The position numbers and the translations under genes are program-made. DNA of 64,000 nucleotides from Psychrobacter sp. Ps6 (GTDB lineage Bacteria > Pseudomonadota > Gammaproteobacteria > Pseudomonadales > Moraxellaceae). Under the pieces are notes generated by a model. The model searched no databases. It was not told the origin of the DNA and saw only the letters and a program-made list of their open reading frames with translations. Shown here piece by piece: positions 1-64,000 of this stretch (position 1 is its first letter; each line of letters starts with the position of its first letter). The stretch is taken from contig NZ_JADQAI010000001.1 of assembly GCF_022129235.1 (NCBI RefSeq), positions 186,001-250,000 on the forward strand. Direction: 5' to 3'.

Positions 1-791
1 CGCGCGCCGCACTCAGCCGCCAAATTCAGCAAGTGATGTCTGAATTTGATGCCTTAATGGTACCCACCGCACCGACCATCTATACCATCGATGCCGTTAA
101 TGCTGACCCGTTAACCAAGAACAGCCATATGGGCGCTTACACCAATTTTGTGAATTTGGCTGACCTATCGGCACTTGCCTTACCGAATGTGATTGCTGAT
201 GACGGATTGCCGCGCGGTGTCACTTTTATTGCGCCCGCTTGGCACGATGAAGCCCTGGCCAATTTTGGTCATCAGTGGCAAGCCGCCCTCAATATACCGA
301 TAGGAACGTCTCAGCATCATTATAAATCTGACCCAGCTCAATCTGATAAACCGCAATCGCTCATTTCACTTACTACAACACTTGATAGTGATAATAGTGT
401 GGATCTAGCAGTGGTTGGTGCGCATTTGAGCGGTATGCCGCTTAACTATCAGCTGACCGATCGCGGCGGTGTGTTGTCCGAACAAACTCAAACGGCAGCG
501 ACCTATCAGCTGTTTGCCTTAGCAGGAGCAACACCTGCCAAACCAGGACTCATGCGCCATAGCGACGGACGCGCCATTGAGGTAGAAGTCTGGCGTATTC
601 CTAACGCAAGGTTTGGCGAAATCGTTAACGAGGTACCTGCGCCATTAGGAATCGGCAACGTTGAGCTGGCAGACGGTCGCTGGGTGAAAAGCTTTATTTG
701 CGAACCATATGGCTTTGAAGGCAGTACAGATGTGACGGCATTTGGTGGCTGGAGGGCGTACATCGCCAAGCAGTTTGAACCTATTGCTTAG
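1..791 (+). CDS. atzF: Allophanate hydrolase, C-terminal part (5' end outside window)
   Basis: Hydrolyses allophanate to ammonia and CO2, the second step of ATP-dependent urea (or carboxyguanidine-derived) breakdown. The frame is open to the left edge (readable from base 3), so the amidase-signature catalytic part lies outside. What remains is the end of the amidase domain, with the family-like segment FDALMVPTAPTIYT (FDALMV starts near base 45) and GLPRGVTFIAPAWHD, followed by the small C-terminal domain of roughly 150 residues typical of AtzF, ending GGWRAYIAKQFE. The ABC importer genes downstream on the same strand are the usual companions of urea carboxylase/allophanate hydrolase loci. 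Family assignment is firm; the carboxylase partner is presumably upstream of the window. Confidence 0.9.
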   Translation, partial: RAALSRQIQQVMSEFDALMVPTAPTIYTIDAVNADPLTKNSHMGAYTNFVNLADLSALALPNVIADDGLPRGVTFIAPAWHDEALANFGHQWQAALNIPIGTSQHHYKSDPAQSDKPQSLISLTTTLDSDNSVDLAVVGAHLSGMPLNYQLTDRGGVLSEQTQTAATYQLFALAGATPAKPGLMRHSDGRAIEVEVWRIPNARFGEIVNEVPAPLGIGNVELADGRWVKSFICEPYGFEGSTDVTAFGGWRAYIAKQFEPIA

Positions 792-928
792 ACCAGATAG
801 TAGATGCACAAGTTTATGCATGATCTAAAACAGCAGCGCTCGCCATATCATTTTCCCTGATGGCATAGCAAACACTTATCAGCAGACACTCTCATAATGA
901 GACGGTCTATATTCAAGGAGTAAGACTC

Positions 929-1954
929 ATGAATCGACGCTTATTTACTTTTGCCGTTCTTTCAAGCTTTATGCTATTTGGTTGTGACAATACTGCCACC
1001 GTATCTGCACCTGAAGGCGAGGCGGCATCAGAAAAAGTCACTGCCGCAAACGACGATCCGATTTCTATCGGTTACAGTGATTGGCCTGGCTGGGTGGCTT
1101 GGCAGATTGCGATTGATAAAGGCTGGTTTGATGAAGCTGGTGTGAATGTTGAGTTTAAGTGGTTTGATTACTCGGCCTCGTTATCTGCTTTTGCCTCCAA
1201 CCAATTAGACGCTATTTCTGTGACCAATGGCGACAACCTTGTCAACGCAGCGAGCGGTAGTGAAGGTATCATTATCTTGGTCAACGACTATTCGGCAGGT
1301 AATGATCAGATCATTGCAAAGCCCGGTATTACGAGCATAGCGGACCTAAAAGGTCAATCGATTGGGGTTGAAAAAGGCTTGGTTGATCATCTACTGCTCA
1401 ATAGTGCGCTGACTGACAACGGCCTCACGGAAGCGGACGTGACACTGGTGAACGCCACCACTAACGAGCTGCCACAAGTCTTTACCAATGACAGTATTGA
1501 TGCCGTTTCTATCTGGCAGCCCAACGCTAATCAAGCGCTAAAAAACGTACCGAGCGCAAAGGCTATCTATACCTCAGCGGACAAGCCGGGGCTTATTTAT
1601 GACACTTTAGCGGTCAGTCCCGCCAGTTTATCTGCGCACAAAGCTGAATACGCCAAAATTATCCAAGTGTGGGGCAAAGTTGTTAACTATATCAATGATC
1701 CTGCTACCAGAGAAGATGCGATTGGTATTATGTCCAACAAGGTCAATGTTCCTGCTGAGCAATATAAAGACTTTTTGAATGGGACGAAGCTCATGAGTTT
1801 AGAAGACAATAAAAAGGTTTTTGAAAAGTCTGATGCGCTGAGCTCTATCTATGGCTCAAGCTATCACGTCAACCAGTTCAATATCGACAATCAGATTTAT
1901 GATCAACAGCTAGATATTGATAAATTGATCTATCCCAACCTAATTACTCAGTAA
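929..1954 (+). CDS. ABC transporter substrate-binding lipoprotein (NitT/TauT type, urea-carboxylase-associated)
   Basis: Periplasmic solute-binding component of an importer. The N-terminus is a lipoprotein signal, basic MNRR then a hydrophobic stretch ending in lipobox LFGC with the acylated Cys at residue 19. The mature protein begins near PISIGYSDWPGWVAWQIA and has the NMT1/TauA-like fold pattern, with ADLKGQSIGVEKG in the middle. A good ribosome site AAGGAG lies before the ATG. Permease and ATPase genes follow, so the three form a complete importer. Linkage to allophanate hydrolase suggests a urea-, guanidine- or related nitrogen compound as substrate; this is context inference and the actual ligand cannot be read from sequence. 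Confidence 0.88.
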   Translation: MNRRLFTFAVLSSFMLFGCDNTATVSAPEGEAASEKVTAANDDPISIGYSDWPGWVAWQIAIDKGWFDEAGVNVEFKWFDYSASLSAFASNQLDAISVTNGDNLVNAASGSEGIIILVNDYSAGNDQIIAKPGITSIADLKGQSIGVEKGLVDHLLLNSALTDNGLTEADVTLVNATTNELPQVFTNDSIDAVSIWQPNANQALKNVPSAKAIYTSADKPGLIYDTLAVSPASLSAHKAEYAKIIQVWGKVVNYINDPATREDAIGIMSNKVNVPAEQYKDFLNGTKLMSLEDNKKVFEKSDALSSIYGSSYHVNQFNIDNQIYDQQLDIDKLIYPNLITQ

Positions 1955-2015
1955 GGTTAAGCGATATTTAATCTAGTAGTTACTGTGTCGTCATCATCAT
2001 CTTAGAGGGCAACTC

Positions 2016-2957
2016 ATGAGTCATATCAATAAACATCTCACCAAGAAAACCAAGCTTGGGCTCAATGTGCTCTCATTTTTGATTCCAATCTTATTATGGT
2101 GTGCGGTCAGCTACCTGCCTTTTATTTGGCATCCGCAAGTTGAAATTACCGAGGCAGGTGCGAGCACTTATCTGCAAGAAGGCAGCCGCATTGATAGGTC
2201 GGTATTCTATCAAGAAGCGCAGGACGCGATGGCATCTGATACGCCGCCGCCACAAGGTAAGCTAGTCAACCCAATCTATCTGCCAGCGCCTGACGAGGTG
2301 GCCACAGCAATGTTTACCGCCTTTGTCACGCCGCCTGCGCAAGCGGATGGTCCGTGGTTACATGAGAGCCTGTGGCAAAGTATACGTACCGTATTTATTG
2401 CTTTTCTTCTCTCATCAATCGTTGGTATCCCACTAGGGCTAGTGTGTGGGTTTTCTCAAAAGATCGCTCAGATTACTCAGCCCTTTGTCGAGTTTTTTCG
2501 CTACCTGCCAGCACCTGCATTTGGCCCTTTAGCGGTCGCCATACTGGGTATTTACGATGGTCCTAAAATTGCCATCATTGTGATTGGGACTTTGTTTCAG
2601 CAGATTTTAATTATTGCTAATACCACACGTACGATGGATCTTAGCTTGATTGAAGCGGGATATACCCTTGGTACTACCAAACTCAAAAGCTTTTTTTATG
2701 TGCTACTGCCTGCTGTACTGCCTGACGTCTATCGAGACTTGCGTGTGCTATTAGGCTGGGCATGGACATATCTGATTGTCGCCGAGCTGATAGGGACGAC
2801 CTCAGGTATCACATGGTTCATCGTCCAACAAGCCCGTTATCAGCAGTTTGATAATGTCTATGCAGGTATTCTTCTCATCGGGTTTATCGGGTTGGGAACA
2901 GATATATTGTTATACCAGCTTGGTAAAAAACTCTTCAAATGGAAAGCGAGTATTTAA
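2016..2957 (+). CDS. ABC transporter permease (NitT/TauT type)
   Basis: Inner-membrane permease of the importer. One hydrophobic segment lies near the N-terminus (about residues 15-36). An extracytoplasmic stretch of about 80 residues follows, then the BPD_transp_1 core of five or six membrane segments. The EAA loop is visible as EAGYTLGTTKLKSFFYVLLPAVLPD, here split: EAGYTLGTT then KLKSFFYVLLPAVLP. The long periplasmic loop between the first and second segments fits permeases found beside urea carboxylase genes. The stop codon directly abuts the ATG of the ATPase gene, so the two are probably translationally coupled. Confidence 0.9.
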   Translation: MSHINKHLTKKTKLGLNVLSFLIPILLWCAVSYLPFIWHPQVEITEAGASTYLQEGSRIDRSVFYQEAQDAMASDTPPPQGKLVNPIYLPAPDEVATAMFTAFVTPPAQADGPWLHESLWQSIRTVFIAFLLSSIVGIPLGLVCGFSQKIAQITQPFVEFFRYLPAPAFGPLAVAILGIYDGPKIAIIVIGTLFQQILIIANTTRTMDLSLIEAGYTLGTTKLKSFFYVLLPAVLPDVYRDLRVLLGWAWTYLIVAELIGTTSGITWFIVQQARYQQFDNVYAGILLIGFIGLGTDILLYQLGKKLFKWKASI

Positions 2958-3932
2958 ATGATGACTAATAATCTGACCGCTTCAGGCTTGGTAAACAGTG
3001 CTTCAAGAAGCAGTGCTTCGGTAGACAAGGCTCATGCTAGCTCCCACAATACAACTGATTATTTTAAAGCGCTCTATCAGCGAGATGTGGTGTTACAGGT
3101 AGATAAGCTAACACAATCATTCGACCAAGGCGGCAGCAAAAAAGTGATCCTAAAAGATGTCAGTTTGCAGATTCATGAGCGTGAGTTTGTTTGCGTGATT
3201 GGTCCATCAGGTTGTGGCAAGTCAACATTGGGACGCATTATTGCAGGCCTAGATGCTTATCCTAGCGGCAAGGTAATCGTTGATAAAGAAGTGGTCAAAG
3301 GGCCGAGCGCTAGCCGTGGTATGGTCTTTCAGGGTTATACCTTATTTCCTTGGAAAACCGTCAAACAAAACGTTATGTTTGGTCCCATTATGGAAGGCCG
3401 TAGCAAGTCAAACGCCGAGCGTAGCGCCCGTGAATGGTTGGATATTGTGGGTCTGAGTAAATACGAAAATCACTATCCGCATCAGCTGTCAGGAGGCATG
3501 AAGCAACGTGTCGCTATTGCACGAGCGCTCATCAATGAACCCAAAGTATTAGTTATGGATGAGCCTTTCGGTGCCCTCGATCCATATACTCGCCAAAAGA
3601 TGCAAAAGCATCTGCTAGATCTTTGGCGCAATATCGACATTACTATTGTGTTTATCACGCATGATATGGACGAGGCAGTGCTGCTCTCAGATCGCATTGT
3701 GGTATTAAAAGCCAATCCAGGTGAGGTGCAAGACATTATCGAAGTACCACTTGCACGGCCGCGTGACCCTGATATCGTCACGGACAGCCGATTTTTGCAA
3801 TTGAAAGCTCGTATCAACAATATCGTTCACAATCCGCAGCCACAGCCGGACTTCGATCCTGCTTTGGCTGAGATGCCAGATATCCCGCGTATGGTACCTT
3901 TGGATAAAAAAGATCAGCAGATCAATCATTAA
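2958..3932 (+). CDS. ABC transporter ATP-binding protein (NitT/TauT type)
   Basis: ATPase that powers the importer. Walker A is GPSGCGKST, the Q-loop region is MVFQGYTLFPWKTV, the signature is LSGGMKQR, Walker B is VLVMDEPFGALD, and the switch His is in ITHDMDEA. The domain starts only at about residue 48; the preceding Ser/Ala/Asn-rich extension is unusual for this family. The C-terminal tail of about 50 residues after the DPDIV segment is Pro-rich. The gene begins at the base after the permease stop; two ATG codons in tandem are available and I used the first. Confidence 0.92.
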   Translation: MMTNNLTASGLVNSASRSSASVDKAHASSHNTTDYFKALYQRDVVLQVDKLTQSFDQGGSKKVILKDVSLQIHEREFVCVIGPSGCGKSTLGRIIAGLDAYPSGKVIVDKEVVKGPSASRGMVFQGYTLFPWKTVKQNVMFGPIMEGRSKSNAERSAREWLDIVGLSKYENHYPHQLSGGMKQRVAIARALINEPKVLVMDEPFGALDPYTRQKMQKHLLDLWRNIDITIVFITHDMDEAVLLSDRIVVLKANPGEVQDIIEVPLARPRDPDIVTDSRFLQLKARINNIVHNPQPQPDFDPALAEMPDIPRMVPLDKKDQQINH

Positions 3933-4154
3933 TATTAACGGCTAAAAAAATCATATAGTTACTAATTATCATCGTTGTCAGTGATACCGTGCTACGGTTA
4001 TGTATCCTCGTATCCTCTTTATTGTGCATGACCGCGTCATACGATATCAGTCTCATTTAGCAAGACGATTACCGATTATATTTGATTAACTGCTGCTGAT
4101 AAATACGACTGCTGTTATACTCAGTAGCGTATTCATTTGCTTATCGACCTTTTT

Positions 4155-4910
4155 ATGACTACCACCTCTTTCGTATTAACCAGCTATAACATTCACAAAG
4201 GCATGTCACCCCTAAACCGTCAGGTGAAAATGCAAGGCATTGCTCAAGCGCTAGAAGCTGTGGGTGCAGATATATTGTGTCTACAAGAAGTGCAGGGACA
4301 AAACCTCAAACGCAACATGCAATATAATGAGTACCCTAATCAGTCTCAGCATGAATGGTTTGGTGAGTTTTTAGATCTAGAAAACAGCTATGGTAAAAAC
4401 TCAGAATATGAGAATGGTCATCACGGCAATGCCGTATTAAGCAGATTCCCATTAGACCCAAAACACAATGTCAATATTACCGTCAATAGGCTTGAGCAGC
4501 GCGGCGTCCTACATTGTGAGGTGCAGCCTATCGGTTGGGATCGTCCTGTTGTGGTGCTATGTGCGCATCTGAATTTATTTGAGCGCGATCGTATCAAGCA
4601 ATATCAGGCCATCAGCGATTATGTAAAAAATGAGATTGCACCTGATCAACCGCTCATCTTGGCAGGCGATTTTAACGATTGGAAAAAAATGTCTTGCGAC
4701 AAACTGGCTACCGAGCTTGGTATGGTAGAAGCATTTAAACATTGCCATGGCAAACTGCTACCGACGTTTCCAGCAAAACTGCCAGTGCTCAGTTTAGATC
4801 GTATCTATCTGCGTAATTTGGTCGTCAAAGACGCATGGGTACATAGTGGGAAGCCGTGGTCATCACTGTCAGACCATTTGCCAATTAGTGCAGAACTGAT
4901 GCTGCCTTAA
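4155..4910 (+). CDS. Endonuclease/exonuclease/phosphatase (EEP) family protein
   Basis: Member of the EEP (DNase I-like/sphingomyelinase-like) metal-dependent phosphodiesterase fold, 251 residues. Diagnostic segments in order: SYNIHKG, LCLQEVQ (metal-binding Glu), GNAVLSRFP, CAHLNLFERDR (catalytic His), LAGDFNDW (Asp/Asn pair) and SDHLPI (C-terminal Asp-His). This resembles E. coli YbhP and related uncharacterised proteins. No signal peptide is visible, so it is probably cytoplasmic. I chose the ATG at 4155 over an in-frame TTG at 4137 because the family motif begins close to this Met. Substrate (nucleic acid or phospholipid) is not determinable. It stands alone between the ABC operon and an oxidoreductase. 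Confidence 0.85.
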   Translation: MTTTSFVLTSYNIHKGMSPLNRQVKMQGIAQALEAVGADILCLQEVQGQNLKRNMQYNEYPNQSQHEWFGEFLDLENSYGKNSEYENGHHGNAVLSRFPLDPKHNVNITVNRLEQRGVLHCEVQPIGWDRPVVVLCAHLNLFERDRIKQYQAISDYVKNEIAPDQPLILAGDFNDWKKMSCDKLATELGMVEAFKHCHGKLLPTFPAKLPVLSLDRIYLRNLVVKDAWVHSGKPWSSLSDHLPISAELMLP

Positions 4911-5077
4911 TACTTTGTGATGATTTGCTCGGATGCACTGCCTTGATAATCTATCGAGACTAAAACATTTTTTTAGCAAAAATACTATCGACTAAAATCG
5001 CTCCTTATGAAATAGTCATCTAACGTAAGATAAATAGTAACCATGCCCTAATAAACAAAATATAAGGATATTCTGCA

Positions 5078-6109
5078 ATGGCAACGCCAGCTACTAATGA
5101 CAACAATCAGCAACCTCAACTCCCCATCCCCAGTACCCAGCACGCTGCGCTGATACGTGAATTCGGTGAACCTGAAGTAATGATATATCAGGATGGTGTC
5201 GATATTCCTGAATTACAGGACGATCAGGTATTGGTAAAAGTCGCCTACGCCGGTATCAACCCTGTCGATTATAAGACCCGCCAAGGCAAAGGCTGGGGCG
5301 CAGAAAATATCCAAAAACAAAAATTCGACAACGACCAGCCAGCTATTTTAGGGTTTGATGTATCAGGTACAGTGGTTAGTAGTAATAGCGATGCGTTCGC
5401 TGTTGGAGATCGCGTCGCCGCCTTGACCTTTACTGGTGGCTGTTATGCGCAGTATGTGGCGGTAGACACCAAAATGCTTGCGAAAGTGCCAGAGAATGTC
5501 ACATTAGAGCAAGCAGGGGCGCTGCCTTGTATTGGACAAACGGCGATACAATTTGTAGATTTTGCTGATATTCAAGCAGGTGAGCATGTGGTCATCAATG
5601 CACCAGCAGGCGGCGTCGGTCACTTACTGATACAGCTATTAATGGACAAAGTGAGCCGTGATGATATCAAGGTCACCGTTATTTGCTCACCAGAAAAATA
5701 TGCCAAGCTCGGTGAGCTTATCGATACTGACAAGCTGGCAGGTTGGATTGATTATACCAAAGATGAAGCGTTTCCTGATTTGCAAGCCGACGTGCTGCTT
5801 GACTTAGTTGGCGATGAAGCCGGTGTTCGCGCGCTGAGTGTGCTTAAATCGGGCGCGCGCGTGAATGTGTTGCCAACCATTTGGGTCGATAAGCTCAAAG
5901 AAGCTGGCAAGGAGAAAAACCTAGAAGTATCCGGGTATAAAGCGCAGCGTAGTGGTGATGATATGGCGCGTGTTTTACAGCAAGTCGCTGATGGTCAATT
6001 AACCTTAAAAATCCAAAAAATATATCCACTCTCTGAGATTGTGGCCGCTCATCATGAATTACAGAAGGGCGATGCATTCGGAAAAATCGTCCTTGCTGCT
6101 TCTGAATAA
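5078..6109 (+). CDS. NADP-dependent oxidoreductase, MDR (quinone reductase-like) family
   Basis: Medium-chain dehydrogenase/reductase without the structural zinc Cys cluster. The N-terminal GroES-like domain includes VLVKVAYAGINPVDYKTRQG and the conserved DVSGTVV segment; the Rossmann part has NAPAGGVGHLLIQLL as the nucleotide-binding glycine motif at about residues 185-199. The C-terminus reads GKIVL, as in many MDR proteins. Length 343 is normal. A strong ribosome site AAGGAT lies ahead of the ATG. It probably reduces a quinone or enone using NADPH; the specific substrate is unknown. It is monocistronic by spacing. Confidence 0.85.
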   Translation: MATPATNDNNQQPQLPIPSTQHAALIREFGEPEVMIYQDGVDIPELQDDQVLVKVAYAGINPVDYKTRQGKGWGAENIQKQKFDNDQPAILGFDVSGTVVSSNSDAFAVGDRVAALTFTGGCYAQYVAVDTKMLAKVPENVTLEQAGALPCIGQTAIQFVDFADIQAGEHVVINAPAGGVGHLLIQLLMDKVSRDDIKVTVICSPEKYAKLGELIDTDKLAGWIDYTKDEAFPDLQADVLLDLVGDEAGVRALSVLKSGARVNVLPTIWVDKLKEAGKEKNLEVSGYKAQRSGDDMARVLQQVADGQLTLKIQKIYPLSEIVAAHHELQKGDAFGKIVLAASE

Positions 6110-6276
6110 GGGGCGCTGCTCACCTGTTTTTTAAAAATTATAGGATCCTTTACGTACTTCATAAAACTCTACAAGAATGGCGTCTTTGACAACATAACAG
6201 GCCTACTCTCTAGTGTTGTCTGCTGTAGGATGATGAGAGACACATTGATAAATGAAGTAATAACAAAGGATGTTAT

Positions 6277-7146
6277 ATGACTATGAATAAAGACATTGAG
6301 AATAAAAAAACAGACGAAAAAGTCACGGACCATGTCGCTTATGAAGCGCAAGTGCGTGAAGAAATAGAAGCATGGAAAAACCCTGATAAAGGTGTTTTGG
6401 ATAAAGCTTTTGCGGTACTTAATACGCCTATTGTCGCGGCAGGTGATGCATTAATGGATGTGCCGCAATTTGGCGATGCCTTAAAAAAAGCAACTGAGCA
6501 AACCATCAGTACTTTGAGTAATGCTGCCAATTGGACATTGAACATTCAAGACGTTATCGAGAGCTATCAAGAGGAGCCTGATATTGAAGGCTCGTCAATC
6601 AAGACGCTTTCTGATATTAAACATCTACCAATTGCGGTTGTCGATAAACAAGTCAAACTTCTCAAAAGTAAATATGTCGCGCTCACCAGTGCGCAAGGTG
6701 TGACGACAGGAGTGGTTGGCTGGGTAGGTATTCCTGCTGATGTTGTTGGTCTTATCACTGCCAATCTACGTGCCATTGGAGAGTATGCGACTTACTATGG
6801 CTTTGACATGAACGACAAAGGCGAGCAGTTGTTTGCCATGTCTTTATTGGCGGTGGCTACTTCTGCCTCTGCTGAAGCGCGCAAAGCAGCGTTGGATGAT
6901 ACCCGTGCGATGATTAAAGATCCAGAAACGCAGGCATTTAATCAGATTAATGAAGAGGTCATGTCGCGGGTACTGCGTCAAACAGCAACCAAAGTGGCCA
7001 CCAATATGGTCAAAACGAAAGCCGCGCAAATCATTCCTGCGGTGGGTGCAGTAGTGGCAGGCGGTGTTAATGCCAACTATACGGCCAATGTCTGCGAAGC
7101 GGCCTACCAATGCTACCGTGAACGTTTTTTAGATCGTCTTATATAG
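6277..7146 (+). CDS. EcsC family protein
   Basis: Resembles the EcsC domain family (named after B. subtilis EcsC). The family-like region runs from about residue 30 to 280 and includes VTTGVVGWVGIPADVVGLITANLRAIGEYATYYGF split over two segments, followed by a helical portion and a glycine/alanine-rich hydrophobic segment AAQIIPAVGAVVAGGVNANYT near the C-terminus, perhaps membrane-associated. The molecular role of the family is not established. AAAGGA lies six bases ahead of the first ATG. It converges on alkB with a 32-base spacer and shares no operon with neighbours. Confidence 0.8.
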   Translation: MTMNKDIENKKTDEKVTDHVAYEAQVREEIEAWKNPDKGVLDKAFAVLNTPIVAAGDALMDVPQFGDALKKATEQTISTLSNAANWTLNIQDVIESYQEEPDIEGSSIKTLSDIKHLPIAVVDKQVKLLKSKYVALTSAQGVTTGVVGWVGIPADVVGLITANLRAIGEYATYYGFDMNDKGEQLFAMSLLAVATSASAEARKAALDDTRAMIKDPETQAFNQINEEVMSRVLRQTATKVATNMVKTKAAQIIPAVGAVVAGGVNANYTANVCEAAYQCYRERFLDRLI

Positions 7147-7178
7147 GTAATCGTTTACTCAACATGACCATGGCAGTT

Positions 7179-7796
7179 TTAGCGTGCAAGCATTTGCCGA
7201 AAGGTTAGGCTAATTCGTCCAGCATCGACAGTTTTTGTTTTAGTGATAGTATGTTTCCAAAAGGTTTGTGTATTACCGTGCATGACAATTAATTGACCAG
7301 ACTCAAGATAAAGCGCGACTTTATCTTGGGTTTTTTTGTGCTTAAAGACAAACTTACGCGTGGCACCAAGGGATAAAGACGCAATGATTGGTTGATGACC
7401 GAGCTCTTTTTCATCATCGGCATGATAGCCCATACCATCAGTGCCAGTTGGATAGTAGTTGAGCAAGCAGGTGTTGAAGTGAGCCGTAATACCAATGTTT
7501 ACTAACGCTTGCTCAATGCGATGTTTCACGTGGAACACTATATCTGACCACGGTATTGTCTGTCGCGTGTGCCCTGAATACTGGTAATCTGCCTCTGTAT
7601 CTCCCATCCAGACAATTTGGCGAGTTGTCACATGAGTTTTACCAAATAACGTTACCATATCTGATTGCCAAGGCAACTCATTTAGCAATGTATTATACAG
7701 GACACTGGCATCGTCTATGACTATGCCTAAATCGTTTACATCACCATCATAGGGCAATACATTATCTGTGGGTGCAGGCGCAAAAAGGTCAGTCAT
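7179..7796 (-). CDS. alkB: Alpha-ketoglutarate-dependent dioxygenase AlkB family (DNA repair)
   Basis: Fe(II)/2-oxoglutarate dioxygenase that removes alkyl groups from N1-methyladenine and N3-methylcytosine in AlkB-type proteins. The iron ligands are visible: H125 and D127 in GYHADDE and H182 in FWKHTI; R194 and R200 in RISLTFR fit the 2-oxoglutarate-binding RxxxxxR motif. At 205 residues, with the NYYP motif before the HxD, it looks closer to human ALKBH2/3 and the bacterial short form than to E. coli AlkB. It starts 20 bases after the alpha/beta hydrolase gene, so it is likely the last gene of a minus-strand operon. Repair of alkylated DNA is the family role; nothing in the context links it to an Ada regulator. 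Confidence 0.9.
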   Translation of the reverse strand: MTDLFAPAPTDNVLPYDGDVNDLGIVIDDASVLYNTLLNELPWQSDMVTLFGKTHVTTRQIVWMGDTEADYQYSGHTRQTIPWSDIVFHVKHRIEQALVNIGITAHFNTCLLNYYPTGTDGMGYHADDEKELGHQPIIASLSLGATRKFVFKHKKTQDKVALYLESGQLIVMHGNTQTFWKHTITKTKTVDAGRISLTFRQMLAR

Positions 7797-7816
7797 AGAT
7801 CAATAGTTATCTCTCA

Positions 7817-8707
7817 TTATTTGCTGCGTTGATAATGCTCTTGAATGATCTGAGCACACAGTTTGGGCGCTTCCATCGGCAGCAGGTGACCATAGTCTAG
7901 CAAGGAGATGATGCTGTTATCAGGCACAAACTTTTGCCATTGCTGTCGTACCTTATCATTGATAAATAAAGTAGGCTTACCGGTAATCAGCGTATAAGGA
8001 CAGCGCAGTTTTTTGAGCGCGGAATCGATATGAGGCGCGCCAAAATAGTTGGCCAGCTCTTGCTCTGGAGCAAACATTAAGGTGTAGCTTCCATTTGGAT
8101 TTTTGCTTAAGCTCTGTTCGGCAAAGACCTGCAAATGCTCGTCACTGATGCGTCTATAAGCACGCTGCGCACGCAAGTTTTCATAATAAGCATCGACACT
8201 CGGCCACGTAGATTGCCTATTTACTGTGCTTTTGAAAGGCTCACGGCTCAGCAAGATAGAGCGCGGTAACAGATTATACAAAGTGGCTTGGTTTTTAGTG
8301 AATGTGACAGGCTCTATCAGATAAAGCCGCGAGAACAGCTCTGGACGTTTGGCTGCTGCCATGGCTGTGGCGGTTGCACCTTGTGAATGTCCGATACCGA
8401 CGACAGGCTTATCTTGTGTTTTTTCTAAAAACTCAATAAGCAGGTCAGCATCTTGCTCACGCGTCAGACGACGGCTGTGCGGTTTGTCATACCAATAGCC
8501 GCGTAGGGCAAGTGAGCTGATATCAAACTCAGTTGCCAGCTCATTTAGCAATGGCGTATAGGTACCAACGGGGAAACTATTACCACCATAAAAATGCGCG
8601 GGTGTGCGGGGATAGTTATCTGACTGAACTGACTGATTGAGCTGGCCAAGATGATAGTAACGTGCTTTTTTACCATCAAGATTGATGCTGTTTGTAAATG
8701 CTTCCAT
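7817..8707 (-). CDS. Alpha/beta hydrolase
   Basis: Alpha/beta-fold serine hydrolase. The nucleophile elbow GHSQGAT gives the catalytic Ser, and the late DYGHLLPMEAP supplies the probable catalytic His. An oxyanion-type HFYGGNSFPVG segment lies near the N-terminus. I chose the ATG at 8707 because AAGGAAG precedes it at good spacing; a GTG at 8758 would extend the protein by 17 residues into the end of the upstream ABC gene. No signal peptide is seen. It sits between an ABC exporter and alkB on the same strand. The substrate is unknown; esterase/lipase-like or dehalogenase-like activity are both possible. Confidence 0.82.
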   Translation of the reverse strand: MEAFTNSINLDGKKARYYHLGQLNQSVQSDNYPRTPAHFYGGNSFPVGTYTPLLNELATEFDISSLALRGYWYDKPHSRRLTREQDADLLIEFLEKTQDKPVVGIGHSQGATATAMAAAKRPELFSRLYLIEPVTFTKNQATLYNLLPRSILLSREPFKSTVNRQSTWPSVDAYYENLRAQRAYRRISDEHLQVFAEQSLSKNPNGSYTLMFAPEQELANYFGAPHIDSALKKLRCPYTLITGKPTLFINDKVRQQWQKFVPDNSIISLLDYGHLLPMEAPKLCAQIIQEHYQRSK

Positions 8708-8744
8708 AAAATAAACACTTCCTTGTGGTTTATTTTGATGGGTC

Positions 8745-10658
8745 TTAGTTATCTTCACCTAAGAAACCACCGCTTTGACGTTGCCATAATTTAGCATAGA
8801 CACCATCGCGTGCGAGCAGCGCCTCGTGACTGCCTTGTTCAATGATGCGCCCTTTATCCATCACTACTAAGCGATCCAGTGCCGCAATGGTCGATAAACG
8901 ATGGGCAATGGCAATCACGGTTTTGCCAGTCATCATGTCGTTTAAGCTTTCAGTAATGGCAAATTCGATTTCAGAGTCAAGGGCACTCGTGGCTTCATCA
9001 AGCAGCAAAATTGGTGCGTTTTTGAGCATCACACGAGAGATGGCGATACGCTGGCGTTGACCGCCTGAGAGTTTGACGCCGCGCTCACCGACTTGGGTAT
9101 CAAGGTCAGTGTTGCCTTTGTCATCGCTTAAGTCTTTGATAAAGTCCCATGCTTGGGCTTGCTTAGTGGCTTCAATAATTTCAGCATCGGTGGCATCCGG
9201 ACGACCATAAGCGATGTTTTCACGGATGGTGCGGTGCAACAGTGAGGTGTCTTGGGTTACCATACCAATTTGCTGACGCAGAGACTCTTGGGTGACCTCA
9301 TCAATTGCCTGTCCGTCAATACATATTTTGCCACTATCGACATCAAAGAAGCGTAGTAGTAAATTCACCAAGGTTGATTTGCCAGCGCCTGAACGTCCGA
9401 CCAGACCAATTTTTTCACCTGGCTTGATGTCCAAATGAAAGTCGTCTAACAGTTTGACGCGATTGGTTGCCAATGCGGTAGCTGCGGTTTTTGCCTCATC
9501 GACACGCGCCCCTTCATCATCAGCAACGCCAGCATCATCTTCATAGCCAAAATCGACATGATCAAAGACAATATGACCGTCGGTGACCGTTAATGTTTGC
9601 GCATTAGGCTTATCGACGATTTTTTGCGGTGCTGATAGAGTACGCATGCCGTCTTGTACCGTACCGATACTCTCAAACAAACTAGTAGTCTGCCACATGA
9701 TCCAGTGTGTCAAACCATTTAAACGCAGCGCCATAGCAGTCGCTGCGGCAATCGCACCGACACCAACATCGCCTTGTTGCCACAAATACACACCAATAGC
9801 TGCAGTCGAGCCAATCAAAGTCACACTGATGGCATGGTTGACGACCTCAAGATAGCTGACCCAGCGCATCTGTGCGTGTACCGTACCCAAAAACTGATTC
9901 ATCGCGTATTTGGCATAACCCAGTTCGCGCTGCGAGTGGCTAAACAGCTTAACGGTCATGATATTGGCATAAGCATCGGTGATGCGCCCGGTCATCAAGG
10001 CACGGGCATCCGCTTGCACAATGGCCGTACGTTTGAGCTTTGGAATAAAGTACCACATGGCAAGCCCAAACAGCACAAACCAAACCGCAAACGGAATGAG
10101 CAGCAAGCTGTCCAGATTAAATAAAATCACCCCAGTAGTGACAAAATATACCACCACATACATCATCATATCCGTGATGGTCATCACCGTATCACGCACC
10201 GCAAGTGCAGTTTGCATCACCTTTGCTGAGACACGTCCTGAAAACTCATCTTGATAAAACTGCATGGACTGTCCGAGCATGCGGCGGTGAAAACGCCAGC
10301 GCATTTGCATCGGAAACACGCCCTGAATGACCTGAAAATGCACTAATGAGGATAGAGCGATCCAAAAGGGACTGAGGATCAAGACGGCAAACATTAGCAG
10401 CAGCATATCGCTTTTTTCTGCCCATAACGTCTGCGGGGTATAAGCACCCAGCCAATCCACCAAGTTACCGATCCATGCAAACAGCATGGCTTCATAGACC
10501 CCGACGCCAGCGGAGAGGATCATAAATAAGAACAGCCAGCCGCGCAAACCATGCGTACAGGCCCACAAAAATCTCAATAACCCCTTACGAGGTAATGGCA
10601 TAGGCGTTTCAGGAAAGGCGGGGAGACGGGATTCGAAAAAGCGAAATAGAGCGTTCAT
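8745..10658 (-). CDS. ABC transporter, fused permease/ATPase (exporter type)
   Basis: Half-transporter of the MsbA/MDR class, about 637 residues. The N-terminal region carries about six membrane segments (residues 20-320). The C-terminal nucleotide-binding domain has Walker A GLVGRSGAGKST, a Q-loop in MVTQDTSLLHRT, signature LSGGQRQR, Walker B LLLDEATSALD and the H-loop AHRLST. An acidic Ala-rich insertion (DDAGVADDEGARVDEAKTA) interrupts the start of the ATPase domain. I prefer the ATG at 10658 (MNALFRFFES); the open frame extends to a TTG at 10745 but the extra residues look non-coding. It probably acts as a homodimer exporting a lipophilic compound; the substrate is unknown. It heads a probable three-gene operon. 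Confidence 0.9.
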   Translation of the reverse strand: MNALFRFFESRLPAFPETPMPLPRKGLLRFLWACTHGLRGWLFLFMILSAGVGVYEAMLFAWIGNLVDWLGAYTPQTLWAEKSDMLLLMFAVLILSPFWIALSSLVHFQVIQGVFPMQMRWRFHRRMLGQSMQFYQDEFSGRVSAKVMQTALAVRDTVMTITDMMMYVVVYFVTTGVILFNLDSLLLIPFAVWFVLFGLAMWYFIPKLKRTAIVQADARALMTGRITDAYANIMTVKLFSHSQRELGYAKYAMNQFLGTVHAQMRWVSYLEVVNHAISVTLIGSTAAIGVYLWQQGDVGVGAIAAATAMALRLNGLTHWIMWQTTSLFESIGTVQDGMRTLSAPQKIVDKPNAQTLTVTDGHIVFDHVDFGYEDDAGVADDEGARVDEAKTAATALATNRVKLLDDFHLDIKPGEKIGLVGRSGAGKSTLVNLLLRFFDVDSGKICIDGQAIDEVTQESLRQQIGMVTQDTSLLHRTIRENIAYGRPDATDAEIIEATKQAQAWDFIKDLSDDKGNTDLDTQVGERGVKLSGGQRQRIAISRVMLKNAPILLLDEATSALDSEIEFAITESLNDMMTGKTVIAIAHRLSTIAALDRLVVMDKGRIIEQGSHEALLARDGVYAKLWQRQSGGFLGEDN

Positions 10659-11016
10659 AGGCGGCAATAATACGTCAAACCAGAGCGGTTTTGAGTCGTT
10701 ACTTATGTTAATAAAATAGCAGGGTATTTTAGCAAAACTTGGCAATCAGGCATGCAGTAAATTGTAATTTGCCAAATATGAAACTCATTAATGCAGCGTT
10801 GATAGGCATGATAACTGTAGAGATAATGACAAATAGATTGCTGTCAAAAATATATTTTGTTACCTTCTAGATCGCAACTTCTTTAGACATTCAAATATTA
10901 TCTTTACAATAATATTTCTCCAAAAATCAGCTGGATAAAAAGCGACTTGCTTAGCACTATGCTGCCAATATGTGAGTAATAAACACCTGATATCGCAATC
11001 CAAAAGGTAGAAGCTA
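10659..11016. other. Intergenic region between divergent ABC exporter and DMT transporter
   Basis: This 358-base A/T-rich spacer should hold the two divergent promoters. The only obvious structure is a perfect 8-bp inverted repeat, AAATATTA at 10893-10900 and TAATATTT at 10910-10917, about 100 bases before the transporter start. An AAGG ribosome site precedes the ATG at 11017. I see no small gene, RNA or riboswitch signature. Confidence 0.6.
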
Positions 11017-11865
11017 ATGATGTATTTAACCATTGCGGTGTTGTGTAGCGTCGCCGTCTCAGTACTTTTGAAAATACTACGCCAAAAGAAAATGGATATT
11101 CGTCAGACCATCGTTGCGGGTTATCCGGTCGCTTTTTTGCTGACTTGGTTTTTATTGAAGCCTGATGTCGGCGCCATACATGCGCTTGATAATGCTTGGG
11201 GTATTATCATTGCGCTTGGGATACTGTTGCCTGCGATATTTATCATTCTGGGCCGTGCCATTGAATCAGTCGGCATGGTAGCAACGGATGCGTCTCAGCG
11301 CTTATCATTGATTATCCCTATCGTCGCCGCTTTTCTATTATTTGGTGAAGTGTTGACGGGTACTCGTATACTGGGGTTGGCATTAGGGTTTTTGGCATTA
11401 GGCGCATTGGTCTATCGACCAGAGCATCAAACCATGACCACACAAGCAAAGCAGACACCATTATGGTTGTTTGGTGTGTGGGCAGGCTACGGTATCATTG
11501 ATATTTTGTTCAAACAGGTTGCCAAACAAGGTGCCGCTTTTCCGTTGACACTGTTTGTGAGCTTTGGTGTGGCAGGCACACTGCTTTTTATCTATCTACT
11601 TATCAGCCAGGTGCGCTGGCAAAAGGACGCACTCATAGCAGGTTTGCTACTGGGCGCGCTCAACATGGGTAATATTTATGCTTATGTCAGGGCTCATCAA
11701 ATGCTGCACGATTCACCCAGTATTGTATTCACGGGAATGAACGTGGGTGTCATTGCAGTGGCGACATTGATCGGTGTGGGTGTGTTTAAAGAACGACTCA
11801 ATCGCATCAATATATTGGGGTTGTTACTCGCAGTATGCTGTGTAGGCGTCTTATTTTTAGCGTGA
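11017..11865 (+). CDS. DMT superfamily (EamA-like) transporter
   Basis: Inner-membrane protein of 282 residues with about ten hydrophobic segments arranged as two repeats, the normal size and layout of the drug/metabolite transporter superfamily. The first half ends with LGLALGFLALGALVYRP and the second half with NILGLLLAVCCVGVLFLA, the typical internal duplication. It has two consecutive ATG codons, and I used the first. Probable role is export of a small metabolite; no substrate can be inferred. The gene is alone, with a strong hairpin at 11942-11983 between it and the aldolase gene. Confidence 0.85.
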   Translation: MMYLTIAVLCSVAVSVLLKILRQKKMDIRQTIVAGYPVAFLLTWFLLKPDVGAIHALDNAWGIIIALGILLPAIFIILGRAIESVGMVATDASQRLSLIIPIVAAFLLFGEVLTGTRILGLALGFLALGALVYRPEHQTMTTQAKQTPLWLFGVWAGYGIIDILFKQVAKQGAAFPLTLFVSFGVAGTLLFIYLLISQVRWQKDALIAGLLLGALNMGNIYAYVRAHQMLHDSPSIVFTGMNVGVIAVATLIGVGVFKERLNRINILGLLLAVCCVGVLFLA

Positions 11866-11941
11866 GATATGTTGTCCAAAGAAGAATTCAGTAGAGTTTT
11901 TAGCAATGTTGTCACGTTTTCCATATAGGCATACTTACCAT

Positions 11942-11983
11942 CCTATGATAAGGTCATCTACAAATAGCAGACCTTATCATAGG
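11942..11983. repeat. Perfect 14-bp inverted repeat ahead of aldolase gene
   Basis: CCTATGATAAGGTC (11942-11955) and its exact complement GACCTTATCATAGG (11970-11983) are separated by 14 bases. It lies 76 bases after the transporter gene and 60 bases before the aldolase ATG. There is no U-run after it, so it is a poor classical terminator; an operator or an mRNA stem in the aldolase leader is possible. Confidence 0.75.
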
Positions 11984-12043
11984 TCATAAAAAGCTTGGTT
12001 TATAATGTTTAATTTCACTCAATAAAAATAGGATGTACTTTTA

Positions 12044-12934
12044 ATGGAATACGATAATCAGTTACAGCGCATAAAAGACGGTTCAGGATTTATCGCCGCG
12101 CTCGACCAAAGTGGCGGCAGCACGCCAAAAGCGCTAGAGAACTATGGCGTCAGTGGCAATGAGTATGATAATGATGAAGCCATGTTTGATTTGGTGCATG
12201 AGATGCGTGCCCGTATCATGACCTGCGACTGTTTTGACAATGAGCGCGTGCTTGGTGCGATCTTATTTGAAGATACTATGGAGCGCGACGTCAATGGTAA
12301 ACCTGCCGCCAATTATTTGTGGGAAGACAAGCAAATCGTCCCATTTTTAAAAGTAGATAAAGGTTTGGCAGAGCAGATGAGCGGCGTACAAGTCATGAAG
12401 CCGATGCCTAATTTAGACCTGTTGCTAGATAAAGCAAAAAACTATCCGGTATTTGGTACCAAGATGCGCTCAGTCATTTATGAACCAAACGTCGATGGTA
12501 TCGAGCTGGTTGTACAGCAGCAGTTTGATGTGGCAAAGCAAATCATCTCAAAAGGCTTGATGCCAATCGTCGAGCCAGAGGTCAATATTGACAGTGCCCA
12601 AAAGCATGAATGCGAAGTACTGTTAAAAGCCGATATTCTGCGTAACCTTGAGCGTTTGGGTGACGATCAGCAAGTGATGCTCAAGCTGACATTGCCTGAA
12701 GAAGCAGGATTTTATCAGGAACTGGTTGACCATCCAAAAGTGCTCAAAGTAGTGGCGCTATCAGGTGGTTACAGCCGTACTGATGCGTGCGCGAAGCTCA
12801 AGCAAAACCCTGGTATGATTGCTAGCTTCTCGCGTGCCTTTACCGAAGGGTTAAGTAAACAGCAAAGCGATGAAGAGTTTGCTGATACTATTAATACGTC
12901 GATTGAAGAGATTTATCAGGCGTCGAAGGTTTGA
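12044..12934 (+). CDS. fda: Fructose-bisphosphate aldolase, class I
   Basis: Interconverts fructose 1,6-bisphosphate with dihydroxyacetone phosphate and glyceraldehyde 3-phosphate by a Schiff-base mechanism. It matches class I aldolase features: FIAALDQSGGSTPKAL at the N-terminus, GAILFEDTM, MPIVEPEVN, the LKLTLPEE segment carrying the likely Schiff-base Lys, and the phosphate-binding VALSGGYSR. Length 296 is normal for the bacterial class I form. In Moraxellaceae, which rely on gluconeogenesis, the enzyme is expected to act mainly in that direction; this is background knowledge. It is monocistronic, ending at a good terminator. Confidence 0.93.
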   Translation: MEYDNQLQRIKDGSGFIAALDQSGGSTPKALENYGVSGNEYDNDEAMFDLVHEMRARIMTCDCFDNERVLGAILFEDTMERDVNGKPAANYLWEDKQIVPFLKVDKGLAEQMSGVQVMKPMPNLDLLLDKAKNYPVFGTKMRSVIYEPNVDGIELVVQQQFDVAKQIISKGLMPIVEPEVNIDSAQKHECEVLLKADILRNLERLGDDQQVMLKLTLPEEAGFYQELVDHPKVLKVVALSGGYSRTDACAKLKQNPGMIASFSRAFTEGLSKQQSDEEFADTINTSIEEIYQASKV

Positions 12935-12977
12935 GGATATTTGACTAGCCTATCTATTTTTAAGATTCTACTCCATG

Positions 12978-13016
12978 AACCTAGCAAACAAATGTGTCTG
13001 CTAGGTTTTTTATTTT
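12978..13016 (+). terminator. Rho-independent terminator of the aldolase gene
   Basis: AACCTAGCA pairs with TGCTAGGTT around a loop containing a small additional CA/TG pairing, followed immediately by a run of six T and further T-rich sequence. Confidence 0.88.
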
Positions 13017-13095
13017 TGTTGCTATAATATTACAATTAGAATATATTCTCGAATTAAGTTTGTTTTAAATATTTTTAATATTGGGATATATACTC

Positions 13096-13980
13096 ATGAA
13101 TATACGTTACTCAAGTTTGCTCTTAGCTTCTATATTGGCATTGTCTGGTTGCGGTAGTGATAGCGATAGCAACGCAAGCGTCAACGAACCGACCACACCT
13201 GAACAACCCAATCCAGAACAGCCATTACCTGAAGAGACAGAGAATCAAGTATTTGGTTTTGCGTTTGATGGCACGACAGATTTAAGTAATTTATATGGCA
13301 CAGATGCTGTGGTACAGCGGTTAGTGGTAGACACTAGTGGTGAATATTGGTTGATCAACAATAATACAATTGATGCCAATGGCGAACAGCTTGATCCATT
13401 ACCTAGCAAATCAGTCATCGGTCTCACTCATGGTAAGTTTGGTGAAGAAATGGCAGATGGTTACTATCCATCACTCTCCACAGATTTTATAACTGACTTC
13501 ACGGCTTTTAACAGTATGCGGAGTGTATTTAACTTAGGTGCAAAAACGGTTAATGATGATACTCTGAAACTGATGTACCAATATAGTAGTGGAAACTCTA
13601 CAACTATCAATAGCAATGCGTCATTGATAAAAAATGATATACCAATGAAAGAGTCCATTGAGCAGCAAATTGGACAGTATACAGGCACATTAATTGGTGC
13701 ATCTGATGGACGTTTTGGACTTGGTTTAGGTACGCTAACAATCAATGCTAATGGCACATTTAGTATCATTGATACGAGACAGTGTATGATTCAAGGCACT
13801 CTAGATAATAGTACGGACTCTAAGTTTACTGTTGTTAATGTGACTATCGATGCTAGTTCAGAAAGATGCCCACTAGAAAATGGTGAAGCAGAAGGCATAC
13901 GATTGATCGATAAGGAAGGCGGCACTATTGTATTTACTACACCAAATGACAATAATGGCTATATTTTTAATTATGCATAA
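13096..13980 (+). CDS. Putative secreted lipoprotein, function unknown
   Basis: I do not recognise a family. The ATG at 13096 gives a lipoprotein signal: MNIRYSSLLLASILALSGC, with lipobox LSGC and the lipidated Cys at residue 19. A Ser/Asp stretch and a Pro/Glu/Gln linker (TPEQPNPEQPLPEE) follow, a common tether in surface or outer-membrane lipoproteins. The remaining 230 residues are rich in Thr, Asn and Gly and look beta-rich, with two Cys (in DTRQCMIQG and SERCPLENG) close enough to form a disulfide. The gene is more A/T-rich than its neighbours. An upstream TTG at 13081 is less likely as start. Confidence 0.75.
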   Translation: MNIRYSSLLLASILALSGCGSDSDSNASVNEPTTPEQPNPEQPLPEETENQVFGFAFDGTTDLSNLYGTDAVVQRLVVDTSGEYWLINNNTIDANGEQLDPLPSKSVIGLTHGKFGEEMADGYYPSLSTDFITDFTAFNSMRSVFNLGAKTVNDDTLKLMYQYSSGNSTTINSNASLIKNDIPMKESIEQQIGQYTGTLIGASDGRFGLGLGTLTINANGTFSIIDTRQCMIQGTLDNSTDSKFTVVNVTIDASSERCPLENGEAEGIRLIDKEGGTIVFTTPNDNNGYIFNYA

Positions 13981-14027
13981 TTGCCGATGATTTTTTCATA
14001 AATACAGAAACATGCTTCTATAAATAT

Positions 14028-14066
14028 AAAAAAGCCCAAACCTAACTATCAGGTTCGGGCTTTTTT
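14028..14066. terminator. Bidirectional Rho-independent terminator
   Basis: AAAAAAGCCC(A)AACCT pairs with AGGTT(C)GGGCTTTTTT. A-run and T-run flank the stem, so it can end both the lipoprotein gene from the left and thiC from the right. Confidence 0.9.
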
Positions 14067-14082
14067 ATTAAAGCTAAAAAGC

Positions 14083-16266
<2,184 letters not shown>

Positions 16267-16452
16267 TCAGACAAATTTATATTATCAACACCTAACAGCT
16301 AGCAAAAAATTGCCGCGGCTAATGGTCATCAAATAGTGGACGCAGCTTTCTATCTTCTCTTGTTATCTACTTATGCGACATGCATAGTTAGACAATAGCG
16401 ATGATAAAAAGGTATTTCTACGCGCCCTTTGTCATCAATAACAAAGTGCTTA

Positions 16453-16591
16453 AGACTTCCCTGCGTCGGTACTAACCGCATCAGGTTCGGCGGGTGATCT
16501 CTCAGCGAATGTAGATAGGCGGCTACTTTTATCAATGTTTAACTATAAACGTTTAATAAAGTAGGCCAATGCTACACCGCACCCCGAGTCT
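16453..16591 (-). promoter_or_regulatory. TPP riboswitch (THI element) controlling thiC
   Basis: Read on the minus strand the conserved blocks occur in order: ACTCGGGGTGC, CTGAGAGATCACCC, GAACCTGATGCGGTTAGTACC and CGCAGGGAAGTCT. The terminal AGACT/AGTCT forms P1. Between GGGGTGC and CTGAGA is an enlarged P3 arm of about 70 bases with a TGTAG/CTACA base stem and a perfect CTACTTT/AAAGTAG extension, much longer than the E. coli thiM version. The aptamer ends about 260 bases before the thiC start. Confidence 0.95.
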
Positions 16592-16796
16592 GTCAGTGTT
16601 GTAAATCCCTTTCATACTAACAAAATTCTGCGTTAACGGCTAATGATATTTGAATGAAAACATCAGACTTTGAGTTTGCTGTTCGGTCTGGTGATGAGTA
16701 CAGACTCTTAGTAATAATTATCAAAATTACTTGATATTACTGAGACTTAGAGTGCTTATCTGAATATTATGTAAAGCGGATGAAAGATTATAGAGG

Positions 16797-16817
16797 TTGT
16801 CATTAAACTGTCATAAA
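16797..16817 (+). promoter_or_regulatory. Pho box upstream of pstS
   Basis: TTGTCATTAAACTGTCATAA has two CTGTCAT-like repeats in an 11-base period, very close to the PhoB consensus CTGTCATAAAWCTGTCAYA. It lies about 75 bases before the pstS start, in place of a -35 element as at PhoB-activated promoters. phoB and phoR themselves are not in this window. Confidence 0.9.
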
Positions 16818-16888
16818 GATTTGGCAAGATAGCACGCATATCACAAACAATGCTTTTTTATATCGTTGTTAAACTTCAGGAGTCCTAC

Positions 16889-18061
16889 ATGCGTTATTCG
16901 TTATTAGCAGTGGCCGTCAGTTGTACATTAATGCTTACGGCGTGCAACAAGTCAACAGAGACGACAGAACCAGCTGCTGATACTAGCAGTAGTGCCGCTA
17001 CCACGGCTGAAACAACCACTCAGACTCAGGCAACGCCTTCTGCTGACACCGGTTTTAAATCTGCTGAAAATATCGCAATGAATATCACGGGTGCAGGTGC
17101 GTCATTCCCGCAGCCTATCTATGCCAAATGGTCTTATGACTATAACGCTGCCACAGGCGGCCAAGTCAACTATCAGTCGATTGGCTCATCTGGCGGTATC
17201 AAACAAATCCAATCAAAAACCGTCGATTTTGGTGCTTCTGATGCGCCATTGACGCCAGAAGAGCTTGAAGAGTCTGGTCTTATTCAGTTCCCAACCGTTA
17301 TCGGCGGCGTTGTGCCAATCGTTAACATCGATGGCGTTGAGCCAGGTCAGTTGAAATTAGATGGCGAAACCTTAGCAAATATCTATTTGGGTAAAATCAA
17401 TAACTGGAATGATCCTGCGATCAAAGCCATGAACCCAGATTTGACCTTGCCAGATGCCGCTATCACTACAGTATTCCGCTCAGACGGTTCAGGTACGACG
17501 TTTAACTTCACAGATTATCTAGCCAAAGTATCACCAGATTGGAAAGATACCGTTGGTGTTGATAAAACCGTTAAGTGGCCAACCTCTGCGACTGGTGCAG
17601 GTGGTAAAGGTAACGAAGGCGTTTCAAGCTACGTCAACCGTATGAAAAACTCTATCGGCTATGTTGAGTATGCGTACGCCAAGCAAAACAATATGTCACA
17701 CACGGCATTGAAAAACGCAGCGGGTAACGTTGTTCAGCCATCTGCTGAGACCTTTGCAGCCGCTGGTGATATCGACTGGTCACAACAAGAAGGCTTTTAT
17801 AAAGTCATCACCAACTCTGAGACGGATCAAGCATGGCCTATCGCTGCTGCTACTTTCATCTTAGTTCATAAGCAACCAGAGAATCCTCAGCAAGTGGCTG
17901 GTGTGTTGAACTTCTTTGACTGGGCTTATACCCAAGGTGATGATGATGCTATGGCATTAGATTATGTCCCATTCTCTGATACAGCAGTGGCCTTATTCAA
18001 AGAGAAATGGAACGAAGTAAAAGGTAGTGATGGTCAGCCAGTTTATAAGGCTGCTCAGTAA
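16889..18061 (+). CDS. pstS: Phosphate ABC transporter substrate-binding protein PstS
   Basis: High-affinity phosphate-binding protein of the Pst system. The ATG at 16889 has AGGAG at good spacing and gives a lipoprotein signal (MRYSLLAVAVSCTLMLTAC, Cys at residue 19), so it is membrane-anchored, unlike the soluble E. coli PstS. A Thr/Ala/Glu-rich linker of about 50 residues follows. The binding domain shows NITGAGASFPQPIYAKW, YQSIGSSGGIKQIQ, DFGASDAPL and FRSDGSGTTFNFTDYL, the phosphate-contacting segments of the family. It is the first gene of pstSCAB-phoU and sits directly behind a Pho box, so it should be induced by phosphate starvation. Confidence 0.95.
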   Translation: MRYSLLAVAVSCTLMLTACNKSTETTEPAADTSSSAATTAETTTQTQATPSADTGFKSAENIAMNITGAGASFPQPIYAKWSYDYNAATGGQVNYQSIGSSGGIKQIQSKTVDFGASDAPLTPEELEESGLIQFPTVIGGVVPIVNIDGVEPGQLKLDGETLANIYLGKINNWNDPAIKAMNPDLTLPDAAITTVFRSDGSGTTFNFTDYLAKVSPDWKDTVGVDKTVKWPTSATGAGGKGNEGVSSYVNRMKNSIGYVEYAYAKQNNMSHTALKNAAGNVVQPSAETFAAAGDIDWSQQEGFYKVITNSETDQAWPIAAATFILVHKQPENPQQVAGVLNFFDWAYTQGDDDAMALDYVPFSDTAVALFKEKWNEVKGSDGQPVYKAAQ

Positions 18062-18100
18062 TCTCCCGATGCTAGCCATTGTTTACTAATCTCTTTAATT

Positions 18101-18139
18101 CTCTCTTAAGCCACTATTCTCCGGTAGTGGTTTGAGAGG
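18101..18139 (+). repeat. Stem-loop in the pstS-pstC spacer
   Basis: CTCTC...CCACTA (18101-18116) pairs with TAGTGG...GAGAG (18125-18138) with a small internal loop, followed by GTTTTATC. The weak T-run suggests a leaky terminator or a 3'-end stabiliser that would leave pstS mRNA more abundant than pstCAB mRNA. Confidence 0.6.
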
Positions 18140-18281
18140 TTTTATCACAGCAAATTTGACCAAAAGACTAATCGCGATATTTCACGATAACCATTAGTAA
18201 TGATACAAGTTGCGTTTGCTGTCATAAAACGAAATAAACATTCTGGTTTTTTGAATTCACCCATTCAATGCTGAGACACTT

Positions 18282-19235
18282 ATGACAGACTTAAGGTCCC
18301 AACTGGCTAAACAAAAACGTTACGACGCTTTATTTGTCAACTCTACCAAAGCGTTTGCCATACTCGTCCTCCTATCTTTAGGGGGCATTTTGGTGTCTCT
18401 TATTGTTGGGGCATGGCCGAGCATTCAAGAGTTTGGTCTGGGGTTTTATACCAGTAATAATTGGGATACGGTCGCCAATGAGTATGGTGCACTAGCGCCT
18501 ATTTATGGCACCTTAGTAACGTCATTTATCGCCATCGCTATCGCTGTACCAGTCAGTTTTGGTATCGCGATATTTTTGACCGAAATGTGCCCAAAGTTCC
18601 TCAAAAAACCACTTGGTATTGCCATTGAGCTATTGGCGGGTATTCCTTCTATCATTTATGGTATGTGGGGTCTGTTCGTATTTGCGCCTTTCTTTGGTGA
18701 GCACATTCAGCCATGGTTTATTGAGCATGTTGGCCCGCTACCTATCATCGGTAAGCTGTTTACAGGCGCGCCCATGGGATTAGGGATGTTCACCGCATCG
18801 TTGGTACTTGCCATCATGATTATTCCTTTTATCGCGGCCACCATGCGTGATGTCTTCTCTGTCGTGCCAGATCTACTCAAAGAATCTGCCTACGGTATGG
18901 GTGCGACGACATGGGAAGTGATGTTCAAGATTATTCTGCCTTATACCAAAGCGGGTGTCGTTGGTGGCGTAATCTTGGGTCTTGGTCGTGCATTGGGTGA
19001 GACCATGGCAGTGACCTTCTTAATCGGTAATGCGTTCAATATCAGCCCAAGCCTATTTACCTCTGGTGTGACCATCACCTCGGCATTGGCCAACGAGTTT
19101 GCCGAAGCGTCGAGCGAGCTGCATTTGGCATCTTTACTACATCTAGGCTTAATCTTGTTTGTCATCACCTTCATTGTGCTGTCTTTGGCCAAATTAATGC
19201 TCATGCGCATGGATCACAAAGCAGGTAATCGATAA
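18282..19235 (+). CDS. pstC: Phosphate ABC transporter permease PstC
   Basis: One of two membrane subunits of the phosphate importer, 317 residues with about six membrane segments. Recognisable PstC features include an N-terminal hydrophobic segment, [41 protein letters not shown] and [18 protein letters not shown]; the permease EAA-type loop is [20 protein letters not shown]. It pairs with PstA. The 220-base spacer after pstS carries a stem-loop and a lone CTGTCATAAAAC half Pho site at 18219-18230. Confidence 0.94.
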
Positions 19236-19296
19236 GTCTGAGAAGGACTTATGAGACCTTGATAGATATTGATAAAAGATATGGGAAATAAATAGT

Positions 19297-20202
19297 ATGC
19301 CTGCAAACAATGTGATGAATGCGCCAATGTCTACGAAGCCAAGCAGTGCTGGGCGTTATAACAAAAGCTTGTACAACAAGCGTCGCTGGACCAACAAGCT
19401 GGGTTTGGGCTTTGCCATGTCAGCGATGGTGTTTGGTCTATTCTGGTTGTCATGGATTTTGGTGACACTATTTGTTGAAGGTTTTCAAGGCATGATGGAG
19501 TTGCCAATCTTTACCGCTGATACACCGCCGCCTATGAGCCCGGGTGGTTTACGCAATGCGATCGTCGGTTCGGTAATGCTGGCATTCTCAGGATTATTTA
19601 TTGGTGCGCCTATTGGCCTGATGACTGGTATTTATTTATCTGAGTTTTCTAAAGGCAGCATGCTTGGCAAAGTGACCCGTTTTTTGAACGATATCTTGTT
19701 ATCAGCACCATCAATTGTCATTGGTCTGTTTATATATGCTTTAATGGTAAAAGGCGAAAGTTTCTCTGGTTGGGCAGGCGCATTGGCATTGGCATTGATT
19801 GTTATCCCAGTCGTCGTACGTACCACTGAAAACATGCTGAATCTGGTGCCTAATAGTTTGCGTGAAGCTGCTTATGCACTTGGTACACCCAAGTGGAAAA
19901 TGGTCACGCAAGTGACGGTCAAAGCTGCCAAAGCGGGATTGACGACAGGGGTGTTATTGGCATTTGCTCGAATCACTGGTGAGACAGCACCGTTGCTATT
20001 TACGGCGCTCAACAATCAGTACTTCAGTACCGACATGGGTCAGCCGATTGCTAACTTACCCAATACCATTTATCAGTTTGCGATGAGTCCTTATGATAAC
20101 TGGCATACATTGGCATGGGCGGCAGCGCTTCTGATTACAGCATCTGTCTTGGTATTGAATATTCTGGCAAGATTTATTGGCAATCGAGGTCAGGTCAAAT
20201 AA
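19297..20202 (+). CDS. pstA: Phosphate ABC transporter permease PstA
   Basis: Second membrane subunit of the phosphate importer, 301 residues with six predicted membrane segments. The sequence shows GGLRNAIVGSVMLAFSGLFIGAPIGLMTGIYLSE in pieces, the conserved LLSAPSIVIGLFIYALM, the loop REAAYALGTPKWKMVTQVTVKAA and ARITGETAPLLFTALNN, all typical of PstA. A basic N-terminal segment of about 35 residues precedes the first membrane helix. It follows pstC by 61 bases and precedes pstB by about 75 bases. Confidence 0.94.
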   Translation: MPANNVMNAPMSTKPSSAGRYNKSLYNKRRWTNKLGLGFAMSAMVFGLFWLSWILVTLFVEGFQGMMELPIFTADTPPPMSPGGLRNAIVGSVMLAFSGLFIGAPIGLMTGIYLSEFSKGSMLGKVTRFLNDILLSAPSIVIGLFIYALMVKGESFSGWAGALALALIVIPVVVRTTENMLNLVPNSLREAAYALGTPKWKMVTQVTVKAAKAGLTTGVLLAFARITGETAPLLFTALNNQYFSTDMGQPIANLPNTIYQFAMSPYDNWHTLAWAAALLITASVLVLNILARFIGNRGQVK

Positions 20203-20279
20203 AGACCGATATCGCTGCATAGATACCAAGCATTTACTTATACTTATATGAAATACACTAAGCTAGGTTGGATAATATT

Positions 20280-21200
20280 ATGAATGATGTCGCAAGCAAG
20301 GTCCGCACAGAAACGACTGCTGATCGCTTTAATAATGCAACAGACAGTCTGTTAAATAGAACCATGTCCAAAAGCTCGCAATCACAGCAACCAAATACTG
20401 CTGAGTTCAATAAGCAAAGCATTCATGATATTCCCCAAAATATGCCTAAGGCAAAAATGGAAGTTCGCGATCTCAATTTTTATTATGATGATTTTCAGGC
20501 GTTAAAAAACATCAATATTGATATCGCAGAAAAGAAAGTGACCGCCTTTATCGGTCCGTCAGGTTGTGGTAAATCGACGCTGCTACGTACCTTTAACCGC
20601 ATGTATGATCTGTATCCAGGAATGCGTGCAGAGGGCGCTATCAACCTTGATGGGCGCAATATTTTGGGCAAAGACATCGATGTCAACTTGCTACGCGCGC
20701 AGGTCGGTATGGTATTTCAAAAGCCAACCCCGTTTCCCATGTCGATCTATGACAATGTTGCCTTTGGTGTCAAACTCTATGAAAAGCTTAGCAAAGACGA
20801 GCTGGATCATCGCGTGGAGTGGGCACTAAAAAAATCGGCGCTATGGCCAGAAGTGAAAGACAAACTAAAAGCATCCGGCCTGTCACTATCAGGTGGTCAG
20901 CAGCAGCGTCTGTGTATCGCTCGTAGTGTCGCGACCAAGCCTGAAGTGTTGTTGCTCGATGAGCCAACCTCTGCGCTTGACCCTATCTCGACGGGCGCTA
21001 TCGAAGATCTGATAGAAGATCTCAAAAACGACTATACCATCGCCATCGTTACCCATAACATGCAGCAGGCAGCTCGTGTGTCAGACTATACCGTCTATAT
21101 GTATCTAGGCGATATGATCGAGATGGGGGAGACCGATCAGATATTCACCAAACCTACCCAAACTGCGACAGAAGACTATATCACTGGTCGCTATGGCTAA
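20280..21200 (+). CDS. pstB: Phosphate ABC transporter ATP-binding protein PstB
   Basis: ATPase of the phosphate importer. Walker A is GPSGCGKST, followed by the PstB-typical [14 protein letters not shown]; then [20 protein letters not shown], the signature [15 protein letters not shown], Walker [16 protein letters not shown] and the switch His in [11 protein letters not shown]. The protein is about 306 residues against 257 in E. coli PstB because of a Ser/Thr/Asn/Gln-rich extension of about 55 residues before the ABC domain. I chose the ATG at 20280; a TTG at 20268 is possible but too close to AGG. Confidence 0.95.
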
Positions 21201-21338
21201 GACTGATTAATTAGTACTAAAGAGCTAATACTGAGTTTGGGTCAGACATAGTGTTTTTGATAGGGTACTGTCAGCCGAGTTGTTTCACTCAACCAGCATA
21301 CCGCGCTACTAAAATATAGATTTCAGGGAATACCTCTT

Positions 21339-22121
21339 ATGCAAAGTGATAAGCATATCTCCAAAAGTTTTGACCAAGATCTTGATGAAGCCATCCGCTT
21401 GTTTTTATATATGGGTGATAGTGCTGCCAACCAAGTGGCCAAAGCGATCCATGCACTTATTGATAGAGACGAGACACTGGCGCAAGAGGTCATCGAGATG
21501 GACTTTGATATCAACCGAATGGAGGTTGAGCTCGATGAACATATTTTATTGCTGGTTGCTAAGCGTCAACCTGCCGCAGGAGATTTGCGTTTAGTCATGT
21601 CGATCAGTAAAGGCGTGGTAGATTTGGAGCGTATTGGTGATGAAGCGGTAAAAATCGCAAAAATGGCAAACAGAATCGCGGCACAAGGCAAATCGTCTTA
21701 TGGCTATGCTGAGGTACAGCACTTGAGTAATCAGGTAAGACTGATGCTTAATAACGCATTAGAGGCCTTTAGTCAATCGAATGCTGAGCAAGCGTTTGAG
21801 GTCATGCGCAATGACAGTGTGGTCAATAACGAATATCAGTCTGCCATTCGCGCGTTGATGACTTATATTATGGAAGACTCAAGACAAGTCTCAAAGGTCA
21901 TCAATATCATGTGGATTTTGCGCTCGCTTGAACGCATCGGTGATCATGCACAAAACGTGGCCGAGCTAGTCATCAACTATATCAGTGGTCAAGATGTACG
22001 TCATTCAGACTACGCCATGGTCGAAAAAGCGGTACAAAAAGCCAATGATCGTTTGGCTGCTCGTCAGGTTAGTACGATGTCAGTCGCTGATTTTGAATCA
22101 CTAGAGAGTAATGACGACTGA
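21339..22121 (+). CDS. phoU: Phosphate-specific transport system accessory protein PhoU
   Basis: Cytoplasmic negative regulator linking Pst transport to PhoR/PhoB signalling. 260 residues form two tandem PhoU helical bundles: the first with MGDSAANQVAKAIHALIDRDETLAQEVIEMDFDINRM in pieces and DLRLVMSISKGVVDLERIGDEAVKIAK, the second with SVVNNEYQSAIRALMTYIMED and WILRSLERIGDHAQNVAE. The ExxxD metal-binding type motif ERIGDEA/ERIGDHA is present in both halves. A spacer of about 140 bases separates it from pstB. The transcript ends at the terminator at 22151. Confidence 0.95.
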   Translation: MQSDKHISKSFDQDLDEAIRLFLYMGDSAANQVAKAIHALIDRDETLAQEVIEMDFDINRMEVELDEHILLLVAKRQPAAGDLRLVMSISKGVVDLERIGDEAVKIAKMANRIAAQGKSSYGYAEVQHLSNQVRLMLNNALEAFSQSNAEQAFEVMRNDSVVNNEYQSAIRALMTYIMEDSRQVSKVINIMWILRSLERIGDHAQNVAELVINYISGQDVRHSDYAMVEKAVQKANDRLAARQVSTMSVADFESLESNDD

Positions 22122-22150
22122 TAGCTCAGTCAGCACAGTCTACTTATGAT

Positions 22151-22180
22151 AAAAAACGCGCTATAATTAGCGCGTTTTTT
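22151..22180. terminator. Bidirectional terminator between phoU and yggX
   Basis: AAAAAACGCGCTA, then ATT, then TAGCGCGTTTTTT: a strong GC-rich stem with A/T runs on both sides, serving the convergent phoU and yggX genes. Confidence 0.92.
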
Positions 22181-22211
22181 GTGGTTATTACCAATACATA
22201 GTAAGACAAGA

Positions 22212-22502
22212 TTAGCTTTCTGGTGTCCAGCCTTGGGCACGCTCATAGTCTTCATTATCCAAAAACTTATCACGCTGCTCGGTCAAGAATTTTTTGGCTT
22301 CAGGATCCATCATGCTCAAATGGTTCTCATTGATGAGCATGGTTTGATGCTCTAGCCACTCTTTCCATGCCTTTTCAGATACGGTTTCTTGCAGCTCTTG
22401 GCCTTTCTTGTTAGGGAAAGGCGGATGCGGCATTTTTGGCAGTTCTTGCTTATATTTGCGGCAAAACACGGTATTGGCTTGGGGGTTAAAAGTCTCAGTC
22501 AT
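22212..22502 (-). CDS. yggX: Probable Fe(2+)-trafficking / oxidative damage protection protein YggX
   Basis: Small cytoplasmic protein (96 residues) of the YggX family, implicated in protecting Fe-S clusters and iron handling. Family marks are the early [13 protein letters not shown] (YggX has a conserved Cys here), [22 protein letters not shown] and [11 protein letters not shown] at the end. I chose the ATG at 22502 with AAGGAA ahead; the open frame extends to 22577 without support. It follows argH on the same strand but the terminator at 22725 intervenes, so it is likely transcribed from its own promoter. Confidence 0.93.
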
Positions 22503-22724
22503 CAGGTGTTCCTTATTTATTCTATTAAGCGGTGAATTTGAGTAATGATATGAGCCTATGATAACGGTCTTGGTCAATTTAGCAAAGGGTATCTCGTGTC
22601 TCTTATTAAACAGACATCAATCTACAAGGCGTCATCCGTACATTCTACTTTTATCGTTGCTGGTTTCATATGATGCCGAATGAACCTGCGCGAAAAAGCG
22701 CGAATAGCGAATGGTTAATAAAAT

Positions 22725-22752
22725 AAAAACACCCGCATCAATAGCGGGTGTC
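22725..22752 (-). terminator. Rho-independent terminator of argH
   Basis: On the minus strand GACACCCGC, TATTGAT, GCGGGTGTTTTTATTTTATT: a 9-bp GC-rich stem followed by a T-rich tail, about 45 bases after the argH stop. Confidence 0.9.
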
Positions 22753-22794
22753 AGATATAGCGCGGTCAGTTAACTTATGCTTAAAACGATATGA

Positions 22795-24300
22795 TCAAGC
22801 AAAGGCTTTTAAACGAGCGCGGCCATTGATTACGGCTTGCTTAACTTGATTTGGCGCAGTACCGCCCAGATGGTCACGAGCTGCTAGTGAGCCTTCTAGC
22901 GTGAGATAGTCAAAGACATCCTCACCGATGGCATCACTGAATTGCTGCAATTGTGCCAAGGATAAGTCACTTAGATCCACGCCTTCTTTAATGCCGAGTG
23001 CAACCGCATTACCCACGACTTCATGCGCATCACGGAACGCAACGCCTTGACGGACCAGATAATCTGCCAAGTCAGTGGCAGTGGCATAGCCTTTCATCGT
23101 TGCAGCACGCATACTTTCTTTGTTTGGGACAATGTTAGGGAGCATATCAGCAAAGGCAAGTAGAGAGCCTGTTAGCGTGTCAACACAGTCAAACAAAGGC
23201 TCTTTATCTTCTTGGTTGTCTTTGTTGTAGGCGAGTGGCTGGCTTTTCATCAGGCTGAGTAATGTCATCAGCTGACCAAAGACACGTGCCGCTTTACCGC
23301 GTACCAGCTCAGGCACGTCAGGGTTTTTCTTTTGTGGCATGATTGATGAGCCAGTACAGAAGCGATCTGGTATCTGCACAAAGTTGAACTGCGCTGACAT
23401 CCACAGAATAATCTCTTCACTCATACGTGACATGTGCATCATCAGAATAGAAGCGGCTGAGGTGAACTCAATCGCAAAGTCACGATCTGAAACCGCATCT
23501 AGCGAGTTCTGACAGATACCTTCAAAACCCAATAGCTCAGCGGTGATGGTACGATCAATCGGGAATGTCGTGCCAGCGAGTGCGGCGCTACCAAGTGGCA
23601 TCTGGTTGATACGGCGACGGGCGTCAACCAAGCGCTCGGTATCGCGATACAACATCTCAAACCACGCCATTACATGGTGACCAAAGCTGACAGGCTGGGC
23701 GGTTTGTAAATGCGTAAAACCAGGCATAATAGTATCGGTATGTTGATCAGCCAGATCAAGCAAGCCACTTTGTAAGCGCACGAGCAGTTCGATAATATTA
23801 TCGGTTTCTTCACGCAACCACAAACGAATGTCAGTCGCGACCTGATCGTTACGGCTACGCCCTGTATGTAGTTTTTTGCCAACTGCGCCTATAATATCAG
23901 TGAGGCGTGATTCGACATTCATGTGCACGTCTTCGAGGGCGATTGACCAGTTAAACTCACCTGCTTCGATCTCGCGTAATACTTGATGAAGACCGTCGAT
24001 AATGGTGGCTACTTCATCAGCAGTCAAGATATCGCATTCTTTGAGCATCGTTGCATGGGCAATCGACCCTTGAATATCGTGACGAGCAAAACGTTGGTCG
24101 AAGCCAACAGAGGCGGTAAAGGCAGCCACGAAGCTGTCAGTCGCTTCACTGAAGCGTCCGCCCCACATCTGCTGGCCCTGAGTGCTGGCAGGGCTATTTT
24201 GTGCATCTTTGTTTGTTACTGAGACATTCGTGCTAGAATCAGCAACAGATGAACTTTTACTTGATTCGGGATTACTAAGGTTTGAAGAATTGGCGTTCAT
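22795..24300 (-). CDS. argH: Argininosuccinate lyase
   Basis: Cleaves argininosuccinate to arginine and fumarate, the last step of arginine synthesis. The superfamily signature is [12 protein letters not shown], and conserved [26 protein letters not shown] and [17 protein letters not shown] are present. With the ATG at 24300 the protein has about 44 extra Ser/Asn-rich residues before the usual start MWGGRF. An internal ATG at 24168, preceded by AGGG, would give the normal family length of about 457. The 5' part overlaps the divergent kinase reading frame, which bears on the start choice. The enzyme itself is certain; the start is not. Confidence 0.94.
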
Positions 24301-25433
24301 ATCGGTACAAGACAAGTCAAGAGAATAAGAACTCGAGTATAGCAAATGATGAGGTTGCCTTACTAGCTAAGCGCTTAGAGTTTTTTATTCCAAAACTCAT
24401 GGAGATCATGAGGCCTTGGCAGTGGCTGACATATATTGCTTTTTGGTCACTGTTTCTCACGGTGATTGAGCGTCATGGTCTGTCAAGCTGGTCTGATTTT
24501 ATTATCAAGTTTTTTTCTCGAGTGCTACAGAATGCACTGACTGTTATTCCATCGCTATATTTGGTCGATTATCTACGTCCTGTTTTTAAAAATGCCAGTA
24601 TACCTAGTGTAAGTGTGCGTATCGTCATGCTGATGATGTTTGCCGCTACGGTTTCTATGACTTTAGTGGTTTTAATTTTGATCAATATGGGGTTGATGGA
24701 ATATAATCGTCAAGCTTTTATGACCAATCTGTTTTTCAATACCGTACTGACGGGCGGTTTTACCATTGTGTTTTTATTGTACTTTTTGCGTAGCCACCGT
24801 GAGCTTAATGCGCTCAAGCTGTCGTTTGAATACAAGTTGACCGCACAAAATGACTTAATCAAAGCGCGAACCGCCCCTCATTTTTTCTTTAATACCATTA
24901 ACACACTGGTCTCACTCATTGAGTCCAATCCATCAAAAGCCTCTGCTTTATTACAAAACGTTTCGGTCTTATATCGAGCCAGTTTTAGCGGTGAACGTGA
25001 GATTAGCTTTGAAGAAGAAGTGGCGCTGTGTGAGCACTATCTAGCGATCGAGTCTAGTCGTTTGGCAGACAAACTTGAGGTCCATTGGGATTTGCCTGAT
25101 GAAAATGTTATGTATGACATGGTGATTACGGCGTTAACCTTACAAAGTGTGTTGGAGAAAATGCTACTCAATGTCGTTGAGATGACCACTGAAACCATTT
25201 ATTTTAATATTAAAGTCACCTGGCAGCAGCACAGAGTGACTATTCAGATCGACGTGGAACTTCCCAAAAAGACCTTAATCATTAACCATGATTTGCGTCA
25301 GCATATGAATTTTTATATTCAAGCGGATCGATTACGCGCGTACTTTGGTCAAAGTGCTGATATTCAAAGCACGGTTACCGGTAACCACATCACTACCATT
25401 ATTGACTATCCCTTACAAGACGTCAGTTTATAA
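24282..25433 (+). CDS. algZ: AlgZ/FimS-like membrane sensor histidine kinase (LytS family), degenerate ATPase part
   Basis: Four hydrophobic segments (about residues 47-66, 72-95, 107-135, 143-166) precede a His_kinase domain whose phospho-acceptor motif is [15 protein letters not shown] (H200). The partner regulator gene follows. The C-terminal ATPase region is hard to recognise: the expected N-box Glu-Asn is [10 protein letters not shown], and I see no glycine-rich G1 or G2 boxes. Position between argH and algR/hemC/hemD copies the Pseudomonas algZ locus. The start is unsure: no ATG exists before 24399, so either the TTG at 24282 or that ATG is used; I kept the longer form because the FFIPKL segment before 24399 looks like the start of AlgZ proteins as I remember them. 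Confidence 0.8.
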
Positions 25434-25678
25434 TCTTTCCTCTTTTACCATTTTTTATGATGTTCTCAGACACTATGTTCCTATTATAAGATGTTGTGGC
25501 ATATTTATTGCATTATCTTTTACATCTACATGGTTATTGCAATTTTTATCTGGCAATTATTGACAATGAGTGGTTACTATAAAAAAATATGATGCAGAAA
25601 GTCTCATCATATTGAACTGACCAGTACATTCGTCATACCGTCGAAACATATTCAGTAGAGTTTGGGGTGGGAGTTTAC

Positions 25679-26416
25679 ATGCGTATTGTAGTTTGTGATG
25701 ATGAGCCGTTAGCGCGTGAGCGTTTGGTCAGAATCGTACAGGAGTCGGGTCATGAGGTGGTTGCTCAAGCGACCACAGGGGCAGAAGCTATTATCGCCGT
25801 AAAAACTCAGCAGCCTGACATTATATTATTAGACATTCGTATGCCTGAGATGGATGGGGTGCGCTGTGCCCAAGAGTTGGACAAACTTGATCATCCACCA
25901 GCCATTATATTTGTCACCGCTTACGATCATTATGCGATAGCGGCACTAAAAGCCAATGCAATCGGTTATCTGTTGAAGCCGGCAAACAAAGACGAGCTAT
26001 TAGAAGCACTGAACAAAGCAAAAAACCTAAACGCGGCGCAATTAAATGAAATTCGCAAGCTTGCAAACCCAACGGCGCGTCCGATACGCGAGCATATTGC
26101 TGCTCGTACTCACCGCGGTGTAGAGCTGATTAAACTTAAAGATATTTACTATTTTGCGGCAGATCAAAAATACGTCAAAGTACGTCACAAAGATGGCATT
26201 GTATTAATTGATGAAACTCTAAAAGAGCTAGAGCGAGAGTTTGACGATCGTTTGTTCCGTGTGCATCGCAACGCCATTATCAATCTGAATTTTTTAGATT
26301 TTTTAGAAACCCTAGACGCTGGACAATATCAGATACGTTTTAAAGGAATCGATGAGACGTTAGCCGTGAGTCGTCGTCATCTGCCAGCCTTACGTGACAA
26401 AATTCAAAGCATGTAA
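25679..26416 (+). CDS. algR: LytTR response regulator, AlgR-like
   Basis: Two-domain transcription regulator, 245 residues. The receiver domain has the acidic pair D7/D8 (VVCDDEP), phospho-acceptor D52 in ILLDIRMPEMDG and the conserved Lys in YLLKPANK. A short linker leads to a LytTR DNA-binding domain with IYYFAADQKYVKVRHKDG, FRVHRNAIIN and AVSRRHLPALRD. I chose the ATG at 25679, with GGAG seven bases upstream, over the GTG at 25667. A spacer of about 245 bases separates it from the kinase. In Pseudomonas AlgR controls alginate, pili and virulence genes; the targets here are unknown. Confidence 0.93.
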   Translation: MRIVVCDDEPLARERLVRIVQESGHEVVAQATTGAEAIIAVKTQQPDIILLDIRMPEMDGVRCAQELDKLDHPPAIIFVTAYDHYAIAALKANAIGYLLKPANKDELLEALNKAKNLNAAQLNEIRKLANPTARPIREHIAARTHRGVELIKLKDIYYFAADQKYVKVRHKDGIVLIDETLKELEREFDDRLFRVHRNAIINLNFLDFLETLDAGQYQIRFKGIDETLAVSRRHLPALRDKIQSM

Positions 26417-26457
26417 TAGGATGTTTTCGGAGCGACATAATCATCCCATATCATCAA

Positions 26458-26491
26458 ACCCTTATTTATGCTTAAATAGGGGTATTTTTTT
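26458..26491 (+). terminator. Rho-independent terminator after algR
   Basis: ACCCTTATTTA, TGCT, TAAATAGGGGT: an 11-bp stem with one G-U pair and a four-base loop, followed by ATTTTTTT. It separates algR from hemC. Confidence 0.92.
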
Positions 26492-26620
26492 GCGCCAGCT
26501 TTTACTATCTCTGATGTGAGTCGATCATTTTTTGTGGCAAGTTTTCCCAATCGCTTAGCACCAACTTAGCACTGACATTGTAGCATTGAGATTATAGTAT
26601 CGAATTTATTGAGGCCCTTT

Positions 26621-27664
26621 ATGAGCAATCCGCAGCAACCTGCTTTGACTACCTTAACCATCGCCACGCGTCAGAGTCCTTTGGCTCTATGGCAAGCGGA
26701 GCATATTCGTGATCGCTTATTGGCGCTCTATCCTGAGCTAACCATTGATTTACTAAAAATTGTCACTAAGGGTGACAAGATTTTGGACACACCTTTGGCC
26801 AAAATTGGCGGTAAGGGTTTATTTGTCAAAGAGCTTGAGCAAGCATTGTATGACAAGCAAGCAGACATTGCGGTACATTCGCTAAAAGACGTACCGATGC
26901 AGCTGCCCGAAGGTTTGACGTTAGGTGTCTACTGTAAGCGTGCTTCACCAACTGATGCTTTTGTCTCAAATACTTATAATAGTATTGATGAGTTGCCGCA
27001 AGGTGCAGTCGTTGGAACCTCAAGTTTGCGTCGACAATGTCAGATCAAAGCCTACCGCCCAGATCTGCAGATCAAAACCTTGCGCGGCAATGTTGGGACG
27101 CGTTTGAGCAAATTAGATGCTGGTGAGTACGATGCCATTATCTTGGCAACCAGTGGCTTGCAGCGTATCGAATTAGATGAGCGGATACGCGGACAGCTAG
27201 ATATTGATGCCTGTTTGCCTGCCGTTGGTCAAGGTGCGTTAGCTATTGAATGCCGTGAAGGTGATGACGAGGTGTTAAAACTATTAGCGCCACTGAACGA
27301 TGATAAAGCGCGTATTCGCCTTATCGCTGAGCGTGCGTTGAACCGTCACTTGGAGGGTGGCTGCCAAGTCCCGATTGCAGCCTACGCAGTGTTGCAGATG
27401 GCGGATGAAACCAGTGCGAATAACGATGACAATGGTGAAAACGGCAATAACGGCAATAACGATGACGGTAATGTATTGTGGTTACGTGGCCGAGTGGGTC
27501 AAGCGGATGGTAGTAAGCTGTTAAAAGCAGAAAAGCGAATGACATTGGTTGGTACGCAAGACGAGCAAGAGTCGCAGGCAAATCAGCTCGGTATTGATGT
27601 TGCCAATATATTACTTGCTGATGGTGCAGGGGCTATCTTGTCAGCGATTTATCATGCTGAGTAG
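26621..27664 (+). CDS. hemC: Hydroxymethylbilane synthase (porphobilinogen deaminase)
   Basis: Polymerises four porphobilinogens to hydroxymethylbilane in haem synthesis. Conserved [42 protein letters not shown] in pieces, [17 protein letters not shown] and LRGNVGTRL are present, and [10 protein letters not shown] carries the Cys that holds the dipyrromethane cofactor. I chose the ATG at 26621 with GAGG ahead. The protein is 347 residues against about 313 in E. coli because of an Asn/Asp/Gly-rich insertion in domain 3 (bases 27400-27476), which includes a 9-bp tandem repeat. hemD follows. Confidence 0.95.
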
Positions 27665-27717
27665 CGTATTCGCTTTGTCATACTGAGTCATTGATCCACA
27701 TATCCACTGTTTGATCG

Positions 27718-28731
27718 ATGATTCAATCAATTCTACAAGCCTTTTGTCGTGGTACATCTATGTCATCAACGTCAACTAAAGCTAGGTCTACTCATACAAA
27801 TCAATCCACTGATGGGTCAGTGCCAAAAATTGTCATCAATACACGACCGATAGCACGCGCTGCGCCATTGACGAATCATTTGCAAGCAGTAGGGTTCACG
27901 GTGGTTGAGATACCGATGTTGACGTTGCAACCGCGTCCAACGACTGACAATGACCTAGCACTGATGCGTGCGTGGCTAGCAGGTGAATATAAGGCTCTGG
28001 TCATCATAAGCCCAACGGCGGCCACTTCGGGGTTGAATGTTTGGCAGTCACTTGTGCATAGTGAGCATGACGATAGTGGTGATGCGCAACCGGACAATAA
28101 AGCAGCCAATATAGCTTCTGAAGTTTTGGTAGCCCCAAGTCAAATCATTGCAGTCGGTCAAGCAACCGCTGCGGCATTGACTCAAGCCAATATAGACGCG
28201 GCAAACTATCAAGTGCGACAGCCTGAAGTTGCCAATAATGAAGGTATGCTAGCAATGCCTGAGATAAATCGTTTGCAAGCGGGTGATAAGCTGCTGATAT
28301 GGCGCGGACTGGGTGGACGACGCTTACTGGTCGATACCTTACAAGCACGCGGTGTACATATCGATAGTATTGCGTGGTATGAGCGCTCGATGCCTACCGA
28401 GGCAATGACTCAGTATCAGCAGTGGCAACAAGATTTTCATTCATACCATAAAATAGCGGATACCGCGAAAAAACCTATCGTCGTCGTGAGTAGTGGCGCT
28501 GCTTTTGAGCATTGGACGAGCATCGTCCAAGGTGTAAGAGAAAAAATGTCAGAACCAAAACGTAGTAATGACACAGTGAACGATGCGAGAGATAGTTTGC
28601 CACTCACACTAGCGGACTTTTCTTATGTCGTATTGGGTGAACGCTTAGCCAATATGGTTGCAGCGCAGCGCCTGAGCTATTGGCGTGTAGAAGATTTGGC
28701 GCCAGATACCATTCTTTCAGCCATCACTTAG
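27718..28731 (+). CDS. hemD: Uroporphyrinogen-III synthase
   Basis: Cyclises hydroxymethylbilane to uroporphyrinogen III. The sequence diverges quickly in this family, but the start IVINTRPIARAAPLTNHLQAVGF, the PMLTLQPRP segment, LLIWRGLGGRRLLVDTLQARGV in pieces and IAWYERSMP are typical, as is the position directly after hemC. Length 337 is above the usual 250, with polar inserts after about residues 105 and 280. The start is uncertain: the ATG at 27718 or the one at 27760 (MSSTSTKARS); the first 30-odd residues are unlikely to be part of the fold. Confidence 0.88.
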   Translation: MIQSILQAFCRGTSMSSTSTKARSTHTNQSTDGSVPKIVINTRPIARAAPLTNHLQAVGFTVVEIPMLTLQPRPTTDNDLALMRAWLAGEYKALVIISPTAATSGLNVWQSLVHSEHDDSGDAQPDNKAANIASEVLVAPSQIIAVGQATAAALTQANIDAANYQVRQPEVANNEGMLAMPEINRLQAGDKLLIWRGLGGRRLLVDTLQARGVHIDSIAWYERSMPTEAMTQYQQWQQDFHSYHKIADTAKKPIVVVSSGAAFEHWTSIVQGVREKMSEPKRSNDTVNDARDSLPLTLADFSYVVLGERLANMVAAQRLSYWRVEDLAPDTILSAIT

Positions 28732-28789
28732 TTTCATAATTTCTATTTGATTTAAATATGTTTATACCTACCCATCACGGTACTGTCTT

Positions 28790-29827
28790 ATGCCAATGAA
28801 TTCTGAGTCTTTATCTAAGGATCCTTCTGCTATACAGCAGCGCCGGCAAGCAAATATCTTGCTGCTGCGGATGCAGTGGTTGGTCATTTTGCTGCTTATC
28901 GCGGCATTACTCTGGCTCTATATTAGTCAGCAGCGTTTTCAGCACAGTGTCAATGAGCGGTTGCAGAGCAATGAGCAGGTTGTCAGTCGCCTAAACGAGA
29001 TGGACGATCGTTTATTTGCCATGAGCCAGCAGACATTGCCAGAGCCTAGAGTCAAAGCCAGTAGCCAAGCGCAAAACCAGCTAGATTTACTACGTATTCA
29101 AATAAAAGCCGCTGATAGATTGCTAGCAGACAACAATGATAGTGCCGCGATCGAGTTGCTGCGAGGTTTGCATTGGCAATTGGCGCAAAGCAGCAATGAG
29201 ATTGCACCTGCATTGACCGTCGTAATCAAGCAAAGTTTGCTCAAAGACATCGAACGACTACAAGCGCAAAGCTCACAACCTAGCCCATGGCAAATACAAA
29301 ATCTTGCGATTCAAAACATTCAAGAGTTTTTGCATAGTCATGAGCGTCTCGGCAGCTACGAGGGTGCTGATATTCAGCGCCGAGAGCTGGTTGATGCAGC
29401 GACTGAGGGTGGTCAGAAGCGAGCAGTCGCGAACCCACCTGCTCAAACGTCAGCGCGTAACGACATGACATTGACGCGTAGACAATTGACGATTCACGAA
29501 GTCATCATGACATTGAATCTGGCAAGTCAAGCGAGCAATATGCGCGAGCAGGATCAACTCATCAATTATTTGACCCAAGCGCGCAAACAGCTAAAAGCCT
29601 TACTACCTAAATCATCGACTAGCAATGGCAAAAACTCCGCGCAAGTTGGCGCCATTGGAATAGCACCAGTAGACAAAAAATCAATTGGCGCAGAAAATAA
29701 TTTAGAAACCATGAACTCGCCTAGTGACATACCAGAAGTCATTGCTTGGCTTGACCAACTGATTGCCAACGCTCCTAAGCCAACACCGTTATTAACCACA
29801 CAGATTTTGGATAAGCCACAACCTTAA
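28790..29827 (+). CDS. hemX: HemX-like inner-membrane protein
   Basis: Similar to the HemX family (often annotated uroporphyrinogen-III C-methyltransferase, although it lacks the methyltransferase domain), encoded after hemC-hemD. One membrane helix lies at residues 28-46 (WLVILLLIAALLWLYI), with the N-terminus cytoplasmic; the remainder is helical, Gln-rich and likely coiled-coil (about residues 50-115), with a Ser/Asn-rich region near residue 285. No catalytic motif is seen. A hemY gene, which commonly follows hemX, is not present; a thioesterase gene follows instead. Confidence 0.8.
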   Translation: MPMNSESLSKDPSAIQQRRQANILLLRMQWLVILLLIAALLWLYISQQRFQHSVNERLQSNEQVVSRLNEMDDRLFAMSQQTLPEPRVKASSQAQNQLDLLRIQIKAADRLLADNNDSAAIELLRGLHWQLAQSSNEIAPALTVVIKQSLLKDIERLQAQSSQPSPWQIQNLAIQNIQEFLHSHERLGSYEGADIQRRELVDAATEGGQKRAVANPPAQTSARNDMTLTRRQLTIHEVIMTLNLASQASNMREQDQLINYLTQARKQLKALLPKSSTSNGKNSAQVGAIGIAPVDKKSIGAENNLETMNSPSDIPEVIAWLDQLIANAPKPTPLLTTQILDKPQP

Positions 29828-29880
29828 TCGATACGGTTCGAAACAGCTATATATAGACAACATGAGACACAAGGTAAGTT

Positions 29881-30369
29881 ATGACCAATATGAGTGAAAA
29901 ATCAGATTTTATGTCTGAGGTAGCAATCGATCGACCTGAAGTGCTGGCGCATTATCCGGTGATTCATTATCAGCCGATTCATTGGGGCGAGATGGATGCC
30001 TTTAATCATTTAAATAACGTGGTATATTATCGTTATTCTGAGTCAGCGCGCATTGGTTATTTGCACGCGTTAGATATGTTCGATGGCAGTATGGTCACCG
30101 TCTTGGCACAGTCGAGCTGCCAGTATTTGCATCCAGTGACCTATCCTGATACTTTGTTATTGGGCGTTCGCTGCCAGCGTCTGGGCAATACCAGTATTGC
30201 GATGGAATATAGCTACTATAGTACAGCACAAAACAAAATCGTTGCGACTGCTGATGCCGTTGTAGTACGTCTCGATAGTGATGGGAAAGGTAAGTTACCA
30301 TGGACGACAGAAGAACGCGCGCGCTTACTAGCATTAGAGGCAAAATTTGGTCATACCCCTGAATTTTAG
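29881..30369 (+). CDS. Acyl-CoA thioesterase, 4HBT hotdog family
   Basis: Hotdog-fold thioesterase of 162 residues. The diagnostic segment is HWGEMDAFNHLNNVVYYRYSESARIGYL, where the Asp of MDAFNH is the catalytic acid of YbgC/FadM-type enzymes; the later DAVVVRLD is the usual last strand. It probably hydrolyses acyl-CoA; chain-length preference cannot be told. It may be cotranscribed with hemCDX (54-base gap) and ends at the terminator at 30401. Confidence 0.85.
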   Translation: MTNMSEKSDFMSEVAIDRPEVLAHYPVIHYQPIHWGEMDAFNHLNNVVYYRYSESARIGYLHALDMFDGSMVTVLAQSSCQYLHPVTYPDTLLLGVRCQRLGNTSIAMEYSYYSTAQNKIVATADAVVVRLDSDGKGKLPWTTEERARLLALEAKFGHTPEF

Positions 30370-30400
30370 ATAAAGCTTTACCTAATCAATAGTTAAAAAT

Positions 30401-30439
30401 AAAAAGGCACGCTAATGTTATATTAGCATGCCTTTTTTT
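30401..30439. terminator. Bidirectional terminator between thioesterase gene and ribB
   Basis: AAAAAGGCA(C)GCTAAT, then GTTAT, then ATTAGC(A)TGCCTTTTTTT forms a long stem with A-run and T-run flanks. Confidence 0.88.
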
Positions 30440-30473
30440 ATGACTGTGTCTTAGTCAATCTTTTAAACAGGTT

Positions 30474-31586
30474 TTAGTTGTCTTGCGGGGCGTGCACAAA
30501 ATCTACAACATTTAGGTCGAAACCTGATAACGCATAAAACTTCATGGGTGATGACAATAGACGCATATCACGAACGCCTAAATGACGTAATATCTGTGCG
30601 CCGACTCCAATACTGCGATAAGGCTGCTGGGTGATGGTCGATTGCGATTCATTATTCGCGGCTTGCTCTAATGCATCCCCTAAATCGACGGGTTGATGAT
30701 TACCAACCCAGACCAAGACACCGCGCTCTGAGGCACTGATCTCTTCTAATGCTGACTGTACGCTCCAGCCGCTACGACCTGTCATGTCATTTTTGGCAGC
30801 AAATAAATCACGTAATGGGTGGAAACCATGAACACGTACGGTACTGACACCTTCGCTCACATCACCTTTGACCAATGCTAAATGAGTTTCTTCAGCACCA
30901 AACTCACGGAAGCGATGCAAAGTAAAGGTGCCGTGCTCAGTTTCGAAAGGACGGGTTTCAACTTCTTCTACGGTTTGCTCATTGGCAATACGGTAGTTGA
31001 TGAGGTCAGCAATCGTGCCCATTTTGATGTTATGTTCTTTGGCAAATATCTCGAGGTCATCACGGCGCGCCATGGTGCCATCAGCGTTGATAATCTCTAC
31101 AATCACTGCGGCAGGCTCTAAACCCGCCAGTCTAGATAAATCGCAACCCGCTTCTGTATGACCTGCACGGTGAAGAACGCCGCCGTTTTGTGCCATGATA
31201 GGGAAAATATGCCCAGGCTGCACGATGTCTTCTGGCTTCGCTGCCGATGAAACCGCTGCCTGAATAGTACGAGCGCGATCAGCAGCAGAGATACCAGTGG
31301 TAACGCCTTCAGCGGCCTCAATCGACACCGTAAAGTTGGTGCTAAATTTTGCCTCATTGCGATCCGACATCAGCGGTAGCGCTAATTGCTGGCAACGCGC
31401 TTGTGATAGCGTCAAGCACACCAAGCCGCGCGCGTGGGTGATCATAAAGTTAATGTCTTCAGGACGAACATGCGTCGCTGCCATGATGATATCGCCTTCG
31501 TTTTCGCGGTCTTCATCATCCATCAAGATGACCATTTTTCCGGCACGAATGTCTTCGATAATCTCAGGAATCGTATTTAAACTCAT
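30474..31586 (-). CDS. ribB: 3,4-dihydroxy-2-butanone-4-phosphate synthase with degenerate GTP cyclohydrolase II domain
   Basis: Makes the four-carbon unit of riboflavin from ribulose 5-phosphate. The N-terminal DHBP synthase domain (about residues 1-200) is intact: DDEDRENEGDII, TGISAADRARTI and HRAGHTEAGCDLSRLAG. The C-terminal half is RibA-like in length and outline, but the zinc-binding Cys cluster is missing: the position of the usual VRVHSECLTGD reads VRVHGFHPLRD, and no CDC follows. GTP cyclohydrolase activity is therefore unlikely. Pseudomonads carry similarly altered RibB proteins. I chose the ATG at 31586. No FMN riboswitch is recognisable upstream. Confidence 0.92.
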   Translation of the reverse strand: MSLNTIPEIIEDIRAGKMVILMDDEDRENEGDIIMAATHVRPEDINFMITHARGLVCLTLSQARCQQLALPLMSDRNEAKFSTNFTVSIEAAEGVTTGISAADRARTIQAAVSSAAKPEDIVQPGHIFPIMAQNGGVLHRAGHTEAGCDLSRLAGLEPAAVIVEIINADGTMARRDDLEIFAKEHNIKMGTIADLINYRIANEQTVEEVETRPFETEHGTFTLHRFREFGAEETHLALVKGDVSEGVSTVRVHGFHPLRDLFAAKNDMTGRSGWSVQSALEEISASERGVLVWVGNHQPVDLGDALEQAANNESQSTITQQPYRSIGVGAQILRHLGVRDMRLLSSPMKFYALSGFDLNVVDFVHAPQDN

Positions 31587-31913
31587 AGTAAGTCTCAATA
31601 TTTTATTATTAATAAATATGTGTGATTTGGAATATAAAGTGTTGTCTGCCTATTGTAGCAGTAGTTGGTATCACGCGCTGTTGCTGTTGAGCAAATCACA
31701 TGACCATCACAGTAATCAAATATAGAAGTAGTTCATGACTTTTATATATCATTCTAAATACATTTTAACGGTTTTTACCCCAGCGTGCTGACACAAAGCT
31801 GAACTATCACGCTTAGTCTTTTAAAAATAGGGTTAAATATTATTAATGGCTCATACGTGTCATTTCTAAATATTTTTTGCAAAGTTGGGTGTTATCTTTG
31901 GTCATTACTGGTT
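31587..31913. other. Spacer between rarA and ribB
   Basis: About 327 A/T-rich bases upstream of ribB and downstream of rarA. A 6-bp inverted repeat AGCGTG/CACGCT spans 31782-31813. No RFN (FMN riboswitch) sequence blocks, terminator with a convincing T-run, or small gene were found. Confidence 0.6.
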
Positions 31914-33203
31914 TTAGTCATTACTGGCGGTTTGGTTTTTTAACCACTCCATAAACTGTTTGCTGTGCTGCTCGCGTTGATTATCTGCAAACTCGTAAAA
32001 ACTCGTACCTGCTAAATTATCTGGTAAGTAGCTCTGAGGGTAGTAATGGTTAGGATAATCGTGCGGATAAGCATACCCTTGACCGTAGCCTTGATTGCGC
32101 ATCAGTTTGGTCACGCCATTGCGCAGATGTAGTGGCACAGGGGAGGCGTCTTTTTCTGCCAACGCCATCGCTGCGTTGATCGCTTTATACGTGCTGTTAC
32201 TTTTGGCACTGGTGGCAAGATAGACCACGACTTGCCCTAGGATAATACGTGCTTCTGGCATACCGATAGATTGCACACTGCGCAAGGCTGCATCAGCAAG
32301 GAGTAGGGCGTTTGGATTGGCATTGCCGATATCTTCACTGGCCGAAATCACCAATCTGCGAGCAATAAAATCGGCAGGCTCACCGCCAACGAGCATCCGC
32401 GCCATCCAATAAAGCGCTGCGTCAGGATCTGAGCCACGTACTGATTTGATCATGGCTGAGATGATATCGTAATGCTGCTCGCCATCTTTGTCATAACGTA
32501 CCAATGCGGTCTGCGCTACTCGGCTGACCAATTCGTCATCGATGATTATTGGTGACTGTTTGGCATCAGCCGTTTGAATCGCCAGCTCTAATAAATTTAG
32601 CGCTTTTCTCGCATCACCGTGAGCCAGTTGGCTGATAGTATCTTGTGCTTGCAAGTCGATGGTGAGTTTTTTGAGTACATGGTCTTCCGAGAGCGCCCGC
32701 CGTAATACCGCGCTGATTTGCTCAGGCGTTAACGGCTCTAAACGATACACTTGGCAACGTGACAAGAGCGCGTTATTGACACTGAATGAGGGATTTTCTG
32801 TGGTGGCGCCAATCAGCGTAATATCACCAGATTCTACCGCGCCCAATAATGCATCCTGCTGCGCTTTATTAAAACGATGAATCTCATCGATAAACACCAC
32901 AGGTGACTCAAATGCCAGTGAGTCTTTACTATCCAAGACTTCGCGCAACTGCTTGACCCCAGTATTCAATGCTGAGAGTGCGTGAAAAGGTCTATTAACC
33001 GCATCAGCCAATAACATCGCAATTGTCGTCTTACCGATACCTGCTTCGCCATGCAAAATAATAGACGGCAGATGCCCTTGCTCGACCAAACGCCGTAAAG
33101 GTGCGCCAGTGGCCAAAAGATGCTCTTGACCGATAATAGTAGCGAGAGAAGCAGGGCGCATACGCTGGGCAAGAGGGGTGTCGGCATGAAAGTTAGGCGG
33201 CAT
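31914..33203 (-). CDS. rarA: Replication-associated recombination protein A (MgsA/RarA AAA+ ATPase)
   Basis: Clamp-loader-like ATPase acting at stalled replication forks. Walker A is HGEAGIGKTT, Walker B is VVFIDEIHRFNKAQQDALL, sensor region IGATTENPSF, and further on LVGGEPADFIARRLVISASEDIGNANP in pieces and HLRNG near the end are RarA hallmarks. I chose the ATG at 33203 (MPPNFHADTPLAQRMRP), which matches the usual start of the family; an ATG at 33257 would add 18 residues. Neither has a strong ribosome site. Confidence 0.94.
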   Translation of the reverse strand: MPPNFHADTPLAQRMRPASLATIIGQEHLLATGAPLRRLVEQGHLPSIILHGEAGIGKTTIAMLLADAVNRPFHALSALNTGVKQLREVLDSKDSLAFESPVVFIDEIHRFNKAQQDALLGAVESGDITLIGATTENPSFSVNNALLSRCQVYRLEPLTPEQISAVLRRALSEDHVLKKLTIDLQAQDTISQLAHGDARKALNLLELAIQTADAKQSPIIIDDELVSRVAQTALVRYDKDGEQHYDIISAMIKSVRGSDPDAALYWMARMLVGGEPADFIARRLVISASEDIGNANPNALLLADAALRSVQSIGMPEARIILGQVVVYLATSAKSNSTYKAINAAMALAEKDASPVPLHLRNGVTKLMRNQGYGQGYAYPHDYPNHYYPQSYLPDNLAGTSFYEFADNQREQHSKQFMEWLKNQTASND

Positions 33204-33257
33204 AAGTTTCTCTATTGAAAAATTAAAAAACGGTCCATTGGCTACAAGGGCGGACAT

Positions 33258-33626
33258 TGAGAGATTTTATAGTCAAATCTAAATAACGACATACTAGTCT
33301 ACAGTTATCATTTCTATTGAAGTGAAAAGCGTTTGTTTGCTTGGCATGATTCTCGCAGCAACTTCGCCATGATAATTTCGCCATGACAATGAGTATTAGA
33401 CATCAGTAGTCAAAGTAGGCTAATTTATAAATAGGGTACTTGCTATAAATGACACACGCTAGGCTAACGCAAAAATATGTTAATGAAAGCTAACGAAGCG
33501 TATAGCTTATGTCCTCAGCACTTTAGTTTTAATGATTCATCCATATTAACGGTTCAATGATAATGATCAGAATGGTCGATCACATAACATTTATTATCAC
33601 TGGCCTAGCAAATATAAGGTATTACA
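33258..33626. other. Divergent spacer with a 14-base tandem repeat
   Basis: The spacer between rarA and the HELTH protein gene is A/T-rich. It holds two adjacent copies of TTCGCCATGAYAAT (33363-33376 and 33377-33390, one mismatch) and a GCTAACG direct repeat near 33453-33500. No small gene or RNA family was recognised. Confidence 0.6.
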
Positions 33627-34166
33627 TTGACAATGTCTGGACAATCTCTCAAGCGTTTGTTGAATCGATATTCACGCAGCAGCGCAAAAAAACAGCAGTC
33701 GCGTTATCTGACAGTTGGTGAGATCGCGTTGGCGCGCTTGGTATTCGGTGACAGTCTCAAATTAGATGAAGTACGACTAAAAACTACCTGGTGGGTTCTC
33801 AAAAACTATGCAGTAAGTCCAAATGGTAATATTTACTTTAATCCAGCCGATTGGATCGATGATTTTAGTGCGGCTTCGCTGGGCAAGCAGAGCTGGCTCA
33901 TTCACGAGCTCACTCACGTGTGGCAGCTACAGCAAGGATTGAAAGTCGTACGCGGTGCCCTTATCGATCGGCGATATGACTATGTACTAGAGACAGGCAA
34001 GTCATTTTTTGAATATGGTATCGAGCAGCAGGCGCGCATGGTTCAAGATTATTTTGTTCGTCATCAGCGTGGACAAGATTGCCAAGATTTAGAGGCCTGT
34101 ATACCATTTTTGACTATAAATACCCTTACTGACATAAAAAATACTAACCACGCTTCTAGCGCTTAG
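33627..34166 (+). CDS. Putative zincin-like protein with HELTH motif (vgr-related family)
   Basis: I recognise no characterised homologue, but the layout resembles small proteins annotated as 'vgr-related' or Rhs-associated: LTVGEIALARLVFGDSLKLDEVRL near residues 28-51, GNIYFNP, then LIHELTHVWQLQQG and finally GIEQQARMVQDYF. HELTH (93-97) fits the HExxH zinc-protease motif, and the Glu of GIEQQA could be a third ligand. There is no signal peptide. The TTG start at 33627 has AAGG at good spacing; the ATG at 33633 is only two codons later. A protease or peptidoglycan-linked role is inference only; no secretion-system gene lies nearby. Confidence 0.7.
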   Translation: MTMSGQSLKRLLNRYSRSSAKKQQSRYLTVGEIALARLVFGDSLKLDEVRLKTTWWVLKNYAVSPNGNIYFNPADWIDDFSAASLGKQSWLIHELTHVWQLQQGLKVVRGALIDRRYDYVLETGKSFFEYGIEQQARMVQDYFVRHQRGQDCQDLEACIPFLTINTLTDIKNTNHASSA

Positions 34167-34317
34167 TTTTGCTCTGATATAGGGTGAGCTACCAATCGAT
34201 ATTATGCTTCTATCATGACTGATAGGTTAGCAAGGTCTCTGACGGTAATCAAATAGCGCCGGCCCGACACTATTTTAGCTTTTTATATTTTTGCTTTATT
34301 AAAGGATACGTACTCTC

Positions 34318-35244
34318 ATGCTTCGACTTTTGCCAGTAAAGCCTAATATTGATACTTCTGCTAGCTCAGATCTGGCTGCAGTAGCGCTAACGGGCGTACT
34401 ATTTCTAACCGGCTGTCAGCAGCAAGCTGACGCACCGCCTGTACCAGATGAGACCCAGACAACTGAAAAAACAAGCGAAGAAGACAGTCAACCAATGCAG
34501 CAAAGTGATTCTGCTGCGGCACGTATAGAGCAGTTTCAACCTATTTATGTTGCGCAAGCACAAGGACTACAGCGTCGATTACAAGCGGAGTATGAGTCAC
34601 TGCAAGCGGCAGATGCTTCAGATAGCGAAGAGTCGCTATTACTCAACATGCCTACGAACGATGCCAATAAAAGTACTAATAGCAATAGTGATATCGCAAA
34701 TGATACCGCGCCTACAGGTAGGGCCAATCCCGAACCATTACCAGCTGATAGTCCAGTAGAAGCTAATGCTACCAGTGAGGAAGGTTCGAATGCAGAGATG
34801 AATACAAGTACCGAAGTTGGTGAGCGTGATTTGACTGTGCTAAAGCGTATCAGCCTTGAGCCGCGTAAGCCTGTAATACTGACCGAAGAGCAGATCATCG
34901 AGCGATATCAGCAAACGATGGCAGCGTTATATCAGCCTGTGACTACGCCACTCAGCGCAGAGGATTCTGATACGCTGATCAATATAGCGACCTTAGTACC
35001 TCAGCTGTTTGAACATGCAGAGATTGCAGGAAGGGTCAGTGCAAAAAGCCCCGCGCTGGCTCGGTTGATTATTCAGCACCAAGTATGGGAGCAAATAGAA
35101 GCGCAGCAAGTAGTTGATATGCAGCAAATGAAGCAACAACAGCAGCAAGAATTTGAAACGCTCATGACCAAATTCAACGATACTATTAAAGGATATGACG
35201 AGCAGATTGCTAAATATGAGCAGACTTTGAAAGAGTTTCAATAA
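34318..35244 (+). CDS. Putative lipoprotein with C-terminal coiled coil, function unknown
   Basis: I do not recognise the family. The N-terminus is long for a lipoprotein signal (MLRLLPVKPNIDTSASSDLAAVALTGVL in pieces, lipobox LTGC at residues 30-33). The mature protein is Gln/Glu/Ser/Asn-rich and largely disordered to about residue 165. A helical region follows, ending in a Gln-rich coiled coil (about residues 255-308) with EQIEAQQVVDMQQMKQQQQQ in pieces. A ribosome site AAGGA precedes the ATG. It is monocistronic, between the HELTH protein gene and the terminator shared with gltA. Confidence 0.7.
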   Translation: MLRLLPVKPNIDTSASSDLAAVALTGVLFLTGCQQQADAPPVPDETQTTEKTSEEDSQPMQQSDSAAARIEQFQPIYVAQAQGLQRRLQAEYESLQAADASDSEESLLLNMPTNDANKSTNSNSDIANDTAPTGRANPEPLPADSPVEANATSEEGSNAEMNTSTEVGERDLTVLKRISLEPRKPVILTEEQIIERYQQTMAALYQPVTTPLSAEDSDTLINIATLVPQLFEHAEIAGRVSAKSPALARLIIQHQVWEQIEAQQVVDMQQMKQQQQQEFETLMTKFNDTIKGYDEQIAKYEQTLKEFQ

Positions 35245-35323
35245 CGGTTTAAATGATACTCATAGTAATGAGTTTGCCAATAATTGGATGAAATGTATTC
35301 AATAGCATCTATCCCATAGCAAC

Positions 35324-35353
35324 AAAAAATCCCGCACGATGGCGGGATTTTTT
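35324..35353. terminator. Bidirectional terminator between lipoprotein gene and gltA
   Basis: AAAAAATCCCGC, ACGATG, GCGGGATTTTTT: a strong stem with A- and T-runs, placed 23 bases after the gltA stop on the opposite strand. Confidence 0.92.
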
Positions 35354-35375
35354 ATTATAAAGATACTATTTTTGC

Positions 35376-36656
35376 TTACTTACGGTCTTCAACTTTCACA
35401 AAGTCACGGCGCGTTTCACCAGTATATAACTGACGTGGGCGACCGATCTTGTATGGTGCGCTGTGCATCTCTAACAAATGGCTGATCCAACCTGAGGTAC
35501 GAGCCAATGCAAAGATTACCGTAAACATTGATGTTGGAATACCGATGGCTTTTAGGATAATACCAGAGTAGAAATCAACGTTCGGATATAGGTTACGCTC
35601 AATGAAGAACGGGTCTTCTAAAGCAATTTTTTCGAGTGCCATTGCCAATTCAAGCTTAGGATCGTTGATACCAAGTGCTTCTAATACCTCATCACAAGTC
35701 TCTTTCATGACTTTTGCACGTGGATCGAAGTTTTTGTAGACACGGTGACCAAAGCCCATTAGCTTCACTTCACGGCTTTTCACTTTTTCCATGAATTCAG
35801 GCACGTTTTCAACCGTACCGATTTCATCAAGCATCTCTAGTACAGCTTCGTTTGCGCCGCCATGTGATGGACCCCAAAGGGCTGCAATACCAGCAGCGAT
35901 ACAGGCATAAGGGTTTGCACCGGTAGAACCTGCTAGGCGTACTGTTGACGTAGAGGCGTTTTGCTCATGATCAGCATGCAAAGTAAAGATTTTGTCCATT
36001 GCACGAGTGATGACGTCGTTTGTCTTATAGTCTACATCAGCAGGAGTCGCAAACATCATGTACAAGAAGTTCTCAGCGTAGCTAAAATCGTTACGCGGAT
36101 ACATGAACGGTTCGCCTTGTGAGTATTTATAACTCATCGCCGCAAGCGTAGGCATCTTAGCAATCAAACGAATAGCTGTAATTTCACGATGCTCTTCGTT
36201 ACTGAGGTCTAGGTTGTCATGATAGAACGCTGATAGCGCACCAACGACACCAACCATAATAGCCATTGGATGCGCGTCACGGCGGAAACCTTCAAAGAAT
36301 TTACGCAATTGATCATGAACAGCCGTATGTTCACGAATTTTTTCAAAAAAATCGGCTTTTTGCTCAGCGTTAGGTAGGTCGCCATTCAACAACGCATACG
36401 CCACTTCTAGGTATTCAGCATGGTTTGCTAACTCGTCGATAGGATAACCGCGATGCAATAATTCGCCTTTACCACCATTGATATAAGTAATTTTTGATTC
36501 AACAGGAGCAGTTACTTTGAAACCAGGGTCATAAGACCAAAATCCTGATTCTTGCAAAGCAGCAACATCGATAACTGGGCGCCCTAGAGTACCTTCAATA
36601 ATAGGAAGTTCGTATTCTTCACCATTCACGGTTAGTTTGGCATTAGTATCAGCCAT
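35376..36656 (-). CDS. gltA: Citrate synthase (type II)
   Basis: Condenses oxaloacetate and acetyl-CoA, the entry to the TCA cycle. At 426 residues it is the large hexameric gram-negative type. Catalytic blocks are visible: [11 protein letters not shown] (His), [15 protein letters not shown] (His), [15 protein letters not shown] (His/Arg) and the late [18 protein letters not shown] (Asp region DFYSG). A ribosome site GGAGAG precedes the ATG. It is transcribed away from sdhCDAB; the long shared upstream region is described separately. Confidence 0.96.
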
Positions 36657-36910
36657 AAATTGCTCTCCATTGTTTTTGATTTGTTAGAATAAAATTACTG
36701 CAGACGTACACCTCACGTCATCATTGGTCAAACGGTAGAATGTGTTTAACTCGTTTAATACGCAAGGTATATTAGCAGCAATTACTTGTGATTTGAAAAA
36801 ACTTTTATTGACCATGGGTCCAATTGGCACGGCCTAGCGGTGGCTGTTCGCTGTAATTTTTGTATCAAAATATGTCTGATTGGTTATTTTGCGCCAAACT
36901 TTCTGTTTAT

Positions 36911-36950
36911 CAAAAATATTTACAACGTCAATATTGACGTTATATTTTTG
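36911..36950. repeat. 18-bp perfect palindrome with flanking inverted arms
   Basis: AACGTCAATATTGACGTT (36924-36941) is fully self-complementary. Outside it, CAAAAATAT (36911-36919) and ATATTTTTG (36942-36950) form a second inverted pair, offset by four bases on the left. It lies 268 bases upstream of gltA and about 745 bases upstream of sdhC. Confidence 0.85.
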
Positions 36951-37464
36951 GGTTTATCGCAAAAACACAGCAGAATTTTCGTAAAAAACGAGGCTAAAAA
37001 CAGACAGGGCATGAGCAGTAGACAGGTTAAGTGCCGATCATAATTGTCAGAGGTAAGCGTTTTCCACATTTAGTATTGCATATATCTATTCGTTTGTTAA
37101 TTAAGTGTGTGCCTTCATTACTTCAGGGATAAATTTGTAATTATTGCCCAGTCATTTTATAATTGTAGGAATTAACTGGCACTAGCTTTGTGCGAATTGA
37201 TAAGTGGTCATGATATAGTGTTGTCTAGAGCTTACTTTATACATGCTTATTTACGATTGTCTGGTGTTTTGATAAACCAAACCGAATTCTGTGGTTTAAA
37301 TGTTCTTGTTAACCGCTCTATTTTTAGATGCTCAGCACCAGTATTTAGTGCTCAGCACAAGGCTTATTTTGATAGAGAAGACATATTAACGTTGTCTGGC
37401 TATTCATACGACCAATAAAAATAGACTGGTTAGTCGATCTTACTCATGTTTATTTTCTTTGTTG

Positions 37465-37470
37465 TATAAT
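37465..37470 (+). promoter_or_regulatory. Putative -10 element for the sdh operon
   Basis: A consensus TATAAT about 220 bases upstream of sdhC. No good -35 hexamer lies at the usual spacing, so an activator might be needed; the direct repeat at 37329-37358 is about 110 bases further upstream. Confidence 0.4.
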
Positions 37471-37685
37471 AGATAGGTTGTTTTGTAGGCCTGTCAGCTC
37501 GACAAGCGACACTAAACAGCTTATCAATACCTTATATACATGATTCTTTCTTCATATTTAGCACAAACTAAAAGAAGTCAGCTAGCTCTTCCTTACTTTA
37601 TTCGTCTCGTGTGTTGCTCGATGCTCAACTGACACCATTTTTGTCAAGCGTTGATAGCAGATACAGGAGTATAACCGCAAAAAGG

Positions 37686-38072
37686 ATGCCCGCTGTGAAA
37701 AGCAACCGACCTATTGATCTGCCTCTAAGCCAAGTGATTAGCGTTAATCGCTCACCGATCGCAATCGCCTCTATTTTGCATCGTATCTCTGGCATTATTT
37801 TATTCTTATTAATTCCTGTAATGCTGTGGCTATTACAGAACTCATTGGCATCGCCTGAGAGTTTTGAGACCGTATTTGACAACGTACTTGTGCGCTTTTT
37901 AGCATGGATATTTGTTGCCGCCATCGCATATCACTTCGTGATGGGTATCAAACATTTATTTGCTGATATGGGCATGAACGAAGAGCTAAAATCTGGCCGT
38001 ACCGCCTCTATGGTCAGTTTTGTCATTGCAGCGATTTTAGTTGTCGCGTCATTTATATGGGTGATGTTCTAA
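37686..38072 (+). CDS. sdhC: Succinate dehydrogenase cytochrome b556 subunit
   Basis: Membrane anchor of complex II, binding haem b and quinone with SdhD. It has the family start SNRPIDLPLSQV, then SPIAIASILHRISGIILFLL (quinone-site Ser and Arg region) and YHFVMGIKHLFADMG, where the His is the likely haem ligand; three membrane helices. The ATG at 37686 gives MPAVKSNRP; a GTG at 37695 has AAGG at better spacing and would give MKSNRP, so the exact start is open. The stop overlaps the sdhD start (TAATG). Confidence 0.93.
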   Translation: MPAVKSNRPIDLPLSQVISVNRSPIAIASILHRISGIILFLLIPVMLWLLQNSLASPESFETVFDNVLVRFLAWIFVAAIAYHFVMGIKHLFADMGMNEELKSGRTASMVSFVIAAILVVASFIWVMF

Positions 38073-38479
38073 TGATTAAAAATGATTCAGGAATCAAAAG
38101 TGCTACTGGTCTGACAGGTTCAGGCTCACGCGATTGGATTATTCAGCGTATTAGTGCTGTTGTTTTAGCCGTTTATAGTGTGGTGTTGCTGGGCTTCTTT
38201 TTGACCCATGGCGATGTCACGTATCTTGAGTGGTCATCCTTCATGACTAGCCTGCCAATGCGTTTGTTCAGCTTAGTTGCTGTACTGGCATTAGCTGGCC
38301 ATGCTTGGGTGGGAATGTGGACAGTATTTACTGACTATATTACGACAGGCAAACTGGGCTCAAGCGCAGCAGGTTTACGTTTAGTGCTACAGTCATTGAT
38401 GATTATCGCTATTTTAGTATTTCTATTTTGGGGCATCATGATTTTTTGGGGTAACGGCTTTAGTGTCGTTGCTGTTTAG
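38072..38479 (+). CDS. sdhD: Succinate dehydrogenase hydrophobic membrane anchor subunit
   Basis: Second membrane anchor of complex II, about 135 residues with three helices. The conserved SGSRDWIIQRISAVVLAVYSV lies at the N-terminus and LAGHAWVGMWTVFTDYI carries the usual haem/quinone-region His and Asp-Tyr. The ATG at 38072 shares its first base with the sdhC stop, indicating translational coupling. It is followed by an unusually long 356-base gap before sdhA. Confidence 0.93.
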   Translation: MIKNDSGIKSATGLTGSGSRDWIIQRISAVVLAVYSVVLLGFFLTHGDVTYLEWSSFMTSLPMRLFSLVAVLALAGHAWVGMWTVFTDYITTGKLGSSAAGLRLVLQSLMIIAILVFLFWGIMIFWGNGFSVVAV

Positions 38480-38835
38480 TCATTGAGTGACCAGCTTTAA
38501 TATTGACATAAGTATCTATATATAAAACGGATGCGCGCAGCTGGTATGTCAGCTGATAGAGCAGTTTAAAAGTGTCCGTTGATAGCCAAAAATAGTCATA
38601 GCATTGAACCAACAGCGCCCACTATTTAGATTGTCGCTGAATGAGTAACAAGGTTGAGCAGGTTTGGTTCAGTATAACGATAGATATGCAAATTAAGTGT
38701 TCAAAGACTGTTATATCATCTTCTTTAATAAGTGCATGTGACGGCCAAATAAAAGCCTTTAAACCTGCAATAAGAAGATTTTAAAACACGCTTTTCATTT
38801 ACTTATAAGCATTAACAGGCATTAGGAAAACCGTA
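38480..38835 (+). other. Long sdhD-sdhA spacer with a stem-loop
   Basis: 356 bases inside what is normally a compact operon. An outer stem AACGGA (38526-38531) with TCCGTT (38575-38580) encloses a CAGCTG hairpin (38538-38543 with 38550-38555). No T-run follows, so it is not an obvious terminator. No gene or tRNA is found. Confidence 0.6.
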
Positions 38836-40686
38836 ATGGCAACTAGACAAGACAATACCATTAGTAATATTAAGACCCTAAACTACGATGCAGTTATCGT
38901 TGGTGGCGGTGGTTCAGGTATGCGCGCTTCATTGCACTTAGCGGAAGCGGGTATGAAGGTTGCAGTCCTGACCAAAGTATTCCCAACACGTTCGCACACG
39001 GTTGCCGCTCAGGGTGGTATCGGTGCAAGTTTGGGCAACATGAGCAATGACAACTGGCACTTTCACTTTTATGATACCGTTAAAGGGTCAGATTGGTTAG
39101 GTGACCAAGACGCTATCGAGTATATGTGCCGTGAAGCGCCAAAGGTAGTCTATGAGCTTGAGCACATGGGCATGCCGTTTGACCGTAACGAAGACGGTAC
39201 GATTTATCAGCGTCCATTCGGCGGTCATACGTCGAACTATGGCGAAAAAGCGGTACAACGTGCTTGTGCTGCTGCTGACCGTACAGGTCACGCACTACTG
39301 CACACGTTATATCAGAAAAACCTACAGCAAGGTACTGAGTTCTTCATCGAGTGGATTGCGCTTGACTTGATCAAAGACGAAGCGGGTAACATCAACGGTG
39401 TTATCGCCCTTGAGCAAGAGACAGGTACTGTTGCGGTATTCCAAGCACCAGTAACTGTCCTAGCAACAGGTGGTGCAGGTCGTATTTTTGCCGCTTCTAC
39501 CAACGCTTATATCAATACTGGTGACGGTATTGGCATGGCAGTTCGCGCTGGTATCCCACTACAGGATATGGAGTTCTGGCAATTCCATCCAACGGGCGTT
39601 CATGGTGCAGGTGTACTACTAACTGAAGGTTGCCGTGGTGAAGGCGCTATCTTGCGTAACAAAGATGGCGAAGCTTTCATGGAGCGTTATGCGCCAACCG
39701 TGAAAGACTTGGCACCACGTGATCTAGTATCGCGTTCTATGGACCAAGAAATCAAAGAAGGTCGTGGTTGTGGCCCGAATGCCGACCATATCGTCATGGA
39801 TATGACGCATTTGGGTGTTGACACTATCATGAAGCGTCTACCGTCAGTATTTGAGATCGGTAAAAACTTTGCCAACGTTGACATTACTAAAGAACCTATC
39901 CCAGTGATTCCAACCATTCACTACATGATGGGTGGTATTCCAACCACTATCCATGGTCAGGTAATCGTGCCGGATCTAGAAGCGGGTACTGATGAAGACG
40001 GTTTATATGCTAATGGTAACGTCGTTAAAGGCCTATATGCTATTGGTGAATGTGCGTGCGTGAGTGTGCATGGTGCCAACCGTTTGGGTACCAACTCACT
40101 ACTTGATTTGGTCGTGTTTGGTCGTGCTGCTGGTAAGCACATCGTTGATGAGTTCCATCAAAACGATCATAACTACAAACCACTTGATCCGCATGTACTT
40201 GACATCACGGTTGGTCGTTTAAACAAATTGCAGCAATCAACATCAGGCTACAATGCACAAGACGTGGCTGATGAGATTCGCGCCACCATGCAGACACATG
40301 CCAGTGTATTCCGTACGCAAGCCATGATGGATGAAGGCGTTGAGAAAATTTTAGCGCTGGGTGAGAAAGTCGAACAAATTCATTTGGGTGATAAATCACA
40401 AGTCTTCAACACTGCTCGTATCGAAGCGTTCGAAGTGGCAAACCTATACGAAGTAGCAAAAGCAACGATGATATCAGCTGCTAGTCGCCACGAAAGCCGC
40501 GGCGCGCATAGTGTCTCTGATTATGATCGTCCAGAAGATGATGACTACGCACCAAACGGTCGTAATGACCACGATTGGATGAAGCATACTTTATGGTATT
40601 CTGAAGGCAACCGTATCATTTACAAACCAGTTCGCAAAGTGCCACTGACTGTTGATTATATCGAACCAAAAGTTCGCGTCTATTAA
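38836..40686 (+). CDS. sdhA: Succinate dehydrogenase flavoprotein subunit
   Basis: Catalytic subunit of complex II; oxidises succinate to fumarate and carries covalent FAD. AVIVGGGGSGMRA is the FAD Rossmann motif, and H54 in TRSHTVAAQGGIGA is the FAD-linking His. FHPTGVHGAGVLLTEGCRGEGA, RDLVSRSMD and GANRLGTNSLLDLVVFGRAAG form the active-site and FAD-binding blocks. Length 616 is slightly above E. coli (588) because of a short N-terminal extension and an acidic segment near residue 570. Full catalytic residues are present. Confidence 0.97.
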   Translation: MATRQDNTISNIKTLNYDAVIVGGGGSGMRASLHLAEAGMKVAVLTKVFPTRSHTVAAQGGIGASLGNMSNDNWHFHFYDTVKGSDWLGDQDAIEYMCREAPKVVYELEHMGMPFDRNEDGTIYQRPFGGHTSNYGEKAVQRACAAADRTGHALLHTLYQKNLQQGTEFFIEWIALDLIKDEAGNINGVIALEQETGTVAVFQAPVTVLATGGAGRIFAASTNAYINTGDGIGMAVRAGIPLQDMEFWQFHPTGVHGAGVLLTEGCRGEGAILRNKDGEAFMERYAPTVKDLAPRDLVSRSMDQEIKEGRGCGPNADHIVMDMTHLGVDTIMKRLPSVFEIGKNFANVDITKEPIPVIPTIHYMMGGIPTTIHGQVIVPDLEAGTDEDGLYANGNVVKGLYAIGECACVSVHGANRLGTNSLLDLVVFGRAAGKHIVDEFHQNDHNYKPLDPHVLDITVGRLNKLQQSTSGYNAQDVADEIRATMQTHASVFRTQAMMDEGVEKILALGEKVEQIHLGDKSQVFNTARIEAFEVANLYEVAKATMISAASRHESRGAHSVSDYDRPEDDDYAPNGRNDHDWMKHTLWYSEGNRIIYKPVRKVPLTVDYIEPKVRVY

Positions 40687-40899
40687 TTTTAGACTATGCG
40701 CTCGATATAAACAGAAAGCTTAAACGTTTTATCCCTTATTAATTTATTAAAAAGGTGACCGCCAGCTACATGCTCATAGGAGTGCTACTAGGCTATTAAT
40801 TGATATTCGATATTTGATTATCAGTAGTGATTGATAGCCAGCACTCACATGTTGCAATCTTTGTATGCCCGCCATCACCTACGTGTGGAGTTTAGCATT

Positions 40900-41610
40900 A
40901 TGAGCCGAGGTACTCGCACCATCGAAATCTATCGCTACGATCCTGATGTGGACGCAGCCCCACGCATGCAAACTTATACGATTGAACTACTTGATTCAGA
41001 TCGTATGTTGCTTGACGTGCTATTACGCCTAAAGAAAGAAGATGAAACAATCACTTTCCGCCGCTCTTGCCGCGAAGGTATTTGTGGTTCTGATGGCATG
41101 AACATCAACGGCAAAAATGGTCTAGCATGTCTAATCAACATGAACACGCTACCAGAAAAAGTAACCGTTCGTCCGTTACCTGGTTTGCCAGTGGTTCGTG
41201 ACTTGGTTGTTGATATGAACCAATTCTACGAGCAATACGAAAAAGTACATCCGTACTTAATCAATGATCAGCCAGCACCGCCAACTGAGCGTTTGCAGTC
41301 TCCTGCTGAGCGTGAAAAACTAAATGGTCTGTATGAATGTATTCTGTGTGCATGCTGCTCAACGAGCTGCCCATCTTTTTGGTGGAACCCTGATAAGTTC
41401 TTAGGTCCATCAGCATTACTACATGCGTATCGCTTTGTTGCTGATAGCCGTGATGGTGACACGCAAGCACGTTTGGCGCGTCTAGACGATCCGTTTAGTC
41501 TATTCCGTTGCCGCGGTATTATGAACTGTGTGTCAGTTTGTCCGAAAGGCTTGAACCCAACCAAGGCGATCGGTCATTTACGTAATATGTTGATTGATCA
41601 AGCTGGTTAA
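40900..41610 (+). CDS. sdhB: Succinate dehydrogenase iron-sulfur subunit
   Basis: Electron-transfer subunit of complex II with three Fe-S clusters. The [2Fe-2S] cysteines are in CREGICGSDGMNINGKNGLAC in pieces; [4Fe-4S] and [3Fe-4S] cysteines are in CILCACCSTSCPSFWW and CRGIMNCVSVCPKGLNP. The ATG at 40900 has GGAG ahead and gives 236 residues, matching the family; the open frame to 40831 is an artefact. It is followed by a clear terminator, so sdhCDAB ends here. Confidence 0.96.
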   Translation: MSRGTRTIEIYRYDPDVDAAPRMQTYTIELLDSDRMLLDVLLRLKKEDETITFRRSCREGICGSDGMNINGKNGLACLINMNTLPEKVTVRPLPGLPVVRDLVVDMNQFYEQYEKVHPYLINDQPAPPTERLQSPAEREKLNGLYECILCACCSTSCPSFWWNPDKFLGPSALLHAYRFVADSRDGDTQARLARLDDPFSLFRCRGIMNCVSVCPKGLNPTKAIGHLRNMLIDQAG

Positions 41611-41645
41611 TGGTTTGTAATTGTTTTGATTATTATTGATGGCAT

Positions 41646-41679
41646 AAAAAAACACCACCTATTCGTAGGTGGTGTTTTT
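41646..41679 (+). terminator. Rho-independent terminator after sdhB
   Basis: AAAAACACCACCT, ATTCGT, AGGTGGTGTTTTT: an uninterrupted GC-rich stem with T-run, 36 bases after the sdhB stop. It separates the sdh and suc transcripts. Confidence 0.93.
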
Positions 41680-42551
41680 GTTAGCCAAAATCACTGATTG
41701 TTGTAGTGTTAATTTTCTGATCACTATTGTTCGAAGTAGGCTTCTGTCTGCAGCAATGAATAACCTATACCAAATAGGTAGAACAAAAAGTCTAGTAGAT
41801 TGGTGAACAACAGGACGTTAGTCTATCCGTAAGTCTGTATAGACGATACGTTGGTCATATGTAAGAAAACATATTATATAAACAGTCAATCTATACAATC
41901 AGATACAAGTAAAGTTTGGTATAATTGCATCCTGAACTTGATCAAACATTGCGAAGTTTGTTTTGGGTACATTAGAAGTAGCGTCTATACGGGCTATTGC
42001 ATTAATACAATAAAACGTTATGTATACAATAACGATGCTTCTATAATTGATAATAGATATTCATTATGTAAATACTTAGTATTGAACAAACAAACTATAT
42101 CGCAAAAAGTGCTCATGATATTCTATACAGCAATGTATGTTTATCTGAAACGATAAGATTTGTTAGCAAATAGCGGATATTTCAGCGATAATAGCCAGTT
42201 TATAGGCTAGCTGAAAGATTAACAATTTATCATTGATGAATTGGTTATGGCTAAAAGAAGTATATATAAATTAATGTTGTGAAACGAGCCAGATCAGAAA
42301 ACTGAGTGTTCACAAATAAATTTATTTTTAACATAGGTGTTGCAATAAGACTTGTTATCACTATTTAGCATTACTTGCTCTTTTAGACAATGACAGCAAT
42401 ATTCTATAGTGACGGCAATACTTAGGGATAAAAGTGTTTTATCGGACCGTATTCAATGGGGTATGACGAATTGTCTGAACGCCTAGCATACAACGACTGA
42501 CACCATAATAAGCACGATTCCATTCATTTATCTATCAAATAGACGATTATT
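41680..42551 (+). other. Long sucA upstream region
   Basis: About 870 bases, very A/T-rich. An extended -10 TGGTATAAT at 41917-41925 is the best promoter candidate, 630 bases before sucA. A GTCTAT/ATAGAC inverted repeat lies at 41821-41844, and a direct repeat TGACRGCAATA at 42391-42401 and 42410-42420. No ribosome site is visible before the sucA ATG. The open frame at 41851-42156 is low-complexity and rejected. Confidence 0.55.
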
Positions 42552-45437
42552 ATGAATAGTATAACCAAAGAAAAAGCGGACCAAGGACACACTGAACTGG
42601 CCGCCGATAATGCCAGCTATATAGAAGCTCTTTATGAGCAATACCTAACTGACCCTGATAGTGTTGACACAGATTGGCAAGCGTACTTCGAACAGTACAA
42701 ATCGTCAAATGATGCTCAGCATAATGCTATTAAAGATCAATTTTTGTTACTTGCTCGCAATCAAACGGCGAACAAAACTAGTAACGAAAGTACTGGGACA
42801 AGTAGTAGCAATTCAGACCACTGTACTGATCCAAAGCAAATGGGTGTACAGCAACTCATCTCAGCATACCGTCGCCGTGGTCATCGCCGCGCCAAACTAG
42901 ATCCTTTGAACTTACATCCACGTGCAGAAGTGGAAGATCTGACTCTCGCTTATCACAACCTATCAGAAGCCGACCTTGATACTGTATTCCCAACCAATGA
43001 TTTAGTGATCGGTAAAGACGAAGCACCATTACGTGAAATTATCGAGATCATGGAACGTGTTTACTGCCGCCATATCGGTATTGAATATATGCATGTGACC
43101 ACCAGCACTGAAAAACGCTGGATGGAAGAGTATGTAGAAAGCAATTTAGGCTATATCAAGTTCGATAAAGAAAAGCGTTTGTCTATCCTTGAGCGTTTAA
43201 CAGCGGCCGAAGGTCTAGAAAAATATTTAGCGCGTAAATATACAGGCGTTAAGCGTTTTGGTCTAGAAGGTGGTGAGAGCTTTATACCTGCAGTCAATGA
43301 AATCATCCAACGTGCTGGTGGCTATGGCACAAAAGAGATGGTCATTGGTATGGCTCACCGTGGACGTCTAAACTTGTTGGTCAATATTTTGGGTAAAAAC
43401 CCTGCAGACTTGTTTGATGAGTTTGATGGTAAAGTGCAGCCAGAAAAAGGCTCAGGCGACGTTAAATATCACAATGGTTTTTCATCTAACGTGATGACCC
43501 CAGGTGGTGAAGCGCATTTGGCTTTAGCCTTTAACCCGTCGCATCTTGAAATCGTTGCACCAGTATTGCAAGGTTCAGTACGTGCACGCCAAGTGCGCCG
43601 TAATGATCAGCCGTCATTGGACAACACTGGTGGCAACTCAGTATTACCGATCGTTGTCCATGGTGATGCGGCTTTTGCTGGTCAGGGTGTGGTTCAAGAA
43701 ACCTTCCAAATGTCACAGACTCGTGCTTATACCACTGGTGGTACTGTACATATCGTTATCAACAACCAAGTTGGCTTTACCACTAGCCGTCAAGAAGATG
43801 TTCGTTCAACTGAATATTGTACTGATGTGGCAAAAATGGTACATGCACCAATCCTACACGTGAATGGTGATGATCCTGAGTCAGTCGTTTTCGCGGCCCA
43901 ATTAGCCTTAGACTATCGTCATCAGTTTGATAAAGACATCATTATTGACTTATTCTGCTACCGTCGCAACGGTCACAACGAGGCAGATGAGCCTTCAGCC
44001 ACTCAGCCATTGATGTATGCGGTTATTAAGAAACTACCAACGACACGTACCCTTTATGCACAAAAGCTCATCGCAGAAGGTATCTTAAATGCTGAAGAAG
44101 AAAAACAGTATGAAGATAATTATCGTGAATCTTTAGACCGTGGCGATTACGTTGTCAGCTCACTGGTCCAAGAGCCTAACGAGCAGTTATTTGTAGATTG
44201 GAAGCCTTATCTAGGTCATGACTTGGTTGACGATTGGGATACCAGTGTTGATATCGAAAAGCTTAAAGGTTATGGACGCCGTATGGCTGAGATGCCAGAA
44301 GGCTACAAGCTACAGCGTCAGGTTCAAAAGGTTGTTGAGCAGCGTTTAGCGATGCAAACAGGCGAAGAACCTCTTAACTGGGGTGCCGCTGAGACATTAG
44401 CCTATGCGTCATTAGTTGATAACGATGATGTCTTAGTACGTATTACTGGTGAAGATGTCGGCCGTGGTACATTCTCACATCGTCATACTGAAATCTACAA
44501 CGTTAATGATGGCAGCATGTATGTGCCACTTGCTCATTTGAGCGAGAACCAAGCACGTTTCGCTACTTACAACTCGTTGTTGTCAGAAGAAGCGGTATTG
44601 GCCTTTGAATATGGTTATGCTACGACAGTACCGAACGCCTTGATCGTTTGGGAAGCTCAGTTTGGTGACTTCGTTAACGGTGCACAGGTCGTGATTGACC
44701 AGTTCATCTCAAGTGGCGAAACCAAATGGCAGCGCGTGTGCGGTCTAACCATGCTATTGCCACACGGCTTTGAAGGTCAAGGCCCTGAGCATTCATCAGC
44801 ACGTCTTGAGCGTTTCTTACAGTTGTGTGCTGAAGACAACATGCAGGTGATTACGCCAACCACGCCAGCGCAGATTTTCCATGCCCTACGTCGTCAGGCC
44901 GTACGTCCAATTCGTAAGCCGTTGATCGTTATGTCACCGAAGAGCTTATTGCGTCATAAGCTAGCGACTTCTAATCTAGAAGAGCTTGCTAACGGTAAGT
45001 TTGAAACGGTATTGCCAGAGATGGACGATCACAACGCAGATAAAGTGACTCGTATGGTGCTATGTGGTGGTAAGGTTTATTACGATCTACTAGAACAGCG
45101 TCGTGCACTAGGTCTCGATCATGTTGCTATCGTTCGTATCGAGCAGCTATATCCGCTACCAGAGCAACGTTTGGTCGCTGAGATCGAAAAATACAGCAAC
45201 CTAGCTGAGATTGTATGGACGCAAGAAGAGCCATTGAATCAAGGCGCTTGGTATTACTTAGCACCGCATATGTTCCGTATCGTTGTACCACATCCAACCA
45301 AAGCAAAAGTTATGGAGCCCGTGGCACGTCCTGCTAGTGCAGCACCTGCAACAGGATCACCAAAACTGCATGCACAGCAGCAACAAGCATTAATTGCTGG
45401 TGGTCTTGGTATCAGTGTTGATGAGTTATCTCAGTAA
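42552..45437 (+). CDS. sucA: 2-oxoglutarate dehydrogenase E1 component
   Basis: Thiamine-diphosphate decarboxylase of the 2-oxoglutarate dehydrogenase complex, 961 residues, normal size. The early YIEALYEQYLTDPDSVDTDWQAYF in pieces is the SucA N-terminal module. MAHRGRLNLLVNILGK, HGDAAFAGQGVVQE (cofactor region), RRNGHNEADEPSATQP, RGTFSHRH and LLPHGFEGQGPEHSSARLERFLQ are conserved. A Ser/Asn/Thr-rich stretch at residues 72-95 is a lineage insertion. It is the first gene of sucAB-lpd-sucCD. No clear ribosome site precedes the ATG. Confidence 0.97.
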   Translation: MNSITKEKADQGHTELAADNASYIEALYEQYLTDPDSVDTDWQAYFEQYKSSNDAQHNAIKDQFLLLARNQTANKTSNESTGTSSSNSDHCTDPKQMGVQQLISAYRRRGHRRAKLDPLNLHPRAEVEDLTLAYHNLSEADLDTVFPTNDLVIGKDEAPLREIIEIMERVYCRHIGIEYMHVTTSTEKRWMEEYVESNLGYIKFDKEKRLSILERLTAAEGLEKYLARKYTGVKRFGLEGGESFIPAVNEIIQRAGGYGTKEMVIGMAHRGRLNLLVNILGKNPADLFDEFDGKVQPEKGSGDVKYHNGFSSNVMTPGGEAHLALAFNPSHLEIVAPVLQGSVRARQVRRNDQPSLDNTGGNSVLPIVVHGDAAFAGQGVVQETFQMSQTRAYTTGGTVHIVINNQVGFTTSRQEDVRSTEYCTDVAKMVHAPILHVNGDDPESVVFAAQLALDYRHQFDKDIIIDLFCYRRNGHNEADEPSATQPLMYAVIKKLPTTRTLYAQKLIAEGILNAEEEKQYEDNYRESLDRGDYVVSSLVQEPNEQLFVDWKPYLGHDLVDDWDTSVDIEKLKGYGRRMAEMPEGYKLQRQVQKVVEQRLAMQTGEEPLNWGAAETLAYASLVDNDDVLVRITGEDVGRGTFSHRHTEIYNVNDGSMYVPLAHLSENQARFATYNSLLSEEAVLAFEYGYATTVPNALIVWEAQFGDFVNGAQVVIDQFISSGETKWQRVCGLTMLLPHGFEGQGPEHSSARLERFLQLCAEDNMQVITPTTPAQIFHALRRQAVRPIRKPLIVMSPKSLLRHKLATSNLEELANGKFETVLPEMDDHNADKVTRMVLCGGKVYYDLLEQRRALGLDHVAIVRIEQLYPLPEQRLVAEIEKYSNLAEIVWTQEEPLNQGAWYYLAPHMFRIVVPHPTKAKVMEPVARPASAAPATGSPKLHAQQQQALIAGGLGISVDELSQ

Positions 45438-45592
45438 CAGATTATCTAATCGAAAGACTATAGAAGATAAATGAATCAGGCGATGACAGTCAGTATCTTT
45501 TAGTACAATCTAAGTAGCATCACTAGAATGCTACTGACTGCCTATCACGACTTAATAATAAGTATGAATATCCAAATCTAAGGAGTATATCG

Positions 45593-46825
45593 ATGGCTGA
45601 CATCAAAGCCCCCGTTTTTCCAGAATCGGTTGCCGATGGCACAATCGTTGAATGGCATGTCACTGAAGGTCAACAAGTTAGCCGTGACGACCTATTAGCT
45701 GAAATCGAAACTGATAAAGTGGTACTAGAAGTTGTCGCACCTGATGATGGTGTATTGACTAAAATCGTTAAGCAAGTTGACGATACTGTATTATCTGACG
45801 AGTTGATTGCACAGTTTGAAGCCGGTGCAAGTGCAGGCGATGTAGCACCAGCTGCAGAGCAGTCAGCTGCTCCAGCACGAGAAGAGCAAGCGGCTGATGG
45901 TGGCGAGCCAGTACAAGTCACTGACAAAAAAGATGAAGCAGAACACAAAGATCAAAGCCCAGCAGTCCGTAAAGCGGCAAAAGAGTCTGGCGTTGATCCT
46001 AAAGAAGTTGAAGGTAGTGGCCGCGGTGGTCGTGTCACCAAAACTGATATGGCTAACCCAACATTGAAATCAGACAGCAGCATTAAGTCTGACAACGGTC
46101 GTCCTGTGGCCGAATCAATGGGTGAGCGTACGGAAAAACGCGTACCAATGACTCGTTTACGTAAGCGTGTTGCTGAGCGTCTATTATCAGCATCACAAGA
46201 TACAGCGATGTTGACGACGTTTAACGAAGTGAACATGAAGCCATTGATGGACATGCGCGCTAAGTACAAAGAGAAATTCGAAAAGCGTCATGGTGTACGT
46301 TTAGGCTTTATGTCATTGTTCGTAAAAGCAGCAACTGAAGCACTGAAACGCTTTCCAGCAGTTAATGCGTCACTAGACGGTGATGACATTGTTTATCATG
46401 GTTTTTATGATATCGGTGTAGCCGTATCTTCAGACCGCGGTCTGGTTGTTCCAGTATTACGTGATACTGATCGCATGAGCATGGCTGATGTTGAAAGCAC
46501 AATCCGTGAGTTTGGCAGTAAAGCACAGCAAGGTAAACTTGGTCTAGAAGATATGACTGGTGGTACTTTCACTATCTCTAACGGTGGTGTATTTGGTTCA
46601 TTGATGTCAACACCTATCTTGAACCCACCCCAAACTGCTATCCTAGGTATGCATGCGATCAATGATCGCCCAATGGCAGTTGATGGTAAAGTTGAAATCC
46701 TACCAATGATGTACCTAGCGTTATCTTATGACCATCGTATGATCGATGGTAAAGAAGCGGTACAGTTCCTAGTAACTATCAAAGAGTTGGTCGAAGACCC
46801 TGCAATGCTACTACTAGACCTGTAA
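45593..46825 (+). CDS. sucB: Dihydrolipoyllysine succinyltransferase (2-oxoglutarate dehydrogenase E2)
   Basis: Core of the 2-oxoglutarate dehydrogenase complex, 410 residues. One N-terminal lipoyl domain with the lipoylated K42 in [11 protein letters not shown]; an Ala/Glu-rich linker; the E3-binding domain [31 protein letters not shown] in pieces at about residues 122-152; a second linker; and the catalytic domain with [14 protein letters not shown] (catalytic His and Asp). The ribosome site AAGGAG precedes the ATG. Two stem-loops follow before lpd. Confidence 0.97.
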
Positions 46826-46831
46826 GCTTCT

Positions 46832-46867
46832 AAGCTTGTATTGGCAACCGCTAATACAAGCTTTTTA
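46832..46867 (+). terminator. Stem-loop, possible weak terminator between sucB and lpd
   Basis: AAGCTTGTATT (46832-46842) pairs perfectly with AATACAAGCTT (46853-46863), loop of ten bases, followed by TTT. The T-run is short, so read-through to lpd is expected. A second perfect stem AGCAGCAA/TTGCTGCT lies at 46899-46919. Confidence 0.65.
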
Positions 46868-47070
46868 GCTTTGGTACAGACAATAGCTCTACCTGATAAG
46901 CAGCAATTGATTTGCTGCTAATTATATTAAAAAAGAATTTAATAATGGTGACTTGCTATTGACAAGTGAGTCTATCTCACTGACATGGTGTATTAACTAT
47001 TCAGTGTGGATAACGCTGATCTATCAGCGAGACAAAAACCAGTTTAAATGACACATACAATTAAAAATAG

Positions 47071-48534
<1,464 letters not shown>

Positions 48535-48692
48535 GTAGTTGCTTGTTTAATTATTATCGATTTACAACCTGATTGGGGTATCGCTATTTTGGTGATGCCA
48601 CAATCATGAGTGCGTCAGACGTATGATTCATATGTATATGTGCGCACTTGATTTCACTTTTTATTAATTGTAAAAAATAAAGGATACAATCA

Positions 48693-49859
48693 ATGAATTT
48701 ACATGAGTATCAAGCAAAAGAGCTATTAAAAAGCTACGGATTGCCAATTCAAGAAGGCATCATCGCTCATAATGGCGACGAAGCTGCTGCAGCTTTTGAT
48801 AAAACCCCAACTGACATTGCGGTAATCAAGGCGCAGGTACATGCTGGCGGCCGTGGTAAAGCGGGCGGTGTAAAGCTGGTTAAAACTCGTGCAGAAGCCA
48901 AGCAAGTTGCTGAAGAGCTGATCGGTACTAACCTAGTAACGTTCCAAACTGACGCTGATGGTCAGCCAGTCAACTTCGTATTGGTTGCAGAAGATATGTA
49001 TCCAGTACAAACTGAGCTATATCTTGGCGCAGTAGTTGATCGTGCGACTCGTCGTGTAACCTTCATGGCATCTACCGAAGGCGGCGTAGATATCGAAGAA
49101 GTAGCACACAACACACCAGAAAAAATCTTCAAAGTACACGTTGACCCTTTGGTTGGTCTAATGCCTTTCCAAGCGCGCGACGTTGCGTTCAAACTTGGTC
49201 TTGAAGGCAAGCAAATCAATCAATTTGTTAAATTGATGACTGGCGCCTATAAAGCATTTGTTGAAAATGACTTTGCACTCATGGAAATCAACCCATTAGC
49301 TGTCCGTGAAAATGGCGAAATCGTTTGTGTTGATGGTAAAATCGGCATCGATTCGAACGCTCTATATCGTCTGCCAAAAATCGCAGCGCTACAAGATAAA
49401 ACTCAAGAAAATGAGCGTGAGCTTAAAGCGGCTGAGTTTGACCTAAACTATGTTGCTCTAGAAGGCAACATCGGTTGTATGGTTAACGGTGCTGGTCTTG
49501 CCATGGCGACCATGGACATCATCAAACTGTATGGCGGAAAGCCTGCTAACTTCTTGGACGTTGGCGGCGGCGCAACCAAAGATCGCGTTGTTGAAGCGTT
49601 CAAGATTATCCTTGAAGACAGCAGCGTTGAAGGCGTATTGATCAACATCTTCGGCGGCATCGTACGCTGTGACATGATTGCAGAAGCGATTATCGCTGCA
49701 GTAAAAGAAGTTGATGTGCAAGTTCCTGTGGTCGTGCGTTTAGAAGGTAACAACGCTGAGAAAGGCGCGCAGATCCTAGAAGAGTCAGGTCTAAAACTGA
49801 TTTCAGCTCAAGGTCTTTCTGACGCTGCGCAAAAAATTGTCGACGCTGTTAAAGCGTAA
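48693..49859 (+). CDS. sucC: Succinyl-CoA synthetase beta subunit
   Basis: ADP-forming beta subunit, 388 residues. [18 protein letters not shown] starts the ATP-grasp domain; [38 protein letters not shown] in pieces and [17 protein letters not shown] (active-site/CoA-side loop) are typical. A ribosome site AAAGGA precedes the ATG. It makes ATP from succinyl-CoA together with SucD, encoded about 100 bases downstream. Confidence 0.97.
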
Positions 49860-49957
49860 TAGCCAAAGCGTAATGACGGCAGTGGCATATTGAAAGGCTA
49901 ATGACAGCCGACGCATGCTGCCATCATTACAAGACAACCGAATACAAGGAAAATATA

Positions 49958-50833
49958 ATGAGTGTATTAATCGATAAAGATACCAAAGTATTGGTACAAG
50001 GTTTCACTGGTAAAAACGGTACGTTCCATTCAGAACAAGCCATCGAATACGGCACCAAAGTAGTTGGCGGCGTAACCCCAGGTAAAGGCGGTCAAACGCA
50101 CCTAGGCCTACCAGTATTTAACACCATGGCGGAAGCCATGGAAGCGACTCAAGCTGACGCTTCTGTTATCTATGTACCAGCACCATTTGTACTAGATTCT
50201 ATCGTTGAAGCCATCGATGCTGGCGTTAAATTGATCGTTGTGATCACTGAAGGCGTACCAACTATCGATATGCTAAAAGCAAAACGCTATCTTGAAGAAG
50301 CTGGCGATGTACGTTTGGTTGGTCCTAACTGCCCAGGTGTTATCACGCCAGGCGAATGCAAAATCGGCATCATGCCAGGCCACATCCATCAGCCAGGTAA
50401 AGTGGGCATCATCTCACGCTCTGGTACTTTGACTTATGAGGCCGTCGCTCAGACAACTAAGCTTGGTTTTGGTCAGTCAACGTGTATCGGTATCGGTGGT
50501 GATCCTATCCCTGGTATGAACCAGATTGACGCATTGAAATTGTTCGAAGCGGATCCACAGACTGAAGCGATCATCCTAATCGGTGAGATCGGTGGTACTG
50601 CTGAAGAAGAAGCTGCTGCTTACATCAAAGACCATGTAACTAAGCCAGTTGTTGGTTATATCGCTGGTGTTACTGCTCCAGAAGGCAAGCGTATGGGTCA
50701 TGCTGGCGCTATTATCTCTGGTGGTCAAGGTACTGCTGAAGAGAAGTTCAAAGCGTTTGAAGATGCTGGTATCGCGTATACACGTGACCCATCTAAGCTT
50801 GGTGAGAAGCTAAAAGAAGTTACTGGTTGGTAA
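49958..50833 (+). CDS. sucD: Succinyl-CoA synthetase alpha subunit
   Basis: Alpha subunit, 291 residues. [27 protein letters not shown] in pieces is the CoA-binding start, [20 protein letters not shown] the middle loop, and [17 protein letters not shown] carries the phosphorylated active-site His. I chose the ATG at 49958 with AAGGAAA upstream; the open frame from 49901 is not needed. It is the last gene of the suc cluster, closed by the terminator at 50887. Confidence 0.97.
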
Positions 50834-50886
50834 ATCAGTGCATAGATTGAGTCGTTAATGACCAGTCTATCTTGATATCATATGAA

Positions 50887-50914
50887 GGCACTCCTACAAT
50901 GGGGTGTCTTTTTT
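50887..50914 (+). terminator. Rho-independent terminator after sucD
   Basis: GGCACTCC, TACAAT, GGGGTGTC then TTTTTT; the 8-bp stem includes two G-U pairs. The remaining 255 bases to galU are A/T-rich with a short GTTC-TT-GAAC dyad at 51026-51035 and no visible gene. Confidence 0.85.
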
Positions 50915-51169
50915 ATGTCTGAAAATTTTATGAAAAGCAAAATATTAGCCATTACTCATAAAGATTGTATCAGTTTTCATAAACATGTTATTTTGAATGA
51001 TATAGTTCGTAATTTTTGATTCAGGGTTCTTGAACTGATAAGTTTTGTATATATGCTGAGCCGTTTGATATTAACAAGGTACACATCCAAATCGCTATGA
51101 TATCTACTAAGTATTTGCTAAGTTAACATTATTATACCCAACCTATTTTCTTGAAACAGTCTTCTTATT

Positions 51170-52042
51170 ATGAAAAAAATCACTCACGCCGTTATTCCTG
51201 TCGCAGGCTTTGGTACACGTATGCTGCCATTGTCTAAGTCTGTACCAAAAGAGTTGTTACCGCTTGGCAATCGTCCTGCCATCCATTACGTGGTCGAAGA
51301 AGCCATTGCTGCGGGTATCAAGCACATCGTCTTGGTCGGTCATGCGCAAAAAAGTGCGATTGAAAACTACTTTGATATCAATGCTGAGCTAGATCATCAA
51401 TTACGTCACAAAGGTAAAGATGAGCTGGCTGATAGCTTAAACTGGCTACCAGAGGATGTAACAGTATCAATGATACGTCAAGGCAAGGCACTAGGTTTAG
51501 GTCACGCGGTATTGGCGGCGCGCCCAATTATCGGTGAACATGACTTTGCCGTATTATTGCCTGATGTCGTGCTTGATCCGTTTACTACTGACATGGCTGT
51601 TGATAATTTGGCCTTTATGCTAGATGCCTTTGCTACAGATGGTCATTCACAGATATTGGTTGATAACGTAGCAGACGAAGACGTGCATAAGTATGGTATC
51701 GCTAAACTCAGTGAGAATAGTGATATGAATGACCAAGCAGATGTGAATGCTAGCTTTAGCGTTGCAGGTTTTGTAGAAAAACCCAGTCTAGTAGAAGCAC
51801 CTTCAAACCTAGCTGTCGTAGGGCGTTATGTATTTAGCAATCAAATTTTTGATTACTTAGCCAATACGCAAGCCTCAGTCGGTGGTGAGATTCAACTGAC
51901 TGATGCTATTGATGCACTTATTAACGAATATGGTGTAAATGTCACAACGATGCGTGGTGCTAGTTATGATGCCGGTGACATGCGTTCGTATATGCAAGCG
52001 TTTATCTATTTTGCCGAGCAGCAATTAGCAGATGATAAATAG
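51170..52042 (+). CDS. galU: UTP-glucose-1-phosphate uridylyltransferase
   Basis: Makes UDP-glucose from UTP and glucose 1-phosphate for surface polysaccharides. ITHAVIPVAGFGTRMLPLSKSVPKELLPL in pieces is the nucleotide-binding signature, then YVVEEAIAAGIKHIVLVG, GLGHAVLAARP, AVLLPDVVLD and VVGRYVF; the late GGEIQLTDAI is typical of GalU. 290 residues is normal. pgi starts two bases after its stop, so galU-pgi are cotranscribed, and two further sugar genes follow. Confidence 0.95.
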   Translation: MKKITHAVIPVAGFGTRMLPLSKSVPKELLPLGNRPAIHYVVEEAIAAGIKHIVLVGHAQKSAIENYFDINAELDHQLRHKGKDELADSLNWLPEDVTVSMIRQGKALGLGHAVLAARPIIGEHDFAVLLPDVVLDPFTTDMAVDNLAFMLDAFATDGHSQILVDNVADEDVHKYGIAKLSENSDMNDQADVNASFSVAGFVEKPSLVEAPSNLAVVGRYVFSNQIFDYLANTQASVGGEIQLTDAIDALINEYGVNVTTMRGASYDAGDMRSYMQAFIYFAEQQLADDK

Positions 52043-52044
52043 CG

Positions 52045-53721
52045 ATGGATAACATAAAGGACGATAAGGCATATAGCAGTGCTCGACATTCTAAATACTG
52101 GCAGCAACTGCAGACGCTTGCAAAGCACCCATGGTCGCTTGCACAGTTATTTGCGCAAGATGACAAGCGCGCTAAACATTTCAGTGTGCAGGCTGGTGCG
52201 CTGTATATGGACTTTAGTAAGCAGCGTATCGATCAGACAGTATTGTCTAACTTACTGAGTTTGGCCGATAGTTGTGAGCTGGATGCTCGTATTGACTCGT
52301 TACTACAAGGCGCGATGGTCAATAACAGTGAAGAACGTGCGGCCTTACATACAGCACTACGTCTGCCTGAGAATGCAGAGCTACAAGTTGGTGAGCAAAA
52401 TGTGGTTGCCGATGTACATCATAGTTTGGCACAGGTAGCGAGATTATCCGAACGTGTCCGTAGTGGCATATGGCGAGGGTTCTCAGGTAAGGCCATTACG
52501 GATGTGGTTAATATTGGCGTTGGCGGCTCTGATCTTGGGCCTCTTATGGCAACTGCTGCGCTTGATGAATGGGCAGACACGGACATCGATGTGCACTTCG
52601 TCTCTAATATGGACGGCACTCAGCTTGATAATCTGTTAAAACACTTAAATCCTGAGACCACTTTATTTATCATCTCTTCTAAGTCTTTTGGTACGGTTGA
52701 TACTTTATCAAATGCTAAAACTGCACTGTCATGGTTGCTTGCGACGGCGACGCTGCGTGCGGGTACTGAAGACAGTGTGTTGCGTCGGCACTTTATTGGA
52801 ATATCAGCCAATAGTGAAAAGATGAGCGTTTGGGGGATACATCCTGAGCATCAATTAGAGCTTTGGGAGTGGGTTGGAGGCCGTTTTTCTTTGTGGTCAG
52901 CGATTGGGCTAGCCATTGCTATTCGTGTTGGTATGAATGGGTTTAGGGAGCTATTAAGTGGTGCTCACAGTATGGATGAGCATTTTGCACAGGCGGATTT
53001 TGCAGATAACTTACCAGTATTGCTAGGGCTGCTAGCTGTATGGAACAGTACGTTTTTAAAAGTGAATGCCCATACCGTATTGCCTTATGATGGACGGCTA
53101 GGCTATCTGCCTAGCTACTTGACCCAGCTTGAAATGGAAAGTAATGGCAAGTCAGTCACTCAGCACGGCGACCATATTGATTATGATACTTGCCCAATTC
53201 TATGGGGCGAGATTGGTTCAAACGCTCAGCATGCCTTTTATCAGTTACTACATCAAGGCACACAGCAAGTCTCCTGTGATTTTATTGCTTGTGTACGCCG
53301 TTATAGTGGCGAGGTACAAAACGCCTCGTTACAACAACAACATGAGTTATCTTTAGCAAACTGCCTAGCGCAAAGTCGAGTCTTGGCATTTGGCAATGGC
53401 GCTGTCACAGATGCCTCGAATAGTGATGAAAAAACGGCATCTAGTGCGGATAAATACAAATATTACCGTGGTAATCAACCATCAACTACCTTGCTTATTG
53501 ATGAGCTAACGCCTCATAGTTTGGGTGCGCTGGTTGCGCTCTATGAGCATAAGGTTTACGTGATGGCCAGTATTTGGGATATCAATCCGTTTGATCAATG
53601 GGGGGTTGAGATGGGCAAGCAAATGGCAGAGTCTGTGCATGACGCTATGCAGCAAGAGACTCACAACCAATTTGACACATCTACCGACCAATTATTACAG
53701 CATATTAAAAAACTGTCTTAG
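52045..53721 (+). CDS. pgi: Glucose-6-phosphate isomerase
   Basis: Interconverts glucose 6-phosphate and fructose 6-phosphate. VVNIGVGGSDLGPLMA and SSKSFGTVDTLSNA bind substrate phosphate; VGGRFSLWSAIGL and the late NPFDQWGVEMGKQMA are PROSITE-like signature regions. 558 residues is normal. It lies between galU and the UDP-glucose-dehydrogenase-like gene, supplying hexose phosphate for nucleotide sugars and gluconeogenesis. Confidence 0.96.
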   Translation: MDNIKDDKAYSSARHSKYWQQLQTLAKHPWSLAQLFAQDDKRAKHFSVQAGALYMDFSKQRIDQTVLSNLLSLADSCELDARIDSLLQGAMVNNSEERAALHTALRLPENAELQVGEQNVVADVHHSLAQVARLSERVRSGIWRGFSGKAITDVVNIGVGGSDLGPLMATAALDEWADTDIDVHFVSNMDGTQLDNLLKHLNPETTLFIISSKSFGTVDTLSNAKTALSWLLATATLRAGTEDSVLRRHFIGISANSEKMSVWGIHPEHQLELWEWVGGRFSLWSAIGLAIAIRVGMNGFRELLSGAHSMDEHFAQADFADNLPVLLGLLAVWNSTFLKVNAHTVLPYDGRLGYLPSYLTQLEMESNGKSVTQHGDHIDYDTCPILWGEIGSNAQHAFYQLLHQGTQQVSCDFIACVRRYSGEVQNASLQQQHELSLANCLAQSRVLAFGNGAVTDASNSDEKTASSADKYKYYRGNQPSTTLLIDELTPHSLGALVALYEHKVYVMASIWDINPFDQWGVEMGKQMAESVHDAMQQETHNQFDTSTDQLLQHIKKLS

Positions 53722-53758
53722 TAATACTGATCAATCAATAATGTAAAAGGGTACACTC

Positions 53759-55165
53759 ATGGGGACTGCTACAAACGATCAACGTATGCCTTATAGTGAA
53801 TTTGCATCAAGCACATTGACCAGTTCCAATGTGTGTGTGCTGGTTGGCCATAGTATCGAAGCGATTACCAGTGCAGTAGTGCTGGCAAGTTTAGGTCAAC
53901 GCGTTCATCTGTATGCAGATATGGATCTATTGGCTCAGCAGATACAGCGATACAGCTTTGAGCATCATCTGCAAGCGCTATGGCAAATGTATGTACAGCA
54001 GCAAGTCATTATGAGCCAAGCATTGCCAGATAGTGCAGAGACGTTAATACAATACTATGAAACGGCAAATCATGGTGATAGCCAAGTTGTCAGTCAGAGC
54101 ATTCATAGTGATGATCAAAATAAAGTGGCGCTTTACTGGTTGTTTTTAGACAGTATTAAGCCAACATGGAACGACGACAGCTGGATTAGGGCATTTAATC
54201 ATAGTCACCAACAGGTATTACCTGTGATTATGAGTGGTATTGAGCAATTAGGGGCTATCTCAGCGCTATCTGAGCGTTTAAAGCGCGCTTGGGTTTATTA
54301 TGTCCCGTTCGTATTTTTACAAGATGGTGATGCTTATAACTCCATGTTGAACCCTGCATTATGGCTGCTGGGTGAAAAAACAGCAGATAGCAACCAACAT
54401 TTAGAGATGTTACAGCCGTTAATGCAGCATGCTCGCGCCGCTCATCATGCCGATATCGCAACGATAGAGTTTGCGCGTAGTAGTATTATGGCGATGCTCG
54501 CGACCCGAGTAAGCTTTATGAATGAAATGTCACGCTTGGCGGATAGCCAGCAGGTGGATATCAGTCAGGTGAGTCGTATTATGGGATTGGATGAGCGCGT
54601 AGGCAGTAGCTATCTACAGGCAGGGTGGGGGTTTGGCGGTAATACACTACCTACCGAGCTGGCTAAGTTACAGCAGTCGAGTAAAATACACAGTTTAGAC
54701 ATGCCTCTTTTACAGTCTATCGTGCATATTAACGAAGACCAAAAAGAGCTGATATTTCGCAAATTTTGGCAGTATTTTGATGGTTTCATTGATAATAAAA
54801 CTGTCATGATTTGGGGCGGCAGCTATAAAGCAGGCTCAGGCCGTACCGCAGGCTCAGCCATCCATCCGTTATTAGCATTGCTCTGGTCTTATAATATCCG
54901 TACACTGGTCTATAGTGATAAGGCACAAGGTGAGCTTGCTGCACTGTACGAACAACAACCTTTACTTGAGTTAACCAGCAGTCCTTATCAAAGAATCAAT
55001 GATGCTCAGGCAGTTTTTTTGATCAGTTGGTCGCCACGAGATCGATTGGATATTGATAAAATCAATCAGCAAGCCATGCCAGTATTTGATGCGCAAAATA
55101 CCTTTACTCGATCGCAAATTGATCGCTTAGTAGGCGACTATGTGGGCATTGGTCGATCTAAATAA
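53759..55165 (+). CDS. UDP-glucose/GDP-mannose dehydrogenase-like protein lacking catalytic Cys
   Basis: The central and C-terminal regions follow the Ugd family pattern: SFMNEMSRLADSQQVDISQVSRIMGLDERVGSSYLQAGWGFGGN in pieces, then VMIWGGSYKAGSGRTAGSAIHPLLALL, and VFLISW near the end. However, the active-site signature GFGGSCFPKD reads GFGGNTLPTE, with Thr296 in place of the nucleophilic Cys and Lys lost. The N-terminal Rossmann motif, usually GxGYVG, reads VGHSIEAITSAVV, without the glycines. The reading frame is otherwise whole (468 residues), with a good ribosome site AAGGG. It is probably not a dehydrogenase; binding or scaffold roles are speculation. It follows pgi by 37 bases. Confidence 0.8.
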   Translation: MGTATNDQRMPYSEFASSTLTSSNVCVLVGHSIEAITSAVVLASLGQRVHLYADMDLLAQQIQRYSFEHHLQALWQMYVQQQVIMSQALPDSAETLIQYYETANHGDSQVVSQSIHSDDQNKVALYWLFLDSIKPTWNDDSWIRAFNHSHQQVLPVIMSGIEQLGAISALSERLKRAWVYYVPFVFLQDGDAYNSMLNPALWLLGEKTADSNQHLEMLQPLMQHARAAHHADIATIEFARSSIMAMLATRVSFMNEMSRLADSQQVDISQVSRIMGLDERVGSSYLQAGWGFGGNTLPTELAKLQQSSKIHSLDMPLLQSIVHINEDQKELIFRKFWQYFDGFIDNKTVMIWGGSYKAGSGRTAGSAIHPLLALLWSYNIRTLVYSDKAQGELAALYEQQPLLELTSSPYQRINDAQAVFLISWSPRDRLDIDKINQQAMPVFDAQNTFTRSQIDRLVGDYVGIGRSK

Positions 55166-55188
55166 TGTTATTGAAGTTCTTCATTATT

Positions 55189-55224
55189 AAAAAAGCTCGC
55201 TAATCATGATTAGTGAGCTTTTTT
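55189..55224. terminator. Bidirectional terminator after the sugar operon
   Basis: AAAAAAGCTCGCTAATC, AT, GATTAGTGAGCTTTTTT gives a long stem with one C-A or G-T mismatch; it ends the galU-pgi operon and the convergent phosphohexomutase gene. Confidence 0.88.
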
Positions 55225-55230
55225 GTGACT

Positions 55231-56718
55231 TTATGCTAGTACTGCCCCTTTTGCCGCTAACCATTGGTAAATTTCTTGAGTTTTATCAGACAATAGTATC
55301 TGATCGCCGCGACTTTCGATATTCAATCTAATCAGTGGTTCAGTATTCGAAGCACGCAAATTAAAGCGCCATTCGCCAAAATTCAGACTCAAGCCATCAA
55401 GTAGAGATTTAGTTGGATTGTCGATACTAAATTTTTCTTCAATGGCACTGATGATCGTTGGGGCATCATGAGTCGTGAGGCGAAAATTTAACTCGCCTGA
55501 GCTGGGATAAGACTGAATATAACCTGTGACCAATTCTGATAAGGTTTTACCCGTGATAGACAATAGCTCAATGGTTAATAGCCAAGGAATCATGCCGCTA
55601 TCACAATAGAAAAAGTCACGGAAGTAATGATGGGCGGACATCTCGCCACCGTAGACCGCACCTGAATGACGCATGACTTGTTTAATAAATGAGTGCCCAG
55701 ATTTACTAATGACAGCCTTACCATTATGTTCTTCTATCACTGCTTCCGTGTTATATATGACGCGTGGATCATAAACAATGGACTCGTTTGGATACTTATT
55801 CAGAAAAGCTTGAGCGAGCATACCGACGATGTAGCTACCATCAATAAACGATCCATTTTCATCAAACAAAAAGCAGCGATCAAAGTCACCATCAAAGGCA
55901 ATACCAAGATCCGCTTTGTTTTCTAGCACGGCTTGCTGAGTCGCCAGTCTATTGGCTTCAATCATTGGATTGGGGATACCATTGGGGAAGCTACCATCAG
56001 GCGTATGATGCAATTTGATAATTTCAATGGGTGCGTCAGCTTGCGTCAGTCTATTGATTAACAAGTCAACGACTGGACCTGCGCTGCCATTACCAGAGTT
56101 AATAATGAGCTTAAGCGGCTTTAATTTATCAACATTAATAAAAGTCATAACATGATCGATATAAGCACTTTTATCAGTCAATAATTGCAACTGTCCTGAT
56201 TGATTATTAGCGGTAAATTGTCCTGATTCTGCCAATGCCTGAATCTCCGCCAAACCATCATCCGCACTGATTGGTTTTGAATGCTCTTTGACCAGTTTTA
56301 AACCATTGTAGTTGATAGGGTTGTGGCTTGCCGTGACTTCTATACCGCCCAGTGCCTGATAATAACTGGTAGCAAAGTAAACCTCTTCCGTACCACTCAT
56401 GCCCAAATCTATGACGTCGACGCCTGCATCAACGATGCCTTTGATAGCGGCTTGTTTTAATTGCTCACTAGAGTGGCGAATATCACTACCAATGACGATA
56501 GCTGGTTTTAGGTCTGCCATATCATTGTTTTGGATCTGATCAGATACCTGATAGCGCTGATATAAAATCTGAGCAAAAGCCCGACCAATACGGTAGGCGA
56601 TGTCTTCATCGAGATTGACGCCAAGCTCACCGCGTATATCATAAGCTTTAAACGAGTTGATGGTGATAGCATTGAATTCCGTGGCGGGCTGATAACTGGT
56701 GGTCGCAGAAGTCGACAT
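55231..56718 (-). CDS. algC: Phosphomannomutase/phosphoglucomutase
   Basis: Interconverts hexose 1- and 6-phosphates through a phosphoserine. AYDIRG opens the fold, VTASHNPINYNGLKLV carries the phosphoserine, AFDGDFDRCFLFDE the metal site, GGEMSAHHYFRDFFYCDSG the sugar-binding loop, and RASNTEPLIRLNIE the phosphate-binding loop. About 496 residues from the ATG at 56718 (AAGGAA upstream). It resembles Pseudomonas AlgC, which makes both mannose 1-phosphate and glucose 1-phosphate; the galU partner lies in the convergent operon. Symbol algC by analogy; pgm or manB are equally used. Confidence 0.93.
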   Translation of the reverse strand: MSTSATTSYQPATEFNAITINSFKAYDIRGELGVNLDEDIAYRIGRAFAQILYQRYQVSDQIQNNDMADLKPAIVIGSDIRHSSEQLKQAAIKGIVDAGVDVIDLGMSGTEEVYFATSYYQALGGIEVTASHNPINYNGLKLVKEHSKPISADDGLAEIQALAESGQFTANNQSGQLQLLTDKSAYIDHVMTFINVDKLKPLKLIINSGNGSAGPVVDLLINRLTQADAPIEIIKLHHTPDGSFPNGIPNPMIEANRLATQQAVLENKADLGIAFDGDFDRCFLFDENGSFIDGSYIVGMLAQAFLNKYPNESIVYDPRVIYNTEAVIEEHNGKAVISKSGHSFIKQVMRHSGAVYGGEMSAHHYFRDFFYCDSGMIPWLLTIELLSITGKTLSELVTGYIQSYPSSGELNFRLTTHDAPTIISAIEEKFSIDNPTKSLLDGLSLNFGEWRFNLRASNTEPLIRLNIESRGDQILLSDKTQEIYQWLAAKGAVLA

Positions 56719-56962
56719 AATGATAAAATTCCTTGCGCATGAGCAATGATAAAATAAGAAAGTAGATAGCATAATTATAAGCCAATCAGGGTTCAATGAT
56801 ACATTAGCTGCTCAATGAGTTAGATACATGTCGATATGTATAACGCAGGTTTATGCTGATTGATTACTAAGCCTCGTACTACACTGACGTACGAGAATGA
56901 TAAACTATACGCTATACCAAGCTAAACAATGGCATGATAAATAAGATATAAGAGTATTTCCT

Positions 56963-57829
56963 ATGAGTATTTTAGACAATAAAGTAACCATACCTAAGCC
57001 CGTGCAAGGCACACCAGAGGCTAGCGGTGAGTTTGATGATTTATTAGCGTTGATGGCTCGTCTACGAGCAGATTGTCCGTGGGATAGGAAACAGACCAAC
57101 CATAGCCTTATTCCTTATGCTATTGAGGAGGCCTACGAGCTGGGTGAAGCGGTGCAAAGCGATGATGATGATGATATCAAAGGCGAGCTGGGAGATGTCC
57201 TGTTACAAGTGGTCTTTCATTGTCAGATGTACGCTGAGCAAGGGCGCTTTGATATGAGTGATGTCATTACGACCTTACAAGAGAAGTTGGTTCGCCGTCA
57301 CCCGCATGTATTTGAAGCCGAAACGCTCAAGGACGATGCGGCAGTAAAAATACGCTGGGATGAAATCAAAGCGGAAGAGCAGCAGGCACGCGAGGCACGT
57401 GGTAAGTCAAAACGTCGCTTAGATCAAGTGAAAGCGGGTAGTGCCTTAATGCAGGCACAAGATGTGCAAAAAAAAGCGTCAACGCTGGGTTTTGATTGGG
57501 ACGGTATCGCTGGTGCCGTCGAAAAGCTAGACGAAGAGATTGCCGAGCTAAAGCATGAGCTAACAGATAAATCTATAGTCGAGATTAAAGACAATATCAG
57601 AGAGGTCGAAAAGGAATTAGGTGATTGCATGTTTGCGCTCGTCAATGTCGCACGCAAACTGAACCTTGATGCAGAAGCCGCTACCTTAACCTGCGTGCAC
57701 AAGTTTAAATCACGTTTTGGTTATATTGAGGAGCAATTAGCATTAAGCGGTAAGCGTTTGGAGGACAGCGATATAACCGAAATGGATGCATTGTGGGAAG
57801 CGGCGAAACAACATGAACGCTCATCATAA
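56963..57829 (+). CDS. mazG: Nucleoside triphosphate pyrophosphohydrolase MazG
   Basis: House-cleaning NTP pyrophosphatase with two MazG helical domains. The first has ALMARLRADCPWDRKQTNHSLIPYAIEEAYEL in pieces and GELGDVLLQVVFHCQMYAE (metal-binding EExxE and ExxD residues), the second FDWDGIAGAVEKLDEEIAELKHEL in pieces and EKELGDCMFALVNVARKL. 288 residues, with an N-terminal stretch before the first domain. Its 3' end overlaps the following comEA-like gene by 17 bases, suggesting coupling. Confidence 0.94.
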   Translation: MSILDNKVTIPKPVQGTPEASGEFDDLLALMARLRADCPWDRKQTNHSLIPYAIEEAYELGEAVQSDDDDDIKGELGDVLLQVVFHCQMYAEQGRFDMSDVITTLQEKLVRRHPHVFEAETLKDDAAVKIRWDEIKAEEQQAREARGKSKRRLDQVKAGSALMQAQDVQKKASTLGFDWDGIAGAVEKLDEEIAELKHELTDKSIVEIKDNIREVEKELGDCMFALVNVARKLNLDAEAATLTCVHKFKSRFGYIEEQLALSGKRLEDSDITEMDALWEAAKQHERSS

Positions 57830-58205
57830 AATTTCGTCTCGCAGCTATATTTTGCCTAGCAGCTACATAGCAATGACTATTTTCGGTCTTTTATGTGCTC
57901 TGCTGATGCTTAATAATGCCCACGCTGCTCCCTGTTTTGACAATCCTCAGCGTGCTTACGCTTATCTGTTGGCACAAGAAAATGTCAAAATACAGGCACG
58001 AGATGAAGCCACCGTAAATATCAATCGTGCCAGTGAAGGCGAGCTGGTATCGCTAAATGGTATTGGCAGTAGTAAAGCACAGGCGATTATTTTATATCGT
58101 GAAATGTTCGGTGAGTTCAAAACAGTAGATGAGTTAGCAAAGGTGAAAGGTATTGGTGCAAAAACGCTTGAGAAAAATCGAAGACGCTTGAGTGTGCAGG
58201 ATTAA
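57813..58205 (+). CDS. ComEA-like secreted helix-hairpin-helix protein
   Basis: About 130 residues. A hydrophobic signal segment IAMTIFGLLCALLMLNNAHA predicts export. The C-terminal two-thirds is a ComEA-type HhH pair: VNINRASEGELVSLNGIGSSKAQAII in pieces, then FKTVDELAKVKGIGAKTLEKNRRRL. Such proteins bind DNA, in competence or as periplasmic DNA-binding factors. Start: the ATG at 57813, inside the end of mazG; a later Met is possible. A role in DNA uptake is plausible but rests on family only; no other competence gene is in the window. Confidence 0.85.
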   Translation: MNAHHKISSRSYILPSSYIAMTIFGLLCALLMLNNAHAAPCFDNPQRAYAYLLAQENVKIQARDEATVNINRASEGELVSLNGIGSSKAQAIILYREMFGEFKTVDELAKVKGIGAKTLEKNRRRLSVQD

Positions 58206-58370
58206 TAGCGGTATTTTACATTAATCAATCCCAATATTGACAAAATAGCATGTAAGTAAATGTCATAACACACCCAGCACGTGCAAAATTTGTTAAACTA
58301 GCGGGTACATCCGCCTGATAAACGCTGTGTTATTCAGGGTGGTTAAAGAATACCGGCGAGGAGTAGATGC

Positions 58371-60557
58371 ATGGCCGAGCGTGCCGCCAAGCAGTTAGAA
58401 CTGAACAAATCTGAATTACCCAATTCCATTACTGAAGTGATTGCCACATTGACCCGAGCTGGGTTTGATGCGTATATCGTTGGTGGTGGTGTGCGCGATA
58501 CCTTATTGGGTCTGCGCCCAAAAGACTTTGACGCCGTGACTGATGCCAAGCCGCACGAGATTAAAGACGTCTTTGGCAAGCGTTGCCGTATCATCGGTCG
58601 CCGCTTCCAATTGGCACATGTATATTCAGGTCGCGAGTTAATCGAAGTGGCTACTTTCCGTGGTCCACCAACGAGCAATGCCAATACCAATCAGGATGGT
58701 ATGATCCTGCGCGACAATGTGTGGGGCGATATCAAGCAAGACTTTGCCCGTCGTGATTTTTCTATCAACGCGCTTTATTATCAGCCGCTCAAAGGCATCG
58801 TCCATGATTTCTGCGGTGCGCTTGATGATATTGATAACAGAATCATTCGTCTACTGGGTCATGCGCCAGTGCGTATTGAAGAAGATCCAGTAAGATTATT
58901 ACGTGCCCTTCGATTTAAAGCCAAATTGGGCTTTGAGTTTGATGATGCGTTGTCCGATCAATTCCATGATGGTAATTGGGCGCTGCTTGAGCAGATATCG
59001 CCACATCGTCTCTATGATGAAACACAGAAGATGTTTACAGGTGGCTATCTAGTGCCATTGTTGCCATTATTGTTTGAGTCTGGCGCGATTGATAGCCTCA
59101 TCATTTATCCACCAGCCGAGCCAAGCGCCTTAGTTAATCAAGTGGCGATCAATACTGACAAGCGTATTGCGGCAGGCAAAAGCATCAATCCAGCGTTCTT
59201 TTATGCGGCGCTATTGTGGGAGAACTATCTGCATCAATTGGCAAAAGCTAAAAAGCGCAATATGCCGTTTGCTGAAGCACAAATGCATGCTGCGGGTAAA
59301 GTCATTGACCGCCAACGTATCAAAACCGCTATTCCAAAATTTGCTGAGCAGTTTATCCGTGATATCTGGATATTGCAGCCAAAACTGGCCGCACCGCGTA
59401 GTAAGCAAATTGTCCAGATCTCTGAGCATCCGCGCTTTCGTGCAGGTTTTGACTTTTTATTATTGCGTGAGCAATGCGGGGATGCTGAGCATCCATTGTC
59501 AGAGTCGACGAATGACATGGGCGAGTGGTGGCAGACTTATCAGACAATGTCTGAGCGAGAGCAGCAGCAAGCGATTGAAGCGTTCGACGAAAATATTCGC
59601 CGCGGTGCCTACAAAAAAGGGCAACGTAGCCGTGGACGCAATCGTCAAAAATCAGAAGAAAATATCACTGATCATTCATCATCTAATCAGAGCAGTGCGA
59701 AACAAAGCAATGCTAATGATAGTACTGAGAAAGGTAGAAAGGATCAGACAATGGTAAACGATCCATCGAATATCCCAGCACGCCGTCGTCGCGCTGTCAG
59801 CCAAACTAAAGCTGGCCGCACTGACAGCGGAAGACAAAACGTGCAGCAACAAGTAGCGCAAGACAATAACGAGCTTGCTCAGCTACAGCAGCTGTCTCTT
59901 GCTAATAACAAACAATCGGCAAGTCAACAGGCAAAGCCTAAGCCGTTATTTGTTATAGAGCACGAGAACGTAGTGCCACCATTGCAGAAGCAACTGTCAT
60001 CTGATGATACATCGAAGCGCAGCAAAGCACCTGTACGAAAGCCAGCATCAACTAATCAAAATGCACCAAAACAAGTGGCTAAAGCTGAGCGCGTAGATAG
60101 TAGCACTCAGCCGTCTAATACTAACCAGTCAGAAGCTCAAGCGTCAGCTAGTCAGGCTAGACCAGCTCGCTCGATCGCAAGATCGCCTGCATTAGTCAGT
60201 ATGAATAACGAGCCGATTCCGCACAAGCGTCGCCGTCGTCAGCCCACTATTGATAGTGCAAATAGTGCCGAGTTACAAAGCAAGGGTGATAAAGAGCAAT
60301 CAACAGCGAAGTATGCGAGAAAAGCACCTAAGTCAGTAGCGACATCAGCTAGTTCAGCTGATACTACAGAATCTGTAGAGCGTGAAGTGACAAAGAAAGC
60401 GGCTACATCAGCAAAGGCCAAGAAATCAGTCAAAGCAACCACAGCAAAGACTGAGCAAGCTGCTAGTAATCAGATACCTGCTGTTAAAGTGACCGATGAT
60501 AAAGGCCCTGTGCCATCAAAACGCCGTCGCCGTCAGCCTAGTACTGAAAGTGCCTGA
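58371..60557 (+). CDS. pcnB: Poly(A) polymerase I with very long basic C-terminal tail
   Basis: Adds 3' poly(A) to RNA, promoting decay. The nucleotidyltransferase domain has YIVGGGVRDTLLGLRPKDFDAVTD in pieces (catalytic DFD); RRDFSINALYY and EEDPVRLLRALRFKAKLGFEFDD follow, as in PcnB rather than CCA-adding enzymes. The fold ends around residue 415. The remaining 310 residues are low-complexity (Ser, Gln, Ala, Lys, Asn), punctuated by three arginine clusters: PARRRRAVSQ, PHKRRRRQPTIDSA and PSKRRRRQPSTESA at the end. E. coli PcnB has a much shorter tail. folK follows after one base, as in the E. coli pcnB-folK pair. Confidence 0.95.
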   Translation: MAERAAKQLELNKSELPNSITEVIATLTRAGFDAYIVGGGVRDTLLGLRPKDFDAVTDAKPHEIKDVFGKRCRIIGRRFQLAHVYSGRELIEVATFRGPPTSNANTNQDGMILRDNVWGDIKQDFARRDFSINALYYQPLKGIVHDFCGALDDIDNRIIRLLGHAPVRIEEDPVRLLRALRFKAKLGFEFDDALSDQFHDGNWALLEQISPHRLYDETQKMFTGGYLVPLLPLLFESGAIDSLIIYPPAEPSALVNQVAINTDKRIAAGKSINPAFFYAALLWENYLHQLAKAKKRNMPFAEAQMHAAGKVIDRQRIKTAIPKFAEQFIRDIWILQPKLAAPRSKQIVQISEHPRFRAGFDFLLLREQCGDAEHPLSESTNDMGEWWQTYQTMSEREQQQAIEAFDENIRRGAYKKGQRSRGRNRQKSEENITDHSSSNQSSAKQSNANDSTEKGRKDQTMVNDPSNIPARRRRAVSQTKAGRTDSGRQNVQQQVAQDNNELAQLQQLSLANNKQSASQQAKPKPLFVIEHENVVPPLQKQLSSDDTSKRSKAPVRKPASTNQNAPKQVAKAERVDSSTQPSNTNQSEAQASASQARPARSIARSPALVSMNNEPIPHKRRRRQPTIDSANSAELQSKGDKEQSTAKYARKAPKSVATSASSADTTESVEREVTKKAATSAKAKKSVKATTAKTEQAASNQIPAVKVTDDKGPVPSKRRRRQPSTESA

Positions 60558-60558
60558 T

Positions 60559-61080
60559 ATGGATAACAGTACGAATGATAGTCACTGGGTTACCTGTTAT
60601 GTGGGCCTAGGTAGTAATCTATCTAATGAGTTGGGCTCGCCTACAGACCATTTGCAGCAAGCGCTTGAAAGTATGAAAAACAGTGAGAAAATACGCGACA
60701 TTAGCGTGTCTTCTTTTTATGCGTCAGCGCCGATGGGTCCACAAGACCAGCCAGACTTTATTAATGCGGTTGCTGGGTTTGAGACAGTAATGACGCCTTT
60801 TGAGCTGCTTAGTTTTTGTCAGCAGTTAGAGAGCATGGCCAAGCGGGTACGTTTGCGCCGTTGGGGTGAGCGTAGTCTAGATGTCGATATTTTACTATAT
60901 GGTGATATGCAGATTGCCGAACCACAACTAACGGTTCCGCACGCTGGACTATGCGAGCGTAATTTTGTATTGATACCACTACGAGAATTAGCGCCACACT
61001 TGACGATATTAGACAAACCAATAGCTGACTACCTACAAAGTGATGATTGGACAGGCTTAAAATTATTATCAAGTGACTGA
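60559..61080 (+). CDS. folK: 6-hydroxymethyl-7,8-dihydropterin pyrophosphokinase
   Basis: Transfers pyrophosphate from ATP to hydroxymethyl-dihydropterin in folate synthesis. CYVGLGSNLSNELG starts the fold, SSFYASAPMGPQDQPDFINAV binds pterin, and RWGERSLDVDILLYGD is the HPPK signature with the metal-binding Asp pair; VPHAGLCERNFVLIPLREL follows. The ATG at 60559 is one base after the pcnB stop and gives 173 residues; the longer open frame at 60496 lies inside pcnB. Coupling with pcnB is likely. Confidence 0.95.
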   Translation: MDNSTNDSHWVTCYVGLGSNLSNELGSPTDHLQQALESMKNSEKIRDISVSSFYASAPMGPQDQPDFINAVAGFETVMTPFELLSFCQQLESMAKRVRLRRWGERSLDVDILLYGDMQIAEPQLTVPHAGLCERNFVLIPLRELAPHLTILDKPIADYLQSDDWTGLKLLSSD

Positions 61081-61198
61081 TCTGCAGTGGCTTACCATAA
61101 CTGATTGAGTATCAGATACTTTTTATGATAGCTCACTAACGCTAGCTAAAATGATAGACATTAATAACTAAAGGCATTGCAAGTTAATTGAGGGTCAT

Positions 61199-61999
61199 AT
61201 GACAACATTATCTACGTTAAATAAATTTAAAAAAGATGGTACTAAGTTTACTTGCTTGACGTGCTATGACTCAATGTTTGCACGGATGATGGATAAAGCT
61301 GAGATCGATACGATTTTGATTGGTGATAGCTTGGGTATGGTCGTGCAAGGCCACGACTCAACGCTGCCTGTGACCGTCAATGATATGGCATATCATACAG
61401 CCAATATCGCTCGTAGTAATAAACATGCTTTGATATTGGCCGACTTGCCGTTCATGAGTTATGTGACGTTGCCAGAAGCCATTGCTAACAGTCGCCAATT
61501 GATGCAAGCAGGCGCGCATGTGATTAAGGTCGAAGGCGGTAGTGAGCTCTGTGAATTGGTGTCAACTTTAGCGCAAGCAGGAACGCCCACTTGTGTACAT
61601 CTTGGTTTGACGCCGCAATCGGTCAATGTCTTTGGCGGCTATAAGATTCAAGGCCGCGGTGACGAAGCGGCTGACAAATTGCTCGCTGATGCTAAGGCAG
61701 TGGTTGATGCTGGTGCAGCGCTGTTGGTGCTAGAGTGTGTACCGGCAGCACTTGCCAAAGCAGTGACAGACGCTGTCGCTGTACCAGTCATTGGCATCGG
61801 TGCCGGCGCAGATACTGATGGTCAGGTACTGGTGATGCATGACATGTTGGGTATGGTACATGGTCGTGTGCCACGTTTTGTACATGACTTTTTGACCGAT
61901 GAGCGTAACAGTACACGCAGTATTGAAGGGGCTTTTGCGTTATATCAGCAGTCAGTACGCGAGGGCAGCTTTCCAACCGAACAGCATCAATTTAACTAA
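61199..61999 (+). CDS. panB: 3-methyl-2-oxobutanoate hydroxymethyltransferase
   Basis: First step of pantothenate synthesis: methylene-tetrahydrofolate-dependent hydroxymethylation of 2-oxoisovalerate. FTCLTCYDSMFARMMDKAEIDTILIGDSLGMVVQGHDST in pieces is the typical metal- and substrate-binding start; KVEGG, HLGLTPQSVNVFGGYKIQGR and VPVIGIGAGADTDGQVLVMHDMLG follow. 266 residues is normal. TTGAGGG precedes the ATG. It follows folK, whose product helps supply the folate cofactor, and precedes panC by about 50 bases. Confidence 0.96.
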   Translation: MTTLSTLNKFKKDGTKFTCLTCYDSMFARMMDKAEIDTILIGDSLGMVVQGHDSTLPVTVNDMAYHTANIARSNKHALILADLPFMSYVTLPEAIANSRQLMQAGAHVIKVEGGSELCELVSTLAQAGTPTCVHLGLTPQSVNVFGGYKIQGRGDEAADKLLADAKAVVDAGAALLVLECVPAALAKAVTDAVAVPVIGIGAGADTDGQVLVMHDMLGMVHGRVPRFVHDFLTDERNSTRSIEGAFALYQQSVREGSFPTEQHQFN

Positions 62000-62048
62000 G
62001 GCTTGTTTAAGCTTTTACACATAAAATATGCAAATATAAGAAAACATC

Positions 62049-62951
62049 ATGTCTCCTATCATTCATCGTCATATCTCGTCACTACGTGCAGCGCTTCAGC
62101 CTTATCGTGGTCAGCAAAGCGACAGGCAGGATAGTCTGCAGCGTATTGCGTTAGTACCAACAATGGGTAATCTGCATGAGGGTCACCTAGAGCTGGTAAA
62201 AATTGCTAAGCAGCATGCGGATATCGTCGTTGTTAGTATTTTTGTCAATCCTACTCAGTTCGGTGTGGGTGAAGATTTTGATAGTTATCCACGTACACTA
62301 GACGAAGATGTGGCTAAGCTTGCCACTATTGGTGCAGATTATGTCTTTGCGCCAAGCGTTGATGCGATGTACCCAGTATTGCCACCACCGACTACCGTAT
62401 TGGCCGGCGCTATTAGTAACCAATTATGTGGACAATCACGCCCTGGTCATTTTGACGGCGTTGGTATCGTTGTCTCTAAGCTTTTCAATATTATGCAACC
62501 AGATGTGGCGATATTTGGCCAAAAAGACTATCAGCAGCTGGCTATTATTAAGCAGTTGGTGCGTGATTTGAGCTACCCAATTGAGATTGTTGGCGCCCCT
62601 ATTATTCGTGCTGATGATGGACTAGCGCTCTCCTCGCGTAATCAATACTTAACCGAATCTGAGCGACAAGTTGCGCCTATACTGCATCGAGAGCTACAAG
62701 ATTTGGCAGAGCAGTTGAAAGATGGTGGCATCAGCCAGCAAGCGTTTGAGTCATTACTAGCAGATAAGCGTACACGCATTAGTGAGGCAGGTTTCACGAT
62801 TGATTATCTAGAAGTAAAAACGGAAGCGCTGGATTCTGTCGTAAGTGACTCTACAACCTTCAATATAGAAAATAAAAACATTGTTATTTTGGTTGCAGCA
62901 TGGCTGGGACGCGCACGTCTATTGGATAACCAGTTAGTAGTGGTGGGGTAA
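62049..62951 (+). CDS. panC: Pantothenate synthetase
   Basis: Joins pantoate and beta-alanine with ATP. VPTMGNLHEGHLELVKIAK holds the HxGH-type nucleotide motif, VVSIFVNPTQF, RPGHFDGVGIVVSKLFNI, FGQKDYQQLAIIKQLV and GLALSSRNQYL (KMSKS-like) are all present. 300 residues is slightly longer than E. coli (283) because of a polar segment after residue 20 and one near residue 275. panD, which often follows panC, is absent at this locus; rapZ comes next. Confidence 0.95.
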   Translation: MSPIIHRHISSLRAALQPYRGQQSDRQDSLQRIALVPTMGNLHEGHLELVKIAKQHADIVVVSIFVNPTQFGVGEDFDSYPRTLDEDVAKLATIGADYVFAPSVDAMYPVLPPPTTVLAGAISNQLCGQSRPGHFDGVGIVVSKLFNIMQPDVAIFGQKDYQQLAIIKQLVRDLSYPIEIVGAPIIRADDGLALSSRNQYLTESERQVAPILHRELQDLAEQLKDGGISQQAFESLLADKRTRISEAGFTIDYLEVKTEALDSVVSDSTTFNIENKNIVILVAAWLGRARLLDNQLVVVG

Positions 62952-63001
62952 ACACTTTGGTACATAATGTATCGGATGCACTGAACTAGAATGGGTAGAT
63001 C

Positions 63002-63967
63002 ATGAATATGAATCAGGATCAAAGCGAGAATCAAGCTGCATCGACAACGCCAAAAATATCAGCGGACAAGCTCAGTATTCTAGTGGTATCAGGCCGTTCA
63101 GGATCAGGCAAAACATCAGTGTTAAATATCCTAGAAGATTTAGGATATTACTCTATTGATAATCTACCGTTGTCTTTATTGCCGAGCGCCGCCCACAAGC
63201 TGGTAAAAGAAAGCGGTATCCATCATATTGCCATAGGTGTTGATATACGGACGCCACGAGCTGATCTATCTAACTTTGCCGCCACCTATGCTTCTTTGAA
63301 AGAAACCTATGGGGCGCAGGCAGTACAAGTCCTATATGTGACGGCGCAAGAGAATACTCTGATAGCACGTTTCAATGCGACGCGCCGTGTTCACCCCTTG
63401 ATGTCTCAAGATGTTGATAGTGACAACGCAAAGCATATTGCATTTAATCTGCCTGCCGCGATTAAGAAAGAAATTGAATTATTGGAGCCAATTTCTGGTC
63501 ATGCCGATATCAAGATTGATACTACCAGTCTAAATATCCATCAGTTAAAAGACAGGTTACGCGAACATATTGGCATGGACAATCAGATTGTCATTAACCT
63601 GCTGTCATTTGGTTTTAAGCACGGTAGTCCCATTGATGCTGACTTTGTATTTGATGTCAGAATTTTGCCCAATCCACATTGGAAACCTGAGCTGCGTGCC
63701 TCAACAGGGCTCGATGCTGAAGTCAGCGCATTTTTCGCTGATTATCCCGAAGTGTTTGAAATGCTCAATGACATTGATAGGTTTTTGACACGTTGGCTAC
63801 CAGAGTTTTTGCACAATAACCGTCATACAGTGACGGTTGCGATTGGCTGTACTGGCGGTAAGCATCGTTCAGTATTTATCACCGATCATTTGCAGCGTCG
63901 CCTCACTGATACAATGCCAGAAGGTGTAAAGGTACTGGCAAAACATCGCGAAAAAAGTCATTGGTAG
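63002..63967 (+). CDS. rapZ: RNase adapter protein RapZ
   Basis: P-loop protein of the YvcJ/RapZ family; in E. coli it presents the small RNA GlmZ to RNase E and so controls glucosamine-6-phosphate synthase. Walker A is GRSGSGKTSVL at residues 31-41. Further marks are DNLPLSLLP, GVDIRTPR, FNATRRVHPL, SFGFKHGSPIDADFVFDVRILPNPHW in pieces and AIGCTGGKHRSVFITDHL near the C-terminus. 321 residues, with about 20 extra polar residues at the N-terminus. The gene is complete, its stop 33 bases before the window edge. It is not beside rpoN/ptsN, its usual E. coli neighbours. Confidence 0.94.
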   Translation: MNMNQDQSENQAASTTPKISADKLSILVVSGRSGSGKTSVLNILEDLGYYSIDNLPLSLLPSAAHKLVKESGIHHIAIGVDIRTPRADLSNFAATYASLKETYGAQAVQVLYVTAQENTLIARFNATRRVHPLMSQDVDSDNAKHIAFNLPAAIKKEIELLEPISGHADIKIDTTSLNIHQLKDRLREHIGMDNQIVINLLSFGFKHGSPIDADFVFDVRILPNPHWKPELRASTGLDAEVSAFFADYPEVFEMLNDIDRFLTRWLPEFLHNNRHTVTVAIGCTGGKHRSVFITDHLQRRLTDTMPEGVKVLAKHREKSHW

Positions 63968-64000
63968 TTATATTCAGCACTATTAATTTCATTACTTATT

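Follow-up and report, generated by a model that had tools for sequence, protein, structure and literature searches.

The gene described here closes a run of three consecutive genes on the + strand of the window, the 64,000-nucleotide stretch of the Psychrobacter sp. Ps6 genome that was analysed. It is preceded by galU (51170..52042), encoding a UTP-glucose-1-phosphate uridylyltransferase of 290 aa and named from its sequence and because its surroundings match the galU-ugd-gpi order published for K loci, and, after a gap of 2 bp, by pgi (gpi; 52045..53721), encoding a glucose-6-phosphate isomerase of 558 aa. A further 37 bases downstream follows a gene for a protein of 468 aa (53759..55165), a Cys-less paralogue of UDP-glucose dehydrogenase (Ugd) that was recognized from the open reading frame list, Pfam, a phylogenetic tree and a reading of its motifs, and that we term PUG, for pseudo-Ugd. 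An earlier note on this DNA had placed the gene in a galU-pgi operon and had described an intact frame with a good ribosome site. The open reading frame listing of the window confirms the frame, with an ATG start and no internal stop, and AAAGGG lies 7 nt ahead of the ATG. On the opposite strand, pgm (phosphoglucomutase, 55231..56718, start set at an internal ATG of a 521-aa open reading frame) converges with PUG, and the sequence between the two contains a near-perfect palindrome flanked by runs of A and T (55189..55224) that looks like a two-way terminator common to both genes; this element was absent from the output of the terminator scan.

Catalytic roles of a cysteine, a lysine, an asparagine and an aspartate are established for Ugds, and all four columns are invariant in the Cys-type Ugds used for comparison (39/39). 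In the window protein the motif around the nucleophile, GYGGSC or GFGGSC in Ugds, reads GFGGNTLPTE and, as the earlier note had it, Thr296 (54644..54646) sits in the Cys column. Alignment with the 39 Ugds and with the structures 3gg2 and 2y0c indicates that the catalytic loss is wider than was stated there, with the Lys and Asn positions (R240..M244, 54476..54490) occupied by Arg240 and Met244, respectively, and the Asp position by Glu300. The glycines of the Rossmann motif GxGxxG had also been described as lost in VGHSIEA (residues 29-35, 53843..53863); this is correct for the second and third, replaced by Ser32 and Ala35, but not for the first, which is kept as G30. A relocated catalytic Cys can be ruled out, as the columns from -4 to +8 around the catalytic column contain no Cys in any of 133 family members; the window protein has a single Cys, which lies in strand 1 (residue 26).

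Pfam matched the central domain (PF00984, 2e-21) and, weakly, the C-terminal domain, while the NAD-binding domain PF03721 was not listed at E values up to 1. With NCBIfam TIGR03026 the protein scored 118.9 bits, below the cut-off of 189.8 that an Acinetobacter relative passes with 199. Its nearest solved relatives by sequence are the Ugds 3gg2 and 2y0c, with alignments that begin only at residue 186. Note that in the N-terminal domain of the Psychrobacter copies residues 95-122 (about 54041-54124) form an insert that varies, is modelled with low confidence and is missing from many other members.

An AlphaFold model (26 sequences) had a mean pLDDT of 74.8, with values below 50 at residues 1-22, 106-119 and 285-296, the last of these being the active-site segment. 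Foldseek placed Ugd structures on top (3gg2_D, E 3.2e-25), and VIA-align superposed the model on 3gg2 with a Z score of 34.0 over 396 residues in the range 24-465, and on 2y0c and 2y0e with Z about 33. The three-domain Ugd fold, with two Rossmann-like domains and a central helix, is thus predicted to persist. Because the N-terminal domain superposes as well, the absent Pfam match reflects a loss of sequence features rather than of the domain. The model also matched N-PAC/GLYR1 (2uyy) at Z 14.8. In N-PAC/GLYR1, too, a dehydrogenase fold has been put to non-catalytic use; unlike PUG, it belongs to the beta-hydroxyacid dehydrogenase family, and it is eukaryotic and nuclear.

An initial search that took the window protein as query found matches in 330 of 348 Moraxellaceae genomes, true Ugds possibly included. 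For counting we relied on profile A1, built from 29 relatives and applied at E 1e-108, a threshold near 360 bits that exceeds every Cys-type sequence read (best score among the loci read, 341.9 bits), because profile A3 could not separate PUG from Cys-type Ugds, one of which (L195) scored 456.7 bits. With A1, PUG was found in 318 of the 348 genomes and in 9 of 16 genera, among them all 105 Psychrobacter genomes and 169 of 175 genomes of a genus (g2) that is taken to be Acinetobacter from its gene order and from the protein of genome G016, which is 92-93% identical to those of three A. baumannii records. The closest relatives, from P. piscatorii and P. pacificensis, share 94-95% identity with the window protein. 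Wider searches, which sampled 293 genomes of the order, 229 of the class and 299 of the phylum, placed PUG in further families of the order (f26, f36, f37, f43) and in two more of the class (f99, f148); of 28 loci read in the phylum-wide search, 24 were of Cys type and 4 were PUG, namely three from f36 and the window's own.

Altogether 163 distinct superfamily sequences were compared, comprising 133 PUG, 15 TuaD-like Ugds and 15 E. coli-type Ugds, drawn from overlapping genome and locus collections (4 duplicates dropped) that cover genomes unevenly and include many near relatives. The Cys column holds T in 89 PUG sequences, S in 24, N in 8, G in 8, A in 2 and H in 2, and Cys in none of the 133, as against all 30 comparison Ugds. 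Since PUG and Ugd were assigned by the Cys motif itself, it is the tree that tests for common origin: a single branch, with support 100/100, separates 49 of the 133 PUG rows from the 15 TuaD-like and 6 of the 15 E. coli-type sequences. By this analysis PUG is a single old clade that spans several gammaproteobacterial families and is not peculiar to Psychrobacter. The earlier note had asked whether the Thr is conserved in other Moraxellaceae, or whether relatives carry the standard motif. None of the 133 members has the Cys, so that its absence is conserved and relatives are without the standard motif; the Thr, however, is found in most Psychrobacter and gives way to Ser, Asn, Gly, His or Ala in other lineages. 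With this variation, the idea of Thr as a conserved replacement nucleophile is unsupported.

Residue retention differs along the chain. Over the columns that 14 or more of the 15 TuaD-like Ugds have in common, the retention in PUG is 0.30 for the N-terminal domain (969 of 3234 cells), against 0.56 for both the central domain (1552 of 2793) and the C-terminal domain (1044 of 1862). Of the NAD-side residues, neither the strand-2 Asp nor any of the reference positions T97, P98, D102 and G103 is kept in a single one of the 49 PUG sequences. All 49 keep D278, R280, G291, G293, G294, N325, G353, D444, Y461 and G465, and 42 keep K357; R280 and the DGRN arginine are residues that we take to contact the UDP-sugar in other Ugds. 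In the alignment the NAD-side loss is therefore clade-wide, and many UDP-sugar-side residues remain. The branch formed by Psychrobacter and Moraxella has gone further: none of its 21 sequences has the catalytic Lys and only 1 has the DGRN arginine, each of which all 28 outer members keep, and its C-terminal-domain retention is 0.34. As the sugar side is eroded here too, UDP-sugar binding by the window protein is less sure than by its counterparts in the Acinetobacter branch.

The clade has also gained constraint. At seven columns, 45 or more of the 49 PUG sequences share a residue that no more than 7 of the 15 TuaD-like Ugds have, and three of these, E330, R334 and W337, lie on one face of helix 316-339 (E330-x3-R334-x2-W337, 54746..54769), a face constrained in the PUG clade only. 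W337 is present in 49/49 PUG and 0/39 Cys-type Ugds, R334 in 46/49 and 2/39, E330 in 45/49 and 7/39, and the three occur jointly in 44/49 and 0/39. A gain of constraint is not what decay would be expected to produce, and the pattern suggests that this face is a new contact surface.

The genomic setting is conserved as well. At 114 distinct PUG loci, pgi lies on the same strand within 3 kb in 110, galU in 105, both in 103 and at least one in 112; the two loci with neither lie on contigs that stop 141 and 195 bases before the gene on its upstream side. Among 15 TuaD-like loci pgi is in reach at 2 and galU at 4, and at least one of these (L163) adjoins a PUG locus. In Psychrobacter and Moraxella PUG comes last of the three (galU-pgi-PUG), and in Acinetobacter and several other lineages it stands in the middle (galU-PUG-pgi). 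This adjacency may reflect common expression only. Purifying selection, for which the earlier note had proposed dN/dS as a check, is evident in Nei-Gojobori comparisons with Psychrobacter relatives, which gave a median omega of 0.077 for PUG (54 unsaturated of 74), alongside 0.052 for galU (64/72), 0.042 for pgi (49/74) and 0.045 for pgm (53/73). Against the three closest relatives, the omega of PUG was 0.10-0.13.

A second, intact ugd, another check proposed at the outset, does exist in the Psychrobacter sp. Ps6 genome. It encodes an E. coli-type Ugd (L001) that shares the superfamily with PUG but, unlike PUG, has the active-site motif GYGGYCLPKD and a complete NAD domain; the genome also contains a WbpO/VipA-like dehydrogenase (L002). 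The exact E. coli-type active-site pattern was found in 147 of 348 Moraxellaceae genomes, including the window's own, a count that misses Cys-type TuaD-like proteins, of which one was read in Moraxellaceae (G205, L177). From these counts, genuine Ugd is accessory in the family. On contig C42 (2088-3098 and 838-2004) the intact gene adjoins an open reading frame that, by its sequence, resembles a Stealth-type capsule phosphotransferase, which suggests a separate capsule or glycan locus with a genuine supply of UDP-glucuronate. Compared with Ugds of the TuaD/BceC/3gg2 type (EC 1.1.1.22), PUG shares the full-length fold, PF00984 and many UDP-sugar-side residues, and in a quick tree its clade nests among Cys-type Ugd members, but it is devoid of the catalytic Cys, Lys, Asn and Asp, of the NAD glycine motif and of the strand-2 Asp, and the ExxxRKxW helix face and the tie to galU and pgi are specific to it.

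The clade extends to A. baumannii. Three A. baumannii chromosomes have PUG between galU and pgi, with 92-93% identity to the G016 protein, and all three read GVGFGGENFSHD, with Asn for Cys and without the glycine motif. Their only other PF00984 protein is WbpO/Gna-like and lies about 14 kb off, so that the PF00984 search found no genuine Ugd in any of the three. Note that these records (NZ_CP077849.1, NZ_CP104448.1 and NZ_CP064203.1, 3.7-4.1 Mb) are listed as plasmids in PLSDB, yet the loci are chromosomal. The K-locus 'ugd' of A. baumannii is assigned to the PUG clade on the basis of gene order, of the three genomes and of the Acinetobacter-like loci L124 and L143. It agrees with the window PUG in clade, neighbours, replacement of the Cys and loss of the glycine motif, and differs in that it keeps the Lys and the DGRN motif and appears in print as a producer of UDP-D-GlcpA.

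In published passages, galU, ugd, gpi and pgm are described as present in every K locus, with differences that leave the capsule type unaffected (PMC9676051), and the K-locus ugd is on record as the maker of UDP-D-GlcpA (PMC9676051, PMC3628348). Published passages also attribute D-GlcA to ugd2-ugd5, with the number 24 given (PMC9676051), and the GlcA of KL71 likewise to ugd4 (PMC11619341); by their published names, Ugd2-Ugd5 share the superfamily with PUG. The identity of the K-locus 'ugd' as PUG fits this assignment of D-GlcA to the extra genes, and if the K-locus gene is indeed dead as an enzyme, this would account for the restriction of assigned D-GlcA to loci with ugd2-ugd5. One study describes an A. 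baumannii mutant, resistant to phage, in which ugd was hit by an insertion sequence at position 1,137, among others in gpi and pgm (PMC10904470); the ugd insertion is consistent with a capsule-related role, and it could also act by polarity on gpi, which lies downstream of ugd in Acinetobacter. We found no printed statement in the open-access literature searched of a K-locus Ugd without the Cys. Should the gene be dead, it would be an error to list it among the enzymes in capsule predictions, metabolic models and drug-target lists.

With the missing nucleophile and cofactor motif, we are confident that PUG is not a UDP-glucose dehydrogenase. The earlier note had proposed that it is kept for a task other than oxidation of UDP-glucose, and the Cys-less clade, the low dN/dS and the intact ugd elsewhere in the genome bear this out, so that PUG probably does another job. 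That it is merely a recent pseudogene of an active ugd, as the missing catalytic residues and a few broken frames in relatives might suggest, is extremely improbable and is contradicted by the age of a clade common to several families, by its conservation in 105/105 Psychrobacter genomes and by purifying selection. The broken frames in question are split genes in Psychrobacter sp. JCM 18903 and WY6 (L093, L109) and in one Moraxella metagenome-assembled genome that occurs twice (L107/L118), and they may be assembly errors or true losses. Only slightly more credit can be given to the view that the operon retains PUG solely for its structure or expression, with galU, PUG and pgi linked by translational coupling and the protein itself of little function; short gaps or overlaps with the neighbours at many loci are in its favour, but neither the low dN/dS nor the new constraint at E330, R334 and W337 is what it predicts, and the full three-domain fold has been kept across deep divergence.

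Two further explanations grant the protein a function of its own, and we regard each as unlikely. PUG might still be a nucleotide-sugar enzyme with altered chemistry, such as a partial oxidation, an epimerisation or a hydrolysis that takes place in the UDP-sugar pocket still present and employs the Thr or Ser or, in the outer branch, the Lys. Persistence of the fold and of the sugar-side residues would be in line with this, as would the Lys and the arginine of the DGR motif in 28/28 outer members each; the NAD determinants, however, are gone clade-wide, the position once held by the nucleophile can be T, S, N, G, H or A, and the window's branch has lost the Lys, Asn and Asp too. Alternatively, PUG might form mixed dimers or hexamers with a genuine Ugd or with Gna/WbpO and act in them as regulatory subunit or dominant partner, a doubtful reading for which one can cite the well-kept central-domain stretch ATRVSFMNE, presumably the equivalent of the dimer-forming part in Ugds, the intact Ugd near PUG at several loci and the Gna-like protein that is the only other family member in the three A. 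baumannii chromosomes. An E. coli-type Ugd is nevertheless found, by exact motif, in 147 Moraxellaceae genomes as opposed to 318 for PUG, and the three A. baumannii chromosomes are without a genuine Ugd altogether. Ugd therefore cannot be the general partner of PUG, and the role of a subunit of genuine Ugd is ruled out in general; Gna is a possible partner.

On balance we find it reasonably likely that PUG is a pseudoenzyme, a Ugd paralogue that has been retained because it serves the GalU/Pgi node in some other way. The mechanism that we favour, still tentatively, has PUG bind UDP-sugars and respond to this ligand as a regulator of GalU and Pgi or as a scaffold for them. The retained UDP-sugar half would still bind a nucleotide sugar, most likely UDP-glucose as the product of GalU, and the newly gained helix face with E330, R334 and W337 would touch a partner, GalU or Pgi. 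GalU would then supply the ligand and Pgi govern the precursor, and PUG would tune the flow of glucose phosphate into UDP-sugars for surface polysaccharide. Extended to the whole clade, and here we speculate, PUG may represent a widespread class of UDP-glucose-sensing pseudoenzymes with a single origin from Ugd, which in Moraxellaceae and related families would regulate GalU and Pgi or serve them as a scaffold; with the universal K-locus 'ugd' included, such a protein would set the entry of glucose phosphate into capsule without making UDP-glucuronate. PUG would be a clean case in which cofactor binding and chemistry were lost once and a new conserved surface was then gained, and as it adjoins the two genes that it most plausibly serves, the new function is directly testable.

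Two observations concern the descent of the family. Four Psychrobacter genomes (G241, G269, G297, G298; loci L113-L116) carry far-diverged PUG proteins with 36-37% identity to that of the window and with GYGGST motifs, and Psychrobacter thus seems to hold two old PUG lineages. At L163, L168 and L171, a Cys-type TuaD-like ugd is located within a few kb of PUG, the layout that would be expected if PUG arose via tandem duplication of ugd.
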